From the NCBI GenBank assembly GCA_013820875.1, contig JACDHS010000049.1, positions 1-34,531 of the forward strand: a stretch of 34,531 bases of DNA, given 5' to 3'. This document shows, one piece after another, positions 1-34,531 of the stretch; position 1 is the stretch's first letter; each line of letters begins with the position of its first letter. A program made the translations under genes and the position numbers. This DNA comes from Verrucomicrobiota bacterium (lineage in GTDB: Bacteria; Verrucomicrobiota; Verrucomicrobiia; Limisphaerales; JACDHS01). The notes under the pieces were generated by a model, which saw only the letters and a list, made by a program, of their open reading frames with translations, did not search any database and was not told the DNA's origin.

Positions 1-403
1 TATCGAATCTGAATCTAAGATCGGCGGCAAAGGCAGAAGTCAGGGCAAACAGTCAGAACTCGAGAGTCACGGCCCGAACTTCGGGCTGGCAGGTTTGCCC
101 CACCTTTTTTGGCTAGGAGCTTCCGCTCCACCTCCGCCTCAGCATGCTGGGTTGTGCCTTAACTAAACGGCGGTGTGGGCTTCTCCCCCAAGGAGAAGGA
201 ACCAGACAGAGGGAACAAATTAGTCGATAAACCACTGACGTGGTGGGGGCCAGGGCGAGCTTAACAAAGCTTCCAATCACAACGGATCCGGAAATGATTT
301 TTGAGAACCGTTATAGCCGCGAAAAAAACGGCTAATCACTATTCAGAAAAAAAGCGCAGTCAGCTTTTGGCCGACTGCGCTTTAAGTATTCTTAGGGTAA
401 TCG
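1..403. other. gene-free left edge with small hairpins
   Basis: I see no convincing gene here. Several short palindromes are visible: GCCCGAA/TTCGGGC at 72-86, GGAGC/GCTCC at 116-129, TTCTCC/GGAGAA at 181-197 and TAGCCG/CGGCTA at 314-334. This is typical of decayed intergenic repeats. The rightmost part holds the terminator of the barrel gene, listed separately. Confidence 0.5.
351..383 (-). terminator. Rho-independent terminator of the barrel gene
   Basis: An 11-bp perfect stem pairs AAAGCGCAGTC at 351-361 with GACTGCGCTTT at 373-383. Read on the minus strand it is followed by a run of seven T (plus-strand A at 347-353). It lies about 20 bp past the stop of the minus-strand gene at 404-1261. 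Confidence 0.85.
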
Positions 404-1261
404 TTAGAACCGATAGATCAAGTCCACGGTGAAACGGTCGTCGAAGAGGCCTTTTGGTTTAGTTACTCCGATCTCGTATGCAAAGCCGAGATCGAGGTTG
501 TCGAGCAGGCGGGAACGAAAGCCTGTTCCAAGCGCCACTTGTGTTCTGCCGCTGGCGTTGTTCGAGCCGAAGTTGATCAGGTCGAAGCCTTCGACGTTCA
601 GTCCGATTTGCTCCGCATCGTTCAGCACGGTGAAGGCATTTGCCGCGACGAACGGGATGAACCAACGGCAGGTGTAATAATCCAGTTGCAGGCTGTAGTG
701 CAGTTGGGCTGTCTTTTTATCCCAATCATTTGGGATGCGCGCGCCGATGTTTCCGACGACGTGAAGATTGTTCCAACCTTTGGCGGCAGATACGAAAAGA
801 TCCCATTCCCCGGAACCGCGCCCCTGGAATACATCTCGATTTCCTGTCGGAATCTCCAGCTTGAGACCGGGAGTTAAAATGAAATTGGCTTCTTCGTTGT
901 CGATAACGGCGTACTTCACACCCAAAGCAAGATCAGCAAAGCCGGATTGATGTGAGAGGCCGCTCTTCGGATTGAAATCGATGTAGCCATCTTTTGTTGC
1001 AATGATGGCAAAACGTTCCGTCACCGCCCAGCGCAGTTGCGCCGCGTAAACCTGCACATCCCCGCCTTCAGTGGGGAAGCTCTTATCAATGTTGTGCCAA
1101 AGGAAGATCGGTCGAATCTCGCTGTTGATCTGGGGATCTTCGAAGAAGAGCGGGTTGGTCACGGGTGAAATAGCGCGGGTCTTCCAGCTATCGCTCTGCG
1201 CCTGGGCAGATGGAAGAATGAGTGCTGCTGTGATGCAGGTTAGTAGTAGGGAGATTTTCAT
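404..1261 (-). CDS. secreted outer-membrane beta-barrel protein
   Basis: This 285-residue protein starts with a clear signal peptide (MKISLLLTCITAALILPSAQA, cleavage probably after AQA near residue 21). The rest alternates polar and hydrophobic residues, with many aromatic strand ends, and stops in I-Y-R-F. A C-terminal phenylalanine is typical of outer-membrane barrels. The middle (LALGVKYAVIDNEE, then LTPGLKLEIPTGNRD, then VVGNIGARIPND) resembles the MetA-pathway-of-phenol-degradation/transporter barrel family (Phenol_MetA_deg). That match is by eye, and the substrate is unknown. The gene is alone, with a strong terminator just behind it and a gene-free repeat block in front. I see no Shine-Dalgarno sequence. 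Barrel nature is fairly sure, the family name less so. Confidence 0.75.
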   Translation of the reverse strand: MKISLLLTCITAALILPSAQAQSDSWKTRAISPVTNPLFFEDPQINSEIRPIFLWHNIDKSFPTEGGDVQVYAAQLRWAVTERFAIIATKDGYIDFNPKSGLSHQSGFADLALGVKYAVIDNEEANFILTPGLKLEIPTGNRDVFQGRGSGEWDLFVSAAKGWNNLHVVGNIGARIPNDWDKKTAQLHYSLQLDYYTCRWFIPFVAANAFTVLNDAEQIGLNVEGFDLINFGSNNASGRTQVALGTGFRSRLLDNLDLGFAYEIGVTKPKGLFDDRFTVDLIYRF

Positions 1262-1356
1262 TTTTTAGGGATTAACTTTCGCGTTCTGACCTAAACAGGA
1301 AGGGCGGGGGCTGACTACTTGGAGATTGGCATTTGCTTTCCGTATTTTGTGTTGAT

Positions 1357-1374
1357 CCTAAAAACAGCAGTTTA
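1357..1374 (+). repeat. dispersed CCTAAAAACNGCAGTT motif, copy A
   Basis: It reads CCTAAAAACAGCAGTTTA, preceded by GAT. It is the first of five solitary copies of this motif in intergenic DNA of the window. Confidence 0.6.
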
Positions 1375-1465
1375 GCCTACAATCTGCGGAAAGGCGTGAA
1401 CCAGAATTCCGATCAGGAGTTTGCGGAGATGCCGTAATACTCAGAACAGACGACTCGTGAGTGGA

Positions 1466-1482
1466 CCTAAAAACGGCAGTTA
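1466..1482 (+). repeat. dispersed CCTAAAAACNGCAGTT motif, copy B (left flank of array 1)
   Basis: It reads CCTAAAAACGGCAGTTA. The inverted copy at 2030-2045 matches it apart from one A, so the 42-bp array is bracketed by an inverted pair. Confidence 0.65.
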
Positions 1483-1574
1483 GTTAAACCAGCCAATCGC
1501 AGGTGGTCAAAAAACTACACTATCGAAAAATAAGGGGTTTTCTGCTTAGAGACGCCCAGAACGTGGTCTTGAGA

Positions 1575-1910
1575 GTCTCAAGTCCATTTCCAGATCATCC
1601 GGAAACCGTCTGGATGGTCTCAAGCCCACTTCCGGATCATCCGGAAACCGTCTGGATGGTCTCAAGCCCACTTCCAGATCATCCGAAAACCGCCTGGATG
1701 GTCTCAAGGCCACTTCCGGATCATCCGGAAACCGTCTGGATGGTCTCAAGGCCACTTCTGGATCATCCGGAAACCGCCTGGATGGTCTCAAGGCCACTTC
1801 TGGATCATCCGGAAACCGCCTGGATGGTCTCAAGCCCACTTCCGGATCATCCCGAAACGGCCTGGATGGTCTCCAGCCCACGTCCGGATGATCCTAAAAC
1901 CACAGGATAG
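1575..1910. repeat. 42-bp tandem array 1, eight units
   Basis: Units begin at 1575, 1617, 1659, 1701, 1743, 1785, 1827 and 1869, each opening with GTCTC. Units 5 and 6 are identical, unit 8 is the most diverged, and others differ by a few bases. In well-kept units the centre is the palindrome CCGGATCATCCGG, with half-sites CCGGAT and ATCCGG around one C. Units 3, 5 and 6 carry single changes in one arm. Because 42 is a multiple of three, the array reads as a 14-residue periodic frame on both strands (plus strand: P-D-H-P-E-T then W-M). I treat this as a DNA repeat, not a protein. Unit 8 ends in GATCCTAAAACC, which resembles the dispersed flank motif. Confidence 0.9.
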
Positions 1911-1996
1911 CGCGCCAAGGGAAGGTTGAACCTATGGCTAAAACGAATGCACTTTTACTTTCACTCACGGGTGAACGCAAAAAAGTTACTTTATCC

Positions 1997-2020
1997 TTTT
2001 TGCGTCTTTTTGCGTTTTTT
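1997..2020. other. phased T tracts next to the flank motif
   Basis: T runs at 1997-2001, 2007-2011 and 2015-2020 are separated by GCG-containing spacers, with starts 10 and 8 bases apart. Roughly helical phasing of A/T tracts tends to bend DNA. They sit directly before the inverted flank motif at 2030. A regulatory role is not shown. Confidence 0.4.
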
Positions 2021-2029
2021 CGCGGCTAT

Positions 2030-2045
2030 TAACTGCCGTTTTAGG
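2030..2045 (-). repeat. dispersed motif, copy C (right flank of array 1)
   Basis: It reads TAACTGCCGTTTTAGG on the plus strand, which is the inverse of copy B with one A fewer. Confidence 0.65.
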
Positions 2046-2055
2046 GGTGGATATT

Positions 2056-2180
2056 CCGTGAAACACAGAACGAATGCCGATTCCGAAGTAGGAACTCCAT
2101 GAAACACAAAACCGCGGTCGATTCTCGATTGATTATTCAGTGAAACGTGTCGCGGACGACGATTTTGAAAAGTTTCGGAT
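2056..2180. repeat. degenerate three-copy repeat, 41-bp spacing
   Basis: TGAAAC occurs at 2059, 2100 and 2141, exactly 41 bases apart. In copies 1 and 2 the match continues as TGAAACACA and ends in a shared CGATTC about 20 bases on. Copy 3 is weaker (CGATTT). It looks like a decayed relative of the 42-bp arrays. Confidence 0.55.
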
Positions 2181-2224
2181 GAATAGCCTCGGGTTAGCTA
2201 AAAACGATTAGCGAATAGCAAGGA

Positions 2225-4855
2225 ATGGAAAGCGGGGGGAGGGCGGTAAGCCTAAATTGCTCCCGCTTAATGCAGAGAAGTTTACCAGAAAATGTGTCCA
2301 GTCACACTGAGACCGGGGGCACACTTGCGCCTGAGTCCATATTTCGACCTGGAAGCCCCAGTTCGTCTGGGGAACAGCAATGCTTTCATTGTGGGACTCC
2401 AGCTCGGAATGCTTCTTTTCGCAAAGAAAACAAAGCGTTTTGCTGCAACGGTTGTTTGACTGTCTTTGAACTGCTTACAGAAAACGGCTTGACCGATTTC
2501 TATCAACTTGCCGATAACGCGGGAGTAAGGGTCAAAGCTTCGACCAAACAGGATCAATTTCTCTTTTTGGATGAACCGACTGTCCGTGAGCGGTTGGTGA
2601 ATTTCTCAAACGGCAAGATTACCCGTGTGAGCTTCCGGATACCTGCCATCCACTGCATTGCATGCGTCTGGTTGCTGGAAAACCTGTTTCGCCTCAAGCC
2701 GGGCATCGGGCAGTCGCAAGTCAACTTTCCACTTAAAGAGATCAGCATCTCGTTTGAAGATGATGCGGTGAAGCTGAGCGAGGTGGTCGCGTTGCTGGCG
2801 TCGTTGGGATATGAGCCGGACTTGAAACTGTCGGACCTGGAGAGTCCAAAAGATAACCGGGTTTCGCGGCGGCTTTGGTTGCAGTTGGGTGTGGCTGGAT
2901 TTGCCTTTGGCAACATCATGCTCTTCAGCATCTCGAACTATCTCGGACTTGATACCGAGCAGTTCCAGACACTTTTTGGATATCTCAGTTTTGTGCTCGC
3001 GTTGCCGGTGGTTTTTTACAGCGCAGCGGATTACTGGAAAGCCGCCTGGATTGGTTTACGTCGGAAATTACTTACGATTGAAGTGCCGATTGCGGCAGGC
3101 ATTGTCGCCATTTTTGGACAAAGCACTTACGAGGTGTTTACCGGAACCGGGGAAGGTTACTTCGATTCACTTGCCGGACTTTTGTTTTTCCTCAATTGCG
3201 GCCGTTTGTTTCAGCACAAGACATACGAACGTCTTGTCTTCGATCGCGATTATAAATCGTTCTTTCCGCTCTCTGTCATGCGCAAAGAGGGGACAGGCGA
3301 ACAAAGCGTTTCACTCTCCCGGTTGCAGGTGGGTGATCGTCTTGTCATCCGCAATGGCGAACTGATTCCTGCTGATGCGAAGCTCCTCAGCGGAGCAGCG
3401 TTGATTGATTACAGTTTTGTTACCGGCGAAGCGGAACCTTCAGCCAAAAAGTCTGGAGAACATCTTTATGCCGGCGGGCGCCAGGTCGGGGAGTCGATCG
3501 AGGTGGAGACGGTCAAGGCGGTTTCGCAAAGTTATCTGACGTCGTTGTGGAACCAGGAAGCGTTCCAGAAAGAGAAGAAGGAATCGCTTCACACATTGAT
3601 CAATGTTTTCAGTTACCGATTCACCAGGCTGGTTTTCCTGATCGCAACGGCTGCTGCGGTGTTCTGGATGTTTTCTGACAGCAGCATCGCGCTAAAGGCG
3701 TTTATCTCTGTGTTGATTGTAGCGTGTCCTTGTGCGCTGGCCCTTGCGGCTCCGTTCTCGCTGGGTGCGGCGCATCGTTTCCTGGCACGGCGCAATGTTT
3801 TTCTAAAGAACCCAGGCATTATCGAAACGTTGGCCAACGTGAACACTATTGTGTTCGACAAAACCGGGACGTTGACCGCAGTCGGAGCAGGATTGGTCAG
3901 CTTTCAGGGGGCGCCGCTCACTAATGAGGAGGAATGCACAATCTTTTCTCTAACCCGTCAGTCAACGCACCCGCATTCCGTGCGCATTAGCGAGACGATG
4001 TCTCACCAGGTCTCCGATCCGGTGCGGTCGTTTGCCGAGAAGACTGGTTGCGGGATTGAAGGCCTCGTAAGTGGCCGTGAGATGTGGATGGGTTCGGCCG
4101 CATGGCTTGGATCGCGGGGGGTGATTATTCCTGATGTGGGAAACAATGGCAGTGTGGTTCATCTGGCGGTGGACGGAGTTTACCGCGGTTGCTTCACGCT
4201 CACGAGTGCATTGCGACCTGAGACGGGCCAGCTATTGAAACAGCTCTCGGCACGTTATGAATTGGCATTGTTGAGCGGTGACAACGAACTGCAGCGCGCG
4301 CAATTCAATCAACTGTTTGCGAACCCGGAACAACTTCACTTCAACCAGTCACCGCAAAAGAAGTTCGATTTCGTGGGGGATCTGCGCGACTCGAAAAAGA
4401 CCGTCATGATGGTTGGTGATGGGCTAAACGATGCTGGTGCTCTCAAGCAAAGCGATGTGGGTGTGGCGGTCGTGGAGAACATCAGTGCCTTTTCACCCGC
4501 CAGTGATGTGATCATGAACGCCAGCATGGTGCCGCGCCTGGATCAGATTCTAGAATTTTCAAAAGCCACGGTGCGGGTTGTGCGATGGAGTTTCATCATT
4601 TCAACGGTTTACAACGTGGTGGGAATTGGAATCGCAGCTTCCGGGATGCTGGCTCCTGTGGTCTGCGCGATTTTGATGCCATTGAGTTCTGTCACCGTGA
4701 TTGCTTTTGCTTCCGGTGCAACTGCGTGGATGGGGCGGCGAATCTTTGATGTCGCGCAGGTTCCGACATTTGCACCGATGCGAATTTCCAATCCCGGGAA
4801 TCGGGAACGGCGCCAAAGCGACCTGCCAATCGGGGCCGCGAAGGAGGCGGCATGA
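2225..4855 (+). CDS. ccoI: copper-translocating P1B-type ATPase of cbb3 assembly (FixI/CcoI)
   Basis: This membrane ATPase feeds copper to the cbb3 oxidase. In the 876 residues I see, in order: a Cys-rich N-terminal metal domain (C53, C56, C73, C74, C77); a heavy-metal-associated domain with CxxC at 144-147 (H-C-I-A-C-V-W, as in FixI); an actuator TGEA near 400; the membrane copper site CPC at 501-503; the phosphorylated DKTGT at 545-549; and GDGLND near 731-736. The length fits the family. It overlaps the next gene, ccoS, by 4 bp (ATGA). The chosen start has AAGGA directly against the ATG, which is too close for a good ribosome site. A later ATG at codon 16 or an alternative start before residue 50 is possible, and conservation only begins near residue 52. 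Function is firm; the start is uncertain. Confidence 0.95.
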   Translation: MESGGRAVSLNCSRLMQRSLPENVSSHTETGGTLAPESIFRPGSPSSSGEQQCFHCGTPARNASFRKENKAFCCNGCLTVFELLTENGLTDFYQLADNAGVRVKASTKQDQFLFLDEPTVRERLVNFSNGKITRVSFRIPAIHCIACVWLLENLFRLKPGIGQSQVNFPLKEISISFEDDAVKLSEVVALLASLGYEPDLKLSDLESPKDNRVSRRLWLQLGVAGFAFGNIMLFSISNYLGLDTEQFQTLFGYLSFVLALPVVFYSAADYWKAAWIGLRRKLLTIEVPIAAGIVAIFGQSTYEVFTGTGEGYFDSLAGLLFFLNCGRLFQHKTYERLVFDRDYKSFFPLSVMRKEGTGEQSVSLSRLQVGDRLVIRNGELIPADAKLLSGAALIDYSFVTGEAEPSAKKSGEHLYAGGRQVGESIEVETVKAVSQSYLTSLWNQEAFQKEKKESLHTLINVFSYRFTRLVFLIATAAAVFWMFSDSSIALKAFISVLIVACPCALALAAPFSLGAAHRFLARRNVFLKNPGIIETLANVNTIVFDKTGTLTAVGAGLVSFQGAPLTNEEECTIFSLTRQSTHPHSVRISETMSHQVSDPVRSFAEKTGCGIEGLVSGREMWMGSAAWLGSRGVIIPDVGNNGSVVHLAVDGVYRGCFTLTSALRPETGQLLKQLSARYELALLSGDNELQRAQFNQLFANPEQLHFNQSPQKKFDFVGDLRDSKKTVMMVGDGLNDAGALKQSDVGVAVVENISAFSPASDVIMNASMVPRLDQILEFSKATVRVVRWSFIISTVYNVVGIGIAASGMLAPVVCAILMPLSSVTVIAFASGATAWMGRRIFDVAQVPTFAPMRISNPGNRERRQSDLPIGAAKEAA

Positions 4856-5043
4856 TTGTTATTATCCTTCTCATACCATTGAGCGTGCTGATCGCTGCCG
4901 GCTTTTTGACTGCATTCATCTGGGCAGTTCGTTCCGGCCAATACGAAGATACCTGCACGCCATCCATGCGTTTATTGATGGACGACGAGTCCCGCGCCGA
5001 ACGCGCAAAGATTTCTGACAAAGACAAAGTAAAACAACCATGA
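4852..5043 (+). CDS. ccoS: cbb3 oxidase assembly protein CcoS
   Basis: A 63-residue protein with one N-terminal membrane helix (about residues 2-25, I-I-L-L-I-P-L-S-V-L-I then A-F-I-W-A-V). A cytosolic part follows that starts with the family signature S-G-Q-Y-E-D. CcoS is needed for cofactor insertion into cbb3 oxidases. Its start overlaps the stop of ccoI and its stop overlaps the start of ccoNO, both as ATGA, so the three are probably translationally coupled. The small size is normal for the family. Confidence 0.93.
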   Translation: MIVIILLIPLSVLIAAGFLTAFIWAVRSGQYEDTCTPSMRLLMDDESRAERAKISDKDKVKQP

Positions 5044-7253
5044 GCACAGCTACAGCATCTGTTGATTATCAGAGTAAATCCCTGGGGGTGGAGACTTTCC
5101 GATACGATAATCGGATCGTTCGCGCTTTCGCCATTGCCACGATTATTTCGGGCATTGTTGGCATGAGCGCGGGACTCCTTGCGGCGATTCAATTGTTCTA
5201 TCCCGCCGCAAATTTTAATCTGGACCTGGTCACTTTCGGCCGACTCCGCCCGCTGCACACGAATGCCGTCATCTTTGCCTTCGTTGGGAACGGCATGTTC
5301 ATGGGAATTTATTATTCCATGCAACGTCTCTGCAAGGCGCGGGTGTTCAGTGACAAACTAAGCTGGATCAATTTCTGGGGTTGGAACGGAATCATTCTTG
5401 CAGCGGTCATCACATTACCGCTGGGACTTACCACGAGCAAAGAATACGCAGAACTCGAATGGCCGATCGACATCGCCATCACTGTGGTCTGGGTGGCGTT
5501 CACAGTTAATTTGCTCGGCACCATTCTGAAACGGCGCGAGAAGCATATGTACGTGGCGTTATGGTTCTATATTGCCACCGCACTCACTGTGGCCGTGCTG
5601 CACATCGTCAACTCACTCGCAGTGCCAGCCAGTTTGTTCAAAAGCTATCCCATCTACGCGGGCGTGCAGGATGCGCTGGTGCAATGGTGGTACGGGCACA
5701 ACGCCGTCGCGTTCTTTCTCACCACGCCTTACCTCGGTTTGATGTATTACTTTTTGCCGAAGGCGGCGGGTCGTCCGGTGTTTTCGTATCGCCTTTCGAT
5801 CATCCATTTTTGGGCATTGATCTTCATCTATATCTGGGCCGGGCCGCACCATTTGCTTTATACCGCCCTTCCGGATTGGGTGCAGTCACTGGGAATGGTG
5901 TTCTCGATTATGCTCATTGCCCCAAGCTGGGGTGGGATGCTGAACGGTTTGCTTACACTTCGCGGCGCCTGGGACAAGTTGCGCACCGAACCGATGTTGA
6001 AATTCATGGTGGTCGCATTGACGGCATATGGCATGGCGACCCTCGAGGGTCCGCTGCTCGCCATCAAGAGTGTTAACGCACTTTCGCATTATACGGATTG
6101 GACGGTTGCCCACGTTCACACCGGCGCGCTTGGTTGGAATGGGTTCCTCACCTTTGCAGTGCTTTACTGGCTGTTCCCACGCCTCTACGACACGAAACTT
6201 TATTCACTGAAGCTCGCCAACTGGCACTTCTGGATTTCGCTGCTGGGCATGATGTTTTACGTGGTGCCGATGTATTGGAGCGGTGTCGTGCAAGGTGTGA
6301 TGTGGAAGCAATTCACCAAGGATGGATTCCTTCAATACCCCAACTTCCTCGAAACGGTCGTGCAAATCCTTCCGATGTATCGACTCCGTGCCATTGGCGG
6401 GGCACTTTACATCGCGGGCACATTCATCATGGCCTACAACCTTTGGAAAACGGCTCGTGCCGGCAAGTTTGTTCCTGAAGTGGAAGTGCAGGCGCCAGCT
6501 ATTAACAAGCACGAGAAGATCACCGGCAACCAGGATCCGTGGAAGCATCGCTGGCTCGAAGGTCGCCCCATGCTTTTGACCGGCCTCGCCTTAATCGCGG
6601 TCCTGATCGGCGGTCTCGTGGAAATCGTACCGATGTATTTGATAAAGGAAAATGTCCCGACGATCTCCAGCGTAAAGCCATACACGCCGCTCGAAGTAGT
6701 CGGACGTGACATTTACATCCGCGAAGGGTGTGTTGGTTGCCATTCCCAGATGGTCCGTCCGTTCCGATCAGAAACAGAACGCTACGGCGAATATTCAAAA
6801 TCCGGCGAATACGTTTACGATCATCCGTTCCTCTGGGGCTCGAAGCGAACCGGTCCTGACCTGCATCGCCTCGGCGGCAAGTACCCAGACGCATGGCACT
6901 ACAATCACATGGACGATCCGACCTCCACGTCGCCCGGTTCAATCATGCCGCGCTATCCATGGCTCCTGACGCGGAAGATCGATAGCAACTCCGTTCCATC
7001 GCGGATTAAAGCATTACGCAGAGTGGGAGTGCCGTATCCGGCGGGTTACGAGCATCAAGCCATAGCGGACATGCAGGAGCAGGCGCGGGGAATTGTAGCC
7101 AACCTCGAAGTGGGTTCGATCAAGAGCGCGCCAGATAAGGAAATCATCGCTTTGATTGCCTATATGCAACGACTCGGCACGGACATCAAATCCGCGCCCC
7201 AGGAAGAGAACAAGACCGCGGGGGCCACGAACCCTTCAGAAGCAAAGAATTAA
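5040..7253 (+). CDS. ccoNO: fused cbb3 cytochrome c oxidase subunits I and II (CcoNO)
   Basis: A single 737-residue chain carries both the catalytic subunit CcoN and the monoheme subunit CcoO. The CcoN part (about 20-475) has the expected ligands: H73 for low-spin heme b, H220, H270 and H271 for CuB, and H358 and H360 in A-H-V-H-T-G for hemes b3 and b. A linker of about 40 residues follows, then a membrane helix (about 511-530) and the CcoO heme c site CVGCH at 564-568. A later M-P-R-Y-P-W probably supplies the axial Met. Separate ccoN and ccoO genes are usual in Proteobacteria; fusions are known from Bacteroidetes and some other phyla. It catalyses oxygen reduction to water with proton pumping in the inner membrane. 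It is coupled to ccoS by a 4-bp overlap. Confidence 0.97.
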   Translation: MSTATASVDYQSKSLGVETFRYDNRIVRAFAIATIISGIVGMSAGLLAAIQLFYPAANFNLDLVTFGRLRPLHTNAVIFAFVGNGMFMGIYYSMQRLCKARVFSDKLSWINFWGWNGIILAAVITLPLGLTTSKEYAELEWPIDIAITVVWVAFTVNLLGTILKRREKHMYVALWFYIATALTVAVLHIVNSLAVPASLFKSYPIYAGVQDALVQWWYGHNAVAFFLTTPYLGLMYYFLPKAAGRPVFSYRLSIIHFWALIFIYIWAGPHHLLYTALPDWVQSLGMVFSIMLIAPSWGGMLNGLLTLRGAWDKLRTEPMLKFMVVALTAYGMATLEGPLLAIKSVNALSHYTDWTVAHVHTGALGWNGFLTFAVLYWLFPRLYDTKLYSLKLANWHFWISLLGMMFYVVPMYWSGVVQGVMWKQFTKDGFLQYPNFLETVVQILPMYRLRAIGGALYIAGTFIMAYNLWKTARAGKFVPEVEVQAPAINKHEKITGNQDPWKHRWLEGRPMLLTGLALIAVLIGGLVEIVPMYLIKENVPTISSVKPYTPLEVVGRDIYIREGCVGCHSQMVRPFRSETERYGEYSKSGEYVYDHPFLWGSKRTGPDLHRLGGKYPDAWHYNHMDDPTSTSPGSIMPRYPWLLTRKIDSNSVPSRIKALRRVGVPYPAGYEHQAIADMQEQARGIVANLEVGSIKSAPDKEIIALIAYMQRLGTDIKSAPQEENKTAGATNPSEAKN

Positions 7254-7259
7254 CAACCT

Positions 7260-7460
7260 ATGATGCGAAATGTTTTAAGCGCGATTGGCGGGGTGGAAGT
7301 TTACGGGATCATTTCAATCTGCCTGTTCTTCCTGGTCTTTATCGGCGCCCTGGTATGGACGGCGATCCAGAAAAAAGACTTCTGCAAAACGATGAGCGCA
7401 TTGCCGTTGCACGATGGGGAAGTGCCGGTTGCGCAGAAAGGAGAGACTCCAAATGAATAG
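7260..7460 (+). CDS. ccoQ: CcoQ-like small membrane subunit
   Basis: A 66-residue protein with one membrane helix (about 14-34, G-I-I-S-I-C-L-F-F-L-V-F) followed by a short polar tail. Size and position between ccoNO and ccoP match CcoQ/FixQ, which stabilises the oxidase. Sequence conservation in this family is low, so position is the main argument. It starts 6 bp after ccoNO and overlaps ccoP by 8 bp. A second ATG at codon 2 is an equally good start. Confidence 0.8.
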   Translation: MMRNVLSAIGGVEVYGIISICLFFLVFIGALVWTAIQKKDFCKTMSALPLHDGEVPVAQKGETPNE

Positions 7461-8058
7461 CGATAATCCCGAATCAAACGATCCAAATGAACCGATGCTC
7501 CTGGACCACGATGCCGACGGCATCCAGGAACTCGACAACCTGCTGCCCCGTTGGTGGGTGTGGCTGTTTTATATCAGCATCGCCTTCTCAGTTGCATATT
7601 TTGGCTATTATCACGTGTTGAAAGCGGGTGACCTGCAGATTGCCGAGTATGAAAAGGAAATGAAGGTGGGTGATGAAATCAAGATGGCTGCGGTGGGCCG
7701 CTTTGAATCGTCACTGGATTCTCTTGAGCCTTCGAAGGACGAAGCCGCTCTCTTTCGTGGGCAGGAGATTTACACGACGAGTTGTGCTCCATGCCATCGC
7801 GCCGATGGTGGTGGCCTTGTGGGACCAAACTTGACGGATGATTTCTGGATGCACGGCGATAGCTTCGCCGATTCACTCCGCGTCATCTGGAACGGCGTTC
7901 CGGAGAAGGGGATGGTGATGTGGAAAGGTGTTTTGAAGCCGGAAGAAATCCATTCCGTGGCCAGTTACATTTACACGATGCGCGGTTCGACCCCAGTCAA
8001 CCCCAAGCCGCCAGAAAATCTGGCCCCGGTTGCGGCCGGCCCCAGCGAGTTCGAATAA
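7453..8058 (+). CDS. ccoP: monoheme cbb3 oxidase subunit III (CcoP)
   Basis: I chose the ATG at 7453 because an AAAGGAGA ribosome site lies at 7437-7444 with good spacing; an in-frame ATG at 7414 would add 13 unlikely residues. The 201-residue protein has the CcoP N-terminal domain (I-Q-E-L-D-N-L-L-P-R-W-W then a helix at about 35-54). One cytochrome c domain follows with CAPCH at 111-115 and a Met-rich G-M-V-M-W near 153-158 for the axial ligand. Textbook proteobacterial CcoP has two heme c sites in about 300 residues; only one is present here. It passes electrons from soluble cytochrome c to CcoO. It sits between ccoQ and ccoG. Confidence 0.93.
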   Translation: MNSDNPESNDPNEPMLLDHDADGIQELDNLLPRWWVWLFYISIAFSVAYFGYYHVLKAGDLQIAEYEKEMKVGDEIKMAAVGRFESSLDSLEPSKDEAALFRGQEIYTTSCAPCHRADGGGLVGPNLTDDFWMHGDSFADSLRVIWNGVPEKGMVMWKGVLKPEEIHSVASYIYTMRGSTPVNPKPPENLAPVAAGPSEFE

Positions 8059-8077
8059 TTTCCGATCCAGAAATGCC

Positions 8078-9556
8078 ATGTCCGTTTGCCATACAAAAAA
8101 GGTCCAAAAACAAACTGGCGACGCGACACCGGTGCGGGAGGCGAACAAGGAAGATTTTCGGGAACATCTGTCCACGGCTGACAAGGATGGCTACCGGCGC
8201 TGGATTTACGCGAAGAAACCAAGCGGTCGCTTTCATCGTTGGCGCACCTGGGTGAGTTGGTTGCTGCTGGCAATCATGTTTGTGGGGCCATTCGTCCGCA
8301 TCAATGGCAATCCGCTCCTGATGATGAATATCGTCGAAGGCCGTTTTTCCATCCTGGGCAAAATCTTTTGGCCGCAGGACATGGCGATTTTTGCGGTGGC
8401 GATGCTGTTGTTTCTTATGAGCATCATTGTCTTTACCACTGCCTTCGGACGTCTCTGGTGCGGTTGGACTTGTCCCCAGACGCTGCTCATGGAGATGGTG
8501 TTCCGGAAAATAGAATATGCCATCGAAGGGGATTCTACAGCGCAACGGCGGTTGGATGCCGCGCCCTGGACATTTGATAAGATCAGGAAAAAGGCAGTTA
8601 AACATGCGGTGTTCCTGGTTCTCTCCTTTTTGATTGGGAACACGCTGCTGAGCTACATCATCGGGAGCGATAAACTATTCCAGATCGTCACAGATGATCC
8701 GCGCCTGCATCTTTCCGGGCTCAGCTTCATGATCCTTTTCACGCTAGGGTTCTACGGCCTGTTCGCCCGGTTCCGTGAACAGGCCTGCACCTTCATTTGT
8801 CCTTACGGCCGATTTCAATCTGCCGTCGTGGATGAAAACAGCATGGTAATCGCTTACGACTACAAACGTGGTGAAAACCGCCGCCCTCTCCAGCGCGGCA
8901 AGCCAATCGAGTTGCGTCAGGCCGAAGGGTTCGGCGATTGCGTGAATTGTCGCGCCTGTGTTTCGGTGTGTCCGACCGGTATTGATATCCGCAACGGCAC
9001 TCAAATGGAGTGCGTCAGTTGCACCGCCTGCATTGATGCCTGTGACAACATCATGGACAAGATTGGCCGGCCTCGCGGTCTGATTCGTTACGCATCTTCG
9101 AACAGCATTGAGCGGGGGGAACGCTTCAAATTTACCTCACGCATGGCGTGGTATAGCGTTGTTTACGCGGCGCTCGCCACCTTGTTTGTCGTTCTGGTTG
9201 CCACTCGCGCGGATGTCGAAGCAACTTTGCTGCGCGCTCCCGGCGCTCTTTATCAAACCACAGAAGATGGAAAGTTCCGAAATCTCTACACTTTGAAAGT
9301 CGCGAACAAAACTTCTCGCGACATTCCTCTCCAGCTCAAGATCGAGAATACGGAAGGTTCGTTGAAACTGATGAGTGGCGCCCTGGTTGTAATGAAAGAA
9401 CAACTCGCGCAAACATCTGTTTTAATTGACCTGGATCCCATTACGCTCACCGGATCAAAAACGAAATTACAAATCGGCGTTTACTCGAACGGTAAACGAC
9501 TCGAGACCGTGAATACTGTTTTCATCGGTCCAAGAAACACCGCACCGGAGAATTGA
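8078..9556 (+). CDS. ccoG: cbb3 oxidase accessory protein CcoG (FixG/RdxA)
   Basis: A membrane iron-sulfur protein implicated in copper reduction during cbb3 assembly. The 492-residue form begins at 8078; an in-frame ATG at 8030 would overlap ccoP and is less likely. Visible parts are several membrane helices, the conserved L-W-C-G-W-T-C-P-Q-T motif, an F-I-C-P-Y-G-R-F-Q motif, and two 4Fe-4S clusters around residues 288-320 (C-V-N-C-R-A-C-V-S-V-C-P and C-V-S-C-T-A-C-I-D-A-C-D). A C-terminal Ig-like domain from about residue 385 is typical of FixG. It starts 20 bp after ccoP and ends 1 bp before fixH. Confidence 0.95.
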   Translation: MSVCHTKKVQKQTGDATPVREANKEDFREHLSTADKDGYRRWIYAKKPSGRFHRWRTWVSWLLLAIMFVGPFVRINGNPLLMMNIVEGRFSILGKIFWPQDMAIFAVAMLLFLMSIIVFTTAFGRLWCGWTCPQTLLMEMVFRKIEYAIEGDSTAQRRLDAAPWTFDKIRKKAVKHAVFLVLSFLIGNTLLSYIIGSDKLFQIVTDDPRLHLSGLSFMILFTLGFYGLFARFREQACTFICPYGRFQSAVVDENSMVIAYDYKRGENRRPLQRGKPIELRQAEGFGDCVNCRACVSVCPTGIDIRNGTQMECVSCTACIDACDNIMDKIGRPRGLIRYASSNSIERGERFKFTSRMAWYSVVYAALATLFVVLVATRADVEATLLRAPGALYQTTEDGKFRNLYTLKVANKTSRDIPLQLKIENTEGSLKLMSGALVVMKEQLAQTSVLIDLDPITLTGSKTKLQIGVYSNGKRLETVNTVFIGPRNTAPEN

Positions 9557-9557
9557 T

Positions 9558-10037
9558 ATGTCAGGAAAAGCTCGCCGCACCAGTCTTTGGCCCAAAGTCA
9601 TTATCGGATACTTCTCAGTGGTCATCATCTGCATCGCATTCTTCCTCGCCTGGGTGCTGCGCCAGAACAACGACCTGGTACGACCCGATTATTATGCCGA
9701 GGAACTGCGCCATCAGGATCAGCTCGATCGTGTGCAGCGCACCCGGGAATTAAACGGCCAGGCCACCATTGCTTACGACATGGATCAACAACAAGTCACT
9801 GTGGCTGTGCCGCAGGAACATATTGGCCGGATAACAACCGGGGTGATTCATTTCTATCGTCCGTCCGATGCGAAACTGGATAAGAACATCAAACTGGAAC
9901 TCGCATCGGACGGAGCGCAACACCTCGACGTCACACAACTCGAGGCAGGCCTGTGGAAAGTGCGCCTGTTTTGGACGTTGAACGATGAAGAATTTTATTT
10001 TGATGACTCCATCCTGATCAGTGGGAAGGGCGCATGA
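9558..10037 (+). CDS. fixH: FixH family protein (CcoH)
   Basis: A 159-residue protein with an N-terminal membrane helix (about 13-35, V-I-I-G-Y-F-S-V-V-I-I) followed by N-N-D-L-V-R-P-D-Y-Y, the signature after the helix in FixH. The rest looks like a periplasmic beta-sandwich. FixH helps assemble or stabilise the cbb3 complex and usually follows ccoG, as here with a gap of 1 bp. The ATG start follows directly on the ccoG stop, which suggests coupled translation. Confidence 0.9.
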   Translation: MSGKARRTSLWPKVIIGYFSVVIICIAFFLAWVLRQNNDLVRPDYYAEELRHQDQLDRVQRTRELNGQATIAYDMDQQQVTVAVPQEHIGRITTGVIHFYRPSDAKLDKNIKLELASDGAQHLDVTQLEAGLWKVRLFWTLNDEEFYFDDSILISGKGA

Positions 10038-10048
10038 GAATCATAAAT

Positions 10049-10193
10049 AAGGCGCAAGGCGGCGAAGCCGAAAATCGGAGCGCGGCTGTGTGCGGAGCAT
10101 CAGCCGCAGCGGGTACGGCTGTGATTGCATCGTTCAGATTTCCGAAACCGTTTGCGGTTACGCCGCGCTCCGTTCGTCGCGTGTTCGGCGCCT
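10049..10193. repeat. MITE-like palindromic element between fixH and the SafE-like gene
   Basis: The gap between the two genes holds nested inverted repeats. The outermost pair is AGGCGC near 10050 with GCGCCT ending at 10193. Next is GGAGCGCGGC at 10077-10086 with GCCGCGCTCC at 10162-10171, a perfect 10 bp. Inside are GCGGCTG at 10082-10088 with CAGCCGC at 10101-10107, and AACCG/CGGTT at 10147-10160. The 62-codon frame running through it from 10034 is probably a by-product. It is compact, non-coding and bounded by inverted ends, as expected of a miniature element or REP cluster. It interrupts an otherwise tight operon. Confidence 0.65.
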
Positions 10194-10225
10194 GTGTCTC
10201 TGTAATGAAAAATAAAGGTTAAACG

Positions 10226-10903
10226 ATGGAACTCTGGACAGCATTTCTTCTCGGGCTTGTCGGCAGTCTGCACTGCGCCGGGATGTGCGGTCCGATCGCA
10301 ATTGCGCAGCCGGTCACAGGAAACACCACGGCCGCATTTGTGGCAGGCCGGGCTGCCTATAATGGCGGACGCGTGATGACTTACGTCGTGCTCGGTGCGT
10401 TGTTTGGCGTGATTGGGAGCAGTTTCGCATTATTCGGCTTTCAACGATGGGTTTCGCTTATTGCTGGGATTGCCATTTTGGTCGTCCTTTTAGCCTCATG
10501 GCGGCATCGCGCCAATGTCCACATTTCCAGAGGGGTTGCCCTCTTGAAGTCGCATCTGGGAAAGCTCCTGCGACGCACCGGGTTTGGCGCCACGTTCCTC
10601 CTTGGGAATCTCAATGGCCTGTTGCCATGCGGACTTGTTTACGCCGCTTGCGCCGGGGCGGCCGCTTCGGGATCGGCAGTGCAGGGGATGAATTACATGT
10701 TCGCATTCGGTCTTGGAACCGTTCCGATGATGCTGGCTGTTGGCCTGGCTGGGAAAAAATTGCAGTTCACGCTCCGTTTCCGTTTCGAGAAGCTGATTCC
10801 AATTTGTCTCGTTTTTGTTGCTCTGCTTCTCATCGTGCGCGGTCTCGCCCTGGGAATTCCTTACTTGAGCCCTGATGTAGATGGCAGTTGTTGCCCTCGC
10901 TAA
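10226..10903 (+). CDS. SafE/DsbD_2-like membrane protein of the cbb3 cluster
   Basis: A 225-residue polytopic protein with about six membrane helices. The first helix carries the family motif [11 protein letters not shown] and the middle has [11 protein letters not shown], giving paired cysteines within the membrane. The chain ends in C-C-P-R. These traits match the sulfite-exporter-annotated SafE/UreH-like (DsbD_2) family that closes many ccoNOQP-ccoGHIS clusters. A role in copper handling or cytochrome maturation is inferred from the context and cysteines, not demonstrated; the sulfite exporter label is probably just inherited. The ATG follows a purine-rich stretch (AAAGGTTAAACG). Confidence 0.85.
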
Positions 10904-10995
10904 AACTTTTAATTCCTTATTGGCTGCTCCGAAGCCTCTGCATCGAAATCAAAACCCAGCGTGACAAGTTTCGGCGATGCGCTTACAACTCCTCC

Positions 10996-12657
10996 ATGCG
11001 AAAATGGTTTGTTGCCGCCCTCGTTGTTATCTCTTCCGGAATCAGTTCCTTTGCCGCCATCACACCGGATGTGATCGTGTTCAATGCGACCGTTCGGACC
11101 ATGGATCCGAAACAGCCGCATGCGCAGGCCATTGCCATCTACGGGAATAAGATCGTCAGTGTCGGCGATAATCCAACGATTCTGCGGATGGCGGGAGCGA
11201 ATACCCGCAAGATCGATGCGCAAAAGAAACTCGTTCTTCCTGGCTTCAACGATTCGCATGTTCATTTCATGGATGGCGGCTTTTCGCTTTCCAATGTGGA
11301 CTTGCGCGATGCGAAGACACCTGAAGAATTTGCAAAACGAATCGGCGATTTTGCCAGGAAGCAGCCGAAGGGACGCTGGATTGTGGAAGGGGGCTGGGAT
11401 CACGAGAAATGGCCGGGCACACCGCTGCCGACCAAAGAGATGATTGATGCTGTCACACCCGATCATCCGGTATTCGTGAATCGCACCGACGGCCATATGG
11501 CGCTGGCCAACAGTCTCGCGATGAAACTCGCCGGGATTTCCAGCGAAATGAAAGATCCGCCGGGAGGTTCGATTGTGAGGGATGCGAAGGGGGAGCCAAC
11601 CGGTGTTTTCAAGGATGCCGCCATGGATCCAATCTGGAAAGTGATCCCGGCGAAATCTTTCGAAGAAAAAGTGGAAGCAGCCCGTGCCGGGAGCCAATAC
11701 GCAGCCTCGCTCGGTGTGACCAGTGTGCAGGACATGTCGGCAGGGACCGATCTGAGTGTTTACCAATATCTTCTGGAACGTGGCGAATTGAAGACCCGCA
11801 TCTACGCGGTGCGTTCCATTCTCTCCTGGGAAACCTTGCAACGGACCGGAGTGCGCGCGCCATTTGGTAACGACATGTTGCGCATCGGCGGATTGAAAGG
11901 TTTTGCCGATGGCAGCCTGGGTTCGACGACGGCGCTATTTTTTGAACCTTACAACGATGAACCGACTACTCGCGGTTTGCTGGGTGACCAAATGCAACCT
12001 GAGGGCATCATGTTGAAGCGCACGCTTGGCGCGGATAAAGTGGGTTTGCAGGTGATGATTCATGCCATCGGTGATGAAGCGAATAAACAGGTTCTCGATA
12101 TTTTTAAACAGGCTGCCGAATTGAATGGCGAACGAAAACGCCGATTCCGCATCGAACACGCACAGCATCTGCGCCCCAGTGAAATTGTCCGGTTCGGTTC
12201 CCAAAAGGTGGTTCCCAGCATGCAACCGTACCACGCGATTGACGACGGCCGCTGGTGCGATCGGCGGATTGGCGCAGAACGTAGCAAAGGCACTTACCCA
12301 TTTCGTTCACTGCTCGATTCCGGCGCGATTCTCGCCTTCGGCACGGATTGGACAGTGGCCCCTCTCGACCCAATGATTTCCGTTTATGCCGCCGTGACGC
12401 GTCGCACGTTGGATGGCAAACATCCTGATGGCTGGGTTCCAGAAGAAAAGATTACGGTGGAAGAAGCGGTGCGTTGTTACACGGTCAATTCAGCCTACGC
12501 GGAGTTCGCCGAAAACGTGAAAGGGACGATCGCTCCTGGCAAACTGGCTGACATCGTGATCCTTGATAAGAACATATTCGAAATTGATCCAGTGGAAATC
12601 GAGAATGCGAAAGTGGTGCTGACGCTTCTTGATGGGAAAGTAGTTTACGAGAAGTAG
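10996..12657 (+). CDS. secreted YtcJ-type amidohydrolase
   Basis: I start at 10996 because [12 protein letters not shown] begins a good signal peptide ending near S-S-F-A-A. An upstream in-frame ATG at 10888 overlaps the SafE-like gene and adds 36 unlikely residues. The mature 553-residue protein is a metal-dependent hydrolase of the amidohydrolase superfamily. It shows H-V-H-F after L-V-L-P-G-F-N-D-S, a later M-I-H-A-I-G-D, R-I-E-H-A-Q-H and F-G-T-D-W-T near the end, which are the expected metal and catalytic positions. It ends with the typical small beta domain ([10 protein letters not shown]). Substrate is unknown; YtcJ relatives are usually annotated as acting on amides or ureas. It converges with the TIR-WD40 gene. 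Confidence 0.88.
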
Positions 12658-12723
12658 AGGGAGAAAAGATTTTCCCGCGAAGCACACGAGAAGAATACAA
12701 ACAGGCGAGACGTTAGTTCCACT

Positions 12724-15700
12724 TTACTCCTGCCGAACGATCACCCCGGCGAGTTGGACGGCGCCGCTGGTGGATGGGAGCAGGCGGAGTTCAGCGGCGA
12801 CGTCGTGGCTGGATGAAAACTGGATTTTGAACGGCTTCCATTGGGCTGTGGTTCGCACCACCTGTTCCTTGTATTTCTGATAAGGCTCCACGAACTGGTT
12901 GAGCACCACGTTCAGGTCTGTTCTGGTTGTGCTGCGCACCCAACCTTCCACCACGAATTTTGCATTGCGTTTGCAGACGAAACGGGGACCACGCAATTCG
13001 CCGCGACCGCGCTCTGTTCCCATCGCCATCTCCAACGCCGTCAAACCGGGGTGCGGCGTATCAAGAATTTTCGAATAGGAGATTTTGGAATCGCTGAAAT
13101 CCCGCCACCCGAGCGGCAACCAGCCACTCGCACCTGTTTGCGCCGGATGTGACGAAGAAAACTCCACCCCATTGGGACCGAAAGTGCGGATATTCCCTGG
13201 ATCAAGCTCAATAGCTCGTTCCATGACAGCCAGGGCCTGGATGGGAAAATTAAGTTGCTGAAGAATCTGGGCGCGCAGCCAGAGTACATCAGGGTTCAGC
13301 GGTTCGTATTGTTCAGCAAGGCGGGAAAGAAAATCTCGCTGGAAAGGGTCTTTGCTGAGCTTGGCCGCCTTCAACAGAGCCATACTGTTGTTCGGCTGAA
13401 AATCGAGCGCTTCGTTGACCGCCTCAATCTCACCCCGGGCGATGCTGCCATGCACATAGTTGTCCAGCATTGTGGTGGAAAAAGCTGAAATAGTCCGGCT
13501 CGTGCGATCTGTCAGAAACCATCGTGTCCAGATTGCGAATGCATCGTCAGCAGGCGCTTGAGAAATTTCTTTGCGGATCGTCACGAAATTCTTCCATGAA
13601 CCGGAAAAAATTTCTGCCGCGCCATGGTCGTCGAGCTTGTAACCGCCGACTGCATCGGCCAATTCGCTAAACCAGGCGGGAGCTGTTCCCCGCAGGGTCG
13701 CCAGCCAGATGCGTGCGGCCTGATCGGTGGAGGTTGTGACAATGAAATTGCCATCCGGGCTGAATAGCACGGAGCGAACCACTTTTTCATGCACGAGCGG
13801 CTCCGTCACAAGACGTCCACTGCTGGTCTCCCAGATGTAAACATTTTTTCCGGAAGCGGTGACGAGGAGATTCCCGTGCGGTCCGAAGCTCGCGGTCCGA
13901 ATCGGTTCGTCGTGCTTGAGCGGTTCGGTGATGGCTTTGCCGGTCGCAGCATCCCAGATGCGTGCCACTTTACCGCAGACTGTTAGAACCCATTTCTTTT
14001 CCGCCCACACTTTAGCCGGGGTGAATTCGACGAGACTCACCGGGCCATCGTGGGGCAGGGGATCAATCAGCAGCTTGCCGGTGACAGGATCCCAGATGCG
14101 CGCCGTTTTGTCTTCGGAACCGGTGATGACCCATTTGCCATCGGGGCTGAGAACGGCCGCGCGAACTTCTCCATTGTGCTCCATCGTGGGCGATACCGCT
14201 TCGCGTGTGGAAGCATTCCAGACACGGACATTCTTGTCGTAGGAAGCGGTGATGATCCATTTGCCGTCCGGGCTGAACGTTGCTGACTTGACGATGCCTT
14301 CGTGCCGGAGCGGTTCGTAAACCAGCGAGCCAGTCGCGATATCCCACACACGGGCGCGCCGGTCTTCCGACGCGGTCACAAGCCATTTTCCATCCGGGCT
14401 GAAGCTCACGCTGTTCACCCAGCTACCATGCGGCAACGCATCGGAGAAAGTTTGGTTGCCGGTTTTTACCTCCCAGATTTGGGCGGTGCCATCTTCGGAA
14501 CCGGTCGCAAGGAATTGGCCATCCGGACTGAATGCCGCTGAAACGACAGCGCCTTTGTGCCGGAGAGGTTCCGTGATCGGCTGCGAAGAAATAACGTCCC
14601 AGATGCGCGCGGAACGATCGTTCGAAACGGTGGCGAGCAAAGATCCATCCGGGCTGAAGCAAGCCGAGTTGACTTGTTGCTCGTGCCGAAGCGCTTCAAC
14701 GGCCGGTTTGCCACTGGTGATTTCCCAGAGTTTCACAGTCCGATCCACAGAGCTGGTCGCCACGTATTTTCCGTCCGGGCTGAATTGCGCATCGTGCAAG
14801 GCGAAGGAATGGTTCAACGCTTCCACAACCTGTTGGCCTGTCGTGGCATTCCAGATGCGAGCGTTTCCATCCATCCCCGCAGTCACGATCCAACGGGCGT
14901 TCGGACTGAATCTTGCCGCGACAACTTCATTGTCATGTTGCATGACGGGAATGGCGAGGTTGCCCGATGGAATATTCCAAAGCCGCGCCGTTCGATCGCT
15001 GGAAGCAGTGAGCAATTGTCGCTCATCAGGAGTGAATTGCAGGCCGACCACCCAGTTATGATGTTGGAGTGGCGCAGTAATCGGTTCGCCGGTGATCGCA
15101 CTCCAAACGCGAGCCGTGCGGTCGCCGGAACCGGTGGCAATCCATGTTCCATTGGGACTGATGCTGAGTGCGTGTACGCCGCCTTCGTGGGTCATGGGCA
15201 ATCCAATGGCGTGGCCTGTAGCCAAGTCCCATCGGCGCGCGGAATTGCTGGCAATGGTTACGAGAGAACGCGTATCCGGTGTGAATTGAACACCGCGAAC
15301 GGGGCCGCTGTGGTGCAGGGTGTATATCACTTTGCTGCTGGCGATGTCCCAGACGCGGGCTGTCTTGTCCTGACTGCCGGTGGCAACCTGTTTTCCATTC
15401 GGACTGAAATTCGCATGGAGGATCCAATCATCATGAGACAATGGAGTTCCAACCTTGCTGCCGGTCTGGAGATCCCAAAGTTGAGCGGTGCGATCCCGTG
15501 ATGCCGTGATGAGAAGTTTGCCATCGGGACTTAGCTCCATCGCATTAACCTGCTGGGCATGTTCCAGGGGTGCGTAAACAAGTTTCGCACTGGCTTTATC
15601 CCAGACGCGAACGGCCTTCCCGGAAAGTGTGATGATGAACTTGCCGTCCTGGCTGAACAGGACATTGCGGACTTCCGCATCATGCCTCAGCGATTCAATG

Positions 15701-16860
15701 ACGGGCAGGCCCCACGTCTTGTGGGAAAGCAGCGAAATCACGCGACTGACCACTGCGGCGTTTTCCGGGTCGTAACGGATTGCGCGTGACAGGTAAGCGA
15801 GGGCTTTTGGCTCGTTACCTTCTTCCACCAGGCGCGCAGCAGTGGTGAAGTCGGAGATTGCCAGCGTGCGCCGCATCCTTTGTTCCCTCTGCTCGGCAAG
15901 TTTGCGGGCGTCTTCTGCTTCGCTGAGTGCTTCGCTCTTGGCCTGGTTTGCCAGGCGTTCTGCTGCTGCTGAATTTTCCGCTGCCTTCGCGGATTCGCGG
16001 GCTTTTCGTTCTTCGTCTTGCGCAAGTTCAAGGCTCTTCCGGGCATTGTTTTCGCTCAACAACGCTGCCTCGCGGGCTTCAAGGGCTTTCACCTCGCTCA
16101 GGCGAGCCTGTTCACTCGCTTTTACAGCGACGCTTTGTTGCTCTTCCGCAATCCGCTTTGCTTTGAACGCCTCGATTTTTTGATCGTAAAATTCCGCGAC
16201 CAAAAGAGAAAAAACGATCAGGAGAGTGACCGCGCCGGCGAGGATCAGGTGTTGTTGTTTCTGTCGACGTTCTTCATCGCGTTGTTTCAGCGCGTCGTAT
16301 TCAACTCCCAGAATGCCGGACAGTAATTTGAGGACGGCATTTTTCTTCCCATCCTTACCCTTGCGAATGTCAGCGGCAATCGGCTCTGTTGGAACCTGGG
16401 TAATATTCCTTTCCGAATCGACCCAGAACCGGACCGATTCCGGCAAACATTCCGGGCCGCGAATTTCCGGACGGGTGGTGGCGTGCGGTTCGCCCTCAAC
16501 CACCAGGCAGAGAACGCGATCTTCGCGGCCGAGTGCCTTGAAGATGCGTATTTCCTGGTCAACCCACTTCGAGGCCACCGCGCGCGGGGAACAAATGACG
16601 ATCAGGTAGCGGGATTTGCGGAGAGCAGCTTCAATCTCTTCCCCCAGTTTCGCCGACCCCGGCAATTCCTCGCGATCACGAAAAACGGGAAAAATGCGTT
16701 TCGGAAGAATGCCTTCACGGGTGCGCTTGCCCACGAGGTGTTTGGGGATGCTGTAAGTCTCCAAACGTTTATGCAGCCAATCCGCCCATTTTTCATCGGT
16801 GTGGCTGTAGCAGATGAATGCCCAATATTTAAACTCTTCGCGTGGCTTTTCCTCTGACAT
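12724..16860 (-). CDS. membrane-anchored TIR domain protein with 16 WD40 repeats
   Basis: A 1378-residue protein with an N-terminal TIR domain (about 10-125) that opens with Y-W-A-F-I-C-Y-S-H-T-D. It contains S-K-W-V-D-Q-E, where E103 matches the catalytic glutamate of NAD-cleaving TIR domains. A single membrane helix lies at about 204-223, an Ala/Glu/Arg-rich coiled coil at about 226-335 and a TPR-like helix pair at 337-370. I count 16 WD40 repeats (about 393-1080), enough for two propellers, most with F-S-P-D-G-K and R-V/I-W-D. A second helical part and a C-terminal beta domain with no recognised family follow. TIR plus propeller architectures occur in cyanobacteria and PVC bacteria. A sensor or effector role, perhaps in defence or cell death, is inference. 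No ribosome site is visible. Confidence 0.92.
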   Translation of the reverse strand: MSEEKPREEFKYWAFICYSHTDEKWADWLHKRLETYSIPKHLVGKRTREGILPKRIFPVFRDREELPGSAKLGEEIEAALRKSRYLIVICSPRAVASKWVDQEIRIFKALGREDRVLCLVVEGEPHATTRPEIRGPECLPESVRFWVDSERNITQVPTEPIAADIRKGKDGKKNAVLKLLSGILGVEYDALKQRDEERRQKQQHLILAGAVTLLIVFSLLVAEFYDQKIEAFKAKRIAEEQQSVAVKASEQARLSEVKALEAREAALLSENNARKSLELAQDEERKARESAKAAENSAAAERLANQAKSEALSEAEDARKLAEQREQRMRRTLAISDFTTAARLVEEGNEPKALAYLSRAIRYDPENAAVVSRVISLLSHKTWGLPVIESLRHDAEVRNVLFSQDGKFIITLSGKAVRVWDKASAKLVYAPLEHAQQVNAMELSPDGKLLITASRDRTAQLWDLQTGSKVGTPLSHDDWILHANFSPNGKQVATGSQDKTARVWDIASSKVIYTLHHSGPVRGVQFTPDTRSLVTIASNSARRWDLATGHAIGLPMTHEGGVHALSISPNGTWIATGSGDRTARVWSAITGEPITAPLQHHNWVVGLQFTPDERQLLTASSDRTARLWNIPSGNLAIPVMQHDNEVVAARFSPNARWIVTAGMDGNARIWNATTGQQVVEALNHSFALHDAQFSPDGKYVATSSVDRTVKLWEITSGKPAVEALRHEQQVNSACFSPDGSLLATVSNDRSARIWDVISSQPITEPLRHKGAVVSAAFSPDGQFLATGSEDGTAQIWEVKTGNQTFSDALPHGSWVNSVSFSPDGKWLVTASEDRRARVWDIATGSLVYEPLRHEGIVKSATFSPDGKWIITASYDKNVRVWNASTREAVSPTMEHNGEVRAAVLSPDGKWVITGSEDKTARIWDPVTGKLLIDPLPHDGPVSLVEFTPAKVWAEKKWVLTVCGKVARIWDAATGKAITEPLKHDEPIRTASFGPHGNLLVTASGKNVYIWETSSGRLVTEPLVHEKVVRSVLFSPDGNFIVTTSTDQAARIWLATLRGTAPAWFSELADAVGGYKLDDHGAAEIFSGSWKNFVTIRKEISQAPADDAFAIWTRWFLTDRTSRTISAFSTTMLDNYVHGSIARGEIEAVNEALDFQPNNSMALLKAAKLSKDPFQRDFLSRLAEQYEPLNPDVLWLRAQILQQLNFPIQALAVMERAIELDPGNIRTFGPNGVEFSSSHPAQTGASGWLPLGWRDFSDSKISYSKILDTPHPGLTALEMAMGTERGRGELRGPRFVCKRNAKFVVEGWVRSTTRTDLNVVLNQFVEPYQKYKEQVVRTTAQWKPFKIQFSSSHDVAAELRLLPSTSGAVQLAGVIVRQE

Positions 16861-16942
16861 GAATCGAGGTTTAAATGCCAGTTTCAGCTCTGTAAGTCAA
16901 AGCTTTGCCGCATCCGTTGTCGGAGAGTGAAAGCGTCCCTCG

Positions 16943-17413
16943 TTATTTTCTCTGCTTAAAACGATCCTTCTCGGTTCGATTATATTTTTTCATATCCCGC
17001 TGGAAGTCTGCGAGGGTGTTTTCCACTTCGTTGATGAAATTGAGGCAACTGGAAGCCATTCCACCCAGGGAGAGCACAGTGTCACGCTCGGCGTTATCAT
17101 CGGTCACCGCCAACACCTCGCCGAAAGGTTGCATCAGGGCTGCCACCCGTTCGATCACCTGGTCCGCAGTCTGACCGGAACGGGAGTAAACAATCTCGAG
17201 TTCCGGCGTGGATGGGAACTGCGAAGTTTCCACCGTCTGCCCTGCGCCATCAAAGACAATTGTGATCGGTGTCCCGATGCTGTCGCGGTAAAGGGTCAGG
17301 CGCCGAATCAATTCATCGCGGGCCGCAGCCGAGAAGCGCGGCTTGCCGGGGGCAATTTCCGTCCATTGATGCAGCAAGCTGTATCCATCTACGAGGATTC
17401 GAATGACAGCCAT
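16943..17413 (-). CDS. YacP-like NYN domain protein (putative RNase)
   Basis: The open frame reaches 17596, but homology-like sequence starts at M-A-V-I-R-I-L-V-D-G-Y-S-L-L, so I take the ATG at 17413 (156 residues). YacP/Rae1 proteins are PIN-like NYN nucleases; in Bacillus subtilis Rae1 cuts mRNA on the ribosome. Acidic positions expected for metal binding are visible: D in L-V-D-G-Y, D in V-F-D-G-A-G, D in T-A-D-Q-V-I-E and D-D in V-T-D-D-N-A-E-R. The C-terminal stretch is basic (K-K-Y-N-R-T-E-K-D-R-F-K-Q-R-K). It lies 82 bp upstream of the TIR-WD40 gene on the same strand, so joint transcription is possible. Confidence 0.82.
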   Translation of the reverse strand: MAVIRILVDGYSLLHQWTEIAPGKPRFSAAARDELIRRLTLYRDSIGTPITIVFDGAGQTVETSQFPSTPELEIVYSRSGQTADQVIERVAALMQPFGEVLAVTDDNAERDTVLSLGGMASSCLNFINEVENTLADFQRDMKKYNRTEKDRFKQRK

Positions 17414-17597
17414 ATTATAAAGTCTCGTTGTTGCCGAAGGATTGTCGAACCAAATCCCTATCTTCGATATGAATGCCGACATAGGGAACAAGGCGATTGT
17501 CATCCTGAAAAGAGCGTGGATGGAAAAGACGACCTGTTCCGTGAAAAAACCGGGAAGGCACGCCTGCGGTAAATGGAGTGGGCGACCGACCAACAAC

Positions 17598-17669
17598 GGT
17601 AGCAGCCGACGTGCGGAGGCTCTGACTTTTTTTCGCGCGCGAGGTCAGTGAGCCACGTCGGTTGCTACC
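17598..17669. repeat. REP-like long hairpin element
   Basis: Outer arms GGTAGCAGCCGACGTG (17598-17613) and CACGTCGGTTGCTACC (17654-17669) pair in 15 of 16 positions. Inside, GGCTC-TGAC pairs with GTCA-GAGCC around a T-rich loop and CGCGCGCG. It ends 1 bp before the stop codon of the amidase gene, so it may also act as its terminator. The form is that of a dispersed intergenic palindrome. Confidence 0.8.
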
Positions 17670-17670
17670 A

Positions 17671-18558
17671 TTAATCGATCAACCGCCTGGTCAGGTCGCT
17701 GTAGGCGTCGATTCGGCGGTCGCGGAGGAAGGGCCAATGGGTGCGGGTGGTGTCCACTTTTTCAAGATCCACCGGGACGATCATGATCTCTTCTTTATCC
17801 TGGGATGCCTTGGCAACGATTTCGCCGGAGGTGCCGGCCACGAAACTTTGTCCCCAGAATTCCAGGCCATCACCGCCGTCCGGGGCTTCGTGTCCAATGC
17901 GGTTGATCGCAGCGACATAACAACCGTTCGCCACGGCGTGACTGCGCTGGATGAGTTCCCAGGCGCCATGTTGACGCTCGCCGTATTCGGTTTTTTCGCT
18001 GGGATGCCAACCAATGGCGGTCGGGTAGAAAAGAATCTGCGCGCCTTGCATGGCGGTGAGGCGGGCGGCTTCGGGATACCATTGATCCCAGCAAACGCAG
18101 ACACCGATCTTGCCGTGCTTTGTATCCCATGCTTTGAAACCGAGATCGCCCGGGGTGAAATAAAACTTTTCATAGAACGATGGGTCATCCGGGATGTGCA
18201 TTTTGCGATACTTACCCATGAGAGTGCCATCGGCATCAATGACGACTGCGGTGTTGTGATAAAGCCCGGCGGTCCGCTTCTCGAAAAGAGAGGCAATGAT
18301 GACCACTTTGTGCTTCTTCGCGATTTTTTGAAAGGCATCGGTGCTCGGTCCAGGAATTGTTTCGGCGAGTTCGAAATACTTATGATCTTCGATCTGGCAG
18401 AAGTAATAGGAGGCAAACAGTTCCTGGGTGCAGATGATTTGCGCGCCTTGTTTGGCTGCTTTTTCCACCAGGGCGATGGTTCTCTTAAGATTTTCAGCGG
18501 GCTTGCCGGTGGCGTGGGTCTGGATCAACCCAAGGTTAACAACCTTCGAACGTTTCAT
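17671..18558 (-). CDS. aguB: N-carbamoylputrescine amidase (nitrilase superfamily)
   Basis: This 295-residue enzyme hydrolyses N-carbamoylputrescine to putrescine, CO2 and ammonia in the agmatine route to polyamines. The nitrilase triad is visible as E46 (C-T-Q-E-L-F), K119 (Y-R-K-M-H-I-P-D-D) and C156 (V-C-V-C-W-D-Q-W-Y-P-E). The stretch Y-R-K-M-H-I-P-D-D-P-S-F-Y-E-K-F-Y-F is characteristic of the AguB branch. Length is normal. Its ATG overlaps the kinase stop by 4 bp (ATGA), so it is probably co-translated with the kinase. No agmatine deiminase gene is present in the window. Confidence 0.93.
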   Translation of the reverse strand: MKRSKVVNLGLIQTHATGKPAENLKRTIALVEKAAKQGAQIICTQELFASYYFCQIEDHKYFELAETIPGPSTDAFQKIAKKHKVVIIASLFEKRTAGLYHNTAVVIDADGTLMGKYRKMHIPDDPSFYEKFYFTPGDLGFKAWDTKHGKIGVCVCWDQWYPEAARLTAMQGAQILFYPTAIGWHPSEKTEYGERQHGAWELIQRSHAVANGCYVAAINRIGHEAPDGGDGLEFWGQSFVAGTSGEIVAKASQDKEEIMIVPVDLEKVDTTRTHWPFLRDRRIDAYSDLTRRLID

Positions 18559-19562
18559 AAGCGGGGCGGTGACGGCGGACGATCAATTATGATGGTTTCA
18601 CCACGGGAATCGGTGGCGTGAAGCTGCGACGTTTGACCAAACAAATCGCGGATGAAGCGTCCCATTGTCTCGTTCGTTGGGCCGTAGCCTTTGTGATAAA
18701 TAAAGTGCTCCAGTTCATACAACAACTCGTCCGCCGAGCTGTAACGCTTGTCAAGTTCCCGGACGAGTGTGCGCTGAAGAATTTCGTTGAGACGATCGTT
18801 GATGTTCGGGTTCAACGTGCGGAAATCGGGAATCGGCAAAGTCATGATGCGATTACGCGACTCTTCTGGACTGTTACCTTTGAAGATATTGTGACTGAGG
18901 AGCAGGTGGGCGAGAACGACCCCGGTGGAAAATACATCCGAACGTTTGTCAGTGATCTGGAAGTCGGCCTGTTCAGGGCTCATGTAATCGGCTTTGCCGG
19001 CGACCACTTCGCCTTCTTTGTCTTCGAGGAAGCCGGTTGCTTTTGCGATGCCGAAGTCTGTCAGCTTCACGTCGCCTTCAAAGGCAATCATGATGTTTTT
19101 CAAACTGACATCACGATGAACGATTCCGAGTGAGCGACCGTCCCGATCCGTTTTGGCATGCGCGTAAGCGAGTCCGCGGGCGATGCGGCTGGCGATGAAA
19201 ACGCACAGTTCCACCGGCAACTCACGTTCCTTTTCCAGGAGTTGGGTGTGGAACTGTTCCAGGTTGACGCCGCGGATGAGTTCCATCGCAATGAAATAGA
19301 TCCCGCGGGTTTCACCCAGTTGATAGGTTTGGACGATGTTGGTGTGGATTAAGTCCGCAACGAGCTTTGCTTCACCGACAAAATTTTCGATGAAACTCTT
19401 TTGGTTAGCGTAATTTTGTCGAATGACTTTGAGAGCCACGCGTTTGACGAACTCGCGGGTGCCGTGTTGTTCGGCCTCATAAACCACGCCCATGCCACCT
19501 TCGAAGATTTTGCGAACGATTTCGTAACGGAATTCGCTTTGGATAGTGAACAAGCCAGCCAT
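18555..19562 (-). CDS. Ser/Thr protein kinase
   Basis: I take the ATG at 19562 (335 residues) because the kinase fold starts soon after. The frame is open to 19667, which would add 35 residues without clear features. Motifs seen are the Gly loop G-G-M-G-V-V-Y-E-A (22-30), K45 in V-A-L-K-V-I, the catalytic loop H-R-D-V-S-L-K-N (D151), D-F-G at 169-171 and M-S-P-E-Q in place of APE. The S after H-R-D-V replaces the usual Lys, as in many Myxobacterial and PVC kinases (H-R-D-V-S-P). There is no membrane helix or sensor domain; a short tail ends in P-P-S-P-P-R-L. Its stop overlaps the amidase start, suggesting a functional or at least transcriptional link. Confidence 0.92.
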   Translation of the reverse strand: MAGLFTIQSEFRYEIVRKIFEGGMGVVYEAEQHGTREFVKRVALKVIRQNYANQKSFIENFVGEAKLVADLIHTNIVQTYQLGETRGIYFIAMELIRGVNLEQFHTQLLEKERELPVELCVFIASRIARGLAYAHAKTDRDGRSLGIVHRDVSLKNIMIAFEGDVKLTDFGIAKATGFLEDKEGEVVAGKADYMSPEQADFQITDKRSDVFSTGVVLAHLLLSHNIFKGNSPEESRNRIMTLPIPDFRTLNPNINDRLNEILQRTLVRELDKRYSSADELLYELEHFIYHKGYGPTNETMGRFIRDLFGQTSQLHATDSRGETIIIDRPPSPPRL

Positions 19563-19668
19563 GTCGATGATGTTGAGAAAATGCAAATTCAAGTCAAGCT
19601 TAGGCTTGCTTGCGGTGTGATTGGCCGCATTTGTATTTCTTGCAGTGCGTCTTAATTTCCTGAACACC

Positions 19669-19734
19669 AGGCGGGACGCCCGATGAACTCGCAGCCGAGG
19701 ACGGCTACGCTACGTAGGGCAGGCGTCCCCGCCT
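19669..19734. repeat. inverted-repeat element upstream of the kinase gene
   Basis: AGGCGGGACGCC at 19669-19680 pairs with GGCGTCCCCGCCT at 19722-19734 with one bulged base. AGCCG/CGGCT at 19693-19706 forms an inner hairpin and CTACGTAG near 19709 is a self-palindrome. It is REP-like and unrelated in sequence to the element at 17598. Confidence 0.65.
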
Positions 19735-19813
19735 GCCAGTTATGGTACCGTCCCGGTGCCAGTTCCGCCCCACAACCTGAGATGTCCTGCAAGAAAGTGA
19801 GATGTCAGGAGGC

Positions 19814-20090
19814 GTTTTTCCCGTACAGACGAGACCGGACAGTGTGTCCGGAGACGTTTTTGGCGTACAAACGAGGCCGGACAGCGTGTCCAGAGGCGTT
19901 TTTGGCGTATAAACGAGACTGGACAGTGTGTCCGGAGACGTTTTTGGCGTATAAACGAGACTGGACAGTGTGTCCGGAGACGTTTTTGGCATACAAACGA
20001 GGCCGGACAGCGTGTCCAGAGGCGTTTTTGGCGTACAAACGAGACCGGACAGCGTGTCCAGTGAAGTTTTTCGGTCGATTTTCATTGTCT
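19814..20090. repeat. 42-bp tandem array 2, six units and a partial
   Basis: GTTTTT opens the units at 19814, 19856, 19898, 19940, 19982, 20024 and 20066, always exactly 42 apart; the last is partial. Each full unit has a five-T tract, then GTACAAACGAG or a close variant, then an inverted repeat whose best form is CCGGACA-GTG-TGTCCGG. Two unit types occur, one ending TGTCCGGAGAC and one ending TGTCCAGAGGC, in the order 1-2-1-1-2 followed by a hybrid. Units 3 and 4 are identical. Frames are open on both strands with 14-residue periodicity for the same reason as in array 1. Confidence 0.9.
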
Positions 20091-20140
20091 CACGTAATCA
20101 TGTCTCCTATTAGCGACCATCAGCGAAGATTAGCGGTTCA

Positions 20141-20158
20141 AACTGCGGTTTTTAGGAT
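20141..20158 (-). repeat. dispersed motif, copy D (past array 2)
   Basis: It reads AACTGCGGTTTTTAGGAT, the inverse of ATCCTAAAAACCGCAGTT. Like copy C, it follows a 42-bp array on its right side, here about 50 bp after the last partial unit. Confidence 0.65.
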
Positions 20159-20346
20159 GAGAGAATCCGTTGAAAACAGGAAGCAGGCTTTTTCTGTCGG
20201 CAAGATGACGGCAGCACGAATGAGGTAAACTACGTTTTACCCCTATGAAACCAATGCTTTTTATCCTTGCACCACTGAGATGAAACGATTTAATAGCGCT
20301 TAAGTCCAACAACTTGTTAGACCAACAGATCAACAACAAACACACT

Positions 20347-20634
20347 ATGGCTAAAGCACTGACAAAATCACAAATCGCAGCAACTCTGTCGGAACAACAC
20401 GGCATCACCAAAAAGCAGGCGACTGATGTTTTGGATAGTCTCGCGCAGCTCGCTTACAAAAACGCCAAGAACACTTTCACCCTTCCAGGCCTGGGTAAAT
20501 TGGTTCTCGTCAATCGCAAAGCCCGCCAGGGCCGCAATCCTGCCACTGGCGCCACCATTAACATTCCTGCCAAGCGCGTGGTGAAATTCCGCGTCGCCAA
20601 AGCCGCGAAAGACGCGATCCTCGGCGGCAAATAA
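20347..20634 (+). CDS. HU-family DNA-binding protein
   Basis: A 95-residue basic protein starting M-A-K-A-L-T-K-S-Q. I use the ATG at 20347; the frame opens 33 bp earlier but the HU fold begins here. It shows the HU pattern: two N-terminal helices (I-A-A-T-L-S-E-Q-H-G then K-Q-A-T-D-V-L-D-S-L), the G-L-G-K-L-V turn, the DNA-binding arm R-K-A-R-Q-G-R-N-P-A-T-G with the conserved R-N-P, and a C-terminal helix after V-V-K-F-R. HU bends and compacts DNA as a dimer. There is no Shine-Dalgarno site (CAACAAACACACT precedes ATG). A strong terminator follows, so the gene is monocistronic. Confidence 0.94.
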   Translation: MAKALTKSQIAATLSEQHGITKKQATDVLDSLAQLAYKNAKNTFTLPGLGKLVLVNRKARQGRNPATGATINIPAKRVVKFRVAKAAKDAILGGK

Positions 20635-20652
20635 TTCCGGTTTTCCAAAACA

Positions 20653-20682
20653 GGCGCTTCGAATCTTCGAAGCGCCTTTTTT
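20653..20682 (+). terminator. Rho-independent terminator of the HU gene
   Basis: GGCGCTTCGA (20653-20662) pairs perfectly with TCGAAGCGCC (20667-20676) across a short loop and runs into TTTTTT. It starts 18 bp after the HU stop codon. Confidence 0.95.
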
Positions 20683-20780
20683 GTTGCAGCGATGGAGTGT
20701 TTGGATATTGGAAGATCAATGCCCTGATACCGTGCCGTTCATTTCCTCAGATATTTCACCACCGCTTCCGTTCGAGACCG

Positions 20781-20842
20781 TACCGCGGAAAAAACGTTCC
20801 GTAAACGAAGTCGCCAACGTGTACCACGGAAAAAACGTTCCG
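20781..20842. repeat. two-copy repeat with 41-bp spacing
   Basis: TACC-N-CGGAAAAAACGTTCCGTA occurs at 20781 and 20822. The arms CGGAA and TTCCG form an inverted repeat around AAAACG. It resembles a minimal version of the 42-bp arrays: near-identical period, one A tract and one palindrome per unit. Confidence 0.65.
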
Positions 20843-20945
20843 TATTTTGGCGTGTCTATATTCTCCCCGCTCCTTATGTTGGAGCTGTCTCACCCATTAA
20901 GAATCACACCCCCATTGAGATAAGGGAGGACGAGTAGGTCAAACA

Positions 20946-21078
20946 GCTCCAGAGGAGCGACATAGAAACAGTCCCGCATGGAACCAAGCTCCATAGGAGC
21001 GGCATAAGTGATGTTCAGCCTTTGCACTGGTACGGACGGTGGGAATTACAAAGGCGAACATGCCGCCCCGCTGGGGCT
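20946..21078. repeat. three short GC palindromes with GNCAT tail
   Basis: GCTCCAGAGGAGCGACAT begins at 20946 and GCTCCATAGGAGCGGCAT at 20988. On the other strand AGCCCCAGCGGGGCGGCA spans 21078-21061. All share a 5-bp stem, a 3-base loop and a G-N-C-A tail. They look like members of one dispersed family; function unknown. Confidence 0.6.
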
Positions 21079-21180
21079 GGGAGACGCCCCGCTGACGCGG
21101 TTTTCAGTGGAATTATCCTTTTTCACCCCCCTGAGACTCTCCCTCACCCCTCGCGCGGCGCGTAACGAAACGTTAGCCCT

Positions 21181-23184
21181 CTACCTGATGCGCTCCGGTT
21201 CAATCCATTGCGCGTCACCGGTAATCGTTTCGGGCAGCCTGAATACAGAGCCTTCGCGCGTGGCAAAGTAGAACCGCGATGAAGACTGTTCCCTGCCATG
21301 TCCGTCCGCCCAAAACGCGTAAAATCCAGGATGCGCATTCAGCGGCCGGCGCGGGTAGGTATGATTATACTCTGAATCTTGCGTGAGCTTATGAAGAAGA
21401 GACCAGGACCGGCCTTGATCGCGAGAAGTCCACATCGCGATTTCACCACCGGTGTTGTAACGCTGCGGGCCGGGTTCAGTGGAACCGATGAGACGCCAAA
21501 GCCCATCCGCTTCGATATAGAGCGATGCGAAATCATAATTATTGTCGCCCCGCGTGACTTCGTGGATGTCCCATTTCTTGCCCGTCCACCGGGCGGTGGT
21601 AAAGATTCTGGGATCGTTCTCGGGACCGGACTGCCATCCGCCGGTGGTCATATAAAGGATCACGGGATGACCTTCCTCAGTGTAGGTTAAATCTTTCATG
21701 TAAATAACCAGGTCTTTGGATTCGTATTCCGCGATGAGGGCGGGATTGTTGACTTCTGTCAGGGGAAGGTCTTTCAGTGGCTGGCCATCAACGGTTGTCC
21801 ATGTTTTGCCGCCGTCTTCCGACTGGGTATAGTAAAGGTTGGTGCGGTGGTTAAGCCCTTTGCCTTTGGGATGGTAGTTGAATGCGGTGCCGAGGCGCGA
21901 CCGGTAGGGCCACGAGATCTGGTAATGCCCCTGGGCAATGCTGGCCAGGCCTGTCGGCTCGTTCCATTTATCGCCGTCCTCGCTACGCCAGACGTGAAGC
22001 ATTCTCCCGCTCGCATAGCGGGTGTGAAGGAAGACAAAGCCATGCTCTTTGAGGTGCCAGGGTTGTGAATAGGAAAAATTGGTCGTGAGTTTCAGGTGAA
22101 ACGAATCGATCGAGTAAGGTTTGTCCGAGCGATGAATGTAGGCCGGACGCCCCGTGCCATGAGCGTTGGAAAAAATCCAGATATAACCTTCACCATCAAT
22201 CGAGATGGTCGGGTTGTCATGAGCATCGGTGGTCTGTTTGTCCAACAGGATTCTTGGGCGGGCGACTTTTCCTGTCTGATGATCATAGACGCTGACCATA
22301 TGGAGAAGGCGGTTTCTATCCTTGCGCGTTCCGCCATAAGTGAAAAACGTCTTTTGCACTTCTGGGACATGGATGGCGATGGGATGGTGTTGCTGCGGGT
22401 AAGTGCCAAGCCCGCCGGAATACTTGTAAACATACTCATCGGAGGAACGTTGATTCGCATACCAGATCCCCCGAAAACCATCGGTCGTCGGAAGCGTTCC
22501 CCTGGCGACCGCTTGCATTGTTTCCCCGCCTAAGAATTCCGATTCCACGATCTGCTTTTCCAATTCCTGTCCCGTTAGACGAAGGACGAGAGAGTTTGAA
22601 AAGGGATTCCCGCCAGTGAATAGTTGTCGGGCGTCATCCGCCGAGAGCGCCGCACTGTAAATGCGAACATCCTCCATCCGGCCAATCAAAACGTTCTCAG
22701 TGGGCGCACGGGCGCCAATGATCAGGGGATCGTTCCGGGTCGGAATCGCACCTTTCGCCTTGGCCGTCCCGGCCAGTTCGCCATTCACATACAATTGAAT
22801 CGTTTCGCCATCGTACGTTCCCAGGTAGTGGGTCCATGTTTCGAGACCAGGCCGTGGGGCGAAGGCATAGGCATAGCGACCCTCCGCATATTCCACCAGC
22901 ATTCGGACCCGCCCTTCATACAGGTAGAGGGTGAATAAATGGCCCCGCTCCCCGCGATTAATAAAAACCTGCGGTTCGTCATGTCCGTTCAATCTTACCC
23001 ATGCCGCCACGGAAAACATCTTGGGTTGTTGGAACTGATCTTTTTTAACAGTGACGCTTTGGGTCAAACCGTTGAAGGACGCGCCTGGCCCGGGTGGACG
23101 AACTGGGGCGGCAGCAAATGAGCTCAGGGTGGCGCAGATAGTCAGGGCGAGCAGTAATGGTTTTCCAATATTGAAATATTTCAT
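21181..23184 (-). CDS. secreted LamG plus BNR_4 domain protein
   Basis: A 667-residue protein with a signal peptide (K-P-L-L-L-A-L-T-I-C-A-T-L then S-S-F-A-A-A). A LamG/concanavalin-like domain lies at about 30-200, with W-T-H-Y-L-G-T-Y-D-G and G-R-M-E-D-V-R-I-Y-S as its signatures. A seven-bladed propeller-type domain of the BNR_4 family follows from about residue 235 to the end, with D-A-H-D-N-P-T-I-S-I-D-G-E-G-Y-I-W and S-E-D-G-G-K-T-W Asp-box motifs. BNR_4 proteins include ulvan-type polysaccharide lyases, so a role in polysaccharide breakdown is plausible but not proved. It stands alone, with repeats on both sides. Confidence 0.85.
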   Translation of the reverse strand: MKYFNIGKPLLLALTICATLSSFAAAPVRPPGPGASFNGLTQSVTVKKDQFQQPKMFSVAAWVRLNGHDEPQVFINRGERGHLFTLYLYEGRVRMLVEYAEGRYAYAFAPRPGLETWTHYLGTYDGETIQLYVNGELAGTAKAKGAIPTRNDPLIIGARAPTENVLIGRMEDVRIYSAALSADDARQLFTGGNPFSNSLVLRLTGQELEKQIVESEFLGGETMQAVARGTLPTTDGFRGIWYANQRSSDEYVYKYSGGLGTYPQQHHPIAIHVPEVQKTFFTYGGTRKDRNRLLHMVSVYDHQTGKVARPRILLDKQTTDAHDNPTISIDGEGYIWIFSNAHGTGRPAYIHRSDKPYSIDSFHLKLTTNFSYSQPWHLKEHGFVFLHTRYASGRMLHVWRSEDGDKWNEPTGLASIAQGHYQISWPYRSRLGTAFNYHPKGKGLNHRTNLYYTQSEDGGKTWTTVDGQPLKDLPLTEVNNPALIAEYESKDLVIYMKDLTYTEEGHPVILYMTTGGWQSGPENDPRIFTTARWTGKKWDIHEVTRGDNNYDFASLYIEADGLWRLIGSTEPGPQRYNTGGEIAMWTSRDQGRSWSLLHKLTQDSEYNHTYPRRPLNAHPGFYAFWADGHGREQSSSRFYFATREGSVFRLPETITGDAQWIEPERIR

Positions 23185-23506
23185 GTCAGCTAATGAGAGT
23201 TGGGACAGATGTTATTGAGGTTCAACGAGTATGTTTCAAGTTATTCCGACCGCACCCGATAGTAACGCGTCGTATTCGACAGATAGGTTTGGGATTGGAG
23301 GGTTTGTTGGAAGGTGGATTTTTTCGTAGGCTGCTAAGGAAGAGATTAGGAAAACCGAGAAGCACGTTACAATTACCCGACCGTGTTATTTCGTGAGAAA
23401 AATTTCCCGTTTCAGCCGCAAAATAACACTTTCGTGTTATTGGTCATCCAATGCTGGAGAATTTCTTAATTGCAAAACGTCAATACTCCGTTAATCCAAC
23501 ACTCCA
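23185..23506. other. divergent intergenic region
   Basis: This gap of 322 bases lies between the BNR_4 gene and panE and contains both promoters, which I cannot place. The only clear structure is the palindrome at 23422-23441. Confidence 0.5.
23422..23441. promoter_or_regulatory. AATAACAC/GTGTTATT palindrome, possible operator
   Basis: AATAACAC and GTGTTATT flank TTTC in a perfect 8-bp inverted repeat, 65 bp before panE. A half-site GTGTTATT also occurs at 23383-23390. No T run follows, so an operator is more likely than a terminator. No regulator is known. Confidence 0.45.
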
Positions 23507-24484
23507 ATGAAAATCGGCATCGTCGGTTGTGGCGCGCTGGGCAGTTACTATGGCGCAAAGTTATGCAAAGATGGGCAGGAAGTCTGGTTTCTGCTGCGCT
23601 CGGATTACGATATCGTGAAGCATCGCGGGGTGGACATCATCAGTGGCGAAGGGAACTTCAATGTGCGCCCGAAGTGCGCCAGGACTCCGGAAGAGATTGG
23701 CGCGTGCGACCTCGTCATCATTGGATTGAAAACCACGGCGAACGAGCAGTATCCGAAATTGCTGCCGCCGCTCGTCGGCAAGAACACAGCCATCCTCACG
23801 CTGCAAAACGGGTTGGGCAACGAAGAGCAGTTGGCGGAATTGTTTGGCAAACATAAAGTGCTCGGCGGACTTTGCTTCGTCTGCCTGAACCGGATTGCGC
23901 CCGGAAAGATACAGCACATCGCGCATGGCAGAATTGTGATGGGCGAATTTGCCGGTTGGCCGGAACCGCGCACGCATGACATCGCCGCAGTGATTCAACA
24001 TTCTGGAATTCCTTGTGACGTTACCGACAACCTTGCCCTCGCACACTGGGAAAAATTGGTTTGGAACATTCCTTTCAATGGATTGGGCGTTGCAGGTGCG
24101 GCGGGTTATGACGCCGTGGCTTCAGGGAAATTAAAAAATGGCGTCCTGTTAGGGGCGTGTCTCACGACAGATATTCTCCTGACGGATCCGAACTGGGAAC
24201 AACTCGTGCGGGAATTGATGCTGGAAACAATCGCAGCGGCGCATGGCCTGGGTATCAAGGTTCCGGAAAACGCCGCCGAACAGCAAATAAGTCGCACACG
24301 AGAAATGGGCGCTTACAAAGCCTCCACGTTAATTGATTGCGAGCGTGGCCAACCACTTGAGTTGAACAGCTTGTTCTTTGAACCGCTGCGGCAGGCGGAA
24401 TCTGCCAATGTCCCCACTCCACGTTTGAAAAATCTTTGCGCAGTGTTGAGCCAGATAGAAGAACGGAGAAAAGGGGTTCAATAA
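23507..24484 (+). CDS. panE: 2-dehydropantoate 2-reductase (ketopantoate reductase)
   Basis: This 325-residue NADPH-dependent enzyme reduces ketopantoate to pantoate for coenzyme A synthesis. The nucleotide fold opens with I-G-I-V-G-C-G-A-L-G-S-Y-Y-G, and L-T-L-Q-N-G-L-G-N-E is the family motif around residue 100. The catalytic lysine is in H-W-E-K-L-V-W-N-I-P-F-N, and the C-terminal helical domain has the conserved T-L-I-D-C-E-R-G-Q-P-L-E-L-N. Members of this family also act on other 2-keto acids, so the exact substrate is likely but not certain. Its last 7 bp overlap the convergent phosphatase gene. Confidence 0.9.
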   Translation: MKIGIVGCGALGSYYGAKLCKDGQEVWFLLRSDYDIVKHRGVDIISGEGNFNVRPKCARTPEEIGACDLVIIGLKTTANEQYPKLLPPLVGKNTAILTLQNGLGNEEQLAELFGKHKVLGGLCFVCLNRIAPGKIQHIAHGRIVMGEFAGWPEPRTHDIAAVIQHSGIPCDVTDNLALAHWEKLVWNIPFNGLGVAGAAGYDAVASGKLKNGVLLGACLTTDILLTDPNWEQLVRELMLETIAAAHGLGIKVPENAAEQQISRTREMGAYKASTLIDCERGQPLELNSLFFEPLRQAESANVPTPRLKNLCAVLSQIEERRKGVQ

Positions 24485-25071
24485 AACGTTTGGTTGATGC
24501 TCGCCACCCGAACCGCATCATCAAACATTTCCAGAGTGCTGACCGAGGCAGGACTGATCTCCAGCCGATGCAGGAAATCCAGGGGCGCTCCCAGGAAGTG
24601 GAACAGCGCTGTTTTTATTGGATCGCCGTGGCCGCATAGCGCGATTGTTTCTCCTTCGCATTGAGTGGCAAGCTCAAGAATCAATCGAACCATTCGCGCT
24701 TGAACGCCGCTGATGATCTCGCCGTTTGGAATCTGGCAGGCACTACGAAAGGTGTTCCACGTTTTCCACCCTGGCAGCGGTGCAAGTTCTTCCAGCGTCT
24801 TGCCCGTCCAATCGCCGAAGCTCACCTCGTGCAGTGCGTCGGAAACCTGGATATTCAATCCTCGTGGTTTCGCAAGAAATTCCGCTGTTTCGAAGGCTCG
24901 TTCCAATGGACTACTGATGATTCGATTGATGTGTTCATCGGCCAATGCGTCTGCGAGTCGGGATGCCTGGCGGCGGCCTTCGTCATTCAAATGCACTCCG
25001 CTTGCGCGTCCCGCAATCGCTTTGTCCACGAGATCGTTCGTTGCATGTCGGATCAGCAGGAACTGCGTCAT
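24478..25071 (-). CDS. histidine phosphatase family protein
   Basis: A 197-residue protein of the phosphoglycerate-mutase/acid phosphatase fold. It opens with F-L-L-I-R-H-A-T (catalytic R8 and H9), has the second arginine in S-S-P-L-E-R-A-F-E-T-A, a glutamate near E-V-S-F-G-D-W-T-G-K, and the second histidine in L-C-G-H-G-D-P. It lies 2 bp after the ino1 stop codon on the same strand, so the two are surely co-transcribed. A role on inositol phosphate or a downstream product is tempting but only inferred from position; this superfamily is very broad. Confidence 0.88.
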   Translation of the reverse strand: MTQFLLIRHATNDLVDKAIAGRASGVHLNDEGRRQASRLADALADEHINRIISSPLERAFETAEFLAKPRGLNIQVSDALHEVSFGDWTGKTLEELAPLPGWKTWNTFRSACQIPNGEIISGVQARMVRLILELATQCEGETIALCGHGDPIKTALFHFLGAPLDFLHRLEISPASVSTLEMFDDAVRVASINQTFY

Positions 25072-25073
25072 GC

Positions 25074-26294
25074 TTAATCGCGGAGCCTGGTGATGCGGGC
25101 CATGCGTTTGCTGCGGACTGCGCCATCAATCTCCACTGCAACAGTTTTCCGAACGCGCGGTTTTCTGGGAGGTCTTTCCGCAGCACGGGGCAACGCTTTT
25201 TCCGACGTGGTGGCTTCGTTTTCGTCTCCGGCAATGAACGCTGCAAGCTTGGCATGCGCTGCATGGTCTGTGAACTGTACCGGTGGCGATTTCATGAAGT
25301 AACTGGAAGGCGCAATCAAGGCGCCGCCGATTCGGCGATCCAGCGCGAGCTTTGCGCATCGGATTGCATCAATGACAACACCGGCGGAGTTGGGGGAGTC
25401 CCAGACTTCAAGCTTCAGTTCGCAGTTGAGCGGCACATTTCCGAAGGTCGTGCCTTCCATGCGGATGTAGCACCACTTGCGGTCGTGCAGCCAGGGAACG
25501 TAATCGCTGGGGCCAACATGTGTCGCTCCGGGTGGTAGTTCATAGTCGAGTTGACTCGTCACTGCCTGGGTCTTGGAAACTTTCTTCGACTCGAGTCGCT
25601 CCCGTTCCAGCATGTTCATGAAATCGGTGTTGCCGCCGAAATTGAGTTGGTAAGTGCGATCGAGACGGACACCACGATCCTTGAAAAGGTTGGCGAGGAC
25701 ACGATGAGTAATCGTGGCGCCCACCTGGGATTTAATGTCATCGCCGATAATCGGCAGACCGCGTTCCTCGAAACGCTTTTGCCAATACCTGGATGAGGCG
25801 ATGAACACAGGAATGCAGTTGATGAACCCGCAACCCGCTTCAAGCACTTGTTCGGCATACCACTTGGTCGCCATTTCGGAGCCGACGGGAAGATAAGAAA
25901 TAACGACATCGGTCCGTGTCCCTTGCAGGATGCCGACAATGTCATCGGTGGGGCCGTTTGTTTTGGTGATAACCTGTTTAAGATATTTGCCTAATCCATC
26001 GTGTGTCATGCCGCGATAAACTTTTGCTCCAAGCTTTGGCACTGCGGAGAATTTGTAGGTGTTGTTCGGTTCGGCGAAAATGGCTTCGCTCAAGTCTTTG
26101 CCGACTTTTGTGCGGTTGACATCGAAGGCTGCGGTGAACTCGATATCACGTATATGATAACCGCCCAGGTTCACATGCATCAATCCGGGCACCCGCTCTG
26201 TTTCGTTCGCGTTCTTGTAATACTCAATTCCCTGGACAAGCGAGGAGGCGCAATTCCCGACTCCTATAATGGCGACACGAATTTTTTTATTCAT
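25074..26294 (-). CDS. ino1: inositol-3-phosphate synthase
   Basis: This 406-residue NAD-dependent enzyme converts glucose 6-phosphate to myo-inositol 3-phosphate. The start shows the Rossmann loop [11 protein letters not shown]. Further conserved stretches are [23 protein letters not shown] and N-F-G-G-N-T-D-F. The sequence is of the short actinobacterial/archaeal type (about 360 residues), but it carries an extra C-terminal tail of about 45 residues. This tail is rich in Arg, Lys and Pro ([10 protein letters not shown] then [13 protein letters not shown]). A GGAG-like ribosome site lies about 7 bases before ATG. It heads a likely two-gene unit with the phosphatase. Confidence 0.93.
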
Positions 26295-26431
26295 CGGAAA
26301 CTCCAGGTGTTCAACACAGGAACTTACCTTTGGTTTTCAGTGAGTCTAAATGGGAACGTGACTGAAAGGCAGATGGTGGAATGCCCGTCATTGGAAGAAC
26401 GGCAGTTTTTATTATGCTTAGAATTAAGTGC

Positions 26432-26448
26432 TTGGCACCTGATTTGCC
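26432..26448 (+). promoter_or_regulatory. sigma-54 type -24/-12 promoter
   Basis: TTGGCACCTGATTTGC at 26432-26447 matches the RpoN consensus TGGCAC-N5-TTGC exactly. GG at 26434-26435 and GC at 26446-26447 have the required 10 bases between them. The predicted start of transcription is about 26459, roughly 70 bp before the hybrid kinase ATG at 26530. Confidence 0.7.
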
Positions 26449-26529
26449 CCAGTCGAGGAAGACCTTACTTCTTGTTGTTTTGCGAAGGTAAACTGTCTTG
26501 AAGATGGTTCAGTTGTAACAAAAGGATAC

Positions 26530-29500
26530 ATGGCGAGTTCATTGCGAGTTCTGTTTGTGGAAGATAATGAAGCTGATGTGCTTCTGATGCTTCGCGAGTT
26601 GGGGCGCGCTGGTTTCGATGTGAGTGATGTCCACGCCAACGACGAGAAGACGTATCTCGCCAATCTTTCGCCAGAGATCGACATCATTCTTTGTGATTAT
26701 CATCTCCCGAAGTTTTCTCAAGAGGATGCGCTCCGCCGTTTAAGGGAAAGTGGCTGGGACATTCCGTTCATCGTCATCTCCAATGCCTACAACGAAGATC
26801 GTTCCGTTAAGGCCATTCAGGGCGGTGCGTTCGACTGGATTCTTAAGGAGCGTTTCGACAAGTTGGGGGCCACCATTGACGAAGCTCTGAAACAGCGGAT
26901 AGCGCGTCAACAAAAGCGGCAGGCGGATCATCGAAACGCTTCATTTTCCTTACTCGGGCAGAGGCTCAGTCTTGCCAGGGTTCCACAGGATGCGGCGGAG
27001 ATTATTGCAAAAGTCGCAGACAAATTGTTTGGCTGGGACGCATTCAGTTTCGAGACTTATTCGTCCGTGACCGACTCTGTTGAGCGGGTGCTGGATGTTG
27101 ACACAATTAACGGCAGGCGTGTTCCTGTGTTTCGTGAGTTTTCCGCGACGCGACCGACGGCGAGGCAAAGGAAAGAAATGGTCGAAGGAGCTCAACTCAT
27201 TCTGCGAGAACCGCCTTTTACCATACCATCCGACTCGGTCCCGTTTGGCGATATTGGAAAAGCGTCGGCTTCGATAATCAGCATTCCAATCCGCAATGGG
27301 GAGGACGTGGTTGGATTCTTGTCGGTGCACAGCTACACGGCGCATGCCTACAATTCTGAAGCAGTGCAGACGTTGCAAGCGATGGCTGACTTTTGCGGCG
27401 GCGCGCTGGAGCGACTTCGCACCGAAGAGACGTTGCGCAAAAGTGAAGAGCGTTATCGCTCCCTGGTGGCGGCGACTTCACAGATGGTCTGGATGACCGC
27501 TGCTGATGGCCAGGTGGTGGAAGATTCGCCGACCTGGCGCGGGTACACCGGGCAAACCTGGGAGGAATATAAGGGTTGGGGTTGGATTCTTGGGCTGCAT
27601 CCGCGAGAAATTGATCGCACGCTGGAACTTTGGAAAAAGGCGCTCGCAGAAAAGTCGATTCTCCAAACCGAGTTTCGGGTGCGTGCCGCTGATGGGAACT
27701 ACCGTCATTTTGCAGTTCGTGGAGCGCCGGTGTTTGACAGGAGAGGAAATATACGTGAATGGGTCGCCACCTGTAGCGACATTACGGACGCAAAACGGGC
27801 CGAACTTCGTAATCAAACCTTTTTCAATCTGGCGCAAAAGCTGAACTTCAGCCGAACACCGGAAGAAGCTGCCCACAACATTCTCAATGAGGCTGAAAAG
27901 CTATTCGGATGGGATTCCGGGTATGTTTTCCTTCATTCCCGGAGTGACAACATAATGTTGCGCCTGGTCGCGATGGACACTATCGATGGCCGCAAAACTG
28001 CGATCAAATTCAATTCGCCAGCGCCTCCCAGTCCGACTGCCGACCGGATTCTAAAAAACGGCGCTGAACTCGTTCTGCGTAACACTCCGGATGAAAAATC
28101 GAACCTGATTCTGTTCGGTTCGAAACGACCTTCAGCTTCGCTCATGTTTGTGCCGATGCGGAATGGAAGCGAAGTGGTCGGGTTAATTTCACTCCAAAGT
28201 TACAGCGCTAATGCCTACGACTCGGAAGATCTGAATACGTTTCAGGCGCTGGCTGATTTTTGCGGTGGCGTTTTGGAGCGTTTGCGGATTGAGGCGGCTC
28301 ATCATGAAAGCGAGGAGCGCTTTCGGATGCTGGTGGAGCAGGCGGCAGATGCCATTTTGGTGGTGAATGAATCAGGCCGTATTGTTGACGTGAATCAGCG
28401 GGCCTGCCGAAGCCTGGGTTACACGCACCAGGAGTTGTTGGCGCTCCAGATTTCGAATGTGGACATCAATTTCGCCAAAATGAAAGAGAGCGATGATTGG
28501 GGAATGATGCTGGCAGGTGAGCCGGTCAGCTTCAATTCAACCCACCAGCGAAAGGATGGCTCCACTTTCCCGGTGGAAATTCGCGCGGGTTTATTTCATT
28601 TCAAAAGCGACAAACTCTTCCTCGCGCTGGTGCGTGATGTCACGGAACGAATGCAACTCGAGGATCAATTCCGTCAGTCCCAAAAGATGGAGGCCTTTGG
28701 CCAGCTTGCTGGCGGAGTTGCCCATGATTTTAACAACCTGCTTACAGTGATTAGTGGATACAGCAATCTTCTGTTGAGCAACGAGCAGCTTGATGTGGAA
28801 AGTCACGATCAATTGCGTGAAATTCAGTCCGCCGCAGACAAAGCGACCAATCTTACGCGTCAGCTTCTGACGCTCAGCCGCAAAAAGGAAATGCGCGGAG
28901 AGTTCATCAATCTGAGCGACGTGGTGATGAACATGAGCAAGATTTTGAAACGAATTATCGGGGAAGATATTCGCTTGGAATCGCCACATGTTGCCGGGCT
29001 GCCGCCCATCCACGCAGATGTCGGAATGATGGAGCAACTGCTATTGAATCTTGCGGTGAATGCGCGTGATGCGATGCCCAAAGGCGGTGAACTTTCGATC
29101 CGAACGGAACTGGTGGAGATACCCGCCAGTTACACGCATAAAAATGCCGAGGCGCGGGCTGGCGATTTCATCTGCCTGTTGGTGCGGGACAACGGCGCAG
29201 GCATGCCGACCGAGACGATCAGCCGCATCTTCGAACCGTTTTTTACCACGAAAGGCCGTTCAGGAACAGGTCTTGGGTTGACAACGGTTTATGGGATCAT
29301 AAAACAGCACAAAGGCTGGGTGGAAGTTGCCAGCGAAGTCGAATTTGGCACGACGTTCAAGGTGTTCCTCCCTGTCAGCGTCACACAAAGAAAGGCAACT
29401 AAAATGAAACCCGAAGAACCTGAAATCAATGGTGGTTCAGAAACCATTCTGCTGGTGGAGGACGAATCTGCCCTCCGCGCGCTTGCTCGCCAGATTCTTC

Positions 29501-29820
29501 AACGCAAGGGGTATCGTGTGTTGGAGGCCGAATCAGGCCTGAAGGCGCTTACAGTTTGGGAACAGCACGGCTCGGAGGTTGATTTGCTCCTCACGGACAT
29601 GGTGATGCCTGACGGTGTTAACGGGCGCGAACTGGCCAGGCAGCTTCAAAGCAAACGCGCGGATTTGAAAATCATTTACACGAGTGGCTATAGCATGGCG
29701 CTCGAAAGTTTTGAAAGTGAACTTCGGGAAGGATGGAATTTTCTCCAAAAGCCTTATCATCCACGGAAATTAGTTAAAACGGTGCGCGAACGTCTTGATG
29801 AACAGCGCGTAAACGTTTGA
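26530..29820 (+). CDS. hybrid sensor histidine kinase with two receiver domains
   Basis: A 1096-residue protein with no membrane helix, hence probably cytosolic. Domains in order are: receiver (about 5-120, D56 in C-D-Y-H-L-P), GAF-like (136-300), PAS/PAC (300-420), a second GAF-like (425-590), a second PAS (595-720), HisKA with the phosphorylated H732 in [11 protein letters not shown], and HATPase. The HATPase shows the N box [11 protein letters not shown] box D-N-G-A-G-M and F box [10 protein letters not shown]-terminal receiver follows (D1023 in L-L-T-D-M-V-M-P-D). The two GAF-PAS halves look like a duplication (both start with L-F-G-W-D and share F-C-G-G-x-L-E-R-L-R). An AAAGGA site precedes ATG, and a sigma-54 type promoter lies upstream. 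Confidence 0.94.
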
Positions 29821-29838
29821 TCCTAAAAACCGCGCTGT
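29819..29838 (+). repeat. dispersed motif, copy E
   Basis: GATCCTAAAAACCGCGCTGT begins within the stop codon of the hybrid kinase. It matches the motif up to CCGC and then diverges. No array is attached here. Confidence 0.5.
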
Positions 29839-29872
29839 TGTGAGGGTGGTTTTCCAGTTGTGGTTAAATGAA

Positions 29873-29902
29873 AAAGGCCGCCCTATGAAATGAGCGGCCT
29901 TT
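29873..29902 (-). terminator. Rho-independent terminator of mdh, perhaps bidirectional
   Basis: AAAGGCCGC (29873-29881) and GCGGCCTTT (29894-29902) form a perfect 9-bp stem. Read from mdh the stem runs into TTTTT. In the other direction only TTT follows, so it may weakly end the hybrid kinase transcript as well. Confidence 0.85.
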
Positions 29903-29920
29903 GTCTTCCGTTTGGAAATA

Positions 29921-30913
29921 TTACTTGATCAAACCGAGTTCGCGCGCCATGGCGGCTTCTTCTTTCAATTCATTGACCGTGACGTCGATCCTGGACTGGC
30001 TGAAGTCGTTGATCTGCAATCCTTGCACAATCTCCAATTTCTGGCCGTCGCTACGGGTGGGGAATCCACAAATGATTCCAGGCTCGATTCCGTAGCTGCC
30101 ATCGGACAGCACACAGACGCTGTTCCAATCTCCAGCCTTGGTTGGATTGATGATTGATTTAACGCTGTCGATCACGGCATTGGCGGCACTCGCTGCGCTG
30201 CCTGCGCCACGGGCGTTCAGGACGGCTGTTCCGCGCTTTGCGACGGTGGTGACGAAATCGTTTTGCAACCAGTTTTGATCCGTAATGACTTCTGTCGCCG
30301 GTTTGCCGCCGATCTTCGCATTGTAGAAGTCAGGGAACATGGTCGGGCTGTGATTTCCCCAGATGGCGAGATTGGAGATTTCTTCGATGCCGACACCCGC
30401 CTTTTTGGAGAGCTGAGTCTTGGCGCGGTTTTCGTCGAGACGCGTCATGGCCATCCAGCGTTCCTTCGGAATCTCCGGAGAATTGTGCATGCCGATCAGG
30501 CAATTGGTATTACACGGATTGCCGACGACGAGGATGCGAATATCTTTTGCGGCATTCTTTTGGATGGCTTGCGCCTGGCCGACGAAGATGTTGCCGTTGA
30601 TCTTCAAAAGATCTTTTCGTTCCATGCCCGGTTTGCGCGAAACTGAACCGACGAGCAATGCAAAGTTCACATCCTTGAAACCTTCTTCGAGATTAGCCGT
30701 CGCGTTTAATCCCTTGAGCAGGGGCGAAGCGCAATCGTCGAGTTCCATCATCACACCCTGGAGAACGGGCAATGCGGGTTCGATATCAACGAGGTTGACG
30801 ATGACCGGCTGGTCTGGGCCGAAGACTTCGCCGGAGATGATGCGGAACAAAAGTGAGTAACCGATGGCGCCGGCGGCGCCGGTCACTGCAACGCGAATTG
30901 GTGTAGAATTCAT
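29921..30913 (-). CDS. mdh: malate dehydrogenase (NAD)
   Basis: I start at 30913 ([15 protein letters not shown]), giving 330 residues, which is normal for type 2 malate dehydrogenase; the frame is open further upstream without features. The nucleotide loop is T-G-A-A-G-A-I-G-Y. Substrate arginines sit in [11 protein letters not shown] and M-T-R-L-D-E-N-R-A, and the catalytic His in [10 protein letters not shown]. It interconverts malate and oxaloacetate in the citric acid cycle. It is transcribed alone, with its own terminator, divergent from the receiver protein. Confidence 0.96.
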
Positions 30914-31034
30914 ATTCGCGCCCGAGTATGCGACGCAGTTGGGGCGAGGCAAGAAGAATGGTGTTTTTAAGGTAAACGGAATTTGCGGTGAAATTTTTTG
31001 CATTTTGGTCGCCAGTGCCTTTCAATGCGCCCGC

Positions 31035-31409
31035 ATGACGAAGCCGCTCGCGCTCGTTTTTTACGAAAACCTACTCCCCGGCAGCCAGATTATTAACCGT
31101 CTGACTGATTTGAATTATCGTGTCCTCAGCTTTCACGACAGCTACCTGATTGAAGACCAGGCCGAACGTGAGAAACCACTCGTTGTGATCGCGGATTTAA
31201 CGTCTCGCAAAACGGACGTTTGTGCGGCGATCAAGAAATTGAAGGAGAACCCAGCGACCCAGCATGTTCCGGTGCTCGCGTTTACTTCTCAGAAGAATGT
31301 GGAATTGCAAACTGCTGCCCGAGAAGCCGGTGCAACGCTGGTGGCCAGTGACACAGTGATTCTCGATCAGCTTCCGCAACTGCTTGAGCAAGCGTTGCAC
31401 CTTGATTAA
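31035..31409 (+). CDS. stand-alone receiver-like protein
   Basis: A 124-residue protein, taken from the ATG at 31035. Its alternating beta/alpha pattern (L-A-L-V-F-Y-E-N, P-L-V-V-I-A-D-L-T, V-P-V-L-A-F-T-S-Q-K, A-T-L-V-A-S-D) fits a response-regulator receiver. The phosphorylatable Asp would be the D in V-I-A-D-L-T, Thr is present in A-F-T-S and the Lys seems replaced or displaced. The first acidic pair is degenerate (Y-E-N). There is no output domain. It may be a partner of a kinase elsewhere or an inactive receiver. It precedes hemQ by 36 bp. Confidence 0.7.
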   Translation: MTKPLALVFYENLLPGSQIINRLTDLNYRVLSFHDSYLIEDQAEREKPLVVIADLTSRKTDVCAAIKKLKENPATQHVPVLAFTSQKNVELQTAAREAGATLVASDTVILDQLPQLLEQALHLD

Positions 31410-31445
31410 GTTCCAGAGTTTTCGATTCCAATTACATTTTCGATT

Positions 31446-32258
31446 ATGGCTTTACCGACTGTTAAACTGACCCACGGCATCCACGCAATTCACCTGTTTT
31501 ATCGCATTGACCGCGTGCGCTGGTCGCAATTGTCCCCCGAAGAATCGCAGAAAACCCGCGAAAAATTGGAAGCCTTGTGCGCTGCCAACGCGAATGCCTC
31601 CAGCCCGAGCCTGCGCACCTATGCGAATGTCGGCGGCAAAGCGGATCTCGCCTTTTTCATCCTGGCACAGGAACTAGGCCAGGCCGGGCAAATTCATCGC
31701 GATCTCGAAGCCTGTTTTCCCGCAGGAACCTTGATCCCGGTTTACAATTACCTCAGCGTGACGGAACTCAGCGAGTACACGCCGACGGAAGAGGATCATT
31801 TGAAAATGCTCGAGCAGGAGAAGCTTGTGCCCGGAAGTGAAGAGCATGAGAAGCGGTTGGGTGAATTGCGCAAGCGGATGGCTGATTACGAGCATTACCG
31901 GCTTTATCCGGAGTTGCCGGATTGGGAAGTGATGGGGTTCTATCCCATGAGCAAACGTCGGTCCGGCAATGATAACTGGTATGTGCTCGATCTCGCCACG
32001 CGCAAAAAGCTGATGGGCGGTCACGCTCGCGTCGGCCGAAAATATGCCGGACGCATTTCCCAGTTAATCACTGGCTCGACCGGTCTGGACGACTGGGAAT
32101 GGGGTGTCACGTTGGTGGCGCACCAGGTGGATGCGATGAAAGAAATCGTTTATGAAATGCGCTTCGACGACGTGAGCGCGCGCTATGGTGAATTCGGTCC
32201 CTTCTATATCAACCTGCGCCTGCACCCTGCCGATCTCTGGCAGCATTTGCACTTGTGA
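31446..32258 (+). CDS. hemQ: coproheme decarboxylase, chlorite dismutase family (HemQ/ChdC)
   Basis: A 270-residue protein of the dimeric alpha/beta-barrel heme family. The second half shows the family core: Y166 in G-F-Y-P-M-S-K-R-R, corresponding to the catalytic Tyr of HemQ, and the proximal heme ligand H193 in G-G-H-A-R-V-G-R-K-Y-A-G-R. The signature T-G-S-T-G-L-D-D-W-E-W-G-V-T-L follows. Chlorite dismutases proper carry a distal Arg and lack this Tyr, so coproheme decarboxylation, the last step of coproporphyrin-dependent heme synthesis, is preferred. Heme made this way could serve the cbb3 oxidase. It follows the receiver gene by 36 bp on the same strand. Confidence 0.88.
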   Translation: MALPTVKLTHGIHAIHLFYRIDRVRWSQLSPEESQKTREKLEALCAANANASSPSLRTYANVGGKADLAFFILAQELGQAGQIHRDLEACFPAGTLIPVYNYLSVTELSEYTPTEEDHLKMLEQEKLVPGSEEHEKRLGELRKRMADYEHYRLYPELPDWEVMGFYPMSKRRSGNDNWYVLDLATRKKLMGGHARVGRKYAGRISQLITGSTGLDDWEWGVTLVAHQVDAMKEIVYEMRFDDVSARYGEFGPFYINLRLHPADLWQHLHL

Positions 32259-32283
32259 ACCGGGGACAGAAGACAGCGATAGC

Positions 32284-32562
32284 CTAAAAGTTTTCCTTCA
32301 AGAACTTCCTGATAGTGTCGTGATCGCCTACTGTGAGTAAAATCGCGTCGCCGCTTTCCAGCATAAACATCACTCGAGTATCCAACCCGACGCGAAGCTC
32401 GAAAATGGATGGCCTCAAACGGCGTATGCTCAATCCAGAATGCCGGTGAGGCTTACCGATAGCCTCAGGAAGGCGCGAGATCGCCGCATTAATTTCCACC
32501 ACGTGTTGTGTTGGAAATTACTTTATAGCGCGCCGATACGAAGGGCGGCTGAGGATGTTCAT
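32284..32562 (-). pseudogene. RelE/ParE-like toxin interrupted by an in-frame stop
   Basis: Reading from an ATG at 32562 that overlaps the antitoxin stop (ATGA), the frame encodes M-N-I-L-S-R-P-S-Y-R-R-A-I-K and hits TAA at 32520-32518. The same frame then continues without another stop for 77 codons to TAG at 32284. The downstream part (V-E-I-N-A-A-I-S-R-L-P-E-A-I-G-K, L-R-P-S-I-F-E-L-R-V-G, then V-G-D-H-D-T-I-R-K-F-L) is typical of RelE/ParE-superfamily toxins. Restored, the toxin would have 92 codons, a normal size. A GTG at 32502 could restart a 72-residue form lacking the first helix. Either a nonsense mutation or a sequencing error explains it. Confidence 0.8.
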
Positions 32563-32819
32563 GCCTTCCAGGTTTTGAGCTTACCCTCTTTTCGCTCTTT
32601 CCTGACCTGGGAGAGTAGATTCTTTTCCACACGTTTCATTTCGTTAGGTGTGGCGCCATATTCAGTAAAAGCATAATCCTCGCTGTAAACTTCGACAGGG
32701 CGAAGGGCTATAATTTTCCCGCTCGGGAGGTGAAGAATGCCGATGTCTTCACCTTTTGCAGCGCGTGCCAGCAATGCGCCAAGATTCTGTTTTGCCTTGG
32801 TGGGAGTAAGTGTTTTCAT
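32559..32819 (-). CDS. Phd/YefM-type antitoxin
   Basis: An 86-residue protein starting at 32819 with M-K-T-L-T-P-T-K-A-K-Q-N-L-G-A-L-L-A-R-A. This is the Phd/YefM N-terminal DNA-binding pattern, in which a short strand and a helix with N-L follow the start. A middle strand I-I-A-L-R-P-V follows, and the C-terminal half is charged, as expected for the toxin-binding part. The gene overlaps the broken toxin by 4 bp (ATGA), the usual antitoxin-first arrangement. The long upstream extension of the frame to 33029 overlaps the sulfatase start and is not used. It should still be able to bind its own promoter. Confidence 0.8.
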   Translation of the reverse strand: MKTLTPTKAKQNLGALLARAAKGEDIGILHLPSGKIIALRPVEVYSEDYAFTEYGATPNEMKRVEKNLLSQVRKERKEGKLKTWKA

Positions 32820-32946
32820 GCGCCTTTCTAACGTGTCATTTCTATCTGAGAAGAGCAATTGAGTTCTGATGAAGTGATTTATCAAGAACTCCGGAATTTT
32901 TTTCGAAAACTGCAACTTTTTAGTAGGGCGTGGCGTCTGCCGATGG

Positions 32947-34359
32947 ATGCGAACTCTGCTCATTCTTGCCCTGACATTTTTGTCGCTCGGCGTTGCTGCC
33001 GCCAAGCCTGCGCCCAATGTCATTTTCATTCTGACCGATAATCACGGTGCCTGGACGCTTGGCTGTTACGGCAATAAAGAAATCCGCACTCCGAACATTG
33101 ATAAACTTGCGGCCGAGGGAACTCTTTTCACCCGTGCTTTCTGCAATAACTCAGTTTGCTCTCCGAGTCGGGCCACGTTTTTAACCGGTTTGATTCCGTC
33201 GCAGCATGGGGTGCATGCCTACATTCCGCAGGCTGCCCAGACTGGGCCGGAAGCCTATTCCACCATCGCAGAATTCCGCACACTGCCGAAGATTTTATCG
33301 GAAGCGGGATACGTTTGCGGTCTCTCGGGCAAATGGCACCTCGGCGACAATTTAAATCCGCAGGAGGGGTTCACCTATTGGTTCACGAAGGAAGGTGGCC
33401 ATACCACAACGTTCTATAACGATTCGATGATCTGGAAGAACAAAGTTTATAAAGAGCCAAAATACACCACGGAAGCGATTACCGATCATGCCGTGGAATT
33501 TCTTGTACAACAAAAGAGTGATAAACCCTTCTTCCTTTACCTCGCCTACAATGGTCCTTACGGACTTGGCAAAGTCGTAATGGAAGAGCATCGCAACCGC
33601 CACACCGCATATTACGCCGATAAAGAGATGAATTCGTATCCCCGCGCGGAGGGGGTCAGTCCGTGGCTGAAGTCGAATCGCGCTGCTGTCAATAACGTGC
33701 AAAGCATGCGCACCTATGCCGCCGCAGTCAGCGGCGTGGATGACGGTGTCGGGCGGGTCATGGAAAAATTAAAGGAGTTGGGCTTCGATAAAAACACGCT
33801 TGTGGTGTTCAGCGCCGACCAGGGATTGAACGCCGGACATAATGGCTATTGGGGCATGGGTGATCATTCGCGCCCGATCAATACCCTTGATTCCACCGTT
33901 CGGATTCCTCTCATTTTCCGGCATCCGCAGGCGGTCGCCTCCGGCAAGACTTCCGATCTCATGGTGCATAACCATGATTTTCTGCCGACGGTCCTTGATC
34001 ATGTCGGTTTGAAAGAAATGACACCTGGGTCACCACAATTACCCGGCAAAAGTTTTGCTCCGGTCTTGCGTGGGGAAAAGGTGGAATGGGAAAACGTGAT
34101 TTATCATGATTTCGAAAACACCCGCATGATTCGCACGCCAAAATGGAAACTGACCATTCGCTACCCGCACGGGCCGGATGATCTTTACGACATGGAAAAT
34201 GATCCCGGTGAAAAGGAGAACCTCATCTATGTCGGTCAACATAGTGCCGCGAAGAACCAATTGAAAAAGAAGCTGGAAACTTTCTTCGCCAAGTACGCCG
34301 ACCCGAAATATGACCGCTGGAACGGCGGAGCGACCAAGGGAACTGTCATTCTCAAGTAA
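32947..34359 (+). CDS. secreted sulfatase (formylglycine type)
   Basis: A 470-residue enzyme with a signal peptide (M-R-T-L-L-I-L-A-L-T-F-L, cleavage near V-A-A-A-K). The type I sulfatase active site C-S-P-S-R-A-T-F-L-T-G is at 71-81, where C71 would be converted to formylglycine. Metal ligands include D31 and N32 in I-L-T-D-N-H, and later D-Q-G-L-N-A-G-H near residue 296. Length and order are normal; the C-terminal part has the usual D-L-Y-D-M-E-N-D-P-G-E. It removes sulfate esters, probably from polysaccharides; the substrate cannot be named. No maturase gene is nearby. It is divergent from the antitoxin gene, with 127 bp between. Confidence 0.94.
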   Translation: MRTLLILALTFLSLGVAAAKPAPNVIFILTDNHGAWTLGCYGNKEIRTPNIDKLAAEGTLFTRAFCNNSVCSPSRATFLTGLIPSQHGVHAYIPQAAQTGPEAYSTIAEFRTLPKILSEAGYVCGLSGKWHLGDNLNPQEGFTYWFTKEGGHTTTFYNDSMIWKNKVYKEPKYTTEAITDHAVEFLVQQKSDKPFFLYLAYNGPYGLGKVVMEEHRNRHTAYYADKEMNSYPRAEGVSPWLKSNRAAVNNVQSMRTYAAAVSGVDDGVGRVMEKLKELGFDKNTLVVFSADQGLNAGHNGYWGMGDHSRPINTLDSTVRIPLIFRHPQAVASGKTSDLMVHNHDFLPTVLDHVGLKEMTPGSPQLPGKSFAPVLRGEKVEWENVIYHDFENTRMIRTPKWKLTIRYPHGPDDLYDMENDPGEKENLIYVGQHSAAKNQLKKKLETFFAKYADPKYDRWNGGATKGTVILK

Positions 34360-34390
34360 ATCGTTTGCTGAGTCGAGTTACTGAGTCTCT

Positions 34391-34531
34391 GAATCGGTCT
34401 ACGTCAGGCTGTCGCGAGACGTTTTACGGCGAATATCGGTCTACTACAGGCTGTCGTAAGGCGATTTACGGCGAATATCGGTCTACTACAGGCTGTCGTA
34501 AGGCGTTTTACGGCGAATATCGGTCTACTAC
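34391..34531. repeat. 42-bp tandem array 3, cut by the window edge
   Basis: CGGTCTAC recurs at 34395, 34437, 34479 and 34521, exactly 42 apart. The first unit is diverged (it lacks two bases before CGGTCT and has TCGCGAGAC). Later units are nearly identical, and the array continues past the end. Each later unit has the inverted repeat CGTAA/TTACG around five or six bases and the small palindrome ACAGGCTGT. It starts about 30 bp after the sulfatase stop. Confidence 0.85.

Follow-up and report, generated by a model that had tools for sequence, protein, structure and literature searches.

Why should a tandem array of 42-bp units lie in front of a gene for an HU-type protein? The question is raised by a 34,531-nt stretch of a Verrucomicrobiota genome (the window), in which a quasi-palindromic array, array 2, lies between a Ser/Thr protein kinase gene and a divergent gene of the HU/IHF family. 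The preliminary description had pointed to T tracts in this array whose bends would add up in phase, and had speculated about a functional link to HU. The features concerned are the following:

1575..1901, no strand: array 1, of the same architecture as array 2 and of another BLAST family; period 42, 7.8 copies
18555..19565, minus strand: Ser/Thr protein kinase gene, divergent partner of the HU gene; pair kept in 17 of 29 relatives
19638..19760, no strand: left neighbour of array 2, a dispersed intergenic repeat that BLAST finds at 7 places of the 648-kb sample, two of these being here
19803..20090, no strand: array 2, about 6.4 tandem units of 42 bp followed by a degenerate final one; the units are quasi-palindromic, and each has two dyad axes separated by about 21 bp
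19835..19851, no strand: example of dyad 1 in array 2, stem 7, loop 3; related stems at 19919-19935 and 19961-19977
20085..20156, no strand: right neighbour of array 2, an intergenic repeat about 75 bp long and dispersed over the genome (at least 51 matches, self included); not array-specific
20347..20634, plus strand: HU/IHF-family gene, 95 aa, Pfam Bac_DNA_binding at 7e-24
34393..34531, no strand: array 3, of the array-2 BLAST cluster; period 42, cut by the contig end

Array 2 and the kinase/HU locus

TRF places array 2 at 19803-20071 with a period of 42, 6.4 copies, 88% matches and 0% indels, and a degenerate final unit extends it to about 20090. Read in the register from 19814, its units end in GGAGAC, AGAGGC, GGAGAC, GGAGAC, AGAGGC and AGTGAA. 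The sequence and TRF thus bear out the initial account of two unit types in the order 1-2-1-1-2-hybrid, with units 3 (19898-19939) and 4 (19940-19981) identical and TTTTT recurring each 42 bp (starts at 19815, 19857, 19899, 19941, 19983, 20025 and 20067); units 2 and 5 differ by a single base. The recent multi-unit duplication that had been proposed is supported by the identity of units 3 and 4 and by a three-unit super-period of 126 bp, whose better TRF score (442 vs 384 for the 42-bp period) is in keeping with such an event. The units are contiguous and, unlike those of a CRISPR, have no unique spacers between them. The window, the only sequence scanned against Rfam, gave 0 matches at the gathering score, and a phage or plasmid origin was rejected as 19640-20170 has no match in the phage or the plasmid collection searched.

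The eight A/T tracts of at least four bases in 19803-20090 are almost perfectly phased (vector sum 7.85 of 8 at 10.5 bp/turn; P 0.0018 vs random 288-bp windows), so that the idea of bends adding up is arithmetically correct for array 2. However, the feature is not kept in the family. About one A/T tract per unit is found in two of five array-2-family arrays, the tracts are scattered in two others and there are none in the consensus of the fifth, while the commoner 41-bp arrays mostly lose the phase. As judged from computed A/T-tract phasing, curvature is not supported as a conserved feature.

The phased T tracts and the position of the array, which ends 257 bp before the HU start at 20347, are what speaks for a regulatory site related to HU or to curvature. 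The loci of relatives argue against it. An HU match was found in 38 of the 39 genomes counted (own included), and the HU loci of 29 relatives were examined over up to 1.5 kb on each side, partly cut by contig ends; at a TRF score of at least 45, none of the 29 has a 41-43 bp array, although 17 keep the divergent kinase/HU pair. The conservation of the pairing, on which the proposed link depended, is thus not seen at these loci. The kinase/HU pair itself is conserved across families of the order, in many cases followed on the far side of the kinase by a nitrilase-type amidase gene (17671-20634 in the window). In the 17 relatives the gap between the two genes measures 162-504 bp, with a median of 180 vs 781 bp here, which indicates that it probably grew by about 600 bp in this genome.

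The enlarged gap holds at least three dispersed repeats, namely the left repeat, array 2 and the right repeat of about 75 bp. For the latter, the figure of at least 51 matches comes from scoring 40 of 115 first-look candidates; it carries TTAGCG motifs and some of its copies form inverted pairs about 100 bases apart. Repeats from the array 2 flanks lie within 600 bp of arrays at 3/8, 2/6 and 3/7 places (self included), vs 20% of random intergenic positions. The flanks are dispersed repeats that are not clearly tied to arrays.

The array-2 family also occurs at four other loci of this genome (C121, C19, C129 and C140; 75-81% identity), and comparable arrays are found about once per 15-18 kb, a few hundred being estimated elsewhere in the genome. 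Because this density is high, neither the array about 3.4 kb from the second close HU gene of this genome (C69), on its upstream side, nor the one about 2.8 kb from the HU gene of a sister-genus genome (C72 in G001), on its downstream side, is at a remarkable distance. Together with the presence of about one tract per unit in just two of the five family arrays, these observations make an HU- or curvature-related site extremely improbable. Array 2 seems to have no particular connection with HU; it would have landed between the kinase and HU genes by chance.

A common period across dissimilar families

Tandem repeats were surveyed by TRF (score 80) in 41 stretches of this genome, the window included, which together make up 648,228 bases; where TRF rows overlapped, the row kept was that of the smallest period scoring at least 60% of the best. 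The survey yields 52 arrays, of which 40 have a period of 41-43 (23 of 41, 13 of 42 and 4 of 43), three lie at multiples (83, 122 and 164) and nine are of other kinds (six of period 7 or 8, and one each of 18, 33 and 276). After letter-shuffling of the surveyed sequence, 0 arrays reach the same score; the arrays are therefore not due to chance. Dropping the six stretches that are the window or were chosen by hits leaves a less biased 527,227 bases with 34 arrays, 27 of period 41-43 and three at multiples, from which about 324 arrays per genome are extrapolated. The 43 own arrays fall into 22 BLAST families at E 1e-4, 12 of them consisting of a single array. All three arrays of the window have a period of 42; arrays 2 and 3 form one BLAST cluster, array 1 belongs to a different family, and array 3 has 27 matching pieces in the genome, self included.

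A number of smaller observations accompany the survey. Tandem runs whose units measure 7 or 8 bases, with matches of 96-100%, occur at L028:1157-1250, L028:11322-11374, L068:3640-3721, L070:5-64, L070:193-244 and L077:9204-9252; they resemble short tandem repeats known from cyanobacteria. The 276-bp repeat (L077:9963-12598, 9.6 copies) is probably coding. Matches to the array-3 family of about one unit adjoin an array resembling the array-1 family at L205:1500-1752, and at L204:1035-1549 the 42-bp array nearby, a few hundred bases away from them, belongs to another family. Of practical relevance, 8 of 50 sampled contig ends fall in 41-42 bp arrays (the window at 34393-34531, L011, L016, L021, L029, L062, L064 and L077).

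How far does this array system extend among relatives? In the sister genus (genome G001), which belongs to the same family, 34 stretches (one picked for its HU gene) totalling 352,204 bases contain 20 arrays, 14 of period 41-42 and two at multiples. For other families of the order, 6 stretches of 120,000 bases contain 2 arrays, neither with a period of 41-43, and 20 stretches of 383,912 bases contain 8 arrays, one of 42 bp with 2.3 copies. Contigs of named Verrucomicrobia and Kiritimatiellota (9 loci, 146,910 bases) contain 2 arrays and other phyla (71 loci, 1.36 Mb) 10 arrays, in both cases with none of 41-43. In the stretches sampled outside the two genera, 1 of 22 arrays thus has a 41-43 bp period. 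The array-2 family itself was found in 1 of 320 genomes of the order, this one, with at most two candidates scored per genome listed. Hence the array system found here is lineage-specific and present in both sampled genera of one bacterial family. By its cbb3 oxidase protein the genome comes closest, among named records, to Verrucomicrobia, Limisphaerales and Pedosphaera MAGs (79-80% identity, the own record possibly being left out of the comparison), which makes a place of the family in Verrucomicrobiota probable.

When both genera are pooled, 72 arrays form 41 BLAST families (E 1e-3), of which 31 have a period of 41-43 or multiples. Four of the 41 clusters contain both genera; one of them is clear (E 5e-24), with period 41 on both sides at 67-71% identity and 5 to 11 small gaps in three alignments. 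Dispersed repeats in bacteria usually belong to a single sequence family or a handful of them, with a length particular to each. Here, 31 BLAST families from two genera have one period or its multiples, many with a dyad design, while the sequence turns over, a situation like that of eukaryotic satellite DNA. The surprise is this common four-turn period across families without detectable similarity. Four helical turns would be the obvious geometry for 41-43 bp, as in the sopC site (PMC6238139), yet by calculation 41 and 43 bp dephase at 10.5 bp/turn.

One account of such a pattern is neutral, i.e., slippage alone builds the arrays and the common period reflects descent from one old array. The identity of neighbouring units and the range of periods from 41 to 43 within one BLAST family fit this account. 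So does the weakness of the constraint on indels, whose rate inside arrays is 0.064 in this genome and 0.115 in G001, compared with 0.116-0.135 in flank modules; the deficit within arrays is weak. However, 31 BLAST families have kept 41-43 or multiples, the other families of the order, in the stretches sampled, have few arrays and no such period peak, and in one superfamily (array-2/3) paired changes appear to maintain the dyads. We consider purely neutral minisatellites an unlikely explanation.

A bolder reading, which is possible although we lean against it, is that of a chromosome-wide palindromic-array system in a Verrucomicrobiota lineage whose sequence is free to change while its period is locked near four turns. 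If this is true, the locked period would call for an unknown machine, either a scaffold protein that reads shape or an enzyme that builds arrays against a ruler of 41-43 bp. A period under selection would point to a nucleoprotein structure or to a copying mechanism with a ruler, and the arrays would offer a large natural set of sites for testing.

Dyads, gene context and the spread of arrays

The dyad design of the units was measured as the best circular reverse-complement match of each unit, vs shuffled units. In 40 own units the mean match is 0.59 vs 0.47 after shuffling, with 24 (about 60%) at p<=0.05, and 27 of the 40 score above the 95th percentile of random intergenic 42-mers (n = 2,550); a stricter test for a single local inverted repeat gives p<=0.05 in 19 of 43. 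In the sister genus, 5 of 14 units reach p<=0.05. Significant circular symmetry is thus absent in 16 of 40 own and 9 of 14 sister-genus units. Where it is present, it implies two dyad axes half a period, or about 21 bp, apart.

Covariation was analysed in the array-2/3 superfamily with 13 distinct consensus units from 14 arrays. Paired cells amount to 73.5% vs 64.4% in shuffles and 31.9-41.0% with slid axes, and the covariation score is 0.282 vs 0.160 in shuffles, none of 500 being as high, and at most 0.109 with slid axes. The paired percentage, the cells changed on both sides and the covariation score are above chance, while two of the five measures are not (9 vs 8.8 pairs with a change on both sides; 18 vs 17.0 further pair types), and a separate count of our own for pair types likewise stays at chance level (8 vs 8.3). 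As the aligned units are related to one another and also served to choose the axis, these results support, without proving, that the dyads of this superfamily are kept by compensatory changes. As a single strand, 19814-20066 is predicted to fold into long hairpins with many three-base internal loops (folding z of -4.9 for the plus strand as RNA and -7.4 for the minus strand as DNA); the pair list, with 24 G-T and 17 A-C cells, does not discriminate between RNA and DNA folding. Hairpin folding, either of RNA or of single-stranded DNA during copying, would keep the dyads, and the four-turn period would be held by the hairpin structure or by an unknown DNA-binding protein.

Such a protein might go further and use the arrays as a scaffold. 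The units would then be iterated dyad sites for a homodimeric DNA-binding protein, spaced by four turns on one face of the helix, and would serve to organise or segregate the chromosome like sopC, which comprises twelve 43-bp repeats with ten 16-bp inverted repeats (PMC6238139). The period of 41-43 bp or multiples in 31 of 41 families, the dyad axes about 21 bp apart and the family that has period 41 in both genera at 67-71% identity agree with this proposal. On the other hand, many dissimilar sequences per genome would demand many specificities or a reader of shape, the compensatory changes, which occur regardless of base identity, are more easily explained by folding than by a sequence-specific site, and spacings of 41 and 43 bp drift out of phase at 10.5 bp/turn. 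The protein is moreover putative, no candidate having come to light in a non-systematic search. We regard the scaffold as rather doubtful; its likelihood overlaps with that of the reading preferred below because both can hold.

According to rough gene calls, coding sequence makes up less than 50% of 39 of the 43 own arrays and of 15 of the 16 in G001. For the 23 own non-coding arrays that could be placed between two genes, these genes are divergent in 9 cases, co-directional in 8 and convergent in 6, vs 31%, 51% and 18% of intergenic bases, respectively; 16 further own non-coding arrays at stretch edges are outside this count. With these few arrays, there is no clear preference for an orientation of the flanking genes, and thus no support for a promoter or terminator role. 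Tandem bidirectional terminators or transcription insulators would explain why 8 of 11 terminator-like sites in 19550-20400 fall within array 2, the shuffled region giving 0.9 in total, and why hairpin and T-run units occur in 4 of 40 arrays vs 0.1 expected. But 36 of the 40 arrays lack such units, and convergent placement (6 of 23, vs 18% of intergenic bases) is in no clear excess. This function is very unlikely to account for the arrays.

How, then, do the arrays spread? One case is family D, in which a 41-bp array sits inside a larger mosaic element. A query of 86 bases spanning the leader and the start of the array finds 26 places; in 16 of them the identity is at least 97% across 71-86 bases, and the other 10 are weaker or partial. 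Because several copies are located at contig ends, some may be one copy seen twice, which makes the true number uncertain. Identity of the left module to the reference is 96-100% for 16 of the 24 copies, 88% for two and 80-85% for six. Six copies have a sharp right end in common, others leave the element earlier, and left ends vary; L254:1302-1967 and other family D places are mosaic, with several alternative left ends. Copies differ by whole units: relative to L254, the right module of L260 is displaced by 82 bases, or two units, and that of L270 by 123 bases, or three units. A leader sequence over 34-59 aligned bases is also common to four family-B arrays. For array 2, no end module was found in common within its family.

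Array 2 would likewise be a variable core within a larger element, a mosaic repeat of which copies lie at many places. This is seen for family D, and for array 2 it is an extension from that case because no module was found. Array length would change by whole-unit gain or loss, through slippage or unequal recombination. We thus judge it on balance probable that array 2 is a lineage-specific palindromic minisatellite of BIME/BOX-like type, one of about 320 by extrapolation, mostly intergenic and spread by the copying of elements combined with slippage of units.

Which enzyme might move such elements? Searches for Y1 transposases and for reverse transcriptases (PF00078) identified no mobilising enzyme for the arrays. 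REP/BIME elements moved by a RAYT (Y1 tyrosine transposase) would be palindromic, mostly intergenic and high in copy number with compensatory changes, as observed here; the genome has seven Y1 matches, three of them strong, and O. terrae (Verrucomicrobium) is reportedly highly enriched in GTAG-type REPs (PMC3733652). However, a 41-43 bp array lies near one of the seven Y1 loci, about 0.9 kb off, which is about what array density predicts; the search for single units near these loci used the 43 sampled arrays as BLAST queries. Across 8 genomes, the number of Y1 matches (0 to 30) does not track arrays, whose absence elsewhere rests on short stretches, and each of many dissimilar families would need its own transposase. 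Mobilisation by a RAYT thus finds no support and is, in our estimation, improbable. The 30 Y1 family matches of genome G013 include many that span just about the first half of the domain. Reverse transcriptase was rejected as a generator, as PF00078 does not track arrays in 8 genomes either (one fragmentary match in G000, one each in G001, G037 and G011, two in G025 and none in three genomes).

Comparison with known repeat systems

Some of the properties described above are known from other bacterial repeats, although no description of such arrays was found in the literature searched, which included the available parts of PMC4210602, PMC3733652, PMC3049150, PMC6238139, PMC9426551 and PMC2817692. 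Within the PVC group, 54 short tandem repeats are mentioned for Methylacidiphilum fumariolicum (PMC4210602), and a passage that continues to Planctomycetes places intergenic tandem repeats behind noncoding deletions (PMC9426551); in contrast to the arrays here, neither excerpt describes a common period or a palindromic unit. The MIRU of Mycobacterium tuberculosis are likewise dispersed minisatellite loci that vary in copy number (PMC3635867). They differ from the present arrays, which comprise many families, often with palindromic units, and have a narrow common period.

The sopC site of plasmid F, with its twelve 43-bp tandem repeats and ten 16-bp inverted repeats, comes close in unit length (PMC6238139). 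The arrays here are tandem repeats of about 43 bp as well, often with an inverted repeat per unit. However, sopC is one plasmid locus beside its own partition genes, whereas many chromosomal loci are concerned here, and the neighbours of array 2 are a kinase and HU, not partition genes.

The BOX elements of S. pneumoniae and S. suis are built as boxA-[boxB]n-boxC, with varied end modules around one core in S. suis (PMC3049150). They resemble the present elements in being dispersed and modular, with a short-unit tandem array of variable number between end modules. Family D is built in this way, having conserved left and right modules and arrays that differ by whole units. The differences are that many dissimilar families here have one period, that end modules were not found for array 2, and that pneumococcal BOX elements are over-represented between convergent genes (PMC3049150), for which there is no clear excess here. 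The REP/BIME of enterobacteria, Pseudomonas and Stenotrophomonas are high-copy palindromes with alternating symmetric units and complementary mutations (PMC2817692, PMC3733652). The arrays here are also intergenic, palindromic and high in copy number, but no RAYT association was found and the 41-43 bp period spans dissimilar families. The nearest known kinds are BOX and REP/BIME, and what sets the present arrays apart from both is the number of families with one common period.
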